Made by a program: the position numbers and the translations under genes
Notes under the pieces: generated by a model
Database searches by the model: none
Told to the model about the DNA's origin: nothing
What the model saw: only the letters and a program-made list of their open reading frames with translations
Part shown: positions 1-64,000 of the stretch, piece by piece
Numbering within the stretch: the stretch's first letter is position 1
How the letters are laid out: the number at the start of each line of letters is the position of its first letter
Source of the DNA: Acidobacteria bacterium RIFCSPLOWO2_12_FULL_68_19
Lineage (GTDB): Bacteria; Acidobacteriota; Vicinamibacteria; Vicinamibacterales; UBA2999
DNA: 64,000 nucleotides
NCBI GenBank assembly: GCA_001767525.1
Contig: MELF01000027.1
Location: 1-64,000 of the forward strand
Direction: 5' to 3'

Positions 1-75
1 CAACCCTCGGGGCAGCCGCGAGCGAGCGACATTGCCCAAGCCCCGTTATCTGTTTCACTGGCGTGAAAATCGAGG

Positions 76-537
76 CTAATCGTTGATCGCGTCGAACAGC
101 TTGTCCCGCTTCCGGTAGAGGCTGGCGGCTGCGCGGAGGGCGACCTCGCGGCGCCGCCGCAGGTGCGGGACGAGCATCGCCGACAGATGAATGGGTGCCG
201 CGAGATTCGTGCTCAGCTCCTCGTCAACGAGCGGCAGATCCCGAGGCCCGTGCCGGAAGTCCACCACGCGCTGCACGCCGGCGTTGTTCACGAGCACGTT
301 GAGATCGGGAAAGCGGCGCAGCACCCAGGCGACGAGCGCCTCGCGGCCGGACGGCCGGCTGAGGTCGGCGACGCGCGTATGGAGCGAGGGATGGCGGGCG
401 CGCGCGGCGGCGAGCCGGGCGCGCCGGCGGCCGCAGACGATCACCGCGTTACCCTGGTCCAGAAGCGCTTCGGCGAGCGCCAGGCCGATGCCCGTTCCGC
501 CGCCCGTGATGAGCACGGTGTTGCCGGAGATGTTCAT
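76..537 (-). CDS. Short-chain dehydrogenase (DltE-like), internally deleted
   Basis: The N-terminal half is a clear classical SDR Rossmann fold: TGGGTGIG near residues 10-17 binds the dinucleotide, and LVNNAG follows in the middle. After 'IHLSAMLVPHL' the protein jumps to a short tail ending KLFDAIND, which resembles the normal C-terminus of DltE-type SDRs. At 153 aa it lacks roughly the 80-100 residues that hold the Ser/Tyr-xxx-Lys catalytic set, so it should not be an active oxidoreductase. I chose the ATG at 537 because the SDR similarity begins there; upstream residues are not SDR-like and the ribosome site is weak. It follows the malate synthase on the same strand. The deletion is inferred from family knowledge. 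Confidence 0.7.
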   Translation of the reverse strand: MNISGNTVLITGGGTGIGLALAEALLDQGNAVIVCGRRRARLAAARARHPSLHTRVADLSRPSGREALVAWVLRRFPDLNVLVNNAGVQRVVDFRHGPRDLPLVDEELSTNLAAPIHLSAMLVPHLRRRREVALRAAASLYRKRDKLFDAIND

Positions 538-608
538 CGACAACCCAGGTCCGGCCCAAGGTTGGAACCGGACCTCTGTTCCCGGTTGCTCAACGCCACG
601 CATCCCGC

Positions 609-2708
609 TCACGCCGCCGGCGCGGGCGCGCCGGGCGGCACGTCGTACACGTAGTCGTGCGCGTCGAGGGCCTTCCGCAGGCGCGCGCGCGCGGCCGGAT
701 CGGTGGCGCGGGCGAGCTTCATGACGACGTCCTGCCGGTCGCTCAGGATCGCGTCGAGAATCGCCTCGCGGTCGGCCTCCGGCTGCTCGACGATCGCCAG
801 CAGCACACGCGAACCGTACTTGATCCAGCGCGGCTGCGGCCGAAGCGTCCCATCGGGGCGCTTCTCGACGACCTGCCGCTGCAGCACCTGCAGCACGAGC
901 TCCGCGTGCGTCCGCTCGTAGACGATGTTCAGCGTCCGGAACAGCTCCTTGACCGTCTCGCGCCGGGCGTCGATCAGCGTGACGAAGAACTCCGGCGTCA
1001 CCCGGTCGCCCTTCTTCGACGACTCGCCGTCGGCGGTCAGCTCCACGCCGTGGTAGACGGTGAGGTACAGGAAGTGCCAGAAGATCTCGTACGTGGCGAG
1101 ATCGTTCATGAACCGCAGCCCGGTCTTCGGATCGTGGATGGCCGCGGCGTTGTTGCCCTGGAGCTGCTGGTACATGTACTCGGTGGCCATGTACATCGCG
1201 TAGCGCAGCCCGTCCTCCGTCGTCGGTCCCGCCGGGCGCGCGAGCAGGCGGTCGAGCGCCTCTGGGGCGAACAGCTTCTCCACCGTGAGATCGGCCGCGG
1301 TCAGCTCGAGCGGCTGGACCTTCCCCTTCTCGAGCAGGCCGAGCGCCTCGAGCCGGTCGCGCTCGTCCTGGGTCGCCTTGTCGACCACGCGCTGCAGGTC
1401 GGCCAGATCGGTGACGAGCGGCTCCTTGCCGGCGCCCACGTAGTCCTTCTGCACGGTGGCCACCCAGCTCTGGCGGTAGGTGTCGTACACCGTGCCGTCG
1501 ATCCGGAACAGCCCGGTGAGCCGTTCACGCAGCTTGTCGATCCAGATGTCGCGCAGCGCCTTGGCGTCGTGCTCGGGCGCCCGCGGGTTCTGCATCTGCG
1601 CCGCCATCCCCCCGATCGGCATGGCGCCGCACAGCGTGGCCAGGAGCGCGTTCCGCCTCGTGTAGTACGACATCGACGGCGCCGCCATCGTCACCGTGTG
1701 GGGATCGGGAATGACCATCGCCGGATCGTGGTGGAACATCTCCTCGCGGCTGTTGATGTAGTCCCAGCGCCCGACGTTGGGGCCGACCATGTTCTCCCGG
1801 AGCACCCACATGATCGCGTCCTGCTGCAGCACGAACTCGGCGCGCTCGTTGAGCAGCTTGACCTTGATCGTGCCGCGGGGGACGCCAATCGCCTCCTCCA
1901 GCCGCTTCAGGAGCCTGGCGACCAGCCTCGCTTCCTGCCACGTCTCGAGCTTCGGGATGTAGTAGTAGATGCCCGACCCGTTCTTCTTCTGCGCGTCGAA
2001 GTTGTGGACCGCGTGGATGACGAGCCCCGGGATGATCGCCGGCACCGGCTCGCCGTCGATTGTCATCTGCCGGCTGCGCAGGTGGATGCCGGCGACGCGG
2101 TGGAGGATCGTCGGCCACTGCTCCGGCGGCACCTCGATGCGATACGTCCGATTCTTCGTGGGATGGACGAACGGCTTCCCGTCCCACTTGTGCGCCAGGA
2201 TGTCCCGGAGGTTCACCCACGCCTGGTAGAGCTGATCCTTGTAGTCGCCGCCGGCGTCCTCCCAGTCCCACATCCACTGCGACGCGCCGCTGTTGAGCGC
2301 TCCCATCGCCATCCCCATGTCGATGGCGGGACCGGTGCCCTCGAGGCCGGGCCGCATCGTGTCGGCCGGTATCGGGACGAGCGCGCCCGTGCGCCACGCG
2401 TCGGCGGTCCGCCGCCCGTAGAAGCCGTCGAGCATCCCCTGCCGGATCCGGGCCACCGTCGTCTTGTTGCCGTCGGCGTCGCTCACCTCGCCCGAGGCCG
2501 GCAGGAATCCCCACCGGGCCGCGCCGCGCGCCACGCGCTCGAGGACGCCGTGGCGGTCGGCCAGCAGGCGCGGCAGCTCGGCGCTCACCGCAGCGGTCAT
2601 GTCGGCCATCAGATCTTCGACAACGACCGTGCGGCCGTTGACGGACCGGGGGCCGAAGAGGACGGCGTATTTCTCGCGAATATCGGGACGGATCTGCAGG
2701 GTTGGCAC
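609..2708 (-). CDS. aceB: Malate synthase (A-type-like, long form)
   Basis: This enzyme condenses glyoxylate with acetyl-CoA to malate in the glyoxylate bypass. Visible family blocks are WDWEDAGG followed by VNLRD, the LLNERAEF/GRWDYI block (malate synthase A has LIET/GRWDY), the MGGMAA-like GGMAAQMQNP block, and NDLATYEI, which aligns with the EDAATAEI segment holding the catalytic Asp. At about 699 aa it is longer than usual A-type enzymes (about 530-550), with extra sequence between the GGMAAQ block and the catalytic Asp. The GTG at 2708 has GGAGG six bases upstream; the frame stays open further up but the extra residues look non-coding and overlap the divergent promoter. No isocitrate lyase lies in the window. 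Confidence 0.85.
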   Translation of the reverse strand: MPTLQIRPDIREKYAVLFGPRSVNGRTVVVEDLMADMTAAVSAELPRLLADRHGVLERVARGAARWGFLPASGEVSDADGNKTTVARIRQGMLDGFYGRRTADAWRTGALVPIPADTMRPGLEGTGPAIDMGMAMGALNSGASQWMWDWEDAGGDYKDQLYQAWVNLRDILAHKWDGKPFVHPTKNRTYRIEVPPEQWPTILHRVAGIHLRSRQMTIDGEPVPAIIPGLVIHAVHNFDAQKKNGSGIYYYIPKLETWQEARLVARLLKRLEEAIGVPRGTIKVKLLNERAEFVLQQDAIMWVLRENMVGPNVGRWDYINSREEMFHHDPAMVIPDPHTVTMAAPSMSYYTRRNALLATLCGAMPIGGMAAQMQNPRAPEHDAKALRDIWIDKLRERLTGLFRIDGTVYDTYRQSWVATVQKDYVGAGKEPLVTDLADLQRVVDKATQDERDRLEALGLLEKGKVQPLELTAADLTVEKLFAPEALDRLLARPAGPTTEDGLRYAMYMATEYMYQQLQGNNAAAIHDPKTGLRFMNDLATYEIFWHFLYLTVYHGVELTADGESSKKGDRVTPEFFVTLIDARRETVKELFRTLNIVYERTHAELVLQVLQRQVVEKRPDGTLRPQPRWIKYGSRVLLAIVEQPEADREAILDAILSDRQDVVMKLARATDPAARARLRKALDAHDYVYDVPPGAPAPAA

Positions 2709-2744
2709 CAGGAGCCTCCAGGAAAGATCGGAAAAGGGGGTTCT

Positions 2745-2773
2745 TTGTACTATTTGCGACGGCGGTGGGTCAA
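2745..2773 (-). promoter_or_regulatory. Putative promoter of malate synthase
   Basis: On the minus strand TTGACC (2768-2773) and GTACAA (2745-2750) are 17 bases apart, giving a housekeeping sigma-like pair 37 bases before the GTG start. An overlapping TAGTAC hexamer at 2747-2752 is an alternative -10. Weak consensus only. Confidence 0.35.
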
Positions 2774-2794
2774 CGCCGCCTGCGCGCGCGTAAT

Positions 2795-2824
2795 TTCGCA
2801 ACGTGTTCAAAAGCGTTGTAGAAT
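2795..2824 (+). promoter_or_regulatory. Putative promoter of the sulfate leader
   Basis: TTCGCA (2795-2800) and TAGAAT (2819-2824) are separated by 18 bases. This would start a transcript near 2831, running through the structured leader into the TauE-CysD gene. It is divergent from the malate synthase promoter. Judged by eye. Confidence 0.35.
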
Positions 2825-2830
2825 CCCTCG

Positions 2831-3000
2831 TATCGTGTTGTTCCACATCGGCCGGATCTGCGTCTGTTGTTGTCGGGGGACCATCCCGGTCTCGACGCGA
2901 TCCGTCTGGCTGTCAGGGTAGGCCGTTCCACACCACCCACCAACGACAACACAGCAGAACTGGAAAGCCCGGGACCCCTCGTCCCGGGCTTTCGTGTTTT
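2831..3000 (+). ncRNA. Candidate structured leader (attenuator) or small RNA upstream of the sulfate operon
   Basis: About 170 nt without a convincing reading frame. The segment 2864-2875 pairs with 2944-2954 (eight perfect pairs TGTTGTCG/CGACAACA, a bulge, then CTG/CAG), enclosing a G/C-rich internal region. The element ends in a perfect 13-bp hairpin followed by GTGTTTT. TCCCGG at 2884-2889 could pair with the 5' arm of that hairpin (CCGGGA, 2969-2974) as a weak anti-terminator. I could not match it to SAM-I, SAM-II, SAH, T-box, 6S or SRP consensus elements. It could be a cis leader for the downstream operon or an independent sRNA. Confidence 0.4.
2963..3000 (+). terminator. Rho-independent terminator hairpin 18 nt before the TauE-CysD start
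   Basis: Thirteen-base perfect arms (2963-2975 and 2981-2993, GAAAGCCCGGGAC and its complement) with a CCCTC loop, followed by GTGTTTT. It lies between the leader and the start codon at 3019, where a terminator makes sense only as attenuation or as the end of a small RNA. Confidence 0.8.
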
Positions 3001-3018
3001 CAGGAGCTCTTTCGTCGA

Positions 3019-4620
3019 ATGCTGGACCTGACGCTTCCACTCGCCGGCTTTGGGGTCGGCGTGCTGATCGGCCTGACGGGGATGGGCGGCGGCGCCCTGA
3101 TGACGCCGTTCCTCATCCTGATTCTCGGCACCCGTCCGGTGATCGCGGTCGGCACCGATCTGGTCTACGGCGCCGTCACCAAACTCGTCGGCGCGTACCT
3201 GCACTGGCGGCAGGGAACGGTCGACCTCCGCCTGGCGCTACGGCTCGCGGCGGCAAGCGTCCCGTCGGGGCTCGCGGCGGTCGTGGCGCTGCGCCTGCTT
3301 CCCGACGCCGGAGCCGCGGACCACGCCGTCCGGCAGGCGCTCGGCGTCGCGTTGGTGGCAGTCGCGCTGCTGCTGATGGCGCGCCTCGTGGGCGCCTCGC
3401 CGCTGCCGCTCCCCGCGCGCTGGCGCCACGCGTGCCGCGGCGGCGGCACCTATGCCGCCGGGGCGCTCGTGGGCGCGCTCGTCGGGTTCACCTCCGTCGG
3501 CAGCGGATCGCTGCTCGTCCCGTTCCTCCTGGGCGTGCTCCCGCTCGCCGCGGCGCAGGTGGTCGGCACCGACGTCTTTCATGCCGCCATCCTGGTGAGC
3601 GTGACCGCGGTCGCGCATGCGCAGGCGGGCACCGTCGACTGGCCGCTGGCGGCGGCGCTCCTGACCGGCTCGCTGCCGGGCGTGGCGGTGGGCAGTTGGA
3701 TGACGACTCGGCTGCCGGCGCTGCAGCTCGACCACCTGCGGACGCTCGAAGCCGAAGCCGTCCACGTCCTGCGCGAAGTGGCGGCGGAATTCGCGCGTCC
3801 GGTCGTGCTCTACTCGATCGGCAAGGACTCCTCCGTGATGCTGCGGCTCGCGCAGAAGGCCTTCCATCCGGCGCCGATCCCGTTCCCGCTGCTGCACGTC
3901 GACACCACGTACAAGTTCGGCGAGATGATCCGCTTTCGCGACGAGGCGGCCAGGACGATCGGTGCAACGCTCGTCGTCCACGCCAACCAGGAGGCGATTG
4001 GCGAGGGCACTCAACCCCTCGCGGTCGGCACCGAGCGCTGCTGCGCGCTGCTGAAGACGCGGGCGCTGCTCGACGCGCTGGAGGCGGGCGGCTTCGATGC
4101 GGCGATTGGCGGCGCGCGTCGAGACGAGGAACGGTCGCGCGCCAAGGAGCGCGTCTTCTCCGTGCGGGACGCGCGCGGCCAATGGGATCCGAAGCGCCAG
4201 CGGCCCGAGCTGTGGCGCCTGCTGAACGCGCGGTTGCGACCGGGCGAGACCATCCGCGTCTTCCCGCTCTCCAACTGGACCGAGATCGACGTCTGGCAGT
4301 ACATCCACGTCGAGCGCATTCCCATCGTCCCGCTCTACTTCGCCCGGGAGCGCGAGGTCATCGTCCGCGGCGGCTCGCTGCTGCTGCCGGAGCAGCCGTT
4401 CGTCGTGCCGATGCCGGGCGAACGGCCGCAGGTCGTCCGCTGCCGAATGCGCTCGCTCGGCTGCTCGCCGTGCACCGGCGCCATCCGCTCCGACGCGGAC
4501 ACCGTGCCGGCAATCATCGAGGAGCTCGTCGCCACGCGCCACTCCGAGCGGCAGCTCCGTGTCATCGACCACGATCAGGACGGGTCCATGGAAATGAAGA
4601 AGCGCGAGGGGTACTTCTAG
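3019..4620 (+). CDS. cysD: TauE/SafE (TSUP) permease fused to CysD sulfate adenylyltransferase subunit 2
   Basis: Residues 1 to about 228 are a TSUP-family membrane permease: the N-terminal GLTGMGGGALMTP motif, its repeat GFTSVGSGSLLVP, and about seven hydrophobic segments. Without a stop the frame runs straight into a complete CysD from about residue 234 (LDHLRTLEAEA), with the ATP-pyrophosphatase loop SIGKDSS near 266-272, LLHVDTTYKF, and the usual CysD C-terminus. CysD with CysN makes adenylyl sulfate from sulfate and ATP. The TSUP part ends about one membrane helix short of the normal family. An ATG at 3700 sits almost exactly at the CysD start, so a separate CysD could also be made by internal initiation. 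Start 3019 follows AGGAG at 3002-3006. Confidence 0.85.
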   Translation: MLDLTLPLAGFGVGVLIGLTGMGGGALMTPFLILILGTRPVIAVGTDLVYGAVTKLVGAYLHWRQGTVDLRLALRLAAASVPSGLAAVVALRLLPDAGAADHAVRQALGVALVAVALLLMARLVGASPLPLPARWRHACRGGGTYAAGALVGALVGFTSVGSGSLLVPFLLGVLPLAAAQVVGTDVFHAAILVSVTAVAHAQAGTVDWPLAAALLTGSLPGVAVGSWMTTRLPALQLDHLRTLEAEAVHVLREVAAEFARPVVLYSIGKDSSVMLRLAQKAFHPAPIPFPLLHVDTTYKFGEMIRFRDEAARTIGATLVVHANQEAIGEGTQPLAVGTERCCALLKTRALLDALEAGGFDAAIGGARRDEERSRAKERVFSVRDARGQWDPKRQRPELWRLLNARLRPGETIRVFPLSNWTEIDVWQYIHVERIPIVPLYFAREREVIVRGGSLLLPEQPFVVPMPGERPQVVRCRMRSLGCSPCTGAIRSDADTVPAIIEELVATRHSERQLRVIDHDQDGSMEMKKREGYF

Positions 4621-4688
4621 TGCGACGGTGCGAGGGTGCGACGGTGCGACGGTGCGTCCGAGGGTGCGACGGTGCGACGGTGCGGCGG
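4621..4688 (+). repeat. Octamer tandem repeat TGCGACGG between cysD and cysN
   Basis: Eight units fill the spacer: seven perfect or near-perfect copies of TGCGACGG plus one 12-base variant (TGCGTCCGAGGG at 4653-4664). The repeat begins directly after the cysD stop, and its last unit runs into the GGAGG that serves as the cysN ribosome site, nine bases before its ATG. Confidence 0.85.
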
Positions 4689-4700
4689 AGGGCACGCTGA

Positions 4701-6008
4701 ATGTCCGGGCTGCTGCGGATCTGCACGGCCGGGAGCGTGGACGACGGGAAGAGCACGCTCATCGGGCGGATGCTGCACGACGCCCGGGCGGTGTACGAGG
4801 ACCAGGTGCATGCGGTCCGCGCGGCGTCCGCCAATCGCGGTGCCGGTCCCATCGACTTCTCGCTGTTCACCGACGGGCTGAGAGCCGAGCGCGAGCAGGG
4901 CATCACGATCGACGTGGCGTATCGCTATTTCGCCACGGCGCGGCGGACATTCATCCTCGCCGACACGCCGGGCCACGAGCAGTACACGCGCAACATGGCA
5001 ACGGGCGCGTCGACCTCCGACGTGGCCATTCTGCTCGTGGACGCCCGGCACGGCCTGCGGGCGCAGTCCCGTCGCCACGCCCGGATCGCGCGCCTGCTCG
5101 GCATCTCCGACTTCGTCGTGGCGGTCAACAAGATGGATCTGGTCGACTTCAGCCGCGACGTTTTCGATCGGATTCGCGGCGACTTCGAGGCGCTGCTCGA
5201 GGGCGCACGGTGCCATACGGTCCCGCTCAGCGCGCTGCATGGCGACAACGTGACCGCGCCGAGCGCGAGAATGCCGTGGTGGGCCGGCCTGCCGCTGCTC
5301 GAGTACCTGGAAACGGTCGAGGTCAGGCGCGACCTGACCGCGCAGCCGTTTCGCTTTCCCGTGCAGCTGGTGCTCCGGCCGAGCGACACGTTCCGCGGCT
5401 ATGCGGGACAAATCGCCTCCGGGGTCGTGCGCGTCGGCGACCGCCTTGGCGTGTGGCCGTCGGGCCGGTCGGCGCGGGTCGCCCGGATCGTGACCTTCGA
5501 CGGCGACCGCCAGACGGCGTTCGCGCCGATGTCGGTCACGCTGACGCTCGACGACGAGGTCGATGTCAGCCGCGGCGATCTGCTCGCACACGAGCCCCCG
5601 CACGTCGGCTCCCGCTTCGAAGCGGACGTGGTGTGGATGGACGAGCGGCCGCTCGACCCCAATCGTCTCTACCTGCTGAAGCACACCACGCGCACGGTCA
5701 CCGCCGAGGTGAGCCATCGGCTCGGGCTGAACCAGATGGGCACGCTGACCGTGTCGACGGCGCGTCCGCTCGTCTTCGACGCCTACGGGAACAACCGCAC
5801 GACAGGCAGCTTCGTCCTGATCGACCCCGCCACATGCTTCACCGCCGGCGCGGGCATGATGACCGCCGCGGTCGCCGAGCGCGCCGCGTGGGCGCGGGAG
5901 GCGCGGGCGGGCGCCGCCGAACGGCTGGCGCGGCTGGCGCGGCGTGCCGGATCCGACGAGGAGGCGGCCAGGACCGTAGCGCAGGCCCTCGAGGAGATGC
6001 TGACATGA
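4701..6008 (+). CDS. cysN: Sulfate adenylyltransferase subunit 1 (GTPase CysN)
   Basis: This is the GTPase partner of CysD; GTP hydrolysis drives formation of adenylyl sulfate in the cytoplasm. G1 is GSVDDGKST at residues 11-19, G3 is DTPGHEQ from 88, G4 is NKMD at 143-146, followed by elongation-factor-like beta-barrel domains. At 435 aa it is a stand-alone CysN without the C-terminal CysC kinase seen in CysNC fusions. No CysC is encoded nearby, which fits a direct APS-reducing route. The ATG at 4701 has GGAGG at 4687-4691. It is the second gene of the sulfate operon. Confidence 0.95.
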   Translation: MSGLLRICTAGSVDDGKSTLIGRMLHDARAVYEDQVHAVRAASANRGAGPIDFSLFTDGLRAEREQGITIDVAYRYFATARRTFILADTPGHEQYTRNMATGASTSDVAILLVDARHGLRAQSRRHARIARLLGISDFVVAVNKMDLVDFSRDVFDRIRGDFEALLEGARCHTVPLSALHGDNVTAPSARMPWWAGLPLLEYLETVEVRRDLTAQPFRFPVQLVLRPSDTFRGYAGQIASGVVRVGDRLGVWPSGRSARVARIVTFDGDRQTAFAPMSVTLTLDDEVDVSRGDLLAHEPPHVGSRFEADVVWMDERPLDPNRLYLLKHTTRTVTAEVSHRLGLNQMGTLTVSTARPLVFDAYGNNRTTGSFVLIDPATCFTAGAGMMTAAVAERAAWAREARAGAAERLARLARRAGSDEEAARTVAQALEEMLT

Positions 6009-6012
6009 GACG

Positions 6013-6078
6013 GGCCACAGAGTCACAGAGACACAGAGTCCAAGAAGCTCCCTCTGCGCCTCCGTGTCTGCTGTGGCC
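6013..6078. repeat. CACAGAG-type imperfect inverted repeat between cysN and cysH
   Basis: The left arm (6013-6038) has period-like GGCCACAGAG.CACAGAGACACAGAG sequence. The right arm (6052-6078) is its approximate complement, ending CTGTGGCC. The ends pair perfectly (GGCCACAG/CTGTGGCC), making a long imperfect hairpin inside the operon between two coding regions. Confidence 0.7.
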
Positions 6079-6096
6079 TGTGGAGGTGAACCTGGT

Positions 6097-6729
6097 GTGA
6101 ATAACACGCGGGAAATCATCTGCACGGCGCTGGCGCGGGCGCAGGCGCCGTGCGCCACGTCGAGCTTTCAGGCCGAGTGCGTGGTGCTGATGCACCTGCT
6201 GCGGGCGGAACGGGGGGACCTGCCGGTGTTGTTCCTCGACACCTGCCATCACTTTGCCGAGACGCTGAGGTACCGCGAGGAGATTGTCCGGGCGTGGCAG
6301 ACCAACCTCGTCGTCCTGCGGGCCGCCGAACCGCGCGTCGGGCTGTGGCAGGCCGAGAGCGCCGACGCGTGCTGCCGGCGGCACAAGGTGGAGCCGCTCT
6401 TCACGGCGCTCGAGCAGTACGACCTCTGGTTCACAGCGCTGCGGCGCGACCAGTCGCCCTCGCGCGCGCACCTGCGGGAAGTGGAGTCGTTCCGGCTCCC
6501 GAGCGGCAGAACGATCCAGCGAATCAGCCCGCTGGCGGCGTGGACGACGGGGGATGTCTGGGCGTACGCGCAGCGGCACGCCGTGCCGCTGCTGCCGCTC
6601 TACGAGCGCGGCTACACGAGCATCGGCTGCGAGCCGTGCACCTCGCTGCCGCTCGACCCGGCGAACCCGCGCTCCGGCCGCTGGGGCGGACAGAAGCTGG
6701 AGTGCGGGATTCACATCGAGGCGACATAG
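6097..6729 (+). CDS. cysH: Adenylylsulfate (APS) reductase, 4Fe-4S type
   Basis: It reduces activated sulfate to sulfite in assimilatory sulfur metabolism. Two cysteines at residues 92-93 with the following RRHKVEPL segment, CEPC at 178-181, and the catalytic ECGIH at 202-206 are the signature of iron-sulfur APS reductases rather than the cluster-free PAPS reductases. This agrees with the missing cysC kinase. The protein is about 210 aa. I chose GTG 6097 because GGAGG lies ten bases upstream; a longer frame from 6064 is open but begins inside the repeat spacer. It is the last gene of the sulfate operon. Confidence 0.92.
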   Translation: MNNTREIICTALARAQAPCATSSFQAECVVLMHLLRAERGDLPVLFLDTCHHFAETLRYREEIVRAWQTNLVVLRAAEPRVGLWQAESADACCRRHKVEPLFTALEQYDLWFTALRRDQSPSRAHLREVESFRLPSGRTIQRISPLAAWTTGDVWAYAQRHAVPLLPLYERGYTSIGCEPCTSLPLDPANPRSGRWGGQKLECGIHIEAT

Positions 6730-6960
6730 CCTGGATTATTCACGAACGCGTCGTTCACACTGCTGGGTTCTCTCTTCTCCGTTCGTGTTCCGGTCCGGGT
6801 CTGCCGTTCGTCGGTCACCGTCGAGCCGGTTCGAGGTGTTCCGGCGAGGACGAGCCAGAGACCTCCGAACCTTGAACCGCGAACCCGCGAACCGACCGTG
6901 AACACGAACCGAGCACCACGCACCGAGAAGCGTGAACGACTGATTCATGAATAGTGCGGG
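6730..6960. mobile_element. MITE-like element with GGTTC-type inner repeats
   Basis: The ends are inverted: CCTGGATTATTCACGAAC on the left (6730-6747) and, on the opposite strand, CCCGCACTATTCATGAA on the right (to 6960). Inside, the left arm carries GGTTCTC/TTCGTGTTC words and the right arm their complements (GAACACGAACCGAG, CCGAGAAGCGTGAACG). No reading frame is convincing. The end sequence recurs at 61624-61857 and 25912-26005, and the inner arm words recur at 17653-17857 and 22540-22593. It fills the gap between cysH and the methyltransferase. Confidence 0.55.
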
Positions 6961-7060
6961 ATAGGGTAATCCGGTCCAGGGCCCGATGCCCACTGCCGAC
7001 TGTCAACGGCCCAGGTTCAGAGCTTGGGAATTGGGAGCTGGGTGTTGTATTTTCCTCCCG

Positions 7061-8281
7061 ATGGGTTCCTCGGTGGGGTGGCTTGCCCGACGGCTCGCCG
7101 CCGTTCTGCAGCAGCACTTGGAGCCTGCCGGGGTACGGCTCGAGCTGTGGGACGGCGCCTCCACCTACGCCGGCCCGCGCCCCATCGGCACGCTCGTCGT
7201 CGCCGACCTGCGGACGCTGCTCGGCATTCTCGTCAACCCGCACCTTCAGTTCGGCGAGTGCTACATGCACGGCACGCTCCAGGTGCGCGGCGGGCTGGAG
7301 CCGGTGCTGGAGGCGATTACGCGCCTCGCCCTGATCCCCTCCTGGCGGGAACGGATCAGCTCGTATTTCGCAACGGGCAACAGCGTCCAGCGGGCGCGGC
7401 GCAACGTGCACCATCACTACGACCTGGGCAACGACTTCTACAGCTCGTGGCTCGACGAACGGCTCGTGTACACCTGCGCGTATTTCGAGCGCCCCGACAT
7501 GTCGCTCGAGCAGGCGCAGATCGCCAAGATGGATCTCGTGTGCCGCAAGCTGCGGCTGCAGCCGGGCGAGTCGGTCGTGGAGGCGGGCTGCGGATGGGGC
7601 GCGCTCGCGCTGCACATGGCGCGGCAGTACGGCGTGAACGTCAGGGCGGTCAACGTCTCGTACGAGCAGACCGCGTACGCCCGCGCGTGGGCAGCACGCG
7701 AGGGGCTGACCGGCCAGGTCGAGTTCATCGAGGATGACTACCGCAACCTGGCGGGCGAGTACGACGTGTTCGTGTCGGTCGGCATGCTCGAACACGTGGG
7801 GCTCACGCACTACCCGAGCCTTGCCGGAGTGATGCGTCGGACGCTGCGCCGTCCGAACGGCCGCGGCCTGCTCCACTTCATCGGACGCGACATCCCGCGC
7901 CCGCTGAACGCCTGGATCCGCCGCCGCATCTTCCCCGGAGGCTACGCACCGACGCTGGCCCAGGTGGCGACGCGGGTGCTGGAGCCGGCGCGCATGTCGA
8001 TTCTCGACGTCGAGAACCTGCGCCTCCACTACGCGCGGACGCTCGCCCACTGGAGCCGCCGCTTTGCGGCCGCATCCGACCAGGTCCGCGGGCGGTACGG
8101 CGAGGAGTTCCGGCGCGCCTGGGAGCTCTACCTCGTCGGATCGGAGGCCACCTTCGCCGCCGGAGCGCTGCAGCTCTTCCAGGTGGTATTCGCCCCCTGC
8201 GAGTCGACCCCGCCCTACCGGACCCGCGCCGAGGTCTACGGCGGCGCGCAGGACGACGCGTGGCTGGCTGGGACGCGCTGA
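7061..8281 (+). CDS. Cyclopropane-fatty-acyl-phospholipid synthase family methyltransferase
   Basis: This is a SAM-dependent enzyme that modifies acyl chains of membrane lipids. The AdoMet-binding block EAGCGWGALALHMA is preceded by the typical HHHYDLGNDFYSSWLDERLVYTCAY region and followed by GMLEHVG; 406 aa is the normal family length. ATG 7061 starts just after a TTGGG-type repeat, with no obvious Shine-Dalgarno. The C-terminus overlaps the start of the next flavoprotein gene by 22 bases, so the two are probably coupled. The flavin partner suggests a methylated or reduced lipid product rather than simple cyclopropanation; this is inference. Confidence 0.9.
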   Translation: MGSSVGWLARRLAAVLQQHLEPAGVRLELWDGASTYAGPRPIGTLVVADLRTLLGILVNPHLQFGECYMHGTLQVRGGLEPVLEAITRLALIPSWRERISSYFATGNSVQRARRNVHHHYDLGNDFYSSWLDERLVYTCAYFERPDMSLEQAQIAKMDLVCRKLRLQPGESVVEAGCGWGALALHMARQYGVNVRAVNVSYEQTAYARAWAAREGLTGQVEFIEDDYRNLAGEYDVFVSVGMLEHVGLTHYPSLAGVMRRTLRRPNGRGLLHFIGRDIPRPLNAWIRRRIFPGGYAPTLAQVATRVLEPARMSILDVENLRLHYARTLAHWSRRFAAASDQVRGRYGEEFRRAWELYLVGSEATFAAGALQLFQVVFAPCESTPPYRTRAEVYGGAQDDAWLAGTR

Positions 8282-9345
8282 TCGTCGGCGGCGGACCGGC
8301 CGGCTCGACCTGTGCCCGCGTCCTGACGCGGGCCGGGTGGAACGTGCTCGTCATCGATCGCGCGCGGTTCCCCCGGGACAAGGTCTGCGCCGGCTGGGTG
8401 ACGCCGGCGGTGTTCCGGCTGCTCGAACTCGATCCCGCCGAGTACCGCGCCACCGGCCTCACCATCCAGGAGATCACCGGGTTCCGCACCTCGGTCATCG
8501 GCGACCGGCCGGTCGAGACGCGCTACGGCCGCACCGTGAGCTACGCGATCCGCCGATGTGAATTCGACGACTATCTGCTCCGGCGTTCCGGCGCGCGGGT
8601 GTTCCAGACGACGCCGCTCGGCTCGCTCGAGCGGCGCGGCGACAGCTGGATCGCCAACGGCGAGGTGAGCGCCAGGGTCGTCATCGGCGCCGGCGGGCAC
8701 TTCTGCCCGGTGGCGCGCCTCCTTCGCGGCGGCGCCGGCGAGGCCGTGCGCCCGGTCGTCGCGAAGGAGGCGGAGTTCCGGATCGAGGCGGGCTCGTGCG
8801 ACGTGCCTGGAGAGGTTCCCGAGCTCTTCTTCTGCCGCGACCTGGAAGGGTACGGCTGGTGCGTCCGGAAGGGCGAGTACCTCAACATCGGCCTCGGCCG
8901 GCGCGGCCACGGCGATCTCAATCCACACATCGACGACTTCATCGGTTTCCTCGAGGCGCGCGGGACCGCGCGCCGGGCGCCCCACGTCCGCTGGTTGGGT
9001 CACGCCTATCTCGCCTCGGGAACCGGTCCACGGCCCCTCGTGGACGACGGTGTGCTCGTCGCCGGCGATGCGGCCGGTCTCGCGTACCCGGAGAGCGGAG
9101 AGGGAATCAGGCCGGCCGTCGACTCGGGTCGGCTCGCGGCGGATACGCTCGTCGCGGCCGGCGGCCGCGTCGGCCGCGACGACTTGCTGCCGTACGCGGC
9201 CGAACTCGAGCGGCGCTACCCCGCCGCCCGGCCGGCGCCGCAGCCGCTCGTCGGTGTGGTCAAGGCGCTCGGCCGGCGGCTCCTGCGTTCACCGGCGTTC
9301 ACGCGCCACGTCCTACTCGATCGCTGGTTCCTGCGGGAGGGGTGA
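8260..9345 (+). CDS. FAD-dependent oxidoreductase (geranylgeranyl reductase family)
   Basis: The N-terminal Rossmann motif VGGGPAGSTCARVL at about residues 9-22 and a later VLVAGDAAGLAYPESGEGI (FAD-contacting GD motif) mark the geranylgeranyl reductase/halogenase-like flavoprotein group. It is 361 aa, with no membrane segment and no signal. GTG 8260 lies inside the end of the methyltransferase gene (22-base overlap), implying co-translation and a joint role in lipid modification. The 3' end overlaps the convergent serine hydrolase by 33 bases. The substrate cannot be told from sequence. Confidence 0.85.
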   Translation: MAGWDALIVGGGPAGSTCARVLTRAGWNVLVIDRARFPRDKVCAGWVTPAVFRLLELDPAEYRATGLTIQEITGFRTSVIGDRPVETRYGRTVSYAIRRCEFDDYLLRRSGARVFQTTPLGSLERRGDSWIANGEVSARVVIGAGGHFCPVARLLRGGAGEAVRPVVAKEAEFRIEAGSCDVPGEVPELFFCRDLEGYGWCVRKGEYLNIGLGRRGHGDLNPHIDDFIGFLEARGTARRAPHVRWLGHAYLASGTGPRPLVDDGVLVAGDAAGLAYPESGEGIRPAVDSGRLAADTLVAAGGRVGRDDLLPYAAELERRYPAARPAPQPLVGVVKALGRRLLRSPAFTRHVLLDRWFLREG

Positions 9346-10485
9346 GGCGCGCGCCGCCATGGGCGCGACGACGAACTCGTCGAGCACGTCGAACAGCAGC
9401 CGCCGATGCCCGCGGCGCTCCTCGCTCACATCCGGCGACGAGGTCGTGACCATCACCAGCTCCAGCTCGGGCACGACGAAGATGTACTGGCCTCCGTATC
9501 CCCAGGCGAAGCACGTCTCGTAGCCCCGGATCTCGTACACCCACCAGAGGTAGCCGTACGTCCGGTCCCGGAGCGGGTCGAACCCCCGGAGCGGGTCGAA
9601 GGCGGGATTGCCGGGCCGGCGCGTGCGCGCGCGCCCCTCGCACGAGCGCGCGATCCACGCCGCCGATACGACCTGGCCGATCGAGGTACGCCCCTTGTCG
9701 AGGTACAGCTCGCCGAACGTCAGCATCTGGCGCGGCGTCATCAGCATGTCGTTGCCGCCGAAGTAGATTCCCTGCGGATCGCGCGGCCACGGCGCGAAGG
9801 TGAACCCGAGCGGCTTGGCGAGCGCCTCGTTGGCGAACTGCCACGTGCTCGTCCGGGTGGCCTTCGTCAGGATCGCCGACAGCAGGTGCGTGTTCCCGGT
9901 GCTGTATTCCATCTCCTCGCCGGGGGCCGCGAACATCGGGCGGGCGAGCGCGTGCCGCACCCAGTTGCGGCTCGTCACCCACGCCCCGTAGTTCCGGTTG
10001 CTCGTTCCTTCGAGCCCGGGGCGCATCGTCAGCAGGTGCTCGATCGTGATCGCCCGCTTTCGGGTATCGGACTCCTGCCCGAGCTCGGGAAAGTAGGTGA
10101 GGATCGGCGTATCGACGCCGGGAATCAGACCTCGATCGATGGCGACCCCGACGAGCGCGGAGATCACGCTCTTGGAGGCCGACTTGATGTTGGCCGACCG
10201 GTCGCGCCGGGCTCCGTTGTAGTAGCGCTCGAAGACCAGCTCGCCGCCGCGGCTCACGAGCAGACTATGGAGACGAGACAGCGCGCGCGCGGCCTCGTCA
10301 AGGCTGTCGGGACTCCACGCCGAGACGGGCGTCGCGGGCACATCTGCCGACGGCATCCCGCTGACGACCCGGGCATCCGCTGCCGTCAGCGCCTCGCCGC
10401 CGTCGCGCGCGGCGGCGGCCATCAGCCCGACCGCCGCCATGGCCGCCAGCGCCCACCCGCCACGCATCAGAACTTGTCGCACCAC
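9313..10485 (-). CDS. Exported serine hydrolase, beta-lactamase class C / penicillin-binding family
   Basis: A signal peptide (hydrophobic run about residues 11-26, Ala-rich) precedes a beta-lactamase fold. The SxxK nucleophile motif is SASK in 'NIKSASKSV', the YxN-equivalent is YSTGN, and an HxG-equivalent YGGQ lies near the C-terminus. Such EstB/AmpC-like proteins are usually esterases or peptidases, not antibiotic resistance enzymes. The gene is 390 aa and convergent with the flavoprotein, overlapping it by 33 bases. Its upstream side is divergent from the small winged-helix gene. Confidence 0.88.
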   Translation of the reverse strand: MVRQVLMRGGWALAAMAAVGLMAAAARDGGEALTAADARVVSGMPSADVPATPVSAWSPDSLDEAARALSRLHSLLVSRGGELVFERYYNGARRDRSANIKSASKSVISALVGVAIDRGLIPGVDTPILTYFPELGQESDTRKRAITIEHLLTMRPGLEGTSNRNYGAWVTSRNWVRHALARPMFAAPGEEMEYSTGNTHLLSAILTKATRTSTWQFANEALAKPLGFTFAPWPRDPQGIYFGGNDMLMTPRQMLTFGELYLDKGRTSIGQVVSAAWIARSCEGRARTRRPGNPAFDPLRGFDPLRDRTYGYLWWVYEIRGYETCFAWGYGGQYIFVVPELELVMVTTSSPDVSEERRGHRRLLFDVLDEFVVAPMAARASPLPQEPAIE

Positions 10486-10630
10486 TCCAGACGGCCCAAG
10501 GGCCGATCGGCCCGATTATAGCCGCGTGGCAGGCGCTCGGCGCCCTTCCAGCCGCGCCCGCGCCGTCGTTCTCGATGGACAGACGAACGCGCCTGGAGTA
10601 ATCTTCGGCACCTCCTCTTCCGAGACAGCT

Positions 10631-10954
10631 ATGACCGCCCGACGGGCTCGCGACCCGCAGTCGCCTCGGCGGCTCTCCCACGTCCGCCCGAAGCCGCTGA
10701 CCGTGCGCAAGCTGTCGGGCTCAGCGCGCGCTCCAACTCCCGATCGGCGCGACCCAGAGGGGCGTGCCTCGCTCCTCCGGCGCATCCGCCACGAGTTCGA
10801 GGAGATGCCGGGGATGCGCCTCACGCCGCAGCAGGCGTGCCGGCTGTTCGGTTTGCATCAGGACATCTGCACGCGGATTCTCGAGGAGCTGGCCGTCGAA
10901 GGCGCTCTGGTGCGCATGCTGGACGGCAGCTACATCCGGCGTCGCGCGTCGTGA
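10631..10954 (+). CDS. Small winged-helix-like protein
   Basis: A 107-aa basic protein. The N-terminal 45 residues are Arg/Pro-rich and probably disordered. The remainder (RRIRHEFEEMPGMRLT, QACRLFGL, CTRILEELAVEGALVR, GSYIR) reads as three helices plus a wing, a layout seen in many short acidobacterial proteins of unknown function. It might bind DNA, but nothing shows a target. The ATG start is chosen for coding pattern; no strong ribosome site. Confidence 0.6.
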   Translation: MTARRARDPQSPRRLSHVRPKPLTVRKLSGSARAPTPDRRDPEGRASLLRRIRHEFEEMPGMRLTPQQACRLFGLHQDICTRILEELAVEGALVRMLDGSYIRRRAS

Positions 10955-10995
10955 ACGCCCCGCGGCCGGGCGCTGCAGACACCGGCTGACGACCG

Positions 10996-11232
10996 CTACC
11001 CCTTCAGGATCGCCCGGACGTCGTCCACGGCGGCGCGCGTCTCGTGGACGACGCCGTCGGCGCGCCGCAGCGCATGCCGGAACCGTTCGAGCGCCGTCGC
11101 CAGCTCGTCCATCGTGCCGTCGATGTTGTCGAGGGCGCGACGGCCCTGCGACGTGAAGATCACATACGCCACCACCGCGCCAATCACGGCGCCGGCCACT
11201 ACGCCCGTCATCACCCGGCTCTCGTCGCTCAC
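10996..11232 (-). CDS. Small membrane-anchored protein (YtxH-like)
   Basis: A 78-aa protein with one transmembrane segment (GVVAGAVIGAVVAYVIF, about residues 8-25) followed by SQGRRAL and an amphipathic helical tail that could form a coiled coil. This layout resembles YtxH-type proteins. GTG 11232 has GGAGG six bases upstream, which decides the start over a longer open frame. It is immediately downstream of the FHA gene on the same strand. Function unknown. Confidence 0.65.
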   Translation of the reverse strand: MSDESRVMTGVVAGAVIGAVVAYVIFTSQGRRALDNIDGTMDELATALERFRHALRRADGVVHETRAAVDDVRAILKG

Positions 11233-11299
11233 CCGCGTCCTCCGTCCTCTGACGGCATGATACCCGTGATCGTCGCCGGGTGGCACGCCCCGGGCGCGG

Positions 11300-11758
11300 T
11301 CAGGAGTGGCCGAGCTCGTCGCCAATCACGGTGAACCGGAAGACGTACCGGGAACGGCTCGTGCCGACGATGACCTCGTCGCCGTCGCGCAGCTCGGTGC
11401 GGCCGCCGGCACGGCGCCCGCCGACGCGCGTGCTGCCAACGATGGTGCCGCAGGCGCTGCCGCGGTCGACCAGGAAGAACTGGCCGTCGACGTACTCGAT
11501 CGTGAAGTGCGCGCCGGAAATGTGGAGCGAGCCCGAATCCGGGAGCTCGTAGAGGTAGACGTCGTTCAGCGGGCGGGCGACGCCTTTTCGCTGATCCTCG
11601 GTTACGGCACGGTGAGGATCGGTGACGCGGCGCTCCCGTCCGACGTTGACGGGAAACGCCGTAAGGGGCAGCTCACGCACCCCGCCGAGCGCGTGCTCGG
11701 CTTCCTTGGTCAGCGCGACGAGGAGGGCAACCGCTGACTCCATGCCGGGCGCGACCAT
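11300..11758 (-). CDS. FHA-domain protein
   Basis: Residues about 35-150 form a forkhead-associated domain, a phosphothreonine reader: VNVGRERR strand, ISGAHFTIEY (the SxxH-like core), VDRGSACGTIVGSTRV and LRDGDEVIVGTSRSRYVF. The N-terminal 30 residues look helical. It has no kinase or effector domain. ATG 11758 or the ATG five codons later are equally possible. A small membrane protein gene follows on the same strand, suggesting a two-gene unit at the membrane. Confidence 0.85.
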   Translation of the reverse strand: MVAPGMESAVALLVALTKEAEHALGGVRELPLTAFPVNVGRERRVTDPHRAVTEDQRKGVARPLNDVYLYELPDSGSLHISGAHFTIEYVDGQFFLVDRGSACGTIVGSTRVGGRRAGGRTELRDGDEVIVGTSRSRYVFRFTVIGDELGHS

Positions 11759-11931
11759 ACTCTACGCGCATTTTCCGCCTGCGTGCAGAGCGATTTTCAT
11801 TCCACGACGAACCTGCGCGTTGGAGTGCGTTCGTGTCGTACGCCCTTGAATGCCGTGTCAGACAAACGCGAATCGTAAGGACCGATGACGTCGATCGTAA
11901 GGAGCCGGCGCCACGTGTCCGAGACCGCCGC

Positions 11932-12312
11932 TCAGCGGCGGGCGCCCGCCGCGCGTCGGGCGGTGGCGGGCGCGGACACCCATCGCTCCGCCCATTTCGC
12001 GATGGCGGTCACCGCCGCCTCGAGCGCGCGCCCCTTTTCGGTCAGACCGTACTCGACGCCGACAGGCGGCTGGGGAATCACCGTGCGCACGACCACCCCC
12101 TCGGCCTCGAGCTCCTTCAGCCGCTCGACCAGCATCCGGTCGCTGATGTCGGGAATCTCCACGCGGACCTCGTTGTAGCGCGCCGGGCCGCGCAGCAGGA
12201 CGCTGATGATCGCGCCGGTCCATCGTCGGCCCAGCAGCTCGACCGCGTGGTGATACCTGGGGCAGAGGGTCGCTCCCCTGGCCATGCCGACATGGTACTG
12301 CAATCGGCTCAC
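11932..12312 (-). CDS. HxlR-family transcriptional regulator
   Basis: A 126-aa winged helix regulator. The family Cys (LCPRYHHAVELLGRRWT) lies near residue 17, followed by ISDRMLVERLKELEAEGVV (recognition helix region) and YGLTEKGRALE. HxlR proteins often sense reactive electrophiles or oxidants through the N-terminal Cys. The gene is divergent from the secreted protein at 12557, with an A+T-richer patch (TAATATACTTACT near 12320) in between that may hold its promoter. Target unknown. Confidence 0.88.
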   Translation of the reverse strand: MSRLQYHVGMARGATLCPRYHHAVELLGRRWTGAIISVLLRGPARYNEVRVEIPDISDRMLVERLKELEAEGVVVRTVIPQPPVGVEYGLTEKGRALEAAVTAIAKWAERWVSAPATARRAAGARR

Positions 12313-12556
12313 TTGGCGTAATATACTTACTCTTCTATAGTCGATGGCGAACCGTGACGGCTTCGAGGGATCTCGCCGGCGGCCAACCTCTGGGAGACGA
12401 GGGCGAGTTCCTCACGCCGCGGCACGTTCGTGAAGACGCGGCACGGTCCTGCCGTCGGGTCGGCGGACGCATCGACGACGCCGGCACGCGCGTCGAGTGC
12501 CAGGCCTGTCCAGGCGGGCGTTTTTCTGGCAGTATTCCCGTCTGGGAGGAACCGCC

Positions 12557-13270
12557 ATGCGCCCGCCTGCACTCGCCCTGGTACCACTCCTCCTGTGGCT
12601 CGCGAGCCCGGCCGCCGCGCAGGACTTCGTGGAGTTCGTGAGTCGCGAGGACGGCTTCAAGATCGTGTTTCCGAGCCAGCCGCGAGTCCAGGAGACGACG
12701 TACACCTCGCAGCAGGAGTACACGCTCCCGGCGCGCATCTACAGCGCCGAGCGCGCACCACAGCGCTTCTCGGTGACGGTGGTTGATTACCGCGCGGTCG
12801 AGCAGCAGGGCATCGCCCGCGCGAAGGGGTGTCCGGCGGGCGCCGAGACGTGCCGCGGTGGACAGGTCGAAAGCGTGATCGGCCCGGGGTACTGGAAGCA
12901 GGATGTCCGCGGCGCCATGACCTTCGCGCTGTTCACGTTCCTGCAGCGCGACGCCGTGGTGACGTCCCTGTCGTGGGACTGGCAGGACCTGGTCGAGGGA
13001 CTCCTGCTGCAGCTCACCAACAACGCCGACCGGTCGCGCACGAATGCCGCCATCCTCATGCACGACAACCGGCTCTACGTCGTCGAAGGCACCGTGCCGA
13101 GCGGCTACCCCGAGCCCGGGTTCTTCCAGCAGTCGATGGGATTTGTCGACAAAGACGGCAACGGCATCAGGTACCAGCGGATCTACTCGAATGCGTTCCA
13201 CGGTCTGGGCGAATACCCGGTCCCCCAGCGCACCGGCGGCGCCCCCGCCGATCCGCCGGCCGGCAGGTGA
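12557..13270 (+). CDS. Secreted protein of unknown function (paralogue of the 25.2 kb gene)
   Basis: A 237-aa protein with a Sec signal peptide (residues 1-21, ending AAAQ). The body has repeated-looking beta strands: DGFKIVFPSQP, EYTLPARIYSA, FSVTVVDY, then a Cys-containing GCPAGAETCRGG loop, and NRLYVVEGTVPSG. A second copy of the family, clearly homologous through most of its length, is at 25180-25881. ATG 12557 follows GGAGGA by six bases. I do not recognise an enzymatic motif; a periplasmic role is all that is supported. Confidence 0.8.
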   Translation: MRPPALALVPLLLWLASPAAAQDFVEFVSREDGFKIVFPSQPRVQETTYTSQQEYTLPARIYSAERAPQRFSVTVVDYRAVEQQGIARAKGCPAGAETCRGGQVESVIGPGYWKQDVRGAMTFALFTFLQRDAVVTSLSWDWQDLVEGLLLQLTNNADRSRTNAAILMHDNRLYVVEGTVPSGYPEPGFFQQSMGFVDKDGNGIRYQRIYSNAFHGLGEYPVPQRTGGAPADPPAGR

Positions 13271-13302
13271 GCGGATAATTACGGCGGCAGAGGAGGTACG
13301 TC

Positions 13303-14019
13303 GTGCAGAGACGAACGTTCGTGATCGCGCTGATGATGTCTGGCGCCATCTCCGGCCGCGGCCCAGCCGCCGCCGGCCAGACGCCACCGGGGGCCCCACC
13401 GCAGCCGGCGCCGGGTCCCCGCTACATCGTGAGCTATGTCGACGTGGCGCCCGCGTCCGAGGCGCCGGCGGTGACACTGCTCAAGGCCTACCGCGACGCG
13501 AGCCGTCGCGAGGAGGGCAGCGCCCGAGCCGACGTCCTGCAGGGCGGCCGTCGCGGCCAATTCGTCGTCATCGAGGAGTGGCGCGACGAGGGCGCGTGGA
13601 AGGCGCATCGCGCCGCGGCGCACGTCGCGCAGTTCCACGAGAAGCTGACGGCGCTGCGCATCACGGCGTACGACGAGCGCGTGCACACCACTTTCGCGGT
13701 GGGAACCGCCTCGAACGCCCCCGCCGAGGCCGTGTACGTCGTCACCCACGTGGACGTGATCCCGACAGGACTGCCGAAGGCGCGGGAATTCCTGAGCGCC
13801 CAGGTCGAAGGCAGCCGAAAGGAGAACGGCAACGTGCGGTTCGACGTGCTGCAGGGCGCCCGGATGAACCACTTCACGGTGGTCGAAGGCTGGCGGGATG
13901 AGCGCGCGCGGGAGGCGCACATCAGCGCCGCCCATTCCCGGACCTATCGCGAGGGATTGCGCGAGACGGCGGTCGACGGCGCCCCGTACGACGAACGGCT
14001 GTATCGGCTGGTGCAGTAG
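13303..14019 (+). CDS. Exported tandem antibiotic-biosynthesis-monooxygenase (ABM)-fold protein
   Basis: After a signal peptide and a Pro-rich linker, two similar ABM-like ferredoxin folds follow (about residues 40-130 and 140-238). Matching pairs are 'YIVSYVDVAP'/'YVVTHVDVIP', 'GSARADVLQGG'/'GNVRFDVLQGA', 'FVVIEEWRDE'/'FTVVEGWRDE' and 'AYDERVH'/'PYDERLY'. ABM folds usually dimerise to form the active pocket, so this protein may carry both halves. GTG 13303 has AGGAGG six bases upstream. It lies 32 bases after the previous secreted gene, probably in one transcript. Confidence 0.8.
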   Translation: MQRRTFVIALMMSGAISGRGPAAAGQTPPGAPPQPAPGPRYIVSYVDVAPASEAPAVTLLKAYRDASRREEGSARADVLQGGRRGQFVVIEEWRDEGAWKAHRAAAHVAQFHEKLTALRITAYDERVHTTFAVGTASNAPAEAVYVVTHVDVIPTGLPKAREFLSAQVEGSRKENGNVRFDVLQGARMNHFTVVEGWRDERAREAHISAAHSRTYREGLRETAVDGAPYDERLYRLVQ

Positions 14020-14020
14020 T

Positions 14021-14102
14021 GTTGGGCGTTGGGTGTTGGGCTACAGGCGAACCGGTTTCACTGCCTCGCCCGTAGCCCAACGCCCGTAGCCCATAGCCAG
14101 CT
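14021..14102. terminator. TTGGG-type inverted repeat between convergent genes
   Basis: The left arm GTTGGGCGTTGGGTGTTGGGCTAC (14021-14044) faces GTAGCCCAACGCCCGTAGCCC on the right (14072-14092). The innermost ten bases pair perfectly (14035-14044 with 14072-14081). Its place between two converging genes suggests a bidirectional terminator. Confidence 0.6.
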
Positions 14103-14105
14103 CTT

Positions 14106-15554
14106 TCAGTTCGTCCCGCTGATCCCGAACGCGATCTTCAGGTTCTGGTACGGCACCACGCGCCCGTGCACCGGCGCGATCCGGACGGGATTCAGCTTCA
14201 ACTGCTGCTCCACGAGTTGGACGAGCTGGATCGCGTACTCCGGCCCCCGGTCGGGAGTGCGAATCTCGTCGCCTGCCGGCGGGTTGTAGGCGTCGCCGTA
14301 CATCAGGATGCGCTCCCGCGGCAGCCACGCGATGAGCGTTCCCGCATGGTGGCCGTTCCCCTGGTGGAAATAGAGTTCGACGGTCTGGGTCCCGTCGGTC
14401 AGCACGCGCTTGTCGGCGACGGTCTCGATCGTCGCCGGCTTGGGCGCCTTCGACAGCGAATCGGGCTCGAGCGTCCGCGGCCGCGCCCACACCTTCTCGA
14501 AGAACGCCTTGTTGCTCTCGTGCGTGATCACCGTAACGGCCTCGGCGACGTACTGGCGCAGTCCGCCCGCATGGTCGTAGTGCGCGTGCGTGTTCACGAC
14601 GTACCGAATCGGCTTGTCCGGGATGGTCTTGCGCACCATCTCGTTGACCGCCGCGGATCGGGCGTCGCTTGTCGGTCCCTCGAGCATCACGATGTGATCG
14701 CGGAACTCGACGGCGAGGCTGCGCGTGCCGGCCCCGGCCAGCGACCAGAGGCCGTTCCCGACCTTCTCGATCTGGACGGCCGGCGGCGCCGGCGGCGCCG
14801 GCGCCTTGGCGACGTTCTCCGGCACCGGCAGCGACACGGCGGCGTTCGGCTGCACGTCGGTGACGGTGATGTCGAGGGTGTCGAGGCCGTCCTGCTTCTC
14901 GAGAATTCGCCGCGGGAACATGATGCCGCCGAACTGCGCGTAATCCGAGTAGGTCACCTCCACCGGGTAATCGCCCACCACCGAGTTGGACGACAGGTAC
15001 TCGACGCGCTCGACCTGATTCTGCGCGTTGAGCGTGGCCTTCACCGGGCGTCCTGCGACGGTCAGATTGATCACGCCCGCGGTGTCGGCCGCGGCGCCGC
15101 TCGCCATGGCCGCCTTGATGATCCCGTGCGGGGTCACCCACAGCGCGCGCAGTCGGTCGCCGACCGCGCCGGGATTCGGCGCCGGCTGCTGTCCGCCTTC
15201 CGTCCAGGCGAACGTGCCGCTCACCACCTGAATCGTCCGCACGTCCCGCGCGAACGGCTGGGCGCCGCCGCCGCGCGGCGGATCCTCGCCCTGCGCCCGG
15301 AGCATCTCGAGGCGCATGGCCGGCGTCTGATAGTCGATCGCGGCGGTGTACGTCTTGGCGACGAACCGCGGCCAGCGCCCACCCGGCTCGTACGCCTGTC
15401 CGAAGGCGTACTGCGTGCCGTTGCCGGAATACTGGATGGAGGTCAGCGCGCCGGCGCCCAACGCCTGGGCGGCCGCCTCGAGGCGGGGCTGCTCCGCACA
15501 ACCGGCGATCGCCAGCACGGCGATGCCGACCGTAAACATCTGAATCCTTCGCAT
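14106..15554 (-). CDS. MBL-fold metallo-hydrolase lipoprotein
   Basis: The N-terminus ends in a lipobox (LAIAGC, Cys near residue 19), so the protein should be lipid-anchored outside the cytoplasm. Residues about 30-270 form an N-terminal domain with no motif I recognise. The C-terminal half is a metallo-beta-lactamase fold with intact ligands: NTHAHYDHAGG, GNGHHAG, YGDAY and APVHG. ATG 15554 follows AAGGAG. A homologue of the same two-part architecture lies at 29754-31343. Substrate unknown. Confidence 0.88.
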   Translation of the reverse strand: MRRIQMFTVGIAVLAIAGCAEQPRLEAAAQALGAGALTSIQYSGNGTQYAFGQAYEPGGRWPRFVAKTYTAAIDYQTPAMRLEMLRAQGEDPPRGGGAQPFARDVRTIQVVSGTFAWTEGGQQPAPNPGAVGDRLRALWVTPHGIIKAAMASGAAADTAGVINLTVAGRPVKATLNAQNQVERVEYLSSNSVVGDYPVEVTYSDYAQFGGIMFPRRILEKQDGLDTLDITVTDVQPNAAVSLPVPENVAKAPAPPAPPAVQIEKVGNGLWSLAGAGTRSLAVEFRDHIVMLEGPTSDARSAAVNEMVRKTIPDKPIRYVVNTHAHYDHAGGLRQYVAEAVTVITHESNKAFFEKVWARPRTLEPDSLSKAPKPATIETVADKRVLTDGTQTVELYFHQGNGHHAGTLIAWLPRERILMYGDAYNPPAGDEIRTPDRGPEYAIQLVQLVEQQLKLNPVRIAPVHGRVVPYQNLKIAFGISGTN

Positions 15555-15888
15555 GTCGGGCTCCTTCTCGTGGGCCTGCTGTGGGGCGCCATTATAGCTG
15601 CGGCGGGGCGGCCGCCGTCTTTCCCCTTGACAGCGCGGACGGCCGGTGGTTGCATCCTCCCGTAGCTGCGTAGGCTTCACAACCCCACCTGGAGGAGGTG
15701 CTGCGTGCGGACCCCTCGCCCCTCGACGGCGGCGGGCGCGGGAATGCGAAACCGCGGATGACCGGGCCGGCGAAAATCAGCTTGTCGCCGGGGGCCGAAC
15801 TCTGGGAGGATTTCTGCGTGCCCTCGGACTACCTGGAATTCAACACGCAGGTCCATCTGCCCGTCGCCACAGGGGAGAAAACGAAGTG
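15555..15888 (+). other. Gap with a short ORF overlapping the PQQ gene start
   Basis: A 43-codon frame (ATG 15758 to TGA 15887-15889) reads like protein (KISLSPGAELWEDFC, DYLEFNTQVHLP). Its TGA overlaps the next ATG as TGATG, typical of translational coupling. An earlier GTG at 15698 extends it. I do not recognise the sequence; it may be a real small protein or the tail of a lost gene. GGAGGAGG at 15690-15697 is a strong ribosome-site-like sequence. The part from 15555 to about 15680 shows nothing else. Confidence 0.35.
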
Positions 15889-17640
15889 ATGAGACAGCTG
15901 GTCCGACCGCTCGTCGCGCTGGCGGCCGCCGTGGCCGCGTTGCCGCTCGCTGCACAGAGCCGGGCATTCGTGCCGGCGAGCGACCAGGTGCTCGCGAGTC
16001 CCGACGGCGCCGACTGGCTGCACATCAGCCGGACGTACAACCAGCATCGCTACAGTCCGCTCGACCAGATCAACAAGGGCAACGTCGGCCAGTTGCGCAT
16101 GGTGTGGTCGCGCGGGCTGCCGCCGGGTGCGCAGGAGTCGACGCCGATCGTCTATCGCGGCGTGATGTACGTGATGGTCCCGGGCGGGGGTGTGCAGGCC
16201 CTCGACGCGAAGAACGGCGACGCCATCTGGGAGTACCGGCGCGACTACCCGCCCACGGTCCCGCGCCTGGCGGCGCGCGCCAAGAACCTCGCCATCTACG
16301 AGGACATGATCTACTACGGCGCGCCCGACGGGTACCTCCTGGCGCTCGACGCGCAGACCGGACGGCTGCGGTGGGAGACGAAGGTCGACAACGGCCAGAT
16401 CACCGCCGGGGGCCTGCTGGTCGCCGACGGCAAGGTGATCTCGAACCGGACGTGCGAGCAGGGGAAGCGCGAGTTCTGCTTCATCGCCGCGCACGACGCG
16501 CGCACCGGGAAGGAAGTCTGGCGCTTCTACACCACCGCGGCGCCCGGCGAGCCCGGCGGCGACACATGGGGCGACATGCCGCTCGACCAGCGCGCCGCGG
16601 GACCGTGGGGACTGCCCGGCTCCTACGACCCCTCGCGCAGGATCGTCTACTGGGGCGTCGCGAACCCGAACCCGTACACGCGGTTCAAGCGGCACGGCCG
16701 CTACGACACGACGCCGCCCATGTCGCCGACGGAGCTGTACAGCAACTCGACGCTCGCACTGAACGTCGAGACCGGCAGGCTGGTCTGGTACTACCAGGAA
16801 CTGCCCGGGGACGACTGGGACGCCGACCACAACCAGGAGCGCCTGCTGATTCGCACGCGCGTCGCTCCCAATCCGCGCCTCGTCAAGTGGATCAACCCGA
16901 CGATCACGCCGGGCGTCGAGCAGGACGTGGTCATCACGGTGGCCGAGGGCGGCGGCATGTTCGCCCTGGCCCGGGAGACCGGCCAGTTCCTCTGGGCGCG
17001 GCCGTTCCCCTTCGACGATCCCAACGTCAACATGATGGTCGTCGATCCGCGAACGGGGAAGACGGGCCTCAATCTGGAGAAGATGTTCCGGAAGGACGGC
17101 GACACGATCGTGGGCTGCTACCACAACACGCGCGGCTTGTGGCAGGTGGCCTACCATCCGGGCCGGAACGCCATCTACGTCCCGTTCCACGATCAGTGCC
17201 TGTCGATGGAGGCGGTCAACACGAGCGGCACGGGGTACGGGCGCCGCGTGGGTGTGCTGCGGCCCGGCGCCGACCCGAAGAAGTACATGGGCATCGCCCG
17301 GGTGGACGCCGCCACCGGCGAGATGCGCGTGATCTACTCGCAGGCGGAACCGACCAACGGCTCGGCGCTCGCGACGGCGGGCGACCTCGTGTTCTTCGGG
17401 GATCTGAACCGCCGCTTCCGCGCCCTCGACGCCGACAGCGGCACGGTGTTGTGGGAGACGATTGTCGGCGGGATGATCATGAACAGCACCATCACGTACG
17501 CAGTCGACGGCAAGCAGTACGTGATGATCTTCACCGGCGGCGGCCAGTCGGCCACCGCAGGGCCGCTCACCGTCGTCGGGAGAACGATGCCCCCGCCCGT
17601 GCAGGGGCACAATGCGGTCTACGTGTTCGGGCTGCCGTAG
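15889..17640 (+). CDS. PQQ-dependent alcohol dehydrogenase-like quinoprotein
   Basis: A 583-aa secreted eight-bladed propeller (signal peptide about residues 1-22). The PQQ repeat tryptophan-docking motifs recur: LDAKNGDAIWEYR, LDAQTGRLRWET, DARTGKEVWRF, LNVETGRLVWYYQ, LDADSGTVLWET. DDWDADHNQE holds the likely catalytic Asp of methanol/alcohol dehydrogenase-type enzymes. Electrons would pass to a periplasmic cytochrome; the cytochrome c at 17.9 kb is encoded on the other strand. ATG 15889 overlaps the stop of a short upstream ORF. Confidence 0.88.
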   Translation: MRQLVRPLVALAAAVAALPLAAQSRAFVPASDQVLASPDGADWLHISRTYNQHRYSPLDQINKGNVGQLRMVWSRGLPPGAQESTPIVYRGVMYVMVPGGGVQALDAKNGDAIWEYRRDYPPTVPRLAARAKNLAIYEDMIYYGAPDGYLLALDAQTGRLRWETKVDNGQITAGGLLVADGKVISNRTCEQGKREFCFIAAHDARTGKEVWRFYTTAAPGEPGGDTWGDMPLDQRAAGPWGLPGSYDPSRRIVYWGVANPNPYTRFKRHGRYDTTPPMSPTELYSNSTLALNVETGRLVWYYQELPGDDWDADHNQERLLIRTRVAPNPRLVKWINPTITPGVEQDVVITVAEGGGMFALARETGQFLWARPFPFDDPNVNMMVVDPRTGKTGLNLEKMFRKDGDTIVGCYHNTRGLWQVAYHPGRNAIYVPFHDQCLSMEAVNTSGTGYGRRVGVLRPGADPKKYMGIARVDAATGEMRVIYSQAEPTNGSALATAGDLVFFGDLNRRFRALDADSGTVLWETIVGGMIMNSTITYAVDGKQYVMIFTGGGQSATAGPLTVVGRTMPPPVQGHNAVYVFGLP

Positions 17641-17652
17641 GGCGAACCCGCC

Positions 17653-17857
17653 GTTCACTCTTCTGGGTTCTCGGTTCTCGGTTCGTGTTCGCGTTCGGTT
17701 CAGGTTCAGGTTCGAGGTTTGGGCGTTCGAAGTTGGGACGCAGCGTCCGGCTCTGCTGACCGGATCGGAACCTGGAACGCCGAACCGAACCCAGAACCCG
17801 AACCCAGAACACGAACCCAGAACACGAACCCAGAAGCAGGAACGTAGAAGTGTGAAC
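17653..17857. repeat. Long inverted repeat of degenerate GGTTCTC/GAACCC words
   Basis: The left side runs as TTCTCGGTTCTCGGTTCG-like words, the right side as GAACCCAGAACACGAACCC-like words, forming imperfect complementary arms of about 80-90 bases around a short centre near 17750-17770. It lies between two convergent genes, so it may serve as a terminator. The outermost words GTTCAC.CTTCTGGGTTC and GAAGTGTGAAC match the interior of the element at 6730-6960. Confidence 0.75.
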
Positions 17858-17868
17858 GAGGTGTTCGA

Positions 17869-18297
17869 TCAGGGTTTGAGGGCCTGTATCCGGATCTCCC
17901 TCAGCGGCTCGAGCTCGCGCGGCAGATCGGTCTCCCCTGCCGGCCACTTGTTCGACTTCAGCAGGAAGGCGACCACATCCGCCGTCTGGGCGCGCGACAG
18001 CGTGCTCGGGCTGTCGAGCGGCATGGTGATGCGGATGCGGTCGAAGAGATCGGAGAGCGGCAGGTCGTTCCAGTTGGCGGTGAAGACGCCGCCGACGAGC
18101 GCCGGCGTCATGTCGCCGCCTTCCAGATCGGGCTGATGGCACACGGCGCAGCGCTGAACATAGACGGCCTCGCCGCGCTTGGCCTGCGCCTCGGTGTAGA
18201 CCCCGTCCCAGACCGACGCCGCCGCCGCGAACGACACGACGGCGAACGCGGCCACGACCCACGCTCCGAGCACGCGTCGCGCCCGTGTCCCCGTCAT
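17869..18297 (-). CDS. Exported c-type cytochrome
   Basis: A 142-aa protein: signal anchor about residues 8-28, haem-binding CAVCH near 50-54, and a likely Met axial ligand in the later 'RITMPLDSPSTL' stretch. This is the usual small class I cytochrome layout. Its ATG overlaps the TGA of the upstream PQQ dehydrogenase (ATGA at 18294-18297), so the two are translationally coupled and this cytochrome is the obvious electron acceptor for that enzyme. Confidence 0.92.
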   Translation of the reverse strand: MTGTRARRVLGAWVVAAFAVVSFAAAASVWDGVYTEAQAKRGEAVYVQRCAVCHQPDLEGGDMTPALVGGVFTANWNDLPLSDLFDRIRITMPLDSPSTLSRAQTADVVAFLLKSNKWPAGETDLPRELEPLREIRIQALKP

Positions 18298-20405
18298 CGC
18301 GTGAGCTCGCTGTCGGGCAGCGCGAGCGCGAGGTACTCGCCGGAGTAGTTGCCGCCGCTCACCGCCACCACGATGTACTGCTTGCCGTCGACCAGGTAGG
18401 TCATCGGCGACCCGCTCTGGATGGCGGGCATCAGCAGGGCGCCGACCTCCTGTCCCGTCTTCTTGTCGTAGGCGCGCAGCATCGCGCCGCGCGGCCGCCC
18501 CGGCGGCGTGGTGATCTGCGGGTCGCCCATGACGACGAGCGCCCTGGTGACCATCAGCCCCACCCCCGAGGTCCCCGGTTGGCCGGTCTTCGGAATGTTG
18601 GCACCCTTCAGCAGCGGATGGCTGCGGATGTTGTCCGGCGTGTCGCCGTGCGGCGCCTGCCACAGGAGCGTGCCCCGATTGAGATCCATCGCCGCCAGCA
18701 GTCCGTAGGGCGGCTTCACGACCGGGATCCCGTCAATCGCCAGGCCCGGCACGGGCGGCGCCTTGACCGCCGCGGGCGACTGCGGCAGCTCCTCGCGCGT
18801 GCGCCGGCCCGCGTCGGCCGCGCAGCAGTCGCCGGGTCCGAACACTTCCACGAACGGCCGGCCGCCGATGCCCGATACGTAGCGGATGTCGGAGAAGCCC
18901 TGCGGCGGCGCGACGAGCGTCCGCGAGCCGAAGGTGTTGCCGGCCGGCGCGAACAGAATCCCGTTCTCCGGGTCGTAGCCGCCGCCTGGCCAGTTGGTCG
19001 CGGTGGCCGGCACGATCGCGCCGAGCGTCCCGTTCACGTCACCCAGGATCGGCGGGTTGAACGGCGTGTCCGCCACCTTGTATCGCTTGATGATCTCCAG
19101 CGCCTTGGCCCGCAGGTCCGGCGTGAAGTCGACCAGGTCGTCGGGCACCCGGAGGAACTCCCGGGCGTAGGCCGGCGGCTTGGTCACGTGCGGCTGCGTC
19201 CGCGCCGACTTCTCGCCCGGCACGTCCGATTGCGGCACGGGCCGCTCCTCGATCGGCCAGATGGGCTGGCCGGTCACGCGGTCCAGCACGTACGCCCACG
19301 CCTGCTTGGTCAGCTGCGCCACGACCTTGCGCGGCTTGCCGTCGATGACGACGTCGCCCAGAATCGGCGCGGCCGGCATGTCGTAGTTCCAGAGCGGGTG
19401 ATGCACGAGCTGGTAATGCCACTTCCGCTGCCCGGTCTTCAGATCGACGGCGACCAGGCTTTCCGCAAAGAGGTTGTCCCCCGGACGGTGGCCGCCGTAG
19501 TAGTCGGAGCTCGGCGTCTCCACCGGCAGGTACACCAGGCCCAGCTCCTCGTCCACGGTGATCTGGTTCCAGACGCCGACGTTGCCGTTGTAGGCCCAGG
19601 AGTCGTCTTCCCAGGTGTTGTTGCCGAACTCGCCGGGACCCGGAATCGTGCTGAACCGCCAGACCATCTTGCCGGTTCGCACGTCGAAGGCGCGCACCAG
19701 CCCCTTCGTGTTGTTGTGCGTCGGAACCGTCGCCCCCTCCCGCATGGAGGAGCCCACGATGACCATGTCGCGGACCACGGTCGGCGTGGAATGCACGCCA
19801 ATCTCGCCGGTTTCCAGGTTGATCTGCTGCCCGATGCCCCGGACGACCCCGACCTTCAAATCGACGACGCCGCCAGTACCGAAGGAGTTGATCATGGCGC
19901 CCGTCTTCGCGTTGAGCGCGATGAGCCGATAGCCGGTCGTCACGTACAGCACGCGCTCGTCGCCCTTGCCGTCGGTCCAGTACGCGACGCCGCGTCCGGA
20001 GAGCTGCCGCGGCGCCGCGGCGGCGCGCTTCCCTTCACGGTAGCTGTGCGCCCAGATCAGCTCGCCCGTCTTGCCGTCGAGCGCAATCACCGACCGGCGG
20101 GTGCCGGCGGTCGTGTAGAGCACGCCGCCGATCATGAGCGGCGTTCCCTCGAGCTTGTATTCCGGGAAAGGCCCGAAGTTGTCGGTCTTGAACCGCCACG
20201 CCACCTCGAGCTTGTTGAAATTCGAGGCGTTGATCTGGTCGAGCGGCGAGAACCGGGTGCCTTTCAGGTCGGCCGTGTAGTGGGGCCACTCGCCTCTGCT
20301 GGTGGAAGGCTGCCCGGCCTGGGCCGACACCCCCACGACCACCCAGAGGAGCCCGATGACGAGTGCAAGGGCCGCAAGGCCGTTCCGCATGAATCTTCGC
20401 GACAA
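18294..20405 (-). CDS. PQQ-dependent dehydrogenase (glucose dehydrogenase-like quinoprotein)
   Basis: About 703 aa with a signal peptide or anchor, then a PQQ propeller: DLKGTRFSPLDQINASN, LDGKTGELIWAHSYR, FDVRTGKMVWRFS, LVHHPLWNYDMPA (the family HHxLWDYD block) and AMDLNRGTLLWQ. It oxidises a sugar or alcohol in the periplasm. I prefer the TTG at 20405 (AGGGAGG six bases upstream, basic n-region MSRRF); an ATG five codons later (20390) is the alternative. The stop overlaps the start of the cytochrome c gene. No pqq biosynthesis gene is in the window. Confidence 0.9.
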   Translation of the reverse strand: MSRRFMRNGLAALALVIGLLWVVVGVSAQAGQPSTSRGEWPHYTADLKGTRFSPLDQINASNFNKLEVAWRFKTDNFGPFPEYKLEGTPLMIGGVLYTTAGTRRSVIALDGKTGELIWAHSYREGKRAAAAPRQLSGRGVAYWTDGKGDERVLYVTTGYRLIALNAKTGAMINSFGTGGVVDLKVGVVRGIGQQINLETGEIGVHSTPTVVRDMVIVGSSMREGATVPTHNNTKGLVRAFDVRTGKMVWRFSTIPGPGEFGNNTWEDDSWAYNGNVGVWNQITVDEELGLVYLPVETPSSDYYGGHRPGDNLFAESLVAVDLKTGQRKWHYQLVHHPLWNYDMPAAPILGDVVIDGKPRKVVAQLTKQAWAYVLDRVTGQPIWPIEERPVPQSDVPGEKSARTQPHVTKPPAYAREFLRVPDDLVDFTPDLRAKALEIIKRYKVADTPFNPPILGDVNGTLGAIVPATATNWPGGGYDPENGILFAPAGNTFGSRTLVAPPQGFSDIRYVSGIGGRPFVEVFGPGDCCAADAGRRTREELPQSPAAVKAPPVPGLAIDGIPVVKPPYGLLAAMDLNRGTLLWQAPHGDTPDNIRSHPLLKGANIPKTGQPGTSGVGLMVTRALVVMGDPQITTPPGRPRGAMLRAYDKKTGQEVGALLMPAIQSGSPMTYLVDGKQYIVVAVSGGNYSGEYLALALPDSELTR

Positions 20406-20508
20406 GGTCGCCCTCCCTTCGTGCGCTGCGATGCCGTACACAGCAAACCAACGAGGTGACACGGAGTATACACAGCGGCGCGTCCCGGTTGTAGTCGAGG
20501 CGCCGGGC

Positions 20509-21126
20509 TCAGTTCCCGGGACCGACGGCCGGGGTGTCGTCCCGCAGGACGCCCGCCGCCCAGAAGGTCTCGATGATGTCGACGACGCGCGGCCAGACGT
20601 CGGGCAGCGTGGTCTTGATCGGATCCATCCGCCCGAGAACCTGCTGGCGCGTCACCTTGTGATTGCGCCAGCTGCCGCCGCCGGAGCAGGCGTTCTGGAG
20701 CAGCGGCTGGAGCCGGTCCAGTGCGTTGGCGAAGCGCGCCTCCCGCGTCTCATGCGCCTCGAACTCCTCCCACAGGGCGCGCAGCCGCGCCGCCTGGTCG
20801 GGCGGGAGCAGGGCGAAGATCCGATCGGCCGCCGCCCGCTCGCGCTCGACCTTCGTCCCGAGATGGCCCGGGTCGTACGCGAACGTGTCGCCGGCGTCGA
20901 TCTCGACCAGATCGTGCACCGCCAGCATCTCGAGCACGCGCAGCGGATCCACCTCCGCCCGCAGGTGCTCGGCCATGACGATGGCGGCGAGCACGAGGTG
21001 CCACGAGTGCTCCGCCGAGTTTTCCAGCCTCGACGCGTCGGCGAGCGGCGTGCGCCGGGCGACGTGCTTCAGTTTGTCGGCTTCGAGCAGAAAAGCAATC
21101 TGCCGGGTGAGACGATCGTCGGACAT
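20509..21126 (-). CDS. HD-domain phosphohydrolase (YfbR/5'-deoxynucleotidase-like)
   Basis: A 205-aa cytoplasmic protein. Metal ligands of the HD superfamily are visible: ENSAEHSWHL (first His), AVHDLVEIDAGD (the HD pair and downstream acidic residues), and a late Asp in ANALDRLQPLLQN. This pattern matches YfbR-like nucleoside monophosphate phosphatases. ATG 21126 starts directly at the edge of a TTGGG-type repeat, leaving little promoter space; the gene is divergent from the MBL gene at 21324. Confidence 0.85.
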   Translation of the reverse strand: MSDDRLTRQIAFLLEADKLKHVARRTPLADASRLENSAEHSWHLVLAAIVMAEHLRAEVDPLRVLEMLAVHDLVEIDAGDTFAYDPGHLGTKVERERAAADRIFALLPPDQAARLRALWEEFEAHETREARFANALDRLQPLLQNACSGGGSWRNHKVTRQQVLGRMDPIKTTLPDVWPRVVDIIETFWAAGVLRDDTPAVGPGN

Positions 21127-21127
21127 G

Positions 21128-21245
21128 GCTGTGGGCTTTCGGCTCTGGGCGTTGGGGCGTTCGGACCAATCCCCAACAGCCTGGTGCCTACAGTCTAAAG
21201 CCCAAAGCCTAGAGCCCAACTCCCAATCCCCAACTCCCAACGTCC
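21128..21245. repeat. TTGGG/CCCAA-type imperfect inverted repeat in a divergent promoter gap
   Basis: The left arm is built of TGGGC/TTGGGG words (GGGCTTTCGGCTCTGGGCGTTGGGG) and the right arm of CCCAA words (AAAGCCCAAAGCC, ACTCCCAATCCCCAACTCCCAAC). The arms are roughly complementary around 21170-21190. Unlike the copy at 14021 it sits between two divergent starts, so it cannot be only a terminator. Confidence 0.6.
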
Positions 21246-21323
21246 GCACTGCACCTGCCTGTTGACAGACGCCCGGGCCGCCGCCATGATGCGCGCGTCT
21301 GGGGGACCGCAAAGGAGGCGCGT

Positions 21324-22454
21324 ATGAACCGGCGTGAAGCGATGCACCTCGGGGCGGGAGCCCTCGTCGGCGCCACGGCCGCGCTGGCGGGGCTGGACCG
21401 AACCCTTTCCGCACAGGCGCAGGCGGTAAGTCCCACGCCTCCGCCGCAACCCGATCCGCGGTATGGGATGCCGCCGAAGTGGGATCGGGAGCTGCGGCAA
21501 CTGGCGCCGAACGTGTACGCCTACACGCAGGGCGGCGGCCCCGGCCTGAGCGCGGCCGGCGTCTCCAACGCCGCCGTGATCGTCGGACGGGATCAGCTGC
21601 TCGCCATCGATGCGCTGCAGGGCCCGATTCCGACCCGCGCCTTCATCGCCGCGGCACGGAAGACCACCGGCAAGCCGTTCGGCCGGCTGATTCTCACCCA
21701 CCATCACGGCGACCACGTGAACGGGACCCAGTTCTTCGACAGCAGCGTCGAGATCCTGAGCCACCCCTACTGCCGCGCGGAGATGGTCAAGGCGGCGCCG
21801 ACGGTCCCGAAGACGTGGACGCCGACGCCAGGCGTCGCCGACAAGGAGGAGGAGCGCCGGCTCGCGCTGCCGACGGTCACCTTCCGGGACGATCTCGTCT
21901 ACGACGTCAACGGCGTCGAGGTGCAGTTCCGCGTCGTCGGTCCCGCGCACACCTGGGGCGACGTAGTCGCGTACCTGCCGCAGCACAAGATCGTCTTCCT
22001 CGGCGACGTCGGCTTCTTCTGGGTGGCGCCGTACGCCAACAACAGCTGGATCACGAGATGGATCGACGTCTGCAACGCGATCATCGGCTGGGACGTCGAC
22101 GTGCTCGTGCCCGGGCACGGACCGATCGGCGGCAAGAAGGAACTGGCCGAGATGCGGGACTACTTCGAGGTGCTGCGCGTGGAGGCGCGGAGGAGGTACG
22201 ACCGGAAGATGCCGCCGGGCGTCGCCGCCGCCGAGATCCGCCTCGGTCGGTTCGACAACTGGATCGGCCCCGAGCGGCTCATCATGGACACCGTCCGGTG
22301 GTACGCGGAGTGGAACGGCACGCTCACCCCCGACTACAACGCGAACGCCGTCCGCGAGGCCACCCTCGAGTACAACGACGTGAAGGCGAAGGAGAAGAAG
22401 GTCAGCGAGCTCATCCCGCTGCAGCGGATGGAACAGCTCGCCGAAGCTGTCTAG
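21324..22454 (+). CDS. Exported MBL-fold metallo-hydrolase
   Basis: The N-terminus (NRREAMHLGAG plus a hydrophobic run) looks like a Tat or Sec signal. The MBL fold is complete: THHHGDHVNG (HxHxDH), GPAHTWGD, LGDVGFF and VPGHG. A roughly 100-residue C-terminal helical segment follows, as in alkylsulfatase- or SoxH-like MBL proteins. Length 376 aa; ATG 21324 follows AAAGGAGG. A 9-bp hairpin follows the stop (22480-22505). Substrate unknown. Confidence 0.88.
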   Translation: MNRREAMHLGAGALVGATAALAGLDRTLSAQAQAVSPTPPPQPDPRYGMPPKWDRELRQLAPNVYAYTQGGGPGLSAAGVSNAAVIVGRDQLLAIDALQGPIPTRAFIAAARKTTGKPFGRLILTHHHGDHVNGTQFFDSSVEILSHPYCRAEMVKAAPTVPKTWTPTPGVADKEEERRLALPTVTFRDDLVYDVNGVEVQFRVVGPAHTWGDVVAYLPQHKIVFLGDVGFFWVAPYANNSWITRWIDVCNAIIGWDVDVLVPGHGPIGGKKELAEMRDYFEVLRVEARRRYDRKMPPGVAAAEIRLGRFDNWIGPERLIMDTVRWYAEWNGTLTPDYNANAVREATLEYNDVKAKEKKVSELIPLQRMEQLAEAV

Positions 22455-22479
22455 CCGCTGACGCGAGACGAGACGCCAA

Positions 22480-22505
22480 AGCGCCTCGGGCGAGATCGAG
22501 GCGCT
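22480..22505 (+). terminator. Hairpin after the MBL gene
   Basis: AGCGCCTCG (22480-22488) pairs perfectly with CGAGGCGCT (22497-22505) across an eight-base loop, 26 bases after the stop. There is no T-run. It is followed by GAAC/GAGAA-type repeat words at 22527-22593. Confidence 0.5.
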
Positions 22506-22526
22506 CCGTCACGACCTCGGAGACAG

Positions 22527-22593
22527 GAGACAGAACCGCGAAAGGAAGGCTGAACACGAACCCGAGAAGCGAGAACCGAGAAGCGTGAACGAC
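22527..22593. repeat. Half copy of the GAACC-type degenerate repeat
   Basis: Words such as GAACACGAACCCGAGAAG and CGAGAACCGAGAAGCGTGAACGAC match the right arms at 6905-6940 and 17810-17857. No complementary left arm is present here. It lies between convergent genes. Confidence 0.6.
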
Positions 22594-22603
22594 CGTTCGT
22601 CCG

Positions 22604-23398
22604 CTACGGCGCCAGCCCTTCGGTCAACTCGATGTAGGTCCCCCACGGATCGGTCAGGAACGCGATCGCCGTCGTCCCGTTGCCCGCCCTGCGGATTGGC
22701 GCCTCGATCTTGACCCCCGCCGCCTCGAGCCGCCCAACGAACTGCGGGAGATTCCGGATTTCGAAGCCGATGTGATCGAGCGCGCGGCCGCGCGTGCCCG
22801 GGTTCACCGTGTCGACCTTGCCGAACGTCAGGTTCACTCCCGGCAGATCGGCCGCATCGAACTGGCCGCGCTTGCCCGGCACCGCCCCGAAGTGCTTCCC
22901 GTACCACGCCTGCATCTCGGGCACCGCGACCACGTTCCAGTGGATGTGGTGCATGCGGATCGGCTGGCCGATGGACTTGTCCTCGAGGATCTCGACGCGC
23001 GCGTTGTCCGGCGTCATCAGCCACCGCTGATCCGCGCGGCCGTCGTTGCCCGGCTCGACCGTGAGCCCTGCCGCCTGCCACTTCGCCACCGAGCCACTGA
23101 TGTCCTTCACGTGGAAGCCGAAGTGGTTGATGACCGAACCGGCGGTGCCGGCAGTCGGCTCCGCCTGGCGAAGCATGATGAACACGCCGGGGAACTGAAT
23201 CAGTTGCAGCGAGCCGTTGGCGACCGGCGTGCCGCCGAGGGCGGCGAAGAACCGGCGGCTGGCCTCGACGTCGCGGGCCACCAGATGGATATGGCCCATC
23301 GCGACGCCGCCTTCCCCTGGCGCGACGAGCTGGGCGTGGGCGGGGGTCGCCCGCAGGAGCGCGACGACACACAAGACGGGCAGCAGGCGAATCTTCAC
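22604..23398 (-). CDS. Exported VOC-family (glyoxalase/bleomycin-resistance fold) protein
   Basis: After a signal peptide (residues 1-22, HAQ cleavage) there are two vicinal-oxygen-chelate modules: MGHIHLVARDVEASRRFFAALGG...FGFHVKD and MHHIHWNVVAVPEMQAWYGKHFG...LDHIGFEI, ending in DPWGTYIEL. Possible metal ligands are the His and Glu residues at the module starts and ends. VOC proteins include dioxygenases and isomerases; a periplasmic one is unusual and its substrate is unknown. GTG 23398 follows AAGGAGGG. Length 264 aa. Confidence 0.85.
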   Translation of the reverse strand: MKIRLLPVLCVVALLRATPAHAQLVAPGEGGVAMGHIHLVARDVEASRRFFAALGGTPVANGSLQLIQFPGVFIMLRQAEPTAGTAGSVINHFGFHVKDISGSVAKWQAAGLTVEPGNDGRADQRWLMTPDNARVEILEDKSIGQPIRMHHIHWNVVAVPEMQAWYGKHFGAVPGKRGQFDAADLPGVNLTFGKVDTVNPGTRGRALDHIGFEIRNLPQFVGRLEAAGVKIEAPIRRAGNGTTAIAFLTDPWGTYIELTEGLAP

Positions 23399-23514
23399 GA
23401 TCCCTCCTTCGGCGTGGCGCCGACGCGCATTGTATCCGGCAGGAAGCAACCGATGCTACACTCGCCCGCCTGCGCGTGTCGCTGCGGCGAAGCGGGCGCG
23501 CCGGGGAGGATTGT

Positions 23515-25152
23515 ATGCACAGGCGGATCGTGTCGCTCGCGGCGTGCCTCGGGATTGCGTCGGTCTTCGCGTCGCCGGCCGTGCTCCAGGAGCGGCGAAC
23601 GTTCGTCGAGGAGCGCGGCGGCTTCGACGTGAGCGGCCCCTATCAGGTGGACCCGAACTGGCCGAAGAAGACGTGGCCGGCCCGGGGCTATATCTGGGGC
23701 TCGCAGTCGGGCGTCTACCCCGAGTCGCCCGACCGCGTCTTCCTGACGAGCCGCGGCGAGATCGAGCTGCCGAAGGACGCCCGGATCGGGCCGAACTTCC
23801 CGGGCAACTGGGGCGCGCTCAATCGCGGCGGCGCCACCGGCGAGGTGCCGGTCTTCCGCAACACGATCCTCATCATCGATCGCCAGGGCAGCCTGATCGA
23901 GTCATGGACGCAGTGGGATTCCCTGTTCGAGGGCGGCCGCGGCCCGCACCAGATCTACGTGCAGCCGTACGACCCCGAGCGGCACGTCTGGGTGGTCGAC
24001 GACATGAACCACGTCATCCACAAGTTCACCAACGACGGCAAGACGAAGGTGTTCACGCTCGGCGAGATGGGCGTCTTCGGCAGTAACGACGACATGGAGC
24101 GCTTCAACCGGCCGACGATGATCGACTGGCTGCCCGACGGGACGTTCTTCGTGAGCGACGGGTACGCCAACAGCCGGGTGGTGAAGTTCAGCAAGGAGGG
24201 GAAGCCGCTCCTCTGGTGGGGCTCGATGGCACCGGGAAAGGCCGACGGCGAGTTCACGGTTCCGCACGGCATCGCGGTCGGCGACGACCGGCGCGTCTAC
24301 GTGTCGGACCGCTTCAACCGGCGCATCCAGGTGTTCGACGAGAACGGCGTCTTCCTCGACAAGTGGCCGAGCGGCTACTGCCACTCGCTCTCGATGAGCC
24401 GCGACCAGCACCTCTGGTGCTACGACGGCGACCACGAACAGTTCATCAAGTTCGACCTGCGCGGGCACATCGAAACCTTCTTCGGACGCTTCGGCACGTA
24501 CCCCGGCGCCACGTGGGGCGTCCACCAGATCTCCGCCGACGCCGAGGGGAACATGTACGGCGCCGAGGTGTTCGGCGGCCGCACGCAGAAGTTCGTCCCG
24601 AAGCCGAACGCCAATCCGCGGGATCTCTTCTTCGGCCGCGAGCTCGCGCCGAGAACGCCACCCAACCGGCTCACAACGGTGAAGCCGTTCGCGCCGGCCT
24701 CATCGGCCAGGGCGAACCCGAACACGCCGATCCCGAGCTTTGCCGGCGTCTGGAGGTTCAACAAAGGACTCAGCCAGATGGCGGCGAGCGGCGGGATGGG
24801 ATCGGGGGTCGCCGAGCCGCCCATCGCCATGACGGTGAAGCAGGCCGCCGGCGAGATCACGATCGCGATGCAGTACGAATCCGGCGGGGCGCAGCCGTCG
24901 ACCGCCTCGTTCACGCTCGATGGCAAGATGGCGCAGGCGCCGGATCCCTCGGATCCGCGGCCGGCGTACAACTACAAACGGATGGCGACGTGGGACGGGG
25001 CGCGGCTGGTGCTCCGCACCATTCACGGCCTCGACAACATCCGCGAGGTGTGGGTCCTCGACGGCAGCGTGCTGCGGGTGCAGCGCGCGGCCCAGACGCC
25101 CGGCGGCGCCGATTCGGCCACGCGCAATCTCGTCTACGACAAGGCGCCGTAA
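23515..25152 (+). CDS. Secreted NHL-repeat propeller with a lipocalin-like C-terminal domain
   Basis: Signal peptide, then a six-bladed NHL propeller (about residues 40-370): HQIYVQPYDPERHVWVVDD, DWLPDGTFFVSDGYANSRVVKF, VPHGIAVGDDRRVYVSDRFNRRIQVF. This resembles the lyase domain of peptidyl-hydroxyglycine amidating enzymes. The last about 130 residues (FAGVWRFNKGLSQ to RNLVYDKAP) look like a separate beta-barrel domain. ATG 23515 follows GGGGAGGA. Two related NHL proteins lie at 35513 and 37161. Probably ligand binding or lyase activity outside the cell membrane. Confidence 0.82.
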   Translation: MHRRIVSLAACLGIASVFASPAVLQERRTFVEERGGFDVSGPYQVDPNWPKKTWPARGYIWGSQSGVYPESPDRVFLTSRGEIELPKDARIGPNFPGNWGALNRGGATGEVPVFRNTILIIDRQGSLIESWTQWDSLFEGGRGPHQIYVQPYDPERHVWVVDDMNHVIHKFTNDGKTKVFTLGEMGVFGSNDDMERFNRPTMIDWLPDGTFFVSDGYANSRVVKFSKEGKPLLWWGSMAPGKADGEFTVPHGIAVGDDRRVYVSDRFNRRIQVFDENGVFLDKWPSGYCHSLSMSRDQHLWCYDGDHEQFIKFDLRGHIETFFGRFGTYPGATWGVHQISADAEGNMYGAEVFGGRTQKFVPKPNANPRDLFFGRELAPRTPPNRLTTVKPFAPASSARANPNTPIPSFAGVWRFNKGLSQMAASGGMGSGVAEPPIAMTVKQAAGEITIAMQYESGGAQPSTASFTLDGKMAQAPDPSDPRPAYNYKRMATWDGARLVLRTIHGLDNIREVWVLDGSVLRVQRAAQTPGGADSATRNLVYDKAP

Positions 25153-25179
25153 GACCTCGGCGAGTGCGCCTTCCTCTGA

Positions 25180-25881
25180 TTACGGCGCGCCGCCCTGCGG
25201 CCCGGCGCCGCGGCCGCGCCCGCCGCCCGCCCGCGGCGGCGGCGGGATCTGCTTCAGCCCGTGGAACTGGTTCGCGTAGATCGTCTGGTAGCGAATCCCG
25301 TTGCCGTTCCGGTCGAGCCACCCCATCGACTGCTGGAACAGCCCCGGCTCCGGCGATCCGGCCGGCACCGTCCCCTCGGCGACGTAGAGCTTCATCTCGT
25401 GCATGGCGACGAAGGCGAACGTCCGCGAGAGGTCGCGGTTGGTCAGTTGGAGGAGATGGCCCTCGACCAGATCCTGGTGACCCCAGTTGTACCGGGTGAC
25501 CTTGGCGTCACGCTCGAAGAACTTGGACACGGCAAACACGATCGCCCCGCGCGTGTCGTGCCTCCAGTGGCCGTCGCCGCCGATGCACACCTCGGCGCCC
25601 GCCGGGCACGTCTTGGCGCGCGCGACGCCCTGCGGCTCGGCCGGCGCGTAATCGACGACGGTCACCGAGTACCGTTCCTGGCCGCGCCTCGCGCTGTACA
25701 CGCGCGCCGGCAGCGTGTACTCGTACTCCGAGATCCACGTCGTTTCAGTCATGGCCGGCTGACCGGGAAAATTGACCTTGAAGCCGTCCCGAACGTTCTG
25801 ATACTCCGTCCAGTCCTGCGCCGCGGCCGGCGCGGCGACGAGCAGTACGAGTGCGAACAACCGTGTGAGCACGCGCCGCAT
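25180..25881 (-). CDS. Secreted protein of unknown function (paralogue of the 12.6 kb gene)
   Basis: A 233-aa protein with a signal peptide (VAAPAAAQ cleavage) and the same core blocks as the protein at 12557: DGFKVNFPGQP, EYEYTLPARVYSA, YSVTVVDY, ARAKTCPAGAEVC, EGTVPAG, PGLFQQSMGW and NGNGIRYQ. The tail is Gly/Arg/Pro-rich and probably disordered. It is convergent with the NHL gene, 27 bases apart. Function unknown; the strong conservation between the two copies argues for a real periplasmic role. Confidence 0.8.
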   Translation of the reverse strand: MRRVLTRLFALVLLVAAPAAAQDWTEYQNVRDGFKVNFPGQPAMTETTWISEYEYTLPARVYSARRGQERYSVTVVDYAPAEPQGVARAKTCPAGAEVCIGGDGHWRHDTRGAIVFAVSKFFERDAKVTRYNWGHQDLVEGHLLQLTNRDLSRTFAFVAMHEMKLYVAEGTVPAGSPEPGLFQQSMGWLDRNGNGIRYQTIYANQFHGLKQIPPPPRAGGGRGRGAGPQGGAP

Positions 25882-25911
25882 ATCGATCCTCCTGCCTCAG
25901 ACCGGCGATAG

Positions 25912-26005
25912 TAACCCGGATTGTTCAGGTACGCCGGTTGGCGAAGAGGCGCATTCGCGCCCAAAGGGGCTCCACAGGCCGAACAATCGCTGCTCCGAAC
26001 GCGTG
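25912..26005. mobile_element. Partial MITE-like element
   Basis: TAACCCGGATTGTTCAGGTACGCC at 25912 matches the terminal sequence of the elements at 6730 and 61624. The next 70 bases (CGAAGAGGCGCATTCGC, GGGGCTCCACAGGCCG, AACAATCGCTGCTCCGA) follow the interior of the 61.6 kb element closely. Only one end is recognisable. It lies in the promoter gap between the secreted protein and LVIVD genes. Confidence 0.5.
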
Positions 26006-26099
26006 GAGCGTCGCCCGCGTGTTGCTGAGTTGACCTGCATTGACTGGGGCGTGCGCAGGATCTAGAGTCCTCGCAGTCTTTCAGCGGAAGGAGCGCGAC

Positions 26100-27557
26100 A
26101 TGACGCGACGGCATCTGGTCTGCGCGGGACTCTCGATCCTCCTCGGCGCCGGGGTGGCCGCACAGCGGCCGGGTGGTAACGGCGGCGAGGACGGCGCCGA
26201 GAGCCGCGACATGCGCCTGGTCGGACACCACGACCTCCAGGGGCGAAGCGCCTATCAGCCCGAGATCAAACGTCAAGGCGACCGCTGGATCGCCTACGTC
26301 GGCCATCACGGCGGCAACGCGCGCAATCCGCTGACCGGGCGCGAGGAACCGAACGGCACCTCGATTCTCGACGTCACCGACCCGCGCAACCCGGTCTACC
26401 TGGCGCACATTCCCGGCCAGCCGCTCGGCAAGGGCGAAGGGGCCGAATCGGGCGGCGCGCAGATGGCCCGCGTCTGCAGCGGCGCCACGCTCCCCCGGGG
26501 GGACCGGAACAAGTTCTACCTGCTGCGCGCGTACGGCAACACGGCGGACTCGGCCCATGAGATGTGGGATGTCACCGACCCGGCCACGCCGGCGCGCATC
26601 ACCGTGATCGTCAGCGGCCTGCGCGGCACGCACAAGAACTGGTGGGAGTGCGACACCGGCATCGCCTACCTCGTCTCGGGGCAGCCTGGCTGGCGCGTGC
26701 CGCGCATGGTGAAGATCTACGACCTCAGCGACCCGGCCAAGCCCGTCTTCATCCGCGACTTCGGTCTGCCCGGACAGCAGCCGGGGTCCACCGGGACGCC
26801 GCCCGGCGACAACGGCCTGCACGGGCCGGTCTCGACCGGGCCGCAGGGGAACCGCGTGTACTTCTCGTACGGCTACGTGAAGGAAGGCGTGGTGCAGATC
26901 GTCGACCGCGAGAAGCTGCTGAAGGGGCCGGCGGAGCCGACCGAGGCCAACCTGCTCTACCCGCAGATCAGCCGGATGGATCTGCCGCCGAGCGTCGGCG
27001 CGCACAACGTCTTCCCGCTGCTCCGCATGCCGATCGCCGAGTTCGCCAAGGAGCAGGAGCGCACCCGCGACATGCTCGTCATCATCGACGAGGCGGTCGG
27101 GCGCGACTGCTCGGCGACGGCCCGGGCGATGATGTGGATGGCCGACATCACCACCGAGACGCGGCCGTTCGGCGTGGCGAACTGGACGGTGCCGGAGGCG
27201 AGCGGCCACTTCTGCGGACGCGGCGCCGGACGCTTCGGCACGCACTCCACGCACGAGAACTTCACGCCGATCTACTACAACCGGATCATGTTCGTGGCGC
27301 ACTTCAACGCCGGCGTGCGCGCGGTCGACGTGCGCGACCCGTTCCACCCGACCGAGATCGCGTACTACATTCCCGCGCAGACCGCGACGACGATGTGCGC
27401 GCCCGGGCGTCCGGGTGAGCCGTGCGTGCGGGGCATTCAGACGAACAACGTGGAGGTGGACGATCGCGGGTACGTCTACGGCGCCGATCGCGCCGGCACC
27501 GGGCTCCACATCCTGGAGCTGACCGGCGCCGCGCGGAGCGTCGCGAATTTCAGGTGA
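26100..27557 (+). CDS. Secreted LVIVD-repeat beta-propeller protein
   Basis: A 485-aa protein with a short signal peptide. LVIVD-type strands recur: ILDVTDPRNPVYLAHI, MWDVTDPATPARITVI, IYDLSDPAKPVFIRDF, AVDVRDPFHPTEIAYYIP. These are cell-surface or periplasmic propellers of unknown activity. Several cysteines (WECDTG, GRDCSA, GHFCGR, TMCAPG, EPCVRG) could form disulfides. ATG 26100 follows GGAAGGAG. A second, more distant LVIVD protein is at 59011. Confidence 0.85.
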   Translation: MTRRHLVCAGLSILLGAGVAAQRPGGNGGEDGAESRDMRLVGHHDLQGRSAYQPEIKRQGDRWIAYVGHHGGNARNPLTGREEPNGTSILDVTDPRNPVYLAHIPGQPLGKGEGAESGGAQMARVCSGATLPRGDRNKFYLLRAYGNTADSAHEMWDVTDPATPARITVIVSGLRGTHKNWWECDTGIAYLVSGQPGWRVPRMVKIYDLSDPAKPVFIRDFGLPGQQPGSTGTPPGDNGLHGPVSTGPQGNRVYFSYGYVKEGVVQIVDREKLLKGPAEPTEANLLYPQISRMDLPPSVGAHNVFPLLRMPIAEFAKEQERTRDMLVIIDEAVGRDCSATARAMMWMADITTETRPFGVANWTVPEASGHFCGRGAGRFGTHSTHENFTPIYYNRIMFVAHFNAGVRAVDVRDPFHPTEIAYYIPAQTATTMCAPGRPGEPCVRGIQTNNVEVDDRGYVYGADRAGTGLHILELTGAARSVANFR

Positions 27558-27590
27558 CCCGATCCGGAGGGAATCCGGCGCGCGCGACCG

Positions 27591-28616
27591 CTACGGCCGG
27601 ACGCCGGCGACCTTCAGCCGGACCCGGTACACGCTGCTGCGGGCGGTGACGTAGAGCGCCTGGCCGTCGCCGTCGCCGAAGGCGAGATTGGCCGGCTGCT
27701 CGGGAAAGACGAGCGTGCCGAGGTGCGTCCCGTCCGGCGACATCACCCAGATGCCGCCGGGGCCGGTCGAGTAGAGGTTGCCGCGCTCGTCCACCTTCAT
27801 ACCATCCGGGACGCCCGGCGCCTTCTCCGCGCTCATGTCCACCAGCAGGCGGCCATTGGCGATCGTGTCGTCCCGCTGCACGTCGTACCGGAAAATCTTC
27901 CGGTCGGCGCTGCTGTTCACGTACAGGATCCTCTCGTCGGGCGACAGCGCAATCCCGTTCGGATTGGCAAGGTCTCTCGCCAGCAACTGGAGCGTCCCGT
28001 CCCTGAGCAGGAACACGCCGTTGAACGGCAGCTCCTTCTTCGGGTCGTCGTTCCGCCGCCGCAGCCCGGACGGCGGATCCGTGAAGTAGAGCGACCCGTT
28101 CCGCTTGTAGACGAGGTCGTTCGTGCTGTTCAGCCGCTTCCCGTCGTACCGGCTCGCCAGCACGGTGCGCCCCCCGTCAGTTTCCACGCGCACGATCTGC
28201 CGATCGCCCATCGCGTTGAAGGTAACGCGCCCCTGCGGATCGAGCGTCACGCCGTTGGACCCGATGAGATAGATTCGCTCTCCCCGCGCATTGGTCTGCT
28301 CCCCGCCGACATCCGAGGCGTCGGCGCCGGTAAAGCCGGTCTCCTCCAGGAAGACCGAGACCCGGCCGTCCGCGGGGGTCCACCGGTTGATGGCGTTGGC
28401 GGGGATGTCGCTGAAGATCAGGAACCCGCCGCTGCGCACCCACACGGGGCCTTCGGTGAAGCCGAACCCGGTGGCGACGCGTTCCACCTTCGCGTCGGGC
28501 GCCACCAGGGCATCGAGCGAGGGGTCGAGGCGGATGACGGTGCGCTCCTGCGCCGCCGGGCTCGACGCGAGCACCACCACGAAGAGCGCCACAGACGACT
28601 TGATCCCGAAGTTCAC
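27591..28616 (-). CDS. Exported SMP-30/gluconolactonase-like lactonase
   Basis: Signal peptide (VALFVVVLASSPAAQ), then a six-bladed SMP-30 propeller: GFTEGPVWV (N-terminal Glu metal ligand), STNDLVYKRNGSLYFTDPPSGL (Asn/Asp ligands), NPNGIALSPDERILYVNSS, PDGMKVDERGNLYSTGPGGIWV (Asp ligand). Such enzymes hydrolyse sugar lactones, which would fit the product of the PQQ sugar dehydrogenase nearby. GTG 28616 is chosen as the signal peptide start; the open frame extends 63 codons further through sequence that looks like repeat debris. Length 341 aa. Confidence 0.88.
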   Translation of the reverse strand: MNFGIKSSVALFVVVLASSPAAQERTVIRLDPSLDALVAPDAKVERVATGFGFTEGPVWVRSGGFLIFSDIPANAINRWTPADGRVSVFLEETGFTGADASDVGGEQTNARGERIYLIGSNGVTLDPQGRVTFNAMGDRQIVRVETDGGRTVLASRYDGKRLNSTNDLVYKRNGSLYFTDPPSGLRRRNDDPKKELPFNGVFLLRDGTLQLLARDLANPNGIALSPDERILYVNSSADRKIFRYDVQRDDTIANGRLLVDMSAEKAPGVPDGMKVDERGNLYSTGPGGIWVMSPDGTHLGTLVFPEQPANLAFGDGDGQALYVTARSSVYRVRLKVAGVRP

Positions 28617-28788
28617 TGGTCTCGAGGACTGGCGCGGCGGGTCCTGTCGCCGGGTTGCCCCAGCCGTCCTCGGCGCCAAAGACCTGATCGCGGATGAGGC
28701 GCCTGCGCGGCGGCTGGGACGGCCCCACCCGGCGCCACCCGCTCGCGCCCCACGGGGGAACGACGGAGCGATCTTGGAAGCCCTGGGG

Positions 28789-29661
28789 TCAGCCATGGTC
28801 CTCATGCGACACCTCCATCTCCGGCCCCGCGGCGGCGTCAGCCGGCACGGTCAGCACGGGACAACGCGCACGGCGAACGATCTTTTCCGTAGTGCTGCCG
28901 CGCAGCCCGTCCAGGAAGCCACGGCGCCCCCCGGTGCACAGCACCAGCAGATCCGTCGCCCGACCGACTTCGGCCTTCAGAATCTCCTCGACCGGTTCGC
29001 CCTCGGCCATCTGCGTGGTCCACGTCATTGCGTCGCCCTCTGGCACCTGCACGCGCGGAATGGTTGCCGTGGTGCCGACGTGCAGCAGCTCCACGCCGAC
29101 CGGCGCCGCTCCGAGGACGCCGACGAGCGCTGGCAGCAGCTCGATGGCCGGCCGTGGATGGGGGTGCCGGTCGATCGGCATGAGAACCCGGTGGAGGCGC
29201 ACCTCGCCCGTCCGCGGATCGACGAATCCGTCCGCATCGGGCGGGACGAACAGCGCCGGCAGCTGTGACTCGCGCGCCACCGGCAGCGCGACTTCCCGGT
29301 ACAGCCAGCGCGCCATGCCGTTGCGCTGGTGCGTGGCGAGCACGATGAGATCGGCCGGATGTCGATCGATATAGCTCAGAATCGCGTCGGTCGGATCGTC
29401 GCCGCCCACTTCGACCTTGCGGACGCGCAGTCCGAGCGTCGTCGCCACCGCCTCGCGGGGGCTGTCGGGCGGAAGCAGCCCCCACCGGCTCAGCGTGTCG
29501 CGCACGCCGGGAAACCCGTGCGGATCGCTGTCGTCGTCGTCACCGCCCGCGTAGTGAAAGACGGTCAGGCTGCCGGCGCTGGCCACCGCCAGCTTCAGCG
29601 CGTGGACGAACGCCACGTCGCTCGCGGGCGAGAAATCGGTCGGATGGAAGACGTGCAGCAC
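28789..29661 (-). CDS. Tandem universal stress protein (UspA) domains
   Basis: Two Usp folds: residues 1-150 (LHVFHPTDFSPASDVAF, ADLIVLATHQRNGMARWLYREVALPVARES) and 155-290 (RVLMPIDRHPHP, TDLLVLCTGGRRGFLDGLRGSTTEKIVRRARCPVL). The ATP-binding GxxG-x9-G(S/T) pattern is best kept in the second domain. Cytoplasmic, probably a stress response ATP-binding protein. GTG 29661 follows GGAGGAACC. The 3' end touches GGGGTCAG, a half of the palindrome seen whole at 32902. Confidence 0.88.
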   Translation of the reverse strand: MLHVFHPTDFSPASDVAFVHALKLAVASAGSLTVFHYAGGDDDDSDPHGFPGVRDTLSRWGLLPPDSPREAVATTLGLRVRKVEVGGDDPTDAILSYIDRHPADLIVLATHQRNGMARWLYREVALPVARESQLPALFVPPDADGFVDPRTGEVRLHRVLMPIDRHPHPRPAIELLPALVGVLGAAPVGVELLHVGTTATIPRVQVPEGDAMTWTTQMAEGEPVEEILKAEVGRATDLLVLCTGGRRGFLDGLRGSTTEKIVRRARCPVLTVPADAAAGPEMEVSHEDHG

Positions 29662-29753
29662 GGTTCCTCCAGGCGGCTGCCGATAAGAGTAGCCGCACTC
29701 GATCCGGATGTATACTGCGCCGGCCGTCACACCCTGCCGAGGGAGGAGCCCGT

Positions 29754-31343
29754 ATGAAGATCAGATTCGCGATTCTCGTCGCCGTCGTACTCGTGGCGCT
29801 GATGTACGCGCCCGGCACCGCGCAGGAACCGGATGCGCGAACCGTGCTGCAGGCCGCCCTCGAGGCGATGGGCGGCGAGACCCTGCGCAGCATCCAGTAC
29901 TCCGGAACCAACGGGTACGTGGCAGCGGTGGGCCAGAACTACAACCCGGCGGCGGACTGGCCGGCTCCGTCGATCACCACCTACACCCGTACGGTCGACT
30001 ACGAGGCCAGGTCCTCGCGCGAGGAGTACGGGCTCACGACGGGCAGCGGACAGGGCGGCCCGCTCGGCGGCGGCAACGCGCCGGTCATCACCACGCCGAT
30101 CGTCGGGGAGCAGCGCCGGAACTGGGTCGTGCGAGAGAACTTCGCCTGGAACGTCGACGGCACGACGGTCGTCCCGCAGCCGGCGCTCGCCGAGACGCGG
30201 CAGCTCGAGCTCTGGCTGACGCCGCACGGCTGCCTGAAAGCCGCGCTGGCCCCGGGCGCGAACCCGGTCGCCGTCGAGCGCACCGAGCAGAGCAAGGGGC
30301 GCATCGTCGGAGTGTCGTTCGTGGCGCTCGGCAAGTACCGCGTGCAGTGCGGCATCAACAGCAAGAACCTGGTGGAGCGCGTCCAGACATGGCTCCCCAA
30401 TCCGGTCGTCGGCGACCTGTATCACGAGATCGTCTACACCAACTACAAGGATTTCGGCGGCGTGATGTTCCCCACGAACCTGCACGCGCATCACGACCTC
30501 GACGACGACCTGGAGGGTCAGGGCGTGAACGTGAGCGGCGGGCACAACTCGTTCGGTCTCACCGTCTCGAACCTCCGGGTGAACGTGCCCGACGCCGCAC
30601 CGGCCGTCCCCGACGCGGTGCGAACGGCGACAGCCCCCCCCGTGCGCGTCGAGTCGCAGAAGATCGGCAGCGGCGTCTTCTACATCGGCGGCGGCACGCA
30701 CGCCAGCATCGCCGTCGAGTTCCGCGACCACATCACCGTCGTCGAGGCGCCGCTCAACGAGGCGCGGTCGCTCGCGGTGATCCGGGAGGTCAAGAGACTC
30801 ATCCCCAACAAGGCGATCCGGTACCTGGTGAGCACGCACCATCACTGGGACCATCTCGGCGGCGTGCGCGCCTACGTGGCCAAGGAGAACCTGACGATCG
30901 TCGTGCAGCAGAACAATCTGTCGTACTACGCCGAGGTGCTCTGGATCCGGCCGTGGACGCTGCAGCCGGATCTGCTGGCGCTGTTTCCGCCGGAAGAGGT
31001 GTCGGAGGGGTATACGTTCGAGACCGTCGGCCAGAAGCACGTGCTGAGCGACGGCACACGGACGATGGAGATCTACAACGTCCAGGGGCTCCAGCACGCG
31101 CAGGGCATGCTGATGGCGTACCTGCCGGAAGAGAAGATGGTGATCGAAGCGGATCTGTTCACGCCGCCGGCCCAGGGCGCGCCGATGCCGACGACGGTCA
31201 CCGCGTCGCACCGGAGCTTCTACAACAACGTGCAGCGGCTCCGGCTCGACGTCCAGACGATCGCGCCGATCCACGGCGGCCGCACGATCCCCTGGGCGGA
31301 GTTCGCCAAGTTCGTCGCCAGCGGCAAGCCGGCGACGAACTGA
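29754..31343 (+). CDS. Secreted MBL-fold metallo-hydrolase
   Basis: A 529-aa homologue of the lipoprotein at 14106, here with an ordinary signal peptide (APGTAQ). The N-terminal half shares LEAMGGETLRSIQYSGTNGY and LTPHGCLKAAL blocks with it. The C-terminal MBL domain keeps the zinc ligands (STHHHWDHLGG, GLQHAQG, IEADLF, PIHGG). ATG 29754 follows GAGGAG. A hairpin after the stop separates it from the convergent dienelactone hydrolase. Substrate unknown. Confidence 0.87.
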   Translation: MKIRFAILVAVVLVALMYAPGTAQEPDARTVLQAALEAMGGETLRSIQYSGTNGYVAAVGQNYNPAADWPAPSITTYTRTVDYEARSSREEYGLTTGSGQGGPLGGGNAPVITTPIVGEQRRNWVVRENFAWNVDGTTVVPQPALAETRQLELWLTPHGCLKAALAPGANPVAVERTEQSKGRIVGVSFVALGKYRVQCGINSKNLVERVQTWLPNPVVGDLYHEIVYTNYKDFGGVMFPTNLHAHHDLDDDLEGQGVNVSGGHNSFGLTVSNLRVNVPDAAPAVPDAVRTATAPPVRVESQKIGSGVFYIGGGTHASIAVEFRDHITVVEAPLNEARSLAVIREVKRLIPNKAIRYLVSTHHHWDHLGGVRAYVAKENLTIVVQQNNLSYYAEVLWIRPWTLQPDLLALFPPEEVSEGYTFETVGQKHVLSDGTRTMEIYNVQGLQHAQGMLMAYLPEEKMVIEADLFTPPAQGAPMPTTVTASHRSFYNNVQRLRLDVQTIAPIHGGRTIPWAEFAKFVASGKPATN

Positions 31344-31359
31344 CGCTGGGCCCGGTTCG

Positions 31360-31390
31360 AGCCGGACACCACGTACGTCAGTGTCCGGCT
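31360..31390. terminator. Hairpin between convergent genes
   Basis: AGCCGGACAC (31360-31369) pairs perfectly with GTGTCCGGCT (31381-31390) over an eleven-base loop. It lies in the 58-base gap between the MBL gene and the dienelactone hydrolase; likely bidirectional, although it lacks a T-run. Confidence 0.6.
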
Positions 31391-31401
31391 CCAGCCGGAT
31401 T

Positions 31402-32184
31402 TCAGGATCCGCTGCGGAAGATCTCCGTGAAGAAGCGCGCGACCGACCGTTTGTATTCGCGGTCGGCGCGCTCTTCGTGGGGATTCTGCGGGTTGTCGAA
31501 GCCGTGGGACGAGCCGCTGTAGAGCTGCAGCTCCCACGGCACCTTGGCCGCGCGCAGGTCCGCGACGAGCTTGTTCACCTCGGCGAGCGGCGCCACCTCG
31601 TCTTCCGCGCCGTGCAGGACGAGCACGGAGCCCTTGATGTTCCGGGCCATCTCCGGCGTGAAGTCGCGGAACGACCCGTGGACGGCGACCGTGCCGACGA
31701 GCGGGACGCCCGTTTCCGCCAGCTCCACGGCGACGGTGCCGCCGAAGCAGTAGCCGATGAGCGCGAGCTTCGAGGGGTCGACCATCGGGTGCTTCGCCAG
31801 CACGTCGAACCCCGCCCGGGCGCGCGCCCGCATCAGCGGCCGATCGGTGTTGTAGATAGTGGTCAGCCGCGTCATCTCGGGCACTTCCTTCGGCACGATG
31901 TCTCTGCCGAAGATGTCCGCCGCGAACACGACGTACCCCATGCGCGCGATCATCTGCGCGTTCTCGAGCGTCAACCCCTGCAGGCCGCCGCGGTAGTGCA
32001 ACAGCAGCACTCCCGGCCGCTTGCCAGCCGCCGCATCGTCATAGGCGAGGTACCCCTTGAGCGGCGTGCTGCCGTGCACGTACTCGACGTACTGGGTTCT
32101 GATCGCCGCATCGGCGCTGCCGGCGCAGAGCGCGAGCGCGAGGACGGCGCCCAGACCCGCCGCACCCACGGGCACAGTCTTCAT
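31402..32184 (-). CDS. Exported dienelactone hydrolase family protein
   Basis: A signal peptide (ALALCAGSADA) precedes an alpha/beta hydrolase with the family's Cys nucleophile (IGYCFGG, near residue 140), Asp in HGAEDEVAP and His in SSHGFDN. Dienelactone hydrolases open lactone rings in aromatic degradation, but many homologues act on other esters. Length 260 aa; ATG 32184. It is divergent from the next hydrolase gene. Confidence 0.9.
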   Translation of the reverse strand: MKTVPVGAAGLGAVLALALCAGSADAAIRTQYVEYVHGSTPLKGYLAYDDAAAGKRPGVLLLHYRGGLQGLTLENAQMIARMGYVVFAADIFGRDIVPKEVPEMTRLTTIYNTDRPLMRARARAGFDVLAKHPMVDPSKLALIGYCFGGTVAVELAETGVPLVGTVAVHGSFRDFTPEMARNIKGSVLVLHGAEDEVAPLAEVNKLVADLRAAKVPWELQLYSGSSHGFDNPQNPHEERADREYKRSVARFFTEIFRSGS

Positions 32185-32329
32185 GTGAGCCTTCTCCCGT
32201 GTCGGGCTCGGCGACTGAAAGACGGCTACAACGGCCACAGGCGCACCTCCTTGACTGAAGAGAAGGCGGCAGCATACGCCGGAAGATGGCGCGGCTCAAG
32301 CCCGAACGGATTGGCGTAGGATAGGCGGC

Positions 32330-33187
32330 ATGCGGACGGCACGTCTTTGCCTCGTGGCTGCGCTGGCCGTGGGGCTCGCCGCGGACGCGGCGGCGCAGTC
32401 GCACACGGTCACCGTCGTCCGGGACCTCGACTACGTGCCGCGCGCGGAGTACGCCGGCGGCAAGGACCGCCTCGACCTCTACATCCCCGAGGGAGCGAAG
32501 AACGCGCCCGTGATCTTCTCGCTGCACGGCGGGGCGCTGTCGGCGGGCGACCGGCGCGAGGAGCGCTTCGTCGGCCAGCGGTTCGCCGCCGCCGGCTATG
32601 TCACGGTCGTGGCGAGCTACCGCCTCTCGCCCGAGGTGTCGCACCCGGCGCACATCGAGGACGCCGCGGCGGCCTTCGCCTGGGTGAAGCGCAACATCGG
32701 TCAGCACGGCGGCGACCCGGACCGCATGCTCGTCACCGGGCACTCCGCGGGCGCGTATCTGGCGATGCTGCTCTCGACCGATCCGCGCTGGCTCGCGGCG
32801 CACACGCTCTCGCCGCGAGACATCAAGGGCGTGGCGCCGGTCAGCGGATTCTTCTGGGTCGACAAAGAGGGCGTCGCACCCGACCGCCCGACTTACGTCT
32901 GGGGGTCTGACCCCAGGGTCTGGGCGGAGTCGTCTCCGGCGCGCTATCTTCGCGCCGACCTGCCGCCGGTGCTGATCCTCGACACCGACGGCGACGAGCC
33001 GTGGCGACAGCGGCAGAACGCCGACCTGGCGGCGGCGTTGCGCGCGGCCGGTCACAGGGATGTCACGGTGCACAAGGTGCCCGGCCGCACGCACATGAGC
33101 GTGTGGACGAAGATGAACGACAGTCCGTCCGAGGAGACCTCCTCGCACATCCTGCGCTTCGCGGCGCGCGTGCTGGCTGCGAAGTGA
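32330..33187 (+). CDS. Exported alpha/beta hydrolase (carboxylesterase-like)
   Basis: Signal peptide (ADAAAQ), then the carboxylesterase/BD-FAE pattern: SLHGGALSAGD oxyanion loop, TGHSAGAYLAM nucleophile elbow (Ser near residue 142), Asp in ILDTDGDEP and a C-terminal His in GRTHMSVW. Length 285 aa. A GGGGTCTGACCCC palindrome (32902-32914) falls inside the coding region in 'VWGSDPRVW' and keeps the frame. It is followed 13 bases later by the hydroxy-acid oxidase gene, probably in one operon. Confidence 0.9.
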   Translation: MRTARLCLVAALAVGLAADAAAQSHTVTVVRDLDYVPRAEYAGGKDRLDLYIPEGAKNAPVIFSLHGGALSAGDRREERFVGQRFAAAGYVTVVASYRLSPEVSHPAHIEDAAAAFAWVKRNIGQHGGDPDRMLVTGHSAGAYLAMLLSTDPRWLAAHTLSPRDIKGVAPVSGFFWVDKEGVAPDRPTYVWGSDPRVWAESSPARYLRADLPPVLILDTDGDEPWRQRQNADLAAALRAAGHRDVTVHKVPGRTHMSVWTKMNDSPSEETSSHILRFAARVLAAK

Positions 33188-33200
33188 CCGGGGGAACGTC

Positions 33201-34460
33201 ATGACCGACCGATTCGAGAGCCGTCGACAGTTGCTGAAGTGGCTGGCCGCGAGCCCGCTCGTCGCCTTTCCAGGCTTCGCGGATCTTGCGGCGCAGACGC
33301 CGGGCGTCCGACCGCCGGCGCGTCCGGAGGATCCGACCATCTGGGCGCCGCGCAGCCCGCAGGAGCTCATCGCGACGCCGGAGGACGCGATCAACGTCTT
33401 CGATTTCGAGCCGGTGGCGCGCAGGAACGTGCCCCCGGCACACTTCGGCTACATGGCCTCCGGCATCGACGACGAAGTGACGCTCCGGGCGAACCGCGAG
33501 GGGTTCCAGAAGTTCCAGCTCCGGCCTCGGCGCCTGGTCGACGTCAGCAAGGTCGACATGAGCACCGACATCCTCGGAACGCGATACGCATCGCCCATCG
33601 TCATTGCGCCGGTCGGCGGTCATCGTGCCTACAATCCTGGCGGCGAACTGGCGGTCGCCCGGGCCGCGAAGGCCGGCGGGCACCTGATGATCCTCTCGAC
33701 GCAGGCCTCGACCTCGCCCGAGGACGTGATGGCGGCGCGGGGCGGGCCGATCTGGTTCCAGCTCTACGCAACCAACAAGTGGGAGGTCACCAAGGGGCTG
33801 CTGGCGCGGGCGGAGCGCGCCGGCTGTCCGGTCGTGGCGGTGACCATCGATCGCAACGGCGGCCGCAACCAGGAAACGCTCTTCCGCCTGCAGCGCACCG
33901 ATACGCGCGACTGCTCCATGTGCCACGACCGCGGCAGCCTGGCGGCGAACTATCGCACCCGGCCCATCTACGAGGGCATCGACCTGTCGGGCCTCACCAA
34001 CATCCAGTCGTCGGCGCTGACGTGGGACTCCGTCAAGCGGATCCGCGAGACGACGAAGATGAAGGTCGTCCTCAAAGGGATTCTCGCGCACGAGGACGCC
34101 GAGCTCGCCGTCAAGGCGGGCGTTGACGGGATCATCGTCTCCAATCACGGGGCCCGGAGCGAGGACAGCGGGCGCTCGACGATCGACGCGCTGCCCGACA
34201 TCGTCGAGGCGGTTCGCGACCGCATGCCGGTGCTCGTCGACAGCGGCTTCCGCCGCGGCACCGACATCGCGAAGGCGCTCTGCATGGGGGCGACGGCGGT
34301 CGCCGTCGGGCGGCCGTACATCTGGGGGCTCGGCGCGTTCGGTCAGCCCGGCGTGGAAAAGGTGCTGGCGATCCTGCGCACGGAGCTCTTCGCCATCATG
34401 CAGCAGGTGGGCGCCCCCACGCTCGGGCACCTCGTCCCGTCGATGGTGCGCCGCGCCTGA
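33201..34460 (+). CDS. Exported FMN-dependent alpha-hydroxy-acid oxidase/dehydrogenase
   Basis: The glycolate/lactate oxidase family barrel is clear: SPIVIAPVGGHRAYNPGGE, WFQLYATNKW, catalytic His in IIVSNHGARSEDS, FMN-phosphate loop VLVDSGFRRGTDI and AVGRPYIWGL. The N-terminus (SRRQLLKWLAASPL) reads as a Tat signal, so the flavoenzyme is probably folded in the cytoplasm and exported. It would oxidise a 2-hydroxy acid such as lactate or mandelate. Length 419 aa; start 33201 follows GGGGGAACGTC. Operonic with the esterase just upstream. Confidence 0.92.
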   Translation: MTDRFESRRQLLKWLAASPLVAFPGFADLAAQTPGVRPPARPEDPTIWAPRSPQELIATPEDAINVFDFEPVARRNVPPAHFGYMASGIDDEVTLRANREGFQKFQLRPRRLVDVSKVDMSTDILGTRYASPIVIAPVGGHRAYNPGGELAVARAAKAGGHLMILSTQASTSPEDVMAARGGPIWFQLYATNKWEVTKGLLARAERAGCPVVAVTIDRNGGRNQETLFRLQRTDTRDCSMCHDRGSLAANYRTRPIYEGIDLSGLTNIQSSALTWDSVKRIRETTKMKVVLKGILAHEDAELAVKAGVDGIIVSNHGARSEDSGRSTIDALPDIVEAVRDRMPVLVDSGFRRGTDIAKALCMGATAVAVGRPYIWGLGAFGQPGVEKVLAILRTELFAIMQQVGAPTLGHLVPSMVRRA

Positions 34461-34499
34461 AGGGTACGTGGCGTCCGGCCGCGGCGGGACTGCCGGCAG

Positions 34500-35363
34500 C
34501 TACTGCCTCGGCGGCTCATCCTTGAGGAGCCAGGTGTCCGGGGGCATGTTCCCCTCCATGCAAGCCGACTCCCACGCTTCCTCGTAGGGCCGTCGCTTGT
34601 GGGCGACGCGCATCGTCCAGGGGCGGGTGAACACGGTCGGATCCTCGATGGTCGCCTCGTAGTTCATCGTGTCGGCGTCGACGAACGTGAGCCGCTCGAT
34701 CAGGTGCGCGTTGTCGCTCAGGAAGTCTCCGGTGAAGCTGAGACGGGTGCCCCTGATGTTGGTGGTATCGATCACCAGCGTGTTCCCCTCCCAGCGGCCG
34801 CGGCTGTGGCCCATCCACAGCTTCACGTAGGACGCGACGGGCGGCCGGTTGTCGAGCGGAATATAGCGGTAGGCGTGGTACTCGTCCCAGATGATGAGGA
34901 CTGCGCCGGGAAGCTGAATGATCCGGTGCGGCGGGACGGAGGTGTACAGCCGGGGGACGCCGGAGAGCAGACAGCGATGCTGCGGGTCGATGTGCTCGGG
35001 CCTGGTCGGCCGGTCGTAGACACTCTCCTGCTGCTTCTGCAGGGCAGCCGCCCACGGCTGATACGGCACCAGGCCGTCTGGCGGATCGATGATCCGGCTC
35101 GGTACCCGGAGCTCTCTGCCGCTAATCCGCCTCTCCAGGTCGGCGCCTCCGCTGATCGGATTGCTCAGCGAGACCGAGCCACCCGGTGCCGCCGCCCAGA
35201 TCCCCTGGACGTCGGGCTGCCCGTCGGCCATCCGCGCCGGCGGCCATGGTCGGGAAACAGGGCGACTTTCGGCGCCCTGACCTTCCTGTCCGACAGCCGG
35301 CGCCGTCGCGGACAGGAAGACGACGCCCACCCCGATGGTCACCATCATGCGTCCGGTTCTCAT
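34500..35363 (-). CDS. Secreted protein of an uncharacterised acidobacterial family
   Basis: A 287-aa protein with a signal peptide (APAVGQ). Blocks seen in a large unnamed family: DGQPDVQGIWAAA, CLLSGVPRLYT, IIQLPGAVLIIWDEYHAYRYI, GRWEGNTLVIDTTNIRG, ERLTFVDADTMNYEATIEDP and FTRPWTMRV. A paralogue is at 60733-61539. No catalytic motif is known to me; secretion and conservation are all I can support. Convergent with the hydroxy-acid oxidase. Confidence 0.8.
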   Translation of the reverse strand: MRTGRMMVTIGVGVVFLSATAPAVGQEGQGAESRPVSRPWPPARMADGQPDVQGIWAAAPGGSVSLSNPISGGADLERRISGRELRVPSRIIDPPDGLVPYQPWAAALQKQQESVYDRPTRPEHIDPQHRCLLSGVPRLYTSVPPHRIIQLPGAVLIIWDEYHAYRYIPLDNRPPVASYVKLWMGHSRGRWEGNTLVIDTTNIRGTRLSFTGDFLSDNAHLIERLTFVDADTMNYEATIEDPTVFTRPWTMRVAHKRRPYEEAWESACMEGNMPPDTWLLKDEPPRQ

Positions 35364-35512
35364 GTGGAAACTCCTCGCGGAATCGTGATGAGCCGAGGCG
35401 ACCGACTGCGACGCCCAAGCGTAGGGCAGGGGTGAGCGGCTGTCAATCGCGCCACAGGAGGAAGGGAACCCTTCGTGTTGACAGGCAGGCGAGAGGCGAC
35501 CACCATCTCGGT

Positions 35513-36682
35513 GTGCAGCGATACAGCATCCTCCGAACGACGTCGATCGCCACAGCGCTCGGGGCGATCGGCGTTGTCATCGTGTGCGCCGGCATCGCGG
35601 ATGGTCTGGCGCAGCCGCGGGCGCAGGTGCCGAAGTTCCAGTACGACCCGAGCTTCCCGCAGCCGCTCCCGGAGAACTGGGCGATTGGCGCGATCGGCGG
35701 GATGGCCGTCGACAGCCGCGACCACATCTGGGTGCTGCACCGGCCCGGTCCGCTGCGGTCGAACGAGCGTTTCTCCGGCGCGGGCTCGAATCCTCCAAAG
35801 GCGGAGTGCTGCATTCCGGCGCCGCCCGTGCTCGAGTTCGATCAGGACGGCCGGCTCGTGTCGTCGTGGGGCGGCCCGGGCGCCGGGTACGAGTGGCCGC
35901 AGATCGAGCACGGGATCTTCGTCGACCACAAGGACAACGTCTGGATTGCCGGGAGCGGCGAGAAGGACTCCCACGTGCTCGAGTTCACGCGCGACGGCAC
36001 GTTCCTCGCGCAGTTCGGCCGCCAGGGGCGCAGCCGCGGCAGCGCCGACCGGGAGAACCTCGGCGGCCCCGCCAATCTGACGGTCGATCCGGGGGCCAAC
36101 GAGCTCTACGTCGCCGACGGCTACCGCAACCGGCGGGTCGTCGTGCTCGACGCCGCCACACTGGCGGTCAAGCGGCTGTGGGGCGCCTACGGGAACACGC
36201 CCGACGACGGCGATCTCGGGCCGTACAATCCCGACGCACCGCCGTCGCAGCAGTTCCGGCTGCCGCACAACGTGGCGGTTTCGCGCGACGGCCTCGTTTA
36301 CGTGTCGGACCGGCCGAACAATCGGATTCAGGTCTTCAGGAAGGACGGCACGTTCGTCAAGGAAGGATTCGTCGCCCGGCGCACCTTCCTCGCCGGCGCC
36401 GCCTCGGGCCTCGCCTTCTCGCCGGATCAGCGCTTCCTCTACGTGATCGACGGCGCCAACCACCACGTCTGGATCCTGCGGCGCGACACGCTCGAAGTGG
36501 TGGATCGCTTCGGCCAGCAGGGGATCTTCGGCGGGTCGCTCAACGTGCCGCACGCGCTGGCGACCGACAGAGGCGGCAACGTCTACGTCGGCGAGAACTT
36601 CGACGGACGCCGGTTCCAGCGGTTCGTCTACAAAGGGATGGGCGCGCCGACCGGCCGGCTGCTTCCACCCGAACGGCCGTAG
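35513..36682 (+). CDS. Secreted NHL-repeat propeller
   Basis: A 389-aa protein with an N-terminal signal anchor and six NHL-type blades: GGMAVDSRDHIWVLHRPG, HGIFVDHKDNVWIAG, LTVDPGANELYVADGYRNRRVVV, LPHNVAVSRDGLVYVSDRPNNRIQVF, SPDQRFLYVIDGANHHVWIL. The start is unsure: GTG 35513 lacks a good ribosome site. Paired CC in 'PPKAECCIPAPP'. Same family as 23515 and 37161. Role unknown; often ligand binding or lyase. Confidence 0.8.
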   Translation: MQRYSILRTTSIATALGAIGVVIVCAGIADGLAQPRAQVPKFQYDPSFPQPLPENWAIGAIGGMAVDSRDHIWVLHRPGPLRSNERFSGAGSNPPKAECCIPAPPVLEFDQDGRLVSSWGGPGAGYEWPQIEHGIFVDHKDNVWIAGSGEKDSHVLEFTRDGTFLAQFGRQGRSRGSADRENLGGPANLTVDPGANELYVADGYRNRRVVVLDAATLAVKRLWGAYGNTPDDGDLGPYNPDAPPSQQFRLPHNVAVSRDGLVYVSDRPNNRIQVFRKDGTFVKEGFVARRTFLAGAASGLAFSPDQRFLYVIDGANHHVWILRRDTLEVVDRFGQQGIFGGSLNVPHALATDRGGNVYVGENFDGRRFQRFVYKGMGAPTGRLLPPERP

Positions 36683-36698
36683 GCGCCGGCGAGAGGGC

Positions 36699-37085
36699 CT
36701 ACTTCTCGTCAGGCTTCACGACGTCGAGCAGCGAGTCGTGAATCCAGCCGTTGTCCTCGTTCTTGTACCAGCGCATCACCAGGCCGGTCTTCCTGAGCGC
36801 CGGCGATATCCCCACGTGAACCCATTCTCCCCGGCGGCCGAGCACCGGCAGCACCGTCCCCTTCGGAGCGAGGACGATCACTTCGTTCACCGTGGTCGGA
36901 CCCATGTGGACGTTGGCATGGCCGGTCTTCACCCGGACGCGCTCGCCCGTGGGTGGAGGCGCCTGGGTCACCGCGGGCTGGCCCTGACCACCGCGGCCGC
37001 GCTGGGCGTCAGCGGCAGTCGGAAGCATCAGAGCGAGGGCCAGCACACACGAAAAGGCCGCGGCACGAGCGGTTGCTGGGCGCAT
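36699..37085 (-). CDS. Exported SH3-like (SH3b) domain protein
   Basis: A 128-aa protein: signal peptide (PTAADA), a Gly/Gln/Pro-rich linker, then a bacterial SH3b fold (VRVKTGHANVHMGPTTVNEVIVLAPKGTVLPVLGRRGEWVHVGI...GWIHDSLL). Such domains bind cell-wall peptides or act as protein-protein modules. It sits between two NHL genes and is divergent from the second. Confidence 0.8.
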   Translation of the reverse strand: MRPATARAAAFSCVLALALMLPTAADAQRGRGGQGQPAVTQAPPPTGERVRVKTGHANVHMGPTTVNEVIVLAPKGTVLPVLGRRGEWVHVGISPALRKTGLVMRWYKNEDNGWIHDSLLDVVKPDEK

Positions 37086-37160
37086 GACCGGATAGTCAAC
37101 ACCCCGGCAGCCGTCGTGTCAAGGAATGCTACGATACGCTCCCAATCGAGGAGTGATCCC

Positions 37161-38384
37161 ATGCGCGCTATGCCGCTTGTCGTCGCGACGTCGCTGGTGC
37201 TAGGTGCGTTCGTGCTCATCGGCGAGGTGTCGAACACCGGTCAGGTCCAGGCCCGGCAGACCGTCACGAAAGTCGACATGGGGGATTACGAGCCCGTGGT
37301 CCCCTGGCCGAGGCCTCTGCCCGACACCGACCTCTCCCACACCGGGTGGACGTGGGGGTCGGGCGCGGGCGTCTGGGCGGAGAACCCGAACAAGGTCTGG
37401 GTGATGCAGCGGAGCGAAATCGCGCTGCCGCAGGGGGCCGAACCCTGGATCTGCGCCTGCCTGCTGACCCCGCGCCGGACCAACACCGGCCGGCGCGACT
37501 ATTCCGGGAATTCGTACCCCTACCAGATGCGCCGTCACCACCTGGTGTTCGCCGTGGACGGCACCGGCAACACGATCGAGGAGTGGCTGCGGCACGACCG
37601 GTACCTCGCGCCTCCGCGCGGCAGCGGGCTCGGGGAAATGGGCCGCGGGCCGCACAAGATTCTCATGAACCCGTACGATCCGCAGAAACGCATCTGGATC
37701 GTCGACGACGACATGCACGAGATCAACATCTTCACCAACGACGGCACGCTGCTGAAGACGATGGGCGAGCGCGGCGTGCCGGGACGCGGACCCAACAATT
37801 TCAATCGGCCCACCGACATCGCCTGGCTGCCCGACGGCACCTTCTTCGTGGCCGACGGCTACGCCGGCACGCGCGTGGCGAAGTACGATCGGAACGGCAA
37901 GTTCCTCATGGACTGGGGGCGGCCGCCGGTCGATCCGGACAACCCGAAGGCGTACGAGTTCTGGTCGGTGCACAGCATCGGCATCAGCCGCGACCGCCGC
38001 CTCTTCGTCGCCGACCGCGAGCATCACCGGATGCAGGTGTTCGACGAGAACGGGAAGTTCCTGGCGATGTGGCCCACCGGCTACAACTCGTCGGTGCTCG
38101 CCCACATCGTGACCGACGACGACTTCGTGTGGGTGGCCGACTGGACGACGGATCGCCTCGTCAAATACGACCTCGAGGGGCACTACATCCTCGACATCGG
38201 CGGCCACGGCGCCCTGCCGGGGCAGTTCGACGGCGTCCACCAGATCCACGTCGACGCCGAGCGCAACCTGTACGTGACGGAGGTGCAGAACGATCGCTCG
38301 CAGAAGTTCCGGCCCAAGCCGAACGCCGACCCGAACAAGATCGTCGGGCCGATGGCGGTCGTCGGTCCGAAGAGTTCCAGGTAG
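37161..38384 (+). CDS. Secreted NHL-repeat propeller
   Basis: A 407-aa protein with signal peptide and NHL blades similar to the 23515 protein: HKILMNPYDPQKRIWIVDDDMHEINIF, AWLPDGTFFVADGYAGTRVAKY, HSIGISRDRRLFVADREHHRMQVF, GVHQIHVDAERNLYVTEVQNDRSQKF. ATG 37161 follows GAGGAG. The stop lies ten bases before the left copy of the 40-bp direct repeat that bounds the low-GC island. Confidence 0.83.
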   Translation: MRAMPLVVATSLVLGAFVLIGEVSNTGQVQARQTVTKVDMGDYEPVVPWPRPLPDTDLSHTGWTWGSGAGVWAENPNKVWVMQRSEIALPQGAEPWICACLLTPRRTNTGRRDYSGNSYPYQMRRHHLVFAVDGTGNTIEEWLRHDRYLAPPRGSGLGEMGRGPHKILMNPYDPQKRIWIVDDDMHEINIFTNDGTLLKTMGERGVPGRGPNNFNRPTDIAWLPDGTFFVADGYAGTRVAKYDRNGKFLMDWGRPPVDPDNPKAYEFWSVHSIGISRDRRLFVADREHHRMQVFDENGKFLAMWPTGYNSSVLAHIVTDDDFVWVADWTTDRLVKYDLEGHYILDIGGHGALPGQFDGVHQIHVDAERNLYVTEVQNDRSQKFRPKPNADPNKIVGPMAVVGPKSSR

Positions 38385-38393
38385 CGGCGCGGC

Positions 38394-38433
38394 TCACCGG
38401 CCGTCGAGCTACCGCCAGCCGTCGCCCGGTGTG
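38394..38433 (+). repeat. Left copy of a 40-bp direct repeat flanking a low-GC island
   Basis: TCACCGGCCG.. to ..GCCCGGTGTG; 36 of 40 bases match 42254-42293 in the same orientation, with the last 22 bases identical. Between the copies base composition is visibly lower in GC. Could be attachment or duplication scars. Confidence 0.75.
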
Positions 38434-38617
38434 ATGTGATTACGCTGCCTTCTTCACCGCCTTCATCTCTCGATAGAGGTCGCCCCCCGCAGGTTGACAA
38501 GACGAGCGACGGTCCTGCGACGGGCTCGAGCGGCCCGCACTCCCAAGGGGTTGCACCCCAGCGATGCGGCCAGCCCTCGGAGAAATCGCACGGTGGATCA
38601 ACCCGGCGAAGTCGGCC
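38434..38617. other. Gap at the left island edge, gene tail remnant
   Basis: No full gene. On the minus strand a short open stretch ends in LYREMKAVKKAA and a stop near 38447, reading like the C-terminus of a lost protein, but I cannot name it. Nothing else is visible. Confidence 0.25.
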
Positions 38618-39121
38618 TCACCGAATCACCCGGACGAAGTGGCTGCCAAAGAAGACAGACCCGTCCGAGAGCTGTCCTCCAACCCACAGTTCGACTCTCT
38701 GGCCCAGCCGGACATCCTCGAGTTGCTGCACGTCACACTTGACGATCAGCTTCTTGGCCACGACCAGCGCATTCACCGCCGGTGCCCCCTGACAGACGAC
38801 CGTAGACACATCAACGTCGGCCGGAGCGTAGGGCTCGGGAAGCTCCACGAAAGCGCTGGACACGCCCCGGCTCCTCAGATTGACGACTTCCGGATCGATC
38901 TTCACGGTTGCCGGGACGATGACGCGGAATGGTGGCGGCGGGGGCGTCACTTCGGAGACCACCGGATTGAACCAGAAATCGTAGCGAGTGTCGCTGTACC
39001 GTGACCCCCAATCGACCGCGTTGTCGGCTGTAAAAATGACGGTGATGCCGGGGCCGTTGATAGTGGCGGACGTTCCGCTGACCGTCGGAAACCTCTCCCA
39101 GCGAGACCACGCGATTATGAC
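38618..39121 (-). pseudogene. Out-of-frame C-terminal part of a surface protein
   Basis: This frame has no plausible start codon near its beginning, yet it reads as protein from the stop of the upstream gene (VIIAWSRWERFPTV, ITVIFTADNAVDWGS, DFWFNPVVSEVTPPPPP). It ends with a domain common at the C-termini of secreted surface proteins: VKIDPEVVNLRSRG, ADVDVSTVVCQGAP, VELWVGGQLSDGSVF. It is in the -1 frame relative to the gene at 39115-39888, so the two are probably one gene split by a frameshift (mutation, sequencing error or programmed). A GTG at 38962 could start the last 114 residues alone, but has no ribosome site. Confidence 0.55.
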
Positions 39122-39888
39122 CCCGGAACGAAGAGGGGCGAACCGAGCAGATCCTCCGACTTGACGGCCCGCAGGATCGCCTGGAATGTATAAGTGTCGC
39201 CGACGGTGAAATCCCGAGGATGGATGTTCCAGGATGCAGAGACACCGTCAATGGAGCTGTGCCACCCTGGGACCAGAGTCTGGCTGACGAATTGCCCCGT
39301 CACGAGACGGTGTGTGTCGTACGCAATCACCGGACTTGCGATCGCGACGTGCAGGTTGTTCGCACCAGCAGGCGGAGGCTCCTCGATCATGACGGTCACC
39401 GTAATCGTCTGGTCCGTCACCTGTTGAGTCAGCCTCCGGGGTTCGACGGAACGCGAAGCGCTGAAACGCGGGGGTTCGGTGACCGTTTCCTCGGCATCCC
39501 AGGCGCTCAGGGGCAAGTGAGCCGGCTCGGCCACCTCAACACCGGTGAAGTCCCAGGTGTAGACACCGGTCATCGGGTCAGCCGAAAAGATGGAGGGATC
39601 GTCGGGGGAAACCCTCACCAACGGAAGCGCAGTCTCCCAACGCACGCGAGGGTTGCGCACTGTCGGCCCGCCGTCGGGGAGGTTGACCAAGTTCGTGAAC
39701 CATCGGTGGTCCCAGACCAGTGGAGTATTCTCGACGGAGTCTTCGTCCGTGAAATACCAGTTACCACGCGTCAGTTCGATGTGGACCCGATTGCCGCTGA
39801 TCTGCGCGGTGCTTTTGCCGGACAGGAACATGGCAAGAGAGAGGGCCACGAGCACCACAAGACGGGACTGAGGATTGAATCGCATCAT
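39115..39888 (-). CDS. Secreted surface protein, N-terminal part (probably frameshifted)
   Basis: A 257-aa frame with a clear signal peptide (VVLVALSLAMFLSGKSTAQ) and an extracellular beta-rich body (WYFTDEDSVENTPLVWDHRWF, VYTWDFTGVEVAEP, ITVTVMIEEPPPAGANNLHVAIASPVI). It ends abruptly at LFVPGS just where the next frame takes over. Taken with 38618-39121 it would be a protein of about 425 aa. It lies in the low-GC island and I recognise no catalytic motif. ATG 39888 is the first of two adjacent Met codons. Confidence 0.65.
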   Translation of the reverse strand: MMRFNPQSRLVVLVALSLAMFLSGKSTAQISGNRVHIELTRGNWYFTDEDSVENTPLVWDHRWFTNLVNLPDGGPTVRNPRVRWETALPLVRVSPDDPSIFSADPMTGVYTWDFTGVEVAEPAHLPLSAWDAEETVTEPPRFSASRSVEPRRLTQQVTDQTITVTVMIEEPPPAGANNLHVAIASPVIAYDTHRLVTGQFVSQTLVPGWHSSIDGVSASWNIHPRDFTVGDTYTFQAILRAVKSEDLLGSPLFVPGS

Positions 39889-39902
39889 CAATGCCCTTTC
39901 AC

Positions 39903-40055
39903 CTAATCGGACCCGGGATGTCGAGACGTCTTCCGCAGGCCCCGGACCTGTCCCGGCGTCAACCCGACAGCTCGGCGAAGCTGGTGATAGAGATTGGCCT
40001 TGCCCCGCAGCCCGACGATTCGGGAGACCGCCTCCACTTTGAGGTCGGAGTGCGC
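39903..40055 (-). pseudogene. Fragment of an AraC-family regulator (C-terminal helix-turn-helix)
   Basis: Fifty codons (AHSDLKVEAVSRIVGLRGK, ANLYHQLRRAVGLTPGQVRGL) match the last helix-turn-helix of the intact AraC protein at 49039-49734 almost residue for residue, and the DNA is also similar. The rest of the regulator is missing. It lies between two genes of the low-GC island and is evidence of a shared origin or duplication with the 49-kb regulatory locus. Confidence 0.8.
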
Positions 40056-40130
40056 TATTCGCAATGATCTCAGCATCGCCTGCGATATCAAACACTCCGA
40101 TGGTTTCGGAATACCGACCAGGCCAGACGA

Positions 40131-40757
40131 TCACCAGGTCGTTCGCGGCTTCCCAGGAACGGGCATCCGATCGCTCTTGATGATGGTCTTGGCGACCTTC
40201 TTGGCGACTTCCTCGGAACCGGAACGAAGCAGCGTGTTTCCGCTCTCGCCGAACAACAAGGTAAACACCCCCGTTTGCTGCCAAACACCCAACTTTCGCG
40301 TCGTACAGTGAAACCAGAGCACGCTCGATCCGTCAGAGACGCGCTTGATGACACCGCTCACCCTCACCTCCGCCGGGGCGCGTTCCGAGGCTGGGAGCCA
40401 TGCCCGCCGTACCTTGCTTCCCTGATCTGCTCGTGTGACCACGCCCTCCATGACAAGGTCGGTGTGGGACGTGTCGCTATCCAAGAGCGCAGCCACGGCG
40501 CTGAACCGGCGCAGGCCCTCAAGGCTGTCCACCACGCTCTCGGCGAGGGTTGTCTGCAACGCCTCCAGAAATGTCCGCTGATCGCTGAGCGATTCTCCGA
40601 CTCCAAACGTTCGCACGGCGATCGACTGGCCCGCTTTCAGGCCATCCTTGATGAGCAGCTCGTATTCCTCGCATTGGCTGAAGGCGCTTTCCGGAGCGGC
40701 AGCGAGGAGCGGAACAATCATGGCCGCGGCACGAACGAGATGATTTCTGCCCCGCAT
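40131..40757 (-). CDS. Secreted protein of unknown function
   Basis: A 208-aa protein with signal peptide (LLAAAPESAFS) followed by SIAVRTFGVGES, LQTTLAESVVDSLE, HTDLVMEGVVTRADQGSK, VSGVIKRVSDGSSVLWFHC. The order (short beta strand, helix, 'variable-envelope' strand pairs) resembles DUF4410/CsgG-like periplasmic proteins, but I would not name it. ATG 40757 follows GGAGGAG. In the low-GC island, 52 bases after the SYLF gene. Confidence 0.65.
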   Translation of the reverse strand: MRGRNHLVRAAAMIVPLLAAAPESAFSQCEEYELLIKDGLKAGQSIAVRTFGVGESLSDQRTFLEALQTTLAESVVDSLEGLRRFSAVAALLDSDTSHTDLVMEGVVTRADQGSKVRRAWLPASERAPAEVRVSGVIKRVSDGSSVLWFHCTTRKLGVWQQTGVFTLLFGESGNTLLRSGSEEVAKKVAKTIIKSDRMPVPGKPRTTW

Positions 40758-40809
40758 CTCTCCTCCTTCGCCGGCTGGCCGTTCGAGAGTTCGTGTTCGT
40801 GTCGCGAAA

Positions 40810-41865
40810 TCACATCGCAGACTGGCTGTAGCGGGTGAGAACGGAAATGAAGGCCCGGCCAACCTCCCTCGGAAGGGCCTTGCTTTCAGCCAGGATCTCT
40901 CGGCTACCGAGCTTCTTGCCGTAGAGCTTCTCGTTGACCTCCTCGGTCCTCTTCGATGTCAGTGGAAGCGTTCGACGGAAGGAATGCTTCAGACCTGAGA
41001 AACCGCTGGGGATTTCCTCAGATCGGTGGCCGATCAGCACGTCCGCGATCGATACGCCGGAGAGGATGCCGCTGGAGACCGACCACGCCAAGACGTCGGC
41101 GGCCGGTCCATCATCAGCCAGCGTAGTGTCCGTGCCGAGCGGACCTGGAACGGATCGCACGACACGAAAGTCCCTCCGCCACTCCGCATCGACACCGGCG
41201 GAAGGCTCGCCAAGGACAACGGTGCCGTCGGTCAGCATGAACTCCACGGTGCTCTCGTTCATCATGAACACGATTAGGTCAACCTTGCCGGGGCGCCCGA
41301 AGCCCCCTCCAATGATGCGTCCGACCACTATCCCGGCTGGAGCACTCCAGTCTGTTCCAACCTTCGCACGACAGGACACGAAGCCATCACCCAGTTTCCC
41401 CGCCGCCAGACCCAAGAATGCAAAGCTGACCGCCTCAGGGAAGACGGCCACACAGCGCGCCCTCCTCAAGACATCTCGCGGAATTGAACGCTCCGGGACC
41501 AGCAAGGCGTCCTCGAGTATCTCGGTGGCGCGGCTCAGGCGCCGCGTCTCAGCGTTGGCCCGTGTCGGGTTGCGCACGCCCTGCCGGCACGGGTCAATAG
41601 CGGGGCACTGCGACTCTACAACTGCAGCGCGTTCCCGCGTCCACACACCGGCGGAAGCGCCTGACAACACACCAAGCCCGATGGTCCCTTCCCCGAGGTG
41701 AAAGCTCGTCGCCACGGACTTCCTCGTCTCCCGAGCAGTGACCTCAATCTTCCGGCCTCGCCCAGGCACCATCTGTGCGAATAATGGTTGAACGTGAACG
41801 ACAACTGAGAAAAGCAAGAACGATGCAACCGCTAGCAACGGAGAGGATGGGATTCCACCTCGCAT
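40810..41865 (-). CDS. SYLF (Ysc84)-domain lipid-binding protein
   Basis: A 351-aa exported protein (signal peptide about residues 8-30). Residues about 110-300 are a SYLF/Ysc84 domain: RLSRATEILEDAL, IPRDVLRRARCVAVFPEAV, FVSCRAKVGTDWSAPAGIVVG, LIVFMMNESTVEFML. Such domains bind phosphoinositides or other lipids and membranes; bacterial members are periplasmic. ATG 41865 follows GGAGGAC. It is first in the island's minus-strand run. A 43-bp element shared with the AraC promoter lies 260 bases upstream (42126-42168). Confidence 0.85.
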   Translation of the reverse strand: MRGGIPSSPLLAVASFLLFSVVVHVQPLFAQMVPGRGRKIEVTARETRKSVATSFHLGEGTIGLGVLSGASAGVWTRERAAVVESQCPAIDPCRQGVRNPTRANAETRRLSRATEILEDALLVPERSIPRDVLRRARCVAVFPEAVSFAFLGLAAGKLGDGFVSCRAKVGTDWSAPAGIVVGRIIGGGFGRPGKVDLIVFMMNESTVEFMLTDGTVVLGEPSAGVDAEWRRDFRVVRSVPGPLGTDTTLADDGPAADVLAWSVSSGILSGVSIADVLIGHRSEEIPSGFSGLKHSFRRTLPLTSKRTEEVNEKLYGKKLGSREILAESKALPREVGRAFISVLTRYSQSAM

Positions 41866-42253
41866 GAGCTGTCCTCCGCTGGAATGCTTTCTACCGCCTG
41901 CCAGGTGCCGTCGATACGCGTGGCCCATGTGGGATGACGTACTGCTGGTGCGCAGCATAACACCGTTCCGAAACTCATCAGCAGTGGCCGGGAGGCTGCA
42001 TTTGCCCGTCCTGTCCACGCCAAGCAGAGCAACGGCACAGCCCACAATCGAGCGCCGGTTCTCGCCTTTCGCTCCGCACATCCCACACATGATCCGCGGT
42101 TCATGGCTACTATACCAACACCCTGGACAAATCCAGAAAGAGGTTTCGGATTGCAACAATCGCGTTTCGCGCGAGCACTGGCGCCCGCGCGCGCGTGCCG
42201 CTGACGGGCTCGCGGTGACCGGTATCGCCTGGCCGATCCCGGTTTCGTAAGCG
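41866..42253. other. Upstream region of the SYLF gene at the right island edge
   Basis: No convincing gene in either strand. It contains the 43-bp element at 42126-42168 and ends at the right direct repeat. Base composition changes sharply to higher GC at about 42170. Confidence 0.5.
42126..42168 (-). promoter_or_regulatory. 43-bp element shared with the AraC upstream region
   Basis: Aligns with 49875-49916 over its whole length, with only a few differences; blocks GACAAA, AGAGGTTTC and ACAATCGCGTTTC are the same in both. Each copy lies upstream of a minus-strand gene (SYLF here, AraC there). It may be a regulator-binding site or simply part of a duplicated segment. Confidence 0.6.
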
Positions 42254-42293
42254 TCATCGGCCGCCGACCTGCCGCCAGCCGTCGCCCGGTGTG
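42254..42293 (+). repeat. Right copy of the 40-bp direct repeat
   Basis: Same orientation as 38394-38433, four mismatches in 40 bases. It lies 28 bases beyond the TonB receptor stop codon. Confidence 0.75.
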
Positions 42294-42320
42294 GCGGCTT
42301 CCCGGTCCGGCAGGCGCGTG

Positions 42321-44687
42321 TCAGAAGCGGACGGTCGCCGCCGCGGAAATGAGCCGCGGAACCGAGTACTGGGGCGGCGAGAACTCGCCCGCGTGCGCAA
42401 TGACGTACGCCCGGTTCGCCACATTCTGAACGTCCAGTCGCATCGTGAGTCTCCCTCGCCGATCCCCGGCGCGCAGCAGATCGAGGCCGAGCGACATGTC
42501 GCCCGTGAAGTGTGCGGGCACCCGCACGGCGCGCCTCTCAGACGATGCGTGTGCGTGATCCGCTTCCCCTTCGGCCTGGCCGTGCTCGTCGTCGCCGTGT
42601 CCGACCGGAGTGCCGCTCCCGTATTCGACGGAGGCGCCGATCCAGAGCCCCGTTCGCGCATGCCGGTACGTCGCACCCCCGGTCAGCGTATGCGTCTGAT
42701 CCATCGGCGCCAGGAACCGGCTTGCCTCCGTGAGGTGAGCCGCCTCGGCGACGAACCCGCCGGTGACCGGGTTGTAGAAGTAGACCCGTCCGAGCGCGTA
42801 GTTGACATATCCGGTGAGCCCATGGCGGGCGAGTCCCGGCGCATCTGCCTTGACCTCGAGCCCGTACGCGCGCGCCCGATCGAAGCTCGCATACGAGTAG
42901 ATGCGGGAGTCGGGCCACACGGTGGTGTGCACGGGGTTGTTCGTCGCGCGGAAGTAACCCGTCAGTCCGGCTTGCAGGAAGCGCAGCGGTGCGACGACCC
43001 CAAGCTCGACCTGATCCTCGACGGTTGGCTGGATCGTCGCCAGGGGACGCCCGATCTCACGAATCGATCGCGTGAGTCCGGCGGCGCTCGACAGGACCCC
43101 CTCGACCGGCGGTGGAACGAAGAACCGGTTGTAGGACGCATGCACGACCGAGCCGCGCCCTGCCTCGACCGCGACGTTCGCGCGCGGACTCGCGTGCGTC
43201 GCTGATGCGACGAGGTCGTGATGATCCAGGCGAAGTCCGAGATTCGCGGTGACCCGGGCGCCCAGCCGGACGTCGTCCTGCAGATACGCGCTCGCCTGCC
43301 CACCGGCGTCCCGCCCGCTGAAGGCGATCGTCTGGCCCGTCACGTGGATGTGCGGCAGGGCGAGAACGTGCGTGAGGTCGCGATAGCCGGCGTAGTCGTA
43401 GGTGAGGACTTCCCGCGGCCGGAGCCGCACCACATCCATGCCGATCTTGAGCGTATGCGGTCCGGTGCTCCACGTGAGGTCGCCCTTTCCGCCGGCGGTG
43501 AGCAGCTCGCGACCGACATCGGCCCGTGCGGTCAGCGGCCCCGCCGCCGGCAGGAGCCGCACACGGGACCACCCTTGATAGGCTGACGTCGACACGAGCG
43601 CGTCCGATCCGGCGCGCGACCAGCCGACGATCGCGCGCTGCTGGCGGGTTCGCTGGCCGGCGTCCGCCAGCGGGCGCAACGCGACGTCGAGCGGCGTCTT
43701 CGGGATCTCGAAATTGGCGCCGTCGCCCATGACGACGGCACGGAGCGCTTCCGCCCGGCCGAGACGCCCGTCAAGCCGGACAAACAGGCGGGCGCCCCGG
43801 CCGCGGTCGTGAATCGCCTCGGGATCGGGCGGACTGAGGAATCGATCCGAGTGGGCCAGCGCGCCGAACAGGTAATAGCCGACGCGCCGCGCGGCGCCGC
43901 CGAACTCACCCGACACGTTCCGCCGTCCGGCCTGGCCGCCGCCCAGCGTGACGCTGCCGGCCTCGCGCCTGGTGAACCCGGATTTGGTGACCACGTCGAC
44001 CACGCCGCCGAAGCGGTTGCCGTATTCGGCCGAGAACCCGCCCGTCATGACGTTGGCCGTCTCGATCACGTCCGCGCTCAGCCCGCCGGAAAACAGCGCG
44101 TGTGGGTTCTCCCAGAACGAGACGCCGTCGATCATCGGGTTGAGCGCGACCTCGTGTCCGCGGACGTGCACGAAATCGTCGTGCCCGCGAATCATGCCGG
44201 GCGCGAGGGTCACGAGCGCATCCGGAAGATTCGCCCGCTGCACGATCGGCATCTGGTCGAGGCGCTCGGCGGTGAGCACGGTCGAACTCGGCGAATGCGT
44301 GCTCGGCAGCGGCGCCTCGGCCGTCACGGCGACGTTCACCGCGACCGGGCCGATCTCGAGGGCCACCACGACGGATCTGACCTCGCGCGGCTCCAGGGTG
44401 AACCGCGTCTCGCGAGGCGCGAACCCCTCCGCCGACGCGGAGAGCACGTACCCGCCGGGCCTGACGCCGGAAAAGGAAAATCGACCCGCGGTGTCGCTGC
44501 GGCTCTCCGCCCTGTCACCGGACACCGATAAGAGCGCGACGGAGGCCTGCGCAACCGCCGATCCATCCGCCGCGGCCAGCACATGGCCACGCACCACGCC
44601 TTCCGCCTGAGCCCGCGCGTCGGAAACCGCGAGGACACACGCGAGGACTAGCAGCGCCAGGACGCGGCAGGCATGCTTCGCGCACAT
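42321..44687 (-). CDS. TonB-dependent receptor with a His-rich loop (possible metal uptake)
   Basis: A 788-aa outer-membrane receptor: signal peptide, carboxypeptidase-regulatory-like beta domain (VVRGHVLAAADGSAVAQASV, about residues 30-110), plug with LPDALVTLAPGMIRG and VMTGGFSAEYGNRFGGVVDVVTKSG, then a 22-strand-type barrel ending in the aromatic VRF. Near residues 696-717 an extracellular loop is packed with His, Asp and Glu (HGDDEHGQ...DHAHASSE), a likely metal ligand. It is last in a minus-strand run with nirK and a multicopper oxidase, so copper import or delivery is a reasonable inference, not proof. Confidence 0.88.
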   Translation of the reverse strand: MCAKHACRVLALLVLACVLAVSDARAQAEGVVRGHVLAAADGSAVAQASVALLSVSGDRAESRSDTAGRFSFSGVRPGGYVLSASAEGFAPRETRFTLEPREVRSVVVALEIGPVAVNVAVTAEAPLPSTHSPSSTVLTAERLDQMPIVQRANLPDALVTLAPGMIRGHDDFVHVRGHEVALNPMIDGVSFWENPHALFSGGLSADVIETANVMTGGFSAEYGNRFGGVVDVVTKSGFTRREAGSVTLGGGQAGRRNVSGEFGGAARRVGYYLFGALAHSDRFLSPPDPEAIHDRGRGARLFVRLDGRLGRAEALRAVVMGDGANFEIPKTPLDVALRPLADAGQRTRQQRAIVGWSRAGSDALVSTSAYQGWSRVRLLPAAGPLTARADVGRELLTAGGKGDLTWSTGPHTLKIGMDVVRLRPREVLTYDYAGYRDLTHVLALPHIHVTGQTIAFSGRDAGGQASAYLQDDVRLGARVTANLGLRLDHHDLVASATHASPRANVAVEAGRGSVVHASYNRFFVPPPVEGVLSSAAGLTRSIREIGRPLATIQPTVEDQVELGVVAPLRFLQAGLTGYFRATNNPVHTTVWPDSRIYSYASFDRARAYGLEVKADAPGLARHGLTGYVNYALGRVYFYNPVTGGFVAEAAHLTEASRFLAPMDQTHTLTGGATYRHARTGLWIGASVEYGSGTPVGHGDDEHGQAEGEADHAHASSERRAVRVPAHFTGDMSLGLDLLRAGDRRGRLTMRLDVQNVANRAYVIAHAGEFSPPQYSVPRLISAAATVRF

Positions 44688-44719
44688 CCGTCCTTCTCCA
44701 GTTGTGCGCCTGTCACTCT

Positions 44720-45745
44720 CTACCGGGCGACCAGGACGCCCAACGCACCCTTGAGCGCGCGACCAAGCGCATGGTCCACCAGAAGATAGTTCCCGGGTTG
44801 CACGTTCTGGAAGTGCACCGCGACGGCCCCGCCGACAGGGACGTTCGTCGTCTGGACGTACTTCAAGGGCGACGAGACCAGATCCCCCTCGGCGAAGACA
44901 TTGTCGAAGATCTCACCAACGACGTGGAAGTTCGAGTTCTTGTTGATCCCGGCATTACCGAAATAGATGACGACGTCGTCGCCGGCATTGACCACGAGCG
45001 GAGCACCCGGGAGATACCCCGGATCGCCGAGTGGAACGCTGCGCCCGAACACTTCGCCCAGACCGTCCGGGAGCAGCGACCCTCTCCGCCCGTTGAAGAT
45101 CACGTGGCTCGGAGCCTCCTGGTCGAGCCCAGGGTAGAGGGACTCCGCGGTACCCGTCCCGTACACGTCGCTCTGCATCACATAGAACTCCTTCGGGCGT
45201 CGGGTATTGAGAAGCTCGCGGAACGGGCCGCTCGTCGGCTCGACCAGGATCAAGCCGTACATCCCGTTGTTGACGTGGTGGATCATGCTCTCCGGCAAGC
45301 CGTCCCCTGCGCAGTGATAAATGAACAACCCGGGCCGAAGCAGCGGAATGGACGCCCGTGCGGTCTGGCCCCCTACCGCCTTGAGAATCACGGACCCTCC
45401 CCCGGGCCATTTCAGCGCATGCAAGTCGATCGAGTGGATTCGTGCCTGGGTGTTGACCAGGGTAATGGTGAGCGTATCGCCGACCCTCCCCCTGATAAAG
45501 GGTCCGGGAATCTTGCCGTTGAAGGTGTAATACCGAAACGGCTCGCCGGGGGCGATTGCGTACTGGTCGGCCGCGAAGTCCTGCGGAGTAATCGTGATGG
45601 TGGTGTTGTAGACGCCGGACGGGGGCAACTCGTCGGCCCCTCTCGCGACATCCTGAGCGGGGGCCTCTCTCACGCTCAGGCAGATCAGGAGGATGAGGCC
45701 CCCCCCGAAACGGCTCCACACGTGGCACAGCCTCTTTCTCTCCAT
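44720..45745 (-). CDS. nirK: Copper-containing nitrite reductase (NO-forming)
   Basis: A 341-aa exported two-domain cupredoxin enzyme that reduces nitrite to nitric oxide in the periplasm. Type 1 and type 2 copper ligands are in place: HSIDLH (both His five apart, with the catalytic Asp between them), YHCAGDG with the following H and M in 'MIHHVNNGM', the catalytic-His block FHVVGEIFDNV, and LLVDHALGRALKGALGVL with the third type-2 His. The C-terminal half follows the AniA-type class (GEIFD, VQTTNVPVGGAVAV). There is no nor or nos gene in the window, so only this denitrification step is visible here. Neighbours are a two-domain multicopper oxidase and a TonB receptor. Confidence 0.88.
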   Translation of the reverse strand: MERKRLCHVWSRFGGGLILLICLSVREAPAQDVARGADELPPSGVYNTTITITPQDFAADQYAIAPGEPFRYYTFNGKIPGPFIRGRVGDTLTITLVNTQARIHSIDLHALKWPGGGSVILKAVGGQTARASIPLLRPGLFIYHCAGDGLPESMIHHVNNGMYGLILVEPTSGPFRELLNTRRPKEFYVMQSDVYGTGTAESLYPGLDQEAPSHVIFNGRRGSLLPDGLGEVFGRSVPLGDPGYLPGAPLVVNAGDDVVIYFGNAGINKNSNFHVVGEIFDNVFAEGDLVSSPLKYVQTTNVPVGGAVAVHFQNVQPGNYLLVDHALGRALKGALGVLVAR

Positions 45746-45920
45746 TAGCGTCCTCGCTGTTGAATTCGAGTTCCGACGTGGTTCATGTTCATCCGCTCCT
45801 CGTGCGCCCGGTGAGCCGACGGCGGAAAGGGATCGTCGCGGAGGTGAGCCGGCTCATCCGCCGGTGGCGGGTCGCGGCCGATTGGAGACCGAGCCGCGCA
45901 CATGGCACACACCCGAGTCG

Positions 45921-45956
45921 GCACACGCCCGAGTCGGGTCAGGCTCGGGCGTGTGC
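45921..45956. terminator. Hairpin between the multicopper oxidase and nirK
   Basis: GCACACGCCCGAG (45921-45933) pairs perfectly with CTCGGGCGTGTGC (45944-45956) over a ten-base loop. Just upstream, CACACACCCGAGTCGG is a partial direct copy of the left arm. It could end or attenuate the multicopper oxidase transcript ahead of nirK. Confidence 0.6.
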
Positions 45957-45973
45957 TTCCCGTCGCGCCGCCG

Positions 45974-47008
45974 TCACGACACGACGTTCACGGCAATCAT
46001 GCCGTTGACGGCATGGTGCAGGTTGTGGCAGTGGAAGACCCAGACGCCCGGGGTGTCGGCATGCGCGATGATGTCGAATCCTTCACCGGGATCGATGCCC
46101 ATGTTATGTCTGCGAATGGGAATCTCCAGATCCATGCCGTCGGCCGCGACCACGTCGAACGACATCCCGTGGGTGTGCATCGGATGCGTCTCAGCGGCAC
46201 TGGCGTTCCAGGCCCGGAAGAGTACCCGCTCTCCGCGATTCATCGAGAAGACGAGGCGACCCTGGTTCGCGGGTTCACCGACCGCATCCAGGCCGTAGAA
46301 CGTCTTGCCGTTGATGATGTGATAGGCGTTGCCCACCGCGTCCTGGATATCCCCAAGGACCAGGGGATATTCCCGGTCGTAGCGGCGCTCGCCGGCGTCC
46401 CGCCTCCAGGGAACGGCGGCCCGTATCCCAGGCCTGGGGTCATCGACGACCAGCAGGCCATAGAGCCCTTTCGGCACCTGGACCGCGACGTCCACGTGCG
46501 AGTGATAGACATAGGTTCCGGGCGGCGGCGCGGGAAACCTGTACGCGAACGAGCCCCCGGGCGGGATCGCCGGTTGCGTGACCGCCGGGACGCCGTCCAT
46601 GTCATTCGGGATCGGATGAACGCCGTGCCAGTGCACGGTGGTGGGAACGGCCAATCGGTTGACGACCGTGATTTGCAGCGTCTCGCCGGCGGTCGCGCGG
46701 ATTGTCGGTCCGGGGACCGTCGGAGCCCCGCCGTCCAGGCTGTAGGCGTATGCAGGCACCGTGATGCGTCCCCCGACGCTCCAGGTCACCGCGGACACGG
46801 TGAGCGTGTGTGAACGCACGCCCTGCGCCAGCGCCTCCCCGGCGCTGCTCGCGAGCAGGCCGGCGGCGCCGCCCGCGGCGCCCTTGAGCAGCGTGCTCCC
46901 GCCGCCGCGGGTTGCGGCCAGGGCGGCGCCGCCCGCCGCTCCCTTGAGGAGGTCACGACGCGACAATGCTCTCGCAAGTTCGGAAAGGTCGACTCTTGCC
47001 ATGCTCAT
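45974..47008 (-). CDS. Two-domain multicopper oxidase (laccase-like), Tat-exported
   Basis: Copper ligand sets HWHG and HSH (first cupredoxin domain) and HPMHTHG and HCHNLHH..GM (second) are complete, but the middle domain of three-domain laccases is absent, as in two-domain laccases that trimerise. The signal (SRRDLLKGAAGGAA) is Tat-like and contains an exact tandem copy, LLKGAAGGAA...LLKGAAGGAA, about residues 18-49. It would oxidise phenols, metals or copper(I) in the periplasm. Two ATGs, 47008 and 47002, share one AAGGAG; the second has better spacing. Upstream of nirK in the same direction. Confidence 0.87.
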   Translation of the reverse strand: MSMARVDLSELARALSRRDLLKGAAGGAALAATRGGGSTLLKGAAGGAAGLLASSAGEALAQGVRSHTLTVSAVTWSVGGRITVPAYAYSLDGGAPTVPGPTIRATAGETLQITVVNRLAVPTTVHWHGVHPIPNDMDGVPAVTQPAIPPGGSFAYRFPAPPPGTYVYHSHVDVAVQVPKGLYGLLVVDDPRPGIRAAVPWRRDAGERRYDREYPLVLGDIQDAVGNAYHIINGKTFYGLDAVGEPANQGRLVFSMNRGERVLFRAWNASAAETHPMHTHGMSFDVVAADGMDLEIPIRRHNMGIDPGEGFDIIAHADTPGVWVFHCHNLHHAVNGMIAVNVVS

Positions 47009-47082
47009 GCGCTCCTTTCACAAAGGGGCCGCTCCCGGAAGCGCGCACGACCCCGTGACGCGCTCCCCCCTTCCCGCGTCGC

Positions 47083-47649
47083 TTACGTCGAACCGAATCG
47101 GATGACGATGCCGACGTCCAACCGAAACGCGTCGACGTCCTCCCGCTCATCGGTCGGCATGATGCGGAGCCAGTGCGCTGTCCCTCTCGCCGACAGCCGG
47201 CTGGTCAGGCGGACATCCACGCCGCCACCCGGCTGAATGGCGAAATCGGTCCCCTTCTCCATGAACCGGAGCGCTCGTACCTCGCCTTTCGACCACGCGC
47301 CGCCCGCGAGGAACTGACCGAACGGAGTGAGCCGCGCCAGTCGCCGGTAGTAACGGACGCCGCCCAGGAACGTGTAGGTGTCCAGGTCGGCTTCGAATCC
47401 GAACGCTTCGTCGTTCTTGTAGTGGCCGCTGACCTCGCCCACGATGGCCAGAGGCAGCCGACCGCCGACCTCGACAGCGCCGGACGCAAACCAGCCGGCG
47501 GGAACGTTCTCGAACGGCGCCGCGTCCTGGTCCTGGAACCTCACGAGGGCGTATCCCCCCGCGACTTCCACCGGCACGTCCTGGGCCGCGACCGGCGCCG
47601 CCAGGCAGAAGAGGGACACCATCGCGAGCACGGGCACGGTAATCCTCAT
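47083..47649 (-). CDS. Outer-membrane beta-barrel protein
   Basis: A 188-aa protein with signal peptide (AAPVAAQ) and an alternating beta pattern (VEVAGGYALVRF, AIVGEVSGHYKND, TYTFLGGVRYYRR, FQFLAGGAWSKGEV..., VDVRLTSRLSARGTAHWL, FRLDVGIVIRF), consistent with an eight-stranded barrel ending in an aromatic-rich C-terminus. Function unknown; same strand and close to the multicopper oxidase (74-base gap). ATG 47649 follows AAAGGGGG. Confidence 0.8.
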   Translation of the reverse strand: MRITVPVLAMVSLFCLAAPVAAQDVPVEVAGGYALVRFQDQDAAPFENVPAGWFASGAVEVGGRLPLAIVGEVSGHYKNDEAFGFEADLDTYTFLGGVRYYRRLARLTPFGQFLAGGAWSKGEVRALRFMEKGTDFAIQPGGGVDVRLTSRLSARGTAHWLRIMPTDEREDVDAFRLDVGIVIRFGST

Positions 47650-47696
47650 CGACACCCCCTTTGTCGTCATGACGCTTCAGGCAAGTCCCTTTCAGT

Positions 47697-48089
47697 TCAG
47701 CCTTGCGTGACCGCCGCTCGACCGCTCCTCGCAACGGATCTGACGGCGAACGATCGGTCGCCGTCCTCCCGCTCACGACGCGACAGGCGGTACTCACGGA
47801 TCGTGGCGGCGAGCTCGACCCACCCGGATCGCCGTCCTGGCGTCCGGCGCACCACCCGGCCACGACAGACCGCCTCGACCGTCGCCACGCCGCTCACCTC
47901 CAGCGGCAACGCCACAGTCATCTCGACCGGGACCGCCGTTTCGAGGTCGCGCCTCCCCACGAACAGGACGCCCGACGCGCTGATGTTCTCCGTCCTGCCG
48001 CGGCTCCATCCCCCTTCACCAACCTGCCGGTAGAGCACGTGAAGCCGCATTGCGAAGCGCCGGGCGCGTCGTTTCCTTGCTCCGCTCAC
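47697..48089 (-). CDS. PilZ-domain protein
   Basis: A 130-aa protein. PilZ elements: an Arg-rich N-terminus (RRARRFAMRL, RxxxR), then ENISASGVLFVG (N/DxSxxG). These are the cyclic-di-GMP binding motifs. The single domain suggests a small adaptor. GTG 48089 is the start because the Arg motif must be kept. It sits between the LuxR regulator and the beta-barrel gene on the same strand. Confidence 0.8.
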   Translation of the reverse strand: MSGARKRRARRFAMRLHVLYRQVGEGGWSRGRTENISASGVLFVGRRDLETAVPVEMTVALPLEVSGVATVEAVCRGRVVRRTPGRRSGWVELAATIREYRLSRREREDGDRSFAVRSVARSGRAAVTQG

Positions 48090-48314
48090 GGCTTCGGCGA
48101 CCCTTCCCGAACCGGCTCACGCGGAAGCAGGAATGGCACACCGGGTATCGCGCCGCACCCGCTCGGCCGATCCACCGGATGTCAATGACACTTCAAGTCG
48201 CGCGGCCCGACAATGGCCCGTTCGAGGCTCCCGGAAACCGACACGGGCGAGCCATCACGGGAAGGCCCGCGCGGGGGATGCGGGATGTTGGCGCGGGAAG
48301 GCCGGGGCGAAGAA

Positions 48315-49046
48315 TCAGGAACGGAACGAATGGTCCGACTGGACCAATCGGTGGTGGATCGCAAACAGCGCCAGCTCCAGCCGGTTCGACGCTCCCGTCT
48401 TGTTGAAGATGCTGCACACGTGATGCTTCACGGTCTCCTCGCTCAACGACAGCGCTTGCGCGATTTCCCGATTGGAAAGGGCGCCGACGACCAGCTTCAC
48501 CACGTCGAGCTCGCGCGGAGACAGGTTGAACGGCCTCTTGCCGGGGGGTGGTGTAGGGGTCGATCGCGCCTCGACCAGCGCGCCGATGAGGTCCTTCACG
48601 TGCTCGCGAGTGACCCAGTATTCGCCGCGCATGACGCAGCGAATCGCTTTGGCGAAGAGGTCCGAGCAGGCCGTCGTCAGAAACACGCCCCGCGCCCCCA
48701 GCTCGAGCGCCTTCAGCGCTTCTCCATTGTCGACGGCGCCAGCCACACAGATGACGCGCGGCCGAACGCGCAGGCCGTCGAGCTGCTGCAGGACGCCGAG
48801 GCCGTCAAGTCCGGACATCGCCAGACCGAGCAGCACCACGTCGGGCTCGAGCTGACGGGCAAGCCTTACTGCCGCATCGCCGTCGCTCGCCTCGCCGGCC
48901 ACGGCGAAGTCCGAGACCGCTTCGATCAACGCGCGCAACCCTGTCCGGTAGCAGGCATCGCCGTGGGCGATCAGAATTCGAGTCGCGGCGGCCGTCTTGG
49001 CCTGATCGCGCCGCGGCGGATCGGCGTTTCTCGAGGCCTTAGTCAT
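48315..49046 (-). CDS. LuxR/NarL-type regulator with a degenerate receiver domain
   Basis: A 243-aa two-domain regulator. Residues about 22-140 have the response-regulator fold, but the acidic pair (DD in NarL) is AH in 'ILIAHGD', the phospho-acceptor Asp is Gly in 'VVLLGLAMSGLDG', and the conserved Lys is Thr in 'GVFLTTA'. It therefore should not be phosphorylated in the usual way. The C-terminal helix-turn-helix is normal (LSPRELDVVKLVV, NREIAQALSLSEETVKHHV). Its ATG overlaps the AraC stop (ATGACTAA), so it is translated with AraC. It may regulate the nirK cluster. Confidence 0.9.
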   Translation of the reverse strand: MTKASRNADPPRRDQAKTAAATRILIAHGDACYRTGLRALIEAVSDFAVAGEASDGDAAVRLARQLEPDVVLLGLAMSGLDGLGVLQQLDGLRVRPRVICVAGAVDNGEALKALELGARGVFLTTACSDLFAKAIRCVMRGEYWVTREHVKDLIGALVEARSTPTPPPGKRPFNLSPRELDVVKLVVGALSNREIAQALSLSEETVKHHVCSIFNKTGASNRLELALFAIHHRLVQSDHSFRS

Positions 49047-49734
49047 TGGACCGCCGATGCGTCCGCTGGAGACCACGGACCTGTCCCGGCGTCATGCCGA
49101 CCGCCCGGCGAAGCCGGCGGTAGAGGTTGGCCTTGCCCTGAAAGCCGACCAGTCGGGAAATCGCCTCCACCTTGAGGTCGGAGTGCGCCAGCAGATCGAG
49201 GGCCCGCTGGATCCTCACCGTCGCGATGTAGTCACCGACGGTCATTCCAAACACCTGCTGGTACTGCCGCCCGAGGGTCCGCGGATGGCACCCGATCTGG
49301 AAGGCGATCGCCGCCAGCGTGAGAGGGCTGTCGTAGCCGTCGTCAATGACCGCCTTGGCGCGGTACGAAAGTGAGCGCGAGGGGCTCGCATCGCCCCGCC
49401 CGGAACTGGCTTCATTCGCCTGGTGAGCCCGACTGTGCGCGGGCCCCGCGGTGAGCGCGGTGAGCAGGACGCACAGCGAGCACGACGATGCCGAGGCCCG
49501 CCCGTACGCGTAGCAGGCGTGCACCAGCCCCATGTCCACGACGTGCTCGTAGGCAAGCCCTCGCAAGGCGATCTCTTCAGACCGACTTGACGGCCTCGGC
49601 AGGCGGGACAACCCGGCGATGCAGATGCTGAGCCGTTCCTCGGCGGAGCCGGACGCTCGAACTTGACCCGCGAGCCGGTCCAGCTCCCGCGTGATGCGAG
49701 ACAGCCAGTCCTGACGTACGCCGCGTCCCTCCAT
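49039..49734 (-). CDS. AraC-family transcriptional regulator
   Basis: A 231-aa protein: residues about 125-225 hold two helix-turn-helix motifs (LAAIAFQIGCHPRTLGRQYQQVFGMTVG and VEAISRLVGFQGKANLYRRLRRAVGMTPGQVRGL). The N-terminal part (1-115) has a Cys/Ser-rich core (ASASSCSLCVLL) and no known ligand domain. It overlaps the LuxR gene by eight bases. A C-terminal copy of its helix-turn-helix survives as a fragment at 39903, and a 42-bp element 140 bases upstream of its start recurs at 42126. Likely regulator of the copper/nitrite cluster or of the divergent ThDP enzyme. Confidence 0.88.
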   Translation of the reverse strand: MEGRGVRQDWLSRITRELDRLAGQVRASGSAEERLSICIAGLSRLPRPSSRSEEIALRGLAYEHVVDMGLVHACYAYGRASASSCSLCVLLTALTAGPAHSRAHQANEASSGRGDASPSRSLSYRAKAVIDDGYDSPLTLAAIAFQIGCHPRTLGRQYQQVFGMTVGDYIATVRIQRALDLLAHSDLKVEAISRLVGFQGKANLYRRLRRAVGMTPGQVRGLQRTHRRSND

Positions 49735-49874
49735 CGGTTGCTCTGAATGGTCAGTTCCGAAAGACGAACGTCGGCGAGCACGATACCGCCTCGACGACGC
49801 GCCTGATCAAGCCGTCCCGTCCTGCGGCGCCTGGAGGCGATCCGGCCGTCATGTTGTCCTCGCGGGCCAACGGG

Positions 49875-49916
49875 GACAAACTCAAAAGAGGTTTCAAGTT
49901 GCGACAATCGCGTTTC
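49875..49916 (-). promoter_or_regulatory. 42-bp element upstream of araC, shared with 42126-42168
   Basis: Contains AGAGGTTTC and ACAATCGCGTTTC, the same blocks in the same order and orientation as at 42126-42168. On the minus strand it reads towards AraC. Candidate binding site for AraC or LuxR; not tested. Confidence 0.55.
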
Positions 49917-50108
49917 ATAAGACGACCGGCGTCCTCCCAGACTTGGATGACCGGCTCCAGGGCGCTTCGATCTCGCCACCTTCAACTCCATAAACGTGAC
50001 GTCTCCGCGATCCGAACCAGCCAAGGGCTCGCTCTTCCTATCCCATTGCATGCGGCGCTTCGCCCTTGGCTGGTTGGCAGTGTTTGCTTGGCGCGCTGCG
50101 CGCGCCTA

Positions 50109-50168
50109 GGACCGCTATGTGGACCCGCAACGAGTACAAGATTCGCGTTTGGGCCCGCATAGCGGTCC
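50109..50168. promoter_or_regulatory. 18-bp-stem inverted repeat in the divergent gap
   Basis: GGACCGCTATG (50109-50119) pairs perfectly with CATAGCGGTCC (50158-50168). The inward continuation TGGACCC/GGGCCCG adds six more pairs with one G-T and one mismatch, leaving a 24-base loop. It may be an operator or an RNA hairpin in the leader of the ThDP gene, whose start is 178 bases downstream. Confidence 0.6.
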
Positions 50169-50345
50169 AATTGCCGGCCGATGGCGATCACGAATGCCGC
50201 CATCGCGGAATATTTCTCGCCCGCGCGGCCGCCACAAATGCTTGACCTCCGGCCGGCAGCGCTGGAGAATGCCCGCAAGCGACAGCCGCTGGTGTGCGCG
50301 CCTCGACGTGCCCTGGCGCAGGCGACGAGCGAAAGGAAGGAGCCT

Positions 50346-52199
50346 ATGAGTCGAGATCCCGAGAGGCGCACGTTCCTGAAGGCGGCTGCCGCCACCGGCG
50401 CAGCAACGGCAGCCGGTTACTTCCCTTCCACGGCTGCAGAAGCCCAGACCGCGGCTCCCGCCGCTTCGCCAGACGCGGCTCGTCCCTCGCCGGCGGTCGT
50501 TCCCGAATACGCCGCGGTGGTTCCCGCTGACGATGGCGCCGAACTGATGCTGCACGCCGTCGCGGCCAACGGGGTCGAGAAGATCTTCATGAACGGCGGC
50601 ACCGACAACTATCACTTCATGGAGATGGTGGCGAAGTTCAAGGCGCTCGGACGCCCGACGCCGGACCTGGTGACGGTCACCTACGAGGCAACCGCCCTCT
50701 ACATGCAGTTGGGCTACTTCCAGTGGACGCGCCGGCCGCAGCTCACGGTGCTGCACGTCGCCTTGGGCACCATCAATGCCGGCGGCGCCTGGGACGAAGC
50801 CTGGCGCGCCAACGCCGGACTGGTCGTCATGGCCGGCATCCCGGGACAGACGACCAAGGGGGAGCTCGGATACAGCCAGCGCGGCGGCATTCAGTACTTA
50901 CAGGAGATCCCGAACCAGGCCGACGTGGTCCGGCCGTACCTCAAGTGGGACTACGAGATCAAGCGAGTCGAGAACGCGGCGCTCATCATCAACAGCGCCT
51001 ACCGGATGGCGGCATCGGAACCGTGCGGCGTCGCCTACCTCACCTACCCGATGGAGGTGGCCGAAGCCCCGCTGAATGGAGGTCTCCTGTATCGAGCGGC
51101 CGACTTCGCCCCAGCCACCGGCGCGCAGGGCGACGCGGCGGCACTGCGTGAAGCCGCCCGGCTGCTGGTGCAAGCGAGGAATCCACTGGTCGTCGTGGGC
51201 CACATGGGCCGCCATCCCGAGGCGGTGGCGTCGCTCGTCGCGCTGGCCGAGAAGCTGGCGCTCCCGGTGTCGTCCACCGACCGATTCGTCAATCTTCCCA
51301 GGCGGCACTGGTCGCGCTCGACCGCCGACCTCGCCAAGCGGGACGTCGTCCTGGTCATCGACCACCCGACACCCTGGATGGTCGATCCTCCCAAGACGGC
51401 CAAGATCATCCGGCTCGACACCGACCCGATGCTCCAGCGGTTCCCGTTCCAGGGCCACCCGGCGCACGTCCCCATCACCTGCAACTCCGCCCTGGCGCTG
51501 CCCGCGCTGACCGCGATGTGCGACGAATTCATCACGGCGGAACGCCGCGCGGCATTCACGGCCCGTCGGGCGGCTCTGGTCACCCGGCGAGCGGCCCTCG
51601 ACGAAGCCGCCGCCCTGGCCGTTCAGAAAGCCAGGACGGCGTTCCCGCTGTCCACCACCTGGATCAACGAGTGCGTCAACCAGGTGGCAGACGAGAACAC
51701 CGTCATCACGTGGGACATCGGCGGCGTCGGGCAGCAGTACGACAGGACCCAGCCGGGCCATCTCTTTCAGTTGTGCGGCGCCAGCCTGGGCGGCGCGTGG
51801 CCCAGAGGACTCGGCATCAAGATGGCGGCGCCCGACAAGACCGTCATCTCCGCCGGCGGGGACGGCTGCACGATCTTCTCGGACCCGGTCTCGTGCCTGC
51901 TCGTGTCGAACATGTACCACGTGCCGACGCTGCACATCGTCAGCAACAACAACAAGTACGCCGCCGTCGAGAACGGCCTGGCCAGATATGGTGGTCCCAA
52001 TAGCTACGCCGCCAAGGCCGGCTACAACGGTTCGGCGCTCAAACCGTCGCCCAATTTCGCCGGGATCGCGCGAGCCATGGACGCCTACGGCGAGAAGGTC
52101 ACCGATCCGGCGGAGATGCCGAACGCGCTGCGGCGTGCGCTCGACGCGGTCAAGGGCGGCCAGGCGGCTCTGCTCGACTGCGTCGTCGTCAAGGAGTAG
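50346..52199 (+). CDS. Tat-exported thiamine-diphosphate-dependent enzyme (acetolactate synthase-like)
   Basis: A 617-aa protein with twin-arginine signal (ERRTFLKAAAATGA, about residues 7-20) before an intact ThDP fold: catalytic Glu in VTYEATALYMQLGY, middle domain with ARNPLVVVGHMGRHPEA, and the ThDP-binding GGDGCTIFSD...NNNKYA block. The closest group I can name is acetolactate synthase/benzoylformate decarboxylase. Export of such an enzyme is unusual because ThDP has to be inserted before Tat transport. ATG 50346 follows AAGGAAGGAG. The frame from 50181 is open but lacks a ribosome site. Divergent from the AraC/LuxR pair. Confidence 0.85.
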   Translation: MSRDPERRTFLKAAAATGAATAAGYFPSTAAEAQTAAPAASPDAARPSPAVVPEYAAVVPADDGAELMLHAVAANGVEKIFMNGGTDNYHFMEMVAKFKALGRPTPDLVTVTYEATALYMQLGYFQWTRRPQLTVLHVALGTINAGGAWDEAWRANAGLVVMAGIPGQTTKGELGYSQRGGIQYLQEIPNQADVVRPYLKWDYEIKRVENAALIINSAYRMAASEPCGVAYLTYPMEVAEAPLNGGLLYRAADFAPATGAQGDAAALREAARLLVQARNPLVVVGHMGRHPEAVASLVALAEKLALPVSSTDRFVNLPRRHWSRSTADLAKRDVVLVIDHPTPWMVDPPKTAKIIRLDTDPMLQRFPFQGHPAHVPITCNSALALPALTAMCDEFITAERRAAFTARRAALVTRRAALDEAAALAVQKARTAFPLSTTWINECVNQVADENTVITWDIGGVGQQYDRTQPGHLFQLCGASLGGAWPRGLGIKMAAPDKTVISAGGDGCTIFSDPVSCLLVSNMYHVPTLHIVSNNNKYAAVENGLARYGGPNSYAAKAGYNGSALKPSPNFAGIARAMDAYGEKVTDPAEMPNALRRALDAVKGGQAALLDCVVVKE

Positions 52200-52362
52200 G
52201 GGCGAGGTCCGGGAGCGGCGGCCGTACGCCGCTGCCCATTTCCTTCCCGCCCGACATCACGCGCGCAGCTGGCGCACGAAAGTGCGGACCGATTTCCGAC
52301 CAGGAGCCGGGCGGATCGCCACAGCGGAGTCGGATGACGAGCGGTGCGCGTTCCCGCGTGAG

Positions 52363-52386
52363 GATATACAATAATATATGTATATC
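52363..52386. promoter_or_regulatory. Palindromic operator over the vapBC promoter
   Basis: GATATAC (52363-52369) and GTATATC (52380-52386) are perfect inverted repeats ten bases apart in an A+T-rich patch containing TATACAAT and ATAATATAT. The antitoxin gene starts 14 bases after it, with AGGAGG at 52391-52396. This fits autoregulation by an AbrB-like antitoxin. Confidence 0.75.
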
Positions 52387-52400
52387 ACTTAGGAGGACTC

Positions 52401-52631
52401 ATGCAAGTCGCCAAGTGGGGCAACAGTCTGGCGGTCCGGCTTCCCGCCGCGGTGGTCGAGGCTCTCGATCTCAAGGAAGGCGACCAAATCGAGATCCGCA
52501 TCGCGGGCGAACGCGAGTTCGAGGTGATTCGCGATCGAACCAAGGAGAAGGCGCTCGGGCGGCTTCGCCGCCTGCGGCGACCCCTGCCTCCGGGCTTCAC
52601 GTTCAGCCGCGACGAGGCCAATGAACGATAA
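52401..52631 (+). CDS. vapB: AbrB/MazE-type antitoxin
   Basis: A 76-aa DNA-binding antitoxin: MQVAKWGNSLAVRLPAAVVEALDLKEGDQIEIRI is the swapped-hairpin AbrB fold, followed by a toxin-binding tail. Its stop overlaps the toxin start (11-base overlap), as usual in type II modules. The palindrome at 52363-52386 lies over its promoter. Confidence 0.9.
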   Translation: MQVAKWGNSLAVRLPAAVVEALDLKEGDQIEIRIAGEREFEVIRDRTKEKALGRLRRLRRPLPPGFTFSRDEANER

Positions 52632-53028
52632 GGGGTTCTTCGACACCAACGTGCTGGTGTACATCGTCGGCCAGAAAGACGAGCGCACGGCGATCGCCGA
52701 GGCCCTCGTCGCGAGCGGCGGCGTCGTCAGCGTCCAGGTGCTGAACGAGCTGGCGTCGGTCGCGCGGCGGAAACTCGGGATGATGTGGGAGGAGGTTGCA
52801 GAAGCTCTTGGGGCGATCCGAACGTTGTGCCCCTCGCCTGTACCCTTGACGATCGACATCCACGATGACGGTTTGCGGATCGCCGCGCAATACGGCTATC
52901 ACATCTACGATGCACTGGTCGCTGCGACAGCACTCCAGGCCGAGTGCACGACCCTCTACTCAGAAGATCTGCAGGATGGCCACGTGATCGACGGCCGCCT
53001 CACGATTCGGAATCCGTTCAGGAAGTGA
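52621..53028 (+). CDS. vapC: PIN-domain toxin VapC
   Basis: A 135-aa PIN ribonuclease: FFDTNVLVYIV (first Asp), NELASVARRK (Glu), HIYDALVAATALQAECTTLYSEDLQDG (further acidic ligands). Starts inside the antitoxin gene at 52621. Acts on RNA when freed from VapB. Length normal for the family. Confidence 0.92.
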   Translation: MNDKGFFDTNVLVYIVGQKDERTAIAEALVASGGVVSVQVLNELASVARRKLGMMWEEVAEALGAIRTLCPSPVPLTIDIHDDGLRIAAQYGYHIYDALVAATALQAECTTLYSEDLQDGHVIDGRLTIRNPFRK

Positions 53029-53123
53029 CGCGAGGATCTACCTTGGGCCACCCCCAAGAGTGCTCCGCATCCTCAGACTGGACTCGCTGGAATCAGCGGG
53101 GACGGTGTACCGCCCGCGGAAGC

Positions 53124-54923
53124 CTAACGGACTTCGCCGCGCAGCCATTGCGCCTGGACGCGCAGCGACACGCTGTTCGACGTGCCGCCGTCGGGCGGCC
53201 GGTTGAAGACGGTAACCTTCACGGTGCGGTCCCCGTAGACGCCGTTGAGCTGGAACGGCCCGGGCTCGTTGAACCGGTTCGGCAGGGCGCGCGCCACGAC
53301 GCCGGCGGGAATGCGCGCCTTCAACGTCCGGATGTTTACGAACGTCGTCGGCACCGAGACGCCGTCGACCCGCACGACCGACTCGCTGATGAAGCCGACC
53401 CCTTCCACCGTCATCTCGACGCCGGGGCTGCCCTCGGCCACGGCGTTCGGCGTGATGCCACTGATCTCCGGCTCCGGGGTCGAGGGAATCGCCCGTATGG
53501 GCGCGGCGGGCTTCGTGTAGTCGGGCGTGTATCCGAGACGGATGAATCGGCCCCCCTTCATCACCCGCTCGATCTTCCGGGTGTTGTCGATGTCGTCGAG
53601 CGGGTTGGCGCCGAGCACCACGATGTCCGCGAAGGCCCCGGGGCCGACGAACCCGACGGGAGGCGTCGTCGGGGTCTTGCGCCTCGCCGTCATGACCTCG
53701 GCGCCCCAGATCGTCATCGCCTTGAGCGCCTGCATCGGCGTGAGGCCGACTTCCACCAGCATCGCCATCTCCATGTGCTGATTGAAGCCGGTCGCGCCGG
53801 GAAAGGGATCGTCGGTGCCGCCCATGATCTTCCCGGCCAGTTGCACCCAGCGTTTGATGAACGCGCCGGACAGCCGATACGCCTCGTTGAACGCCGCGAT
53901 CTCCTCGGCTGAGAGCTTCGACAGCGGAACGAGGTTTTCGTGCCGCACCGAGAAGTTCCGGATCGCCCTGAACTTGAGGAGCGATCCGTCGGCCAGGTTC
54001 TCGGGGTAGTACGCCATCAGCGCGCCGTCCCTGAAGAGGTCGTACATCAGGTCCTCGTGCTTTCTGGCCAGCGAGCTCTGCGACCCCAGCTCGTACCCCA
54101 TGGTCGGATTGAGATAGACGCCGCGCTGGACGGCGTCGCGAATCATCCGGTCGATGCGCGGCTGGTCCTTCAGGAACAATCCCCAGTGCAGGTATTCGCC
54201 CCGCTGATAGTTGGCGAGCTCCTGCGGCGTCATCAGCGCCTGCGCGAACCCCCAGACGTGCTCGACCCCGTCGTGTCCGGCCCTGATGGACTCGGGCGCG
54301 AGGTCGCTGTGCCCGAAAGCGAAGAGTCCCGCCTCGTGGATCGCCTCCACCGCCCACGTCCACATCTGTTTGTTGTCGGCGCCGAACTGCGGCAGGTTGG
54401 CCATGTCCGGCTCGCCCTTCAGCCACTCCCGCACGCCTGCCCGAACCTCGTCCCGCGTCATCGACGGATTGGTGAGCGTGTTGAGGTTCACCCGGCCGGT
54501 GCCGAACAGCCGAGGCGCGCGGAAGTCGGGCGACTGCGAGTTCCTCCAGTACGCCTCGCCGACGGCGGGCCTGCCTCCGAGCGCCATGGCGCTCGTCACG
54601 CCGAAATTGAGGTACAGCTCTCCGAGAAACGGCTGGTAGTGCACGTGCGAGTCGAACAGGCCCGGAATGACGAACTTGCCCGGCAGGTCGACGACGGTGG
54701 CGCCGGAGGGAATCGGCGTGGTCCGTCCGCCGAATCCGGCGATCTTGTCTCCCTCGATGACGACGACGGCGTCGGGAACGGTCGTGCCGGCCACGACGTC
54801 GATGACGGTGGCGCCCCTGAGGGCCACGCGATTGGCCTCTGGCGCCTGCTGCGAGCGCACACCGGCGCCGGACAGCGCGGCCGCCAGGACGGCGGACGCG
54901 ATGAGGCGCATGCGAGTCTTCAT
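53124..54923 (-). CDS. Exported amidohydrolase with a C-terminal Ig-like (IPT/TIG) domain
   Basis: A 599-aa protein: signal peptide, beta-sandwich start (GATVIDVVAGTTVPDAVVVIEGDKI), the metal-binding IPGLFDSHVHY (HxH), later HEAGLFAFGHSD and GVEHVWG histidines, MGGTDDPFPG (Asp), and GAFADIVVLGANPLDDI typical of amidohydrolase superfamily tails. Residues about 480-590 add an immunoglobulin-like IPT/TIG domain (EISGITPNAVAEGSPGVEMTVEG). Substrate unknown. Follows the alpha/beta hydrolase gene in the same operon (75-base gap). Confidence 0.87.
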   Translation of the reverse strand: MKTRMRLIASAVLAAALSGAGVRSQQAPEANRVALRGATVIDVVAGTTVPDAVVVIEGDKIAGFGGRTTPIPSGATVVDLPGKFVIPGLFDSHVHYQPFLGELYLNFGVTSAMALGGRPAVGEAYWRNSQSPDFRAPRLFGTGRVNLNTLTNPSMTRDEVRAGVREWLKGEPDMANLPQFGADNKQMWTWAVEAIHEAGLFAFGHSDLAPESIRAGHDGVEHVWGFAQALMTPQELANYQRGEYLHWGLFLKDQPRIDRMIRDAVQRGVYLNPTMGYELGSQSSLARKHEDLMYDLFRDGALMAYYPENLADGSLLKFRAIRNFSVRHENLVPLSKLSAEEIAAFNEAYRLSGAFIKRWVQLAGKIMGGTDDPFPGATGFNQHMEMAMLVEVGLTPMQALKAMTIWGAEVMTARRKTPTTPPVGFVGPGAFADIVVLGANPLDDIDNTRKIERVMKGGRFIRLGYTPDYTKPAAPIRAIPSTPEPEISGITPNAVAEGSPGVEMTVEGVGFISESVVRVDGVSVPTTFVNIRTLKARIPAGVVARALPNRFNEPGPFQLNGVYGDRTVKVTVFNRPPDGGTSNSVSLRVQAQWLRGEVR

Positions 54924-54998
54924 ACGCTACTCCGATGAAAGGGCGAGGAGCAGACGCCGGTCGACGACCTCGTGCTCGTCGAGAACTTCCGCTGACGA

Positions 54999-55877
54999 TT
55001 ACGCCCGCTCCTTCAGGAACGCCAGGGTTTCGGTGACGCACTCGCCCGCGTTGGCGGCGGCGATGTGGTACGCGTCGCTGCGAATGACCACGAGGCGCGA
55101 ATTGGGAATCAGCGTCTGGTAGGCGCGCGCCTTCTCCACCGAGTGCATCTTGGTGCGGTCCGCGGTGATGACCAGCGTCGGGGCGGTGATGCGCTGCAGC
55201 ACGCCTTCCTTGGCGAGATCGAAGTTCGACAGCGCGTGGCTCAGACCTTTGACGCCAGCCCGGTCGGGCCGGCTGAAGAGAGTGTTCCAGTACGCGATCA
55301 TCTCCTTCGAGGCGTGCGACCCCAGCCGGTCCCGCTGCGGAATCGGCGAGGGGTCGGCGATCGCCAGCGGCGACGCCGGACCGCCGGCGACGACGAGCGT
55401 CCGAGTGCGCGTCGGATAGTCGGCCGCCAGCCGCATCGCCACCGCCCCGCCCGTCTTCGCGCCGATGATATGCGCCGACTCGACGCCCGCCTTGTCCATC
55501 ACCTGCGTGACGAACGCCGCGAGGCTCGACAGCGAGTACTGGAACCCGCGCGGAATGGTGGAATGGCCGAGCCCGGGCAGGTCCGGCCGGATCAGGCGAT
55601 ACTCCTGCGCCACGGGCGGCACCCAGGCGTACCATTCCACGCTCGACTCGTCGTTGCCGTGGATGAGCACCACCGGCTCCGGCGTGCGCCACGGTTCCCC
55701 CAGCCAGTCCTCTCTGTAGAACAGCTCTTCCTGGTAGTCGTCCTTCACGGGCCTGACGGGCAGGCTCTGCGCCCCGAGCGCCTCTGGGTGGAGCGTCGGT
55801 CCGACACCCGAGAACCCGACCACCGCTGCCGTCCCACCGAGGCGCAGCGCCCTCCGGCGCGAAACCATTGGAGCCAT
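54999..55877 (-). CDS. Exported alpha/beta hydrolase fold protein lacking the Ser nucleophile
   Basis: A 292-aa protein with Tat-like start (SRRRALRLGG) and a complete alpha/beta fold (VVLIHGNDESS oxyanion region, LIRPDLPGLGHS, late Asp in ADRTKMHSVEK, His in DAYHIAA). The nucleophile elbow is IIGAKTGGAVA, with Lys where GxSxG has Ser. It may be inactive, a binder, or use another residue. ATG 55877 (or 55868) after AGGGAGG. Middle gene of the 57.6-53.1 kb minus-strand run. Confidence 0.82.
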   Translation of the reverse strand: MAPMVSRRRALRLGGTAAVVGFSGVGPTLHPEALGAQSLPVRPVKDDYQEELFYREDWLGEPWRTPEPVVLIHGNDESSVEWYAWVPPVAQEYRLIRPDLPGLGHSTIPRGFQYSLSSLAAFVTQVMDKAGVESAHIIGAKTGGAVAMRLAADYPTRTRTLVVAGGPASPLAIADPSPIPQRDRLGSHASKEMIAYWNTLFSRPDRAGVKGLSHALSNFDLAKEGVLQRITAPTLVITADRTKMHSVEKARAYQTLIPNSRLVVIRSDAYHIAAANAGECVTETLAFLKERA

Positions 55878-55900
55878 CTGACCCACCCCTCCCTGCAACC

Positions 55901-57649
55901 TTACTCGAGCGGCTCCAGCTTGACGATGGAGGCGCCGTGATTGCTGCCGACCCAGAACGTCACCGGGTTGGTCGAGTTGTCCACCCACACGCGCCGGATG
56001 TTGGTCGGGTTCGGCAGCAGGTATTCGGTGAACTGTCCGGTCCTGGTGTCGAGGCGCACGACGCGGTCGTTCATCATCGATCCGGTCCACGCCTCGCCGT
56101 TTCTGTCGATGACCACGTCGTACGGATTGGACCACGGCGTGGGCACGGGCCACTCCTTGATCTGCCTCGTCCTCGGATCGAGCATCGCGATGGCATTGCC
56201 GTCGTATTCGGCGAACCACAGGCGGTTCTGGGCGTCGACGCTCCCCCGGCGCGGCCGCGAATTGGGAATCGCCGTGCGCACGATCTCAAGCTCCTTGGTC
56301 GCAGCGTCGAGAATGCCGATACTGGCCGCGTTGAAGTCGAGCATGTACAGCTTGTTGCCGCGCTCGGCGTTGATGCCGTAGGAGCCGATCGTCCGCCTGG
56401 TCGCCGGATCGGTGAACGTGCCGAAGTTCTCCCAGGCGCCCGTCGCCGGATCCAACCGCAGGATCTGCGCCCGGTCCGAATTCTTCACCCACACCTTGCC
56501 GTCCACGTGCGAGAAGGTCGGCGAGACGAAGGACTGCTGCGTCGCGTCGGTCTGCCACTCCTTCGGGACGGACCACGTCTGGACCCTGCCGGTCTTCCGG
56601 TCGAGTTTCGCCACGCCGCCCTGATACATCAGGCCGACCCACAGATTGCCGTCGCGGTCGAATTCGAGGTCGAGCGTCCCGACGGGAAACCCGTCCTTGA
56701 TGACCGGAATGGGATACTCGGTCACCGAGCCGCTCCTCGGATCCATCCTGCCGAGGAACATCGCGCCGAAGTCCGAGTACCAGACCATGCCGTCGGCGTC
56801 GACGACGACGTCGTGCGGCTCGATCGTCTTGCGCGGCAGGGCGTATTCGGTGACGACGACGCGCGTGCCCCGGCCCGAGGGACGCGGGAGCGTCTCGAGC
56901 TTGTAGGCGTTGGGACCGCCGCGGCGATTGACGGTCGCAAGCCACTTGGCGGCGGCCTCGAGGCGTGAATCCGCGCGCGTGCCCCCCTCGCCTCCCGTGG
57001 CGTTGCCCGCGCCCCCGCCGAGATTGCGGCGCGCCGACCCGACGAGGCGCTGCGGCTTGAGCAGCGTGCTGCCCGGGTAGTACCCCGCCATCCGGTCCAG
57101 GACCTGCAGGAACCCTCCGGCGTCGTGCACGGAGTTGACGATCGGCTGATAGGAATGGCAACTGTTGCAGGAGAGCAGGAACTTCTTCTGCTCGTCGGTG
57201 CCGGGCATGCTGGCCAGCCATTCCGCGTTGGTGAGCTGCGCGGCGAGATTCTCCGTCGGCGCCAGGTGGAGGTCCGCGCTCGCCGTCACGCCGGGCCGGA
57301 CGTCCACGGCCCTCGGACCGACGAGCTCGTAGCCGACGGCCCGGATCTTCAGCCCGTACTCGCCCTCGTACAGCTTCGACGCCGGGAAGTTGTAGCGGCC
57401 GGTGCCGTCGGTGACGACCGACACCGAGACGGTGGATCCCTCCTTCGAGGCGGTGACCACCACGCCTTCCATCGGGGTCCCCATCGCGCCTGCGCGACGG
57501 GGTGACGTCGCGCCTTCCCCGGCCGAGGTGACGCGCCCGGTCAGCGCGACGCCGGCCTGTGCCTGCAGCGGCGAGCGGTTCGACTCCGCGCAGATGAGCA
57601 ACGCCGCCAGTCCAGCAATCGCCGTGAGCCACGGGTGTTTTCGCATCAC
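55901..57649 (-). CDS. Exported Vgb-like propeller with carboxypeptidase-regulatory domain and a haem motif
   Basis: A 582-aa protein: signal peptide, a beta domain like those of TonB receptors (VALTGRVTS...RYNFPASKLYEGEYGLKI, residues about 32-130), a CxxCH haem-c motif (CNSCHSYQ, near 160), then a virginiamycin B lyase-like propeller (PHDVVVDADGMVWYSDF, DLEFDRDGNLWVGL, GYNINAE-type blades). The haem and propeller together are unusual and suggest an electron-transfer or redox-sensing propeller. Divergent from the MBL gene at 57761; first gene of an operon with the alpha/beta hydrolase (23-base gap) and amidohydrolase. Confidence 0.83.
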   Translation of the reverse strand: MMRKHPWLTAIAGLAALLICAESNRSPLQAQAGVALTGRVTSAGEGATSPRRAGAMGTPMEGVVVTASKEGSTVSVSVVTDGTGRYNFPASKLYEGEYGLKIRAVGYELVGPRAVDVRPGVTASADLHLAPTENLAAQLTNAEWLASMPGTDEQKKFLLSCNSCHSYQPIVNSVHDAGGFLQVLDRMAGYYPGSTLLKPQRLVGSARRNLGGGAGNATGGEGGTRADSRLEAAAKWLATVNRRGGPNAYKLETLPRPSGRGTRVVVTEYALPRKTIEPHDVVVDADGMVWYSDFGAMFLGRMDPRSGSVTEYPIPVIKDGFPVGTLDLEFDRDGNLWVGLMYQGGVAKLDRKTGRVQTWSVPKEWQTDATQQSFVSPTFSHVDGKVWVKNSDRAQILRLDPATGAWENFGTFTDPATRRTIGSYGINAERGNKLYMLDFNAASIGILDAATKELEIVRTAIPNSRPRRGSVDAQNRLWFAEYDGNAIAMLDPRTRQIKEWPVPTPWSNPYDVVIDRNGEAWTGSMMNDRVVRLDTRTGQFTEYLLPNPTNIRRVWVDNSTNPVTFWVGSNHGASIVKLEPLE

Positions 57650-57760
57650 AACCTCCCAGGCCGCCTCTCTCGCCGCGGATTATGGATGGTTTTTCCAGTC
57701 GGCACAAGCGACAGCCCCGTGCCGATGGCGATATGCTGGGGCGGCACCGGAGGGTGTTTC

Positions 57761-58933
57761 ATGCGACGCACAGTGGCGATACTGGCTCTTGCGGCCGCGA
57801 TCGGCGCGGGCGGTTCCGCTCACGCCATCACCGGCGATCGGCCCGAATTTCGGAAGCTCGCCGAGGATGTCTATGCCTACATCGGCAAGCTGAACGACGC
57901 CAACGCGATGGTCGTCGTGACCACCGAAGGCGTGGTCCTCGTGGACACGGGCAACAACGTCACCGACACGCGCGACCTTCTCGCGCATGTTCGGTCGGTG
58001 ACGAGCGTGCCGGTGCGCTACGTCGTCATCACCCAGAATCACAACGACCATTCCGGCGGTGCGGCGCTCGTCTCCCCTCCGGCGACGACGATCGTTCACG
58101 AGCGTGTGGCGACGCAGTGGGCCAGCCTGAGGCCCCATCAGATCACCGCGTGGCGCAGGCGCTTTCCCGAGCGGACGGCGGCGCTCGAACGTCTCAATCC
58201 GACCGACACCGTCCAGAGCTTCAGCGACCGGCTGACGCTCCATCTCGGCGGCAAGGACATCCAGTTGATCCACGTGGACGACCCCGACAATCCCGGCGAC
58301 ATCGCCGTCTGGCTGCCGAAGGAGCGCATCCTCCACGCGTCGATGGCCGGCTACAAGGATCGCCATCCCGACATCCGTCCCGACTACAGCCATGGCACGA
58401 CCGGCGAGCTCCTGAAGCAGCTCAAGGCGTATCTCACGCTGCGACCCGCGATGGTCGTCCCGGCGCATGGGCCCGTGGGAGGCGGCTGGCTGCTCGAGAC
58501 GATGATCGAGTATCTGCTCCTCGCCCGGGACAGCGTGCAGGAGATGATGGCCAAGGACCTGTCGCCTCCGGCGATCGAAGCGCAGTTCCAGATGAAGCAG
58601 TTCGGCGACTGGGACCGGACCGAGCACCTGCCTTGGATCGCGGCGACCATCCATCGCGAGCTGCGGGGCCTCGGGCCGCAGGTCATCACCGTCACCGAGC
58701 GCCGGCTGAGCGGCGTCGTCTCGAGTGCGGTGCAGGATGGCCGGTTCCTCACCGTGGCCGGCAGCGACGGGGCGGCGGTGCGGCTTCGCGTGACCGGCGA
58801 CACGGTCTTCCAGGGCATCGCCGATCGCACCGCGGTGCGGCCGGGCATGACGGTGTCAGCCGTGTACGAGGTGCCCGAGGGGATCGTGCCCGCGCTCGGC
58901 TACGACACCCTCGAACTGACAGTGACGCGCTGA
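57761..58933 (+). CDS. Exported MBL-fold protein with eroded metal site
   Basis: A 390-aa protein with signal peptide (GSAHA). The MBL frame is clear (GVVLVDTGNNV, ITQNHNDHSGG, PAHGPVGG), but several ligands are changed: the first His of HxHxDH is Gln, the His of the usual 'GHTxGD' site is lost in 'HVDDPDNPGD', and the following GD is replaced ('ILHASMAG'). It may be a binding protein or use a different metal arrangement. ATG 57761 follows GGAGGG. A C-terminal beta domain of about 80 residues follows the MBL part. Confidence 0.82.
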   Translation: MRRTVAILALAAAIGAGGSAHAITGDRPEFRKLAEDVYAYIGKLNDANAMVVVTTEGVVLVDTGNNVTDTRDLLAHVRSVTSVPVRYVVITQNHNDHSGGAALVSPPATTIVHERVATQWASLRPHQITAWRRRFPERTAALERLNPTDTVQSFSDRLTLHLGGKDIQLIHVDDPDNPGDIAVWLPKERILHASMAGYKDRHPDIRPDYSHGTTGELLKQLKAYLTLRPAMVVPAHGPVGGGWLLETMIEYLLLARDSVQEMMAKDLSPPAIEAQFQMKQFGDWDRTEHLPWIAATIHRELRGLGPQVITVTERRLSGVVSSAVQDGRFLTVAGSDGAAVRLRVTGDTVFQGIADRTAVRPGMTVSAVYEVPEGIVPALGYDTLELTVTR

Positions 58934-59010
58934 GGTTGCCGCGCCGCCCGCGAGGTTCGCCGCCGCACCGTGCCGGCCGGCGCCTGCGCCAGGAACGCGA
59001 CAACGCCGTA

Positions 59011-60669
59011 TTACTTCTTGGGAACGACAGCCGCGCCCGTGTATTTCACGACCCGCAGGCCCGACGTCCCGTCCGAGACATACAGCAACCCGCCCGGCCC
59101 GAACGTCACGTCATAGGTGTCGCAGCCCGCAAACGCCGGCTGCGCCGGATCCACCTGATAGACGTAGCGACCCGCCTCCACCGGATGGGCGGGATCCCTG
59201 ATGTCGATTACCCGGGCGCACATGCCGTACCAAGCGAGGAAGAGCAAGCCGTCCGCCCGGGCGTTGCCGATGTGCGTCGAGGGACCCCGCCGCGGGAATC
59301 TTGTCGGATAGGCCGTCCTGCCGGGGTTGCCTGGATCGCAGGCCGTGTTCTCGGGGTACAGGAAATGCGAGATGATCCGCGGCTTCCTCGGATCCGCCAC
59401 GTCCACCATCCGCAGGTGACCGTAGGGACAACTGAAATACTCATCGGTGAGCCACAGCAGGTTCGGGCGCCCGGGCACGAGCTTGGCGGAGTGCGCGTTG
59501 CCGTACGCGGTCTTGTCGATGTCGAACCGCTTCATCGCCTCCGGCATCGTCGGATCGTCGAACCCGGGGACGAGATAGTCGAGCCGCGAGAGCAGCTTGG
59601 GGTTCTTCATGTCCTGGACGTCCAGGATGACCAGCCCCGCCTGATGGTAGGCGAGGAAGGCGAGGTTCCCGTAGACGGTGGCGTAGTGCATCCCCACCGA
59701 CTTCGTCAGCTTTCCCGTCGCCGGGTCGGGACGGACCGGGCTGCTGAAGTTGCGTTGGTGAACCCAGTCGCGCTGCGCGTCTTCTTCGGGCGTCTTCTGT
59801 CCGGGGATGTGCCACTTCCCGGCCTCGACGGGGTGCCGGGGATCGCGCACGTCGAGGATGACCAGGATCCTCTCGATGTAACCCTTGTACTCCGTGCCGA
59901 GGAACAGATACCGATCGTTGATGTTGGTCTGGTAGCCCGGCTGCCCCTGGTTCTTGAAATTGAAATGATGGGCGCCGCCAGAATCGGGAAAGTGTCCGTT
60001 CACCGGGTCCGACACGGGCGCCTGCCAGCGCGACAGGAACACCGGGTGTGCAGGATCGGCGACGTCGTAGAAACTGACCCCGTGGTAGCTCGCCTGAGTG
60101 TCGGTCCCGCTGCGCCAACGCTCCTCGTTGACCGCGAGGATCTTCCCGGGACCTTCGGCCACGTAGTGCGTGTGCGTGTTCCAGCCGGGATCCCAACAGG
60201 CGGGAGACTTCGTTCCCGCCAGGACGGCCGGGTCCTTGAAGGTATCGCAGGGAACGCTGACCGGCAGCGCGGCGAGTGCCGGGGAGCGCCACACCGTGTG
60301 CGATGTGGGCGGCTTGGGAGACGCCTCGAGGTCGTAGATGTAGACCGTGGCCAGGCGCACCGGGTTCTCTGGATCCTTCAGGCTGACGGTCATGAAGCAC
60401 TGAGATGCTCCGGGCTTGGGCACGAGCGGCGCCGGATCGTAGCAGCCGGAGTAGAGATACTGGCCGTCGGTGTCGGGCCAGGGGGCGAGCTTGGAGTAGG
60501 ACTGCACGTCCACCTGACCCTTGTCAAGAGAGGCCCCGACCCATTCCATGTTCCAGGCGTTCTGGGAAGACGCATCCTGCGCGGCCACCGGTCGGGTGGC
60601 CCATCGGGCGCCGAACGTGAGGGCGGCCAGGAACACGAGGATGACGAACGTCCTGCCATGAGTGTTCAT
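59011..60669 (-). CDS. Secreted LVIVD-repeat protein
   Basis: A 552-aa exported propeller. Repeats read VIYIYDLEAS, SFYDVADPAHPVFLSRW, ILDVRDPRHPVEAGKW, ILDVQDMKNPKLLSRL, MVDVADPRKPRIISHF, VIDIRDPAHPVEAGRY, ending in VVKY. About six Cys (SGCYDP, SQCFMT, VPCDT, SPACWD, SCPYGH, TACDPG, AGCDTY) may form disulfides. Distant relative of the 26100 protein. Convergent with the MBL gene. No activity can be assigned. Confidence 0.83.
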   Translation of the reverse strand: MNTHGRTFVILVFLAALTFGARWATRPVAAQDASSQNAWNMEWVGASLDKGQVDVQSYSKLAPWPDTDGQYLYSGCYDPAPLVPKPGASQCFMTVSLKDPENPVRLATVYIYDLEASPKPPTSHTVWRSPALAALPVSVPCDTFKDPAVLAGTKSPACWDPGWNTHTHYVAEGPGKILAVNEERWRSGTDTQASYHGVSFYDVADPAHPVFLSRWQAPVSDPVNGHFPDSGGAHHFNFKNQGQPGYQTNINDRYLFLGTEYKGYIERILVILDVRDPRHPVEAGKWHIPGQKTPEEDAQRDWVHQRNFSSPVRPDPATGKLTKSVGMHYATVYGNLAFLAYHQAGLVILDVQDMKNPKLLSRLDYLVPGFDDPTMPEAMKRFDIDKTAYGNAHSAKLVPGRPNLLWLTDEYFSCPYGHLRMVDVADPRKPRIISHFLYPENTACDPGNPGRTAYPTRFPRRGPSTHIGNARADGLLFLAWYGMCARVIDIRDPAHPVEAGRYVYQVDPAQPAFAGCDTYDVTFGPGGLLYVSDGTSGLRVVKYTGAAVVPKK

Positions 60670-60732
60670 GTTCGTGTCTCCAGAAGGATAAGACCGGGTT
60701 GAGGGCCAAGCGGCGCGATCGTAGCCGACCCA

Positions 60733-61539
60733 TCACCTCCCTAACAGACGCGGCACGTCCTTCTCGTTCTCCCAGCAGTTCGCGTCGAGCATCTCCGTGT
60801 CGACGACGATCGCCTGCTCGAGCGTCACCGTCCACGTCCGGGTGTACGCCTTGGGATCGGCGACGGTGATCTCGATCCACAGATGGCCGAAGTCTGGCCG
60901 GCGAAACCGCTCGGTGACCGTGGCGGCGCTCGTCAGCGGGCTCGACGCCGCGTCGAGCCACTGGTCGTCGCGAAAGCCGATGCTCTCCACCACCAGCGTG
61001 TCGCCCTCCCACCGGCCGCTGGAGTAGCCGTTCCACGTCGGGTTCGGATCGACCGGCAGCGGACGGCCGTCCAGGAAGATCTGACGGTAGTTCGTGTTGT
61101 ATTCGTTCAGCACGATCATCAGCGCCGGCAACTGCACGATCTTCTTCATCGTCGGCAGCAGGTGCATGCGGGGGCCGCCGGGCGTCAGGCATCGGGTGTA
61201 CGGATCGTCGGCGGGGCCGCGTCTGGCCATCCGCTCCCTCGCCCACGGCTGATACGGCAGCCCGCCGGGCACGCCGGCGCCGATGTTCCGGAACTGCTCG
61301 CTGATCGGCAAGTCGGTGCAGATGAGCGTCACGTCGTTGCAGGGCAGCACGTGCGCCGCCTGCCACATGCCCGAGAAGTCCGGCTTGCCGTCGGCGGCTC
61401 GTGGTGCCGGCGCGGACAGGTTGGGGGTTCCGTCAGGGAGTCGCGGAACGCCCGCGGTCGGATAGTTGACCCACTGCGCCGATGCCGCCGGCGAGAAGCA
61501 GACCAGCGCGATCAACGCACAACGACACCGACCACGCAT
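60733..61539 (-). CDS. Secreted protein of the same family as 34500
   Basis: A 268-aa protein with a signal peptide (FSPAASA). Family blocks shared with the 34500 protein: DGKPDFSGMWQAAHV, RCLTPGGPRM, KIVQLPALMIVLNEYNTNYRQIF, SGRWEGDTLVVESIGF, and VTERFRRPD...YTRTWTVTL. I chose the ATG at 61539 because GGAGGAACCGC precedes it; an open frame from 61602 includes non-signal residues. Function unknown. Confidence 0.82.
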   Translation of the reverse strand: MRGRCRCALIALVCFSPAASAQWVNYPTAGVPRLPDGTPNLSAPAPRAADGKPDFSGMWQAAHVLPCNDVTLICTDLPISEQFRNIGAGVPGGLPYQPWARERMARRGPADDPYTRCLTPGGPRMHLLPTMKKIVQLPALMIVLNEYNTNYRQIFLDGRPLPVDPNPTWNGYSSGRWEGDTLVVESIGFRDDQWLDAASSPLTSAATVTERFRRPDFGHLWIEITVADPKAYTRTWTVTLEQAIVVDTEMLDANCWENEKDVPRLLGR

Positions 61540-61623
61540 GCGGTTCCTCCAGCGGGCCATGAAGACGCTCCTCGCCGCTCGCCGAGCGGTCTCAGCATAC
61601 ACCGCGCGCAGGAAGACGATGAG

Positions 61624-61857
61624 CCCGCATCATTCATGAACACCGCAGGGTCGAGGAGACACGTTCGCTCCGAAACGCGGCTCCGCAGGCCGGAACAACG
61701 CCGCTCCGGCGTATCGTCGGCTGCAGTGGCGTGGGGGCCTCATCCCCACGCCGTGTCGCTGGCCTGCGCGGCGTTTTTCGTGATCGGAACGGCCTGCTCC
61801 GAACGCGTTTCTCCGCGAGCGTGTCTCCTCGACCGGTTCGTTCATGCGTAATGCGGG
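61624..61857. mobile_element. MITE-like element with about 60-bp terminal inverted repeats
   Basis: Ends CCCGCATCATTCATGAAC (61624-61641) and, on the other strand, CCCGCATTACGCATGAAC (61840-61857); 15 of 18 match. Just inside, GTCGAGGAGACACG is present in both arms, and further interior words pair loosely. The centre holds a GGCGTGGGG/CCCCACGCC hairpin (61730-61757). No transposase. Partial relatives at 6730 and 25912. It directly abuts an IstB remnant. Confidence 0.65.
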
Positions 61858-61866
61858 TTAGGAACG

Positions 61867-62010
61867 ATGAGCGCTCTGTGTGCCGCCGCCCTCATCGACC
61901 GCCTCGTCCACCACTGTCATCTCGTGACGATCCGCGGCGACAGCTATCGCATGCGGCAGCACACCGATCTCCGGCAGACCCTCCATGCCCCGCAGGATCC
62001 CGAGCCGACG
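61867..62010 (+). pseudogene. IstB (IS21 helper ATPase) C-terminal remnant
   Basis: AALIDRLVHHCHLVTIRGDSYR is the characteristic end of IstB-type IS21 helper proteins, followed by about 15 residues and non-homologous sequence to a stop at 62052. The rest of the IS is absent; the frame begins right at the MITE-like element, which may have inserted in it or replaced it. Confidence 0.75.
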
Positions 62011-62154
62011 TCCCGTCGCCGGCGGGCGCGTCAGGAGGCCTCGACGAACTGAGGCTCGTCCCCTCGTCGATCTGTCAGATTTTCGACCGGCGTTGACACC
62101 CTCCCCCACGGCCCCCTACGCGCTTCTGAACAGATCCCGATGCCGCGTCACTGC

Positions 62155-62832
62155 TCACTTCGCGCGGTAGACGAGGAAGTGCTGGCGCGGCAGGAAGTCA
62201 TGGGTCGTCGCGAGCGAGAATCCCGCCTTCGCCAGTTCGGCGCTGATTTGCGCCGGCGTGAAGCGGAACTCCTCGGGCGGTCCCGCCGGCGCGCCTTTCC
62301 TGAAATCGATGATCGCGAGACGCGCCCCCGGCTTCATCACCGTCTTCAGCCTGGTGAAGTACGCGACCCGGTTCGGGATGTGGTGAAACGTATCGACCAG
62401 GAGCACCAGATCCACTGGCTCCGGCAGGTTCGTCCGATCCGCCCCCGCCTGCACGGCAACGACATTCTTCAGCCCCTCGTGCAGGGCCCGATGCTGCACG
62501 TGCTCGACCATCGATGGTTCGATATCGACGGCGTACACCTTCGGCATCGCAGCTGCCTTCGCCAGACGCACGGTGAAATAGCCGGTGCCGGCTCCAACGT
62601 CGGCCACAATCTCGCCCGGCTTGAGACTCAGCGCCTCGACGACCCGCGCCGGCATCTGCCATTCGTCTCGAGCCGGGTCGTCAAAGCTCTTCGCCCATTC
62701 GTCGGCATTCTCGAACCGATGCTCGAGGTGATCACGCGTCTGGCTCTGCGGCGCTTGCTGCGCGCTGGCAAGCGATGACGCGTAGATGACGACTGCGGCG
62801 GCGGCCAGCACATTCCACGATCGATAGGTCAT
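62155..62832 (-). CDS. Exported class I SAM-dependent methyltransferase
   Basis: A 225-aa protein with signal peptide (ASSLASAQ) and a class I methyltransferase fold: EIVADVGAGTGYFTVRLA (motif I), VYAVDIEPSM (acidic loop), LVLLVDTFHHIPNRV (post-I), PGARLAIIDF. Secreted methyltransferases are uncommon because AdoMet is cytoplasmic; the signal may be a membrane anchor. ATG 62832. The upstream gene overlaps it by 101 bases. Confidence 0.83.
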   Translation of the reverse strand: MTYRSWNVLAAAAVVIYASSLASAQQAPQSQTRDHLEHRFENADEWAKSFDDPARDEWQMPARVVEALSLKPGEIVADVGAGTGYFTVRLAKAAAMPKVYAVDIEPSMVEHVQHRALHEGLKNVVAVQAGADRTNLPEPVDLVLLVDTFHHIPNRVAYFTRLKTVMKPGARLAIIDFRKGAPAGPPEEFRFTPAQISAELAKAGFSLATTHDFLPRQHFLVYRAK

Positions 62833-63376
62833 ATTCGTATCTCCACACGTCAACGCTGGCAGATGTTTGCCGCGCGTCGGGTCCCGTCCGGGCGTTCGGG
62901 CCGCCCCTCATCATGCCACCGTGCATGCCATGCGGTACCATGCTACTGGCATTCTTCATCATCGCGGTCCGCATGGCGGCCATGCCGTCTGTGACGAAAT
63001 CGGTCACTTCCGACGCGTGCTGCTGGTGGGCGGCAATGGTCTCCGGGTCGGTCGACGTTTGGACAACCACCATGCCCTTCTCGGTGGTCTCGACCGTCGT
63101 CTCGATCTTCTCGTAGTTCTTGAATATCGCATGCAGAGCATCGCTCTCGATGGGCAGGCCTGGGTCGTTCCCGACATCGACCCGCTGACGCATGGTGACG
63201 ACGTGGTCTTTGAGGAGTTGAGCGATGCGTGGGTCATCCGACTCCGTCACGGTCCGGATCCCATCGGGGACATTCGTCACCGTCCGCGTGATGCGAGCGT
63301 GGTTGACGAACAAGTCGTGGATGTCGCGCATCTGCGCAATCGTTGCGGCATCGTGGCCCATCATGCTGGGACCCAT
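62732..63376 (-). CDS. Uncharacterised protein (MRDIHDLF family), damaged ends
   Basis: A 214-aa frame whose core (MRDIHDLFVNHARITRTVTN, PDGIRTVTESDDPRIAQLLKDHVV, FKNYEKIETTVETTEKG, VVQTSTDPETIAAHQQHA) belongs to a family of short helical proteins often found in environmental bacteria, normally exported. Here no signal peptide is left; upstream in the same frame is FNGRNLDGWF, a piece of a DUF1080-type protein. The C-terminus runs 100 bases into the next gene in a different style, suggesting a frameshift. Met-rich near MMRGG. Function unknown. Confidence 0.55.
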   Translation of the reverse strand: MGPSMMGHDAATIAQMRDIHDLFVNHARITRTVTNVPDGIRTVTESDDPRIAQLLKDHVVTMRQRVDVGNDPGLPIESDALHAIFKNYEKIETTVETTEKGMVVVQTSTDPETIAAHQQHASEVTDFVTDGMAAMRTAMMKNASSMVPHGMHGGMMRGGPNARTGPDARQTSASVDVWRYEYDLSIVECAGRRRSRHLRVIACQRAASAAEPDA

Positions 63377-63404
63377 GCCCGCTGTACAAGGGCTATAAGA
63401 AGCT

Positions 63405-63460
63405 AGGAACCACCCGTCGAGATTCCGCCCGTTGAACGGAAGCCGTATTCGGCGGGAGGG
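63405..63460 (-). pseudogene. Fragment of a DUF1080-type gene start
   Basis: FNGRNLDGWF, typical of the N-terminal strand of DUF1080 (sugar-hydrolase-like) proteins, and EYGFR in the adjacent frame just before it. Only about 20 codons; both ends break into unrelated sequence. Confidence 0.45.
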
Positions 63461-63521
63461 ATCCTGGAGGCCCGCCCCGCGATCATGTGGTTCGACCCCG
63501 ACGCGGCGCTCTTCAAGCTCC

Positions 63522-63794
63522 AATCGTCTCCTGAACACGCGCGCGACGAGCGAGGCGGGGTACGGGCGCATGAATCCGATGCGGACTTACGTCTACGGTC
63601 GGGTCACCCAGCCGGACGCGCTGGGTGTGCTGTATCTGGCGCTCGGCGCCAGCGCCATCGTGAACGCTGACGATGGTAGCTATTCCGTCTTGCCGGAGGT
63701 GCAGTACAAGCCAGTGGAGAATCGTGAACTGCGCTGGCTTGCACACATTCAGAGCGGCGGGGCACAAACGGAGTTTGGCGAAAAGCAGGTGTAG
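63522..63794 (+). pseudogene. C-terminal part of an outer-membrane porin-like protein, truncated
   Basis: About 90 codons with barrel strands (DALGVLYLALGASAIVNADD, SYSVLPEVQYKPVENRELRWLAHI) and TEFGEKQ, which in the porin-like family precedes a final strand of aromatic residues; here a stop follows at once. The N-terminal part is missing (the upstream frame shows MWFDPDAALFKLQSS in another register). Facing it, the small gene at 63749-63895 is truncated at the same junction. Confidence 0.6.
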
Positions 63795-63895
63795 CCGAGA
63801 AATGGCAGCGAGGCATCGACCGCCCAGAGGTAGAAGTTGGCGAGCGTGCCCGCGAACGCGGCGCCGGACAGGAACTTGAACACTTCACGCCACAT
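63749..63895 (-). pseudogene. Small membrane protein, truncated at its C-terminus
   Basis: A 48-aa frame beginning MWREVFKFLSGAAFAGTLAN, like short two-helix membrane proteins in which a second helix follows a 'PFLGYT' turn. Here that turn is followed by unrelated CFSPN residues and a stop, exactly where the facing porin-like gene breaks off. GGAG lies about ten bases before the ATG. The preceding gene ends four bases upstream, so an operon is likely. Confidence 0.55.
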
Positions 63896-63898
63896 GCT

Positions 63899-64000
63899 CT
63901 ACATCTCCACCTGCATTCGAGCTTCACGACGCGCTTCGGCGGGAACGATGAACCGTACGTAGTCAGTGTGTCTGCCGGTCCCAGCCCTCATGGGCGATAA
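63899..64000 (-). CDS. Partial gene running off the right edge
   Basis: The last 30 codons of a minus-strand frame (TDYVRFIVPAEARREARMQV) end at a TAG just before the small membrane protein. The start is outside the window and I do not recognise the family. Confidence 0.5.
   Translation of the reverse strand, partial: LSPMRAGTGRHTDYVRFIVPAEARREARMQVEM

Follow-up and report, generated by a model that had tools for sequence, protein, structure and literature searches.

The leader that precedes the sulfate-assimilation operon in the window (the whole 64,000-nucleotide stretch of acidobacterial DNA which was analysed) is very probably, at roughly nine chances in ten, a ribosome-mediated transcription attenuator which senses charged Cys-tRNA. 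Its features are as follows.

2795-2800, + strand: -35-like hexamer TTCGCA, from a consensus scan; homologues mostly have a TTGAC-like sequence here
2819-2824, + strand: -10 hexamer TAGAAT, from a consensus scan; a TANNNT-like box lies equally far from the leader start in most homologues
2835-2921, + strand: leader open reading frame with GTG start, 28 aa and TAG stop at 2919-2921, from the sequence and the layout kept in homologues
2859-2873, + strand: regulatory codons TGC GTC TGT TGT TGT (Cys-Val-Cys-Cys-Cys), from homologue comparison and rare-codon bias
2865-2873, + strand: 5' strand of P0, the three TGT codons, pairing with 2943-2951 in ribosome-free RNA in the MFE fold
2877-2893, + strand: hairpin P1, GGGACC (2877-2882), loop ATCCC and GGTCTC (2888-2893), with both-sided changes at 6 of 6 pairs
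2888-2898, + strand: antiterminator 5' strand, the P1 3' arm plus GACGC, which pairs with the terminator 5' arm, from the swap test and ribosome-masked folding
2943-2951, + strand: 3' strand of P0, ACGACAACA, from the MFE fold and the 66-copy alignment
2963-2993, + strand: intrinsic terminator of 13 perfect pairs with loop CCCTC and both-sided changes at 9 of 11 modelled pairs
2967-2976, + strand: antiterminator 3' strand, inside the terminator 5' arm and loop, from the swap test and ribosome-masked folding
2994-3000, + strand: T-rich tail of the terminator, GTGTTTT, from the sequence

The predicted leader peptide and its homologues

The promoter-like pair claimed in the original prediction was found; TTCGCA, a poor -35 match, is separated from TAGAAT by an 18-nt spacer, and the consensus scan of 12 kb yielded three promoter-like pairs where 0.6 would be expected. 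Since the GTG at 2835 lies only 10 nt past the -10 box, the window transcript is probably leaderless or nearly so, with a few 5' bases at most. In three Acidobacteria genomes, about 13% of genes on average have been predicted to be leaderless (PMC3160421), and the leaderless leader ORF of Sinorhizobium meliloti trpL begins at the 5' end of its transcript (PMC7298713), as predicted for the window leader. Read from GTG 2835, the predicted leader peptide has 28 residues, MLFHIGRICVCCCRGTIPVSTRSVWLSG, and the upstream leader reads as coding for a poly-Cys peptide over about half its length, not as non-coding. Of the approximately 170 nt of foldable non-coding RNA proposed at first, the folding therefore stood, the 192-nt leader stretch being more stable than its dinucleotide shuffles (z -2.42, with 3 of 200 shuffles folding as well), while the absence of coding did not, given the ORF at 2835-2921. 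A malate synthase gene (609-2714, minus strand) is oriented divergently to the attenuator. The longest ORF for this gene could begin at 2846 and would then overlap the leader, but the likely start is near 2714.

A BLAST search with the leader recovered copies of it from relatives, some full-length and others partial, which precede cysD, tauE-cysD and siroheme-synthase genes. The covariance model R1, built from eight copies, matched in 63 out of 193 same-class genomes (E up to 1e-3), and 69 matches were examined, a few of the weakest of those listed being left out. Most homologues have a -10 box with a TTGAC-like -35 and, in resolved cases, a GTG or ATG 7-10 nt after the -10; their peptides have about 20-37 residues, typically with 3-6 contiguous Cys codons. 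Our script resolved no start or promoter in some of the leaders, and in a few weak matches the Cys runs were short or not consecutive. The leader runs contain 172 TGT and 50 TGC codons, as against 39 TGT and 201 TGC in the first downstream genes, and the leader thus favours the rare Cys codon, either for sensitivity or because a third-position U suits P0. Some candidates were rejected: BLAST matches to window positions 2944-2971 in many relatives were dropped because they fell in a conserved protein-coding gene that shares CAGAACTGGAAAGGCC, a model match at G000:C48:2679 (E about 1e-3) had no Cys leader and was considered a false positive, and several phylum-wide matches of a broader model, R2, were bare terminators and were left out of the counts.

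These homologues bear on whether the leader could be a metabolite riboswitch for a sulfur compound, in which P1 would be part of the aptamer and the ORF would be incidental. A folded leader, a covarying hairpin, an antiterminator-like alternative pairing and a sulfur regulon would all be expected of such an element, and sulfur riboswitches and others in Rfam 15 are, like the window leader, cis-regulatory gene leaders with a terminator as expression platform. However, a Cys-codon ORF stands at a constant promoter-to-start distance in nearly all homologues, its Cys codons interchange between TGT and TGC, and P1 is just a simple hairpin, whose loops vary and which conserves no pocket apart from what antiterminator pairing requires. 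Moreover, in keeping with the original observation that it matches no known sulfur riboswitch consensus, no Rfam 15 family, sulfur riboswitches included, matched at its gathering score, and the best sub-threshold matches mainly fitted the terminator. Because the element encodes a poly-Cys leader peptide, its sensor is most likely the translating ribosome, and the metabolite riboswitch implied in the original prediction is highly improbable.

Terminator, antiterminator and ribosome position

The predicted terminator, a perfect 13-bp stem ending 18 bases before the start codon, is present at 2963-2993, with a T run that ends at 3000, 18 bases ahead of the ATG at 3019. Terminator-like sites as a class were not enriched in 12 kb (2 against 4.2 expected); the one at 2963-2993 stands out through its perfect 13-bp stem and through being kept in relatives. 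In the covariance alignment of 66 copies, which was made to the covariance model and so leans towards its structure, 93% of cells were paired and none of 500 shuffles matched any measure, while slid versions of the alignment dropped to 34-62% paired. Both-sided changes occurred at all six pairs of P1, at 9 of 11 in the terminator and at two of six in P0, the cells of which were 90.6% paired.

P1 starts 3 nt past the Cys run, and across homologues the terminator 5' arm and loop resemble the P1 5' arm. This mimicry is seen with different letters, as one group has GGGACC in P1 and terminator alike and another carries GGGCUC in its P1 and GGCUC in its terminator. In a swap test the P1 3' arm paired more strongly with the terminator arm of its own leader than with those of other leaders (-18.92 vs -15.93 kcal/mol; 0 of 2000 permutations), a test of a type which shared ancestry inflates, although ancestry alone would not favour complementarity; a control segment gave no own-versus-cross effect. 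The TCCCGG at 2884-2889, which had been proposed to compete for the terminator arm, is present and overlaps the antiterminator strand.

Computed folding, with the ribosome footprint approximated by masking, points to a switch which depends on ribosome position. When window RNA ending before the terminator 3' arm was folded with no ribosome, P1 formed and there were no antiterminator pairs, whereas masking a ribosome whose A site occupied the first two Cys codons in the run produced 11 antiterminator pairs and abolished P1; once the ribosome was placed further 3' or at the stop codon, antiterminator pairs went back to about 0. The family means were about 8-10 antiterminator pairs with the ribosome on the Cys run or 5' of it and zero just past it, and the count climbed again near the stop codon in some members. 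At equilibrium, pre-terminator transcripts from roughly half the members favour antiterminator pairing even when no ribosome is present, and in full-length transcripts the terminator is favoured in nearly all members, with or without a stalled ribosome, so that the decision must fall during transcription, which is when classical attenuators choose between termination and read-through.

We therefore propose the following mechanism for the attenuator. Transcription would begin just ahead of or at GTG 2835, and a ribosome would load onto this almost leaderless RNA. During a shortage of Cys-tRNA the ribosome would stall on the Cys codons at 2859-2873, its footprint hiding the P1 5' arm, and the P1 3' arm (2888-2898) would be freed to capture the terminator 5' arm (2967-2976); with this antiterminator pairing no terminator would form, and tauE-cysD, cysN and cysH would be transcribed. 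When cysteine is plentiful the ribosome would run through, P1 would reform and the terminator at 2963-2993 would form, stopping transcription before 3019. In RNA with no ribosome, P0 and P1 would likewise favour termination.

The leader peptide could alternatively govern access to the downstream ribosome binding site, and not termination, by translation attenuation or uORF coupling, as proposed for leaderless poly-Cys ORFs before cys genes in mycobacteria (PMC9031893, PMC13236596). We regard this as very unlikely, given the perfect intrinsic terminator with a T tail between ORF and gene, both in the window and in the aligned copies, and given that the partner of the P1 3' arm is the terminator 5' arm and not a Shine-Dalgarno sequence. 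Transcription attenuation, in contrast, agrees with a stretch of codons specifying the pathway's end product (CVCCC in the window, with cysteine/sulfate genes downstream), with an intrinsic terminator between leader ORF and first gene and, as computed in the swap test and by masked folding, with an exclusive antiterminator that depends on where the ribosome stands.

Downstream genes and regulon

The leader is followed in the window by these features.

3002-3006, + strand: AGGAG, ahead of the ATG at 3019
3019-4620, + strand: first regulated gene, TauE/SafE fused in frame to a CysD-like protein, 533 aa (Pfam PF01925, PF01507)
4701-6008, + strand: CysN-like GTPase, sulfate adenylyltransferase large subunit, adjoining CysD (Pfam GTP_EFTU)
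6064-6729, + strand: CysH-like PAPS/APS reductase (Pfam PF01507)

Sulfur-assimilation genes lie 3' of 68 of the 69 examined matches, an association scored with seeds drawn from the same set and thus not independent; in the 69th, the contig stops after 18 residues resembling the start of a uroporphyrinogen methyltransferase. The first gene after the attenuator encodes CysD (24 cases), siroheme synthase (21), TauE (8) or a DUF2061 protein followed by CysH (8), and more rarely uroporphyrinogen methyltransferase (2), CysH (2), a CysK-like protein (2) or a PF03601 transporter (1). Pfam bore out representative downstream genes (PF01507, PF01925, PF13241, PF00590, PF09834 and PF03601). The homologues and the gene association thus uphold the original prediction of a cis-regulatory leader whose attenuator-like terminator stands ahead of a sulfate-assimilation operon, for which a covariance search had been suggested: the pairings are kept, and none of the 69 examined matches sits before an unrelated gene.

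The window's genome contains three copies, before tauE-cysD, before a siroheme-synthase gene (a second strong copy, G000:C2:44328-44458) and before a PF03601-like gene (a third, weaker copy, G000:C6:37435-37570, where PF03601 was assigned by Pfam on a homologous gene, in L110, and not on the third-copy gene itself). The attenuator most likely controls the tauE-cysD/cysN/cysH operon of the window, together with no fewer than two further sulfur loci elsewhere in this genome.

TauE and CysD share one 533-aa frame at 3019-4620 and are separate genes in a genome of the same genus (L032); the fused TauE domain is without its end (Pfam positions 3-220 of 237), and the fusion may be either real or an assembly artefact. 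In eight loci (L080, L085, L087, L102-L105 and L117) a small DUF2061 membrane protein is encoded between the attenuator and cysH, a position which suggests that it may have a role in sulfur metabolism.

The fixed genomic setting also bears on the suggestion that the element is a free small RNA, one that would act in trans and have a promoter and terminator of its own. Promoter and terminator are indeed present, and the trpL attenuator RNA and leader peptide of S. meliloti do act in trans (PMC7298713). Nevertheless, a free small RNA would leave unexplained the constant position and orientation before sulfur genes, and the antiterminator complementarity also argues against it, making this reading extremely improbable. 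A trans-acting role could coexist with attenuation as an extra function, and termination may release a free small RNA as a by-product.

Known attenuators and other poly-cysteine leaders

The window family resembles the trp, his and leu attenuators in having a leader peptide enriched in the amino acid that is sensed, an antiterminator and a terminator that exclude each other, and a biosynthetic operon downstream. Unlike them, it would sense cysteine and not Trp, His or Leu, it would control sulfate assimilation, siroheme synthesis and transporters, and it has its own conserved sequence and P0/P1 layout. In mycobacteria, poly-Cys ORFs before cys operons were predicted with no conserved terminator hairpins (Seliverstov et al. 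2005, PMC1262725), and the polycysteine ORFs of Canestrari et al. (2020) are leaderless and act on translation, as cited in PMC9031893 and PMC13236596. From what these citing papers describe, the mycobacterial ORFs are leaderless, as the window's is predicted to be or nearly so, and like it have contiguous Cys codons before cys operons, but act on translation without a conserved terminator, whereas the window family has a terminator and a covarying antiterminator; on this comparison of descriptions the sensing principle is alike, and membership was rejected because of the strong, conserved intrinsic terminator found here.

The uORFC-8-2 motif, which precedes cysS in Rhodobacterales, is a Cys-uORF attenuator with a terminator, and its read-through has been proposed to depend on stalling (PMC8632094). 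It shares with the window family tandem Cys codons in a uORF, a stem holding them and then an intrinsic terminator. As described, however, its tandem Cys codons number two, most often at positions 14-15, and it occurs only before cysS, whereas the window family typically has 3-6 contiguous Cys codons, is predicted to be leaderless or nearly so and has a sulfate-assimilation regulon; membership also failed by position, as the downstream genes here are those of sulfate assimilation and not cysS. The principle of a leader-peptide attenuator is ordinary, and the family with a poly-Cys leader before sulfate-assimilation genes is new; no description of it was found in Rfam or in searchable papers, much subscription literature lying outside that search.

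A wider survey of public genomes used a pattern of a promoter and five Cys codons, and many of the matches listed are there by chance; its reversed-pattern control, YGTYGTYGTYGT, was poor in that it also fits TGT repeats (13 genomes vs 21), and we claim no enrichment. Among the matches listed, four Acidobacteriaceae loci (L219, L224, L226 and L250) have a poly-Cys ORF directly before a 1-Cys-type peroxiredoxin gene, with a terminator-like hairpin after the ORF in three of them. Also among the matches listed are poly-Cys ORFs before PALP-family, cysteine-synthase-like genes in Chloroflexi (L204, L212, L221, L268) and before hexapeptide-transferase, serine-acetyltransferase-like genes in Firmicutes (L228, L234), which start 21-32 nt after the -10 box and so are not leaderless, and poly-Cys leaders that precede sulfite/nitrite reductases, from a bacteroidete and from an anaerolinean. 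The phylum search also gave a poly-Cys leader before a CysH-like gene at one locus (L149) from outside the class to which the window belongs.

A second Cys-rich leader family was seen at L311-L321 (for example around 1557 in L311 and around 1520 in L319) and, upstream on the opposite strand, at L033 and L039. Its peptides have a Cys run and end in CRCACIGPTT(V/M)(R/G), and its RNA has a conserved CGCTGCGCGTGTATCGGGCCGACGA and a downstream TCGATCGGCC-like complement. It precedes TauE-like genes and other proteins, some resembling TonB-dependent receptors; no obvious terminator was seen at its loci, and no member of it was found in the genome that contains the window. It is possible, although we consider it doubtful, that Cys-tRNA attenuation is the general sulfur regulator of the lineage, acting on several operons per genome through at least two unrelated poly-Cys architectures (the terminator type and the CRCACIGPTT type), with the rare UGU as a sensitised sensor.

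The window family would combine a nearly leaderless start and classical attenuation in one device, and in related genomes its covariance model flags sulfur-assimilation operons as well as small ORFs that annotation has missed. Because the survey suggests, among the matches listed, that several further phyla have poly-Cys leaders ahead of cysteine and sulfur genes, attenuation of this kind is probably more widespread than annotated.
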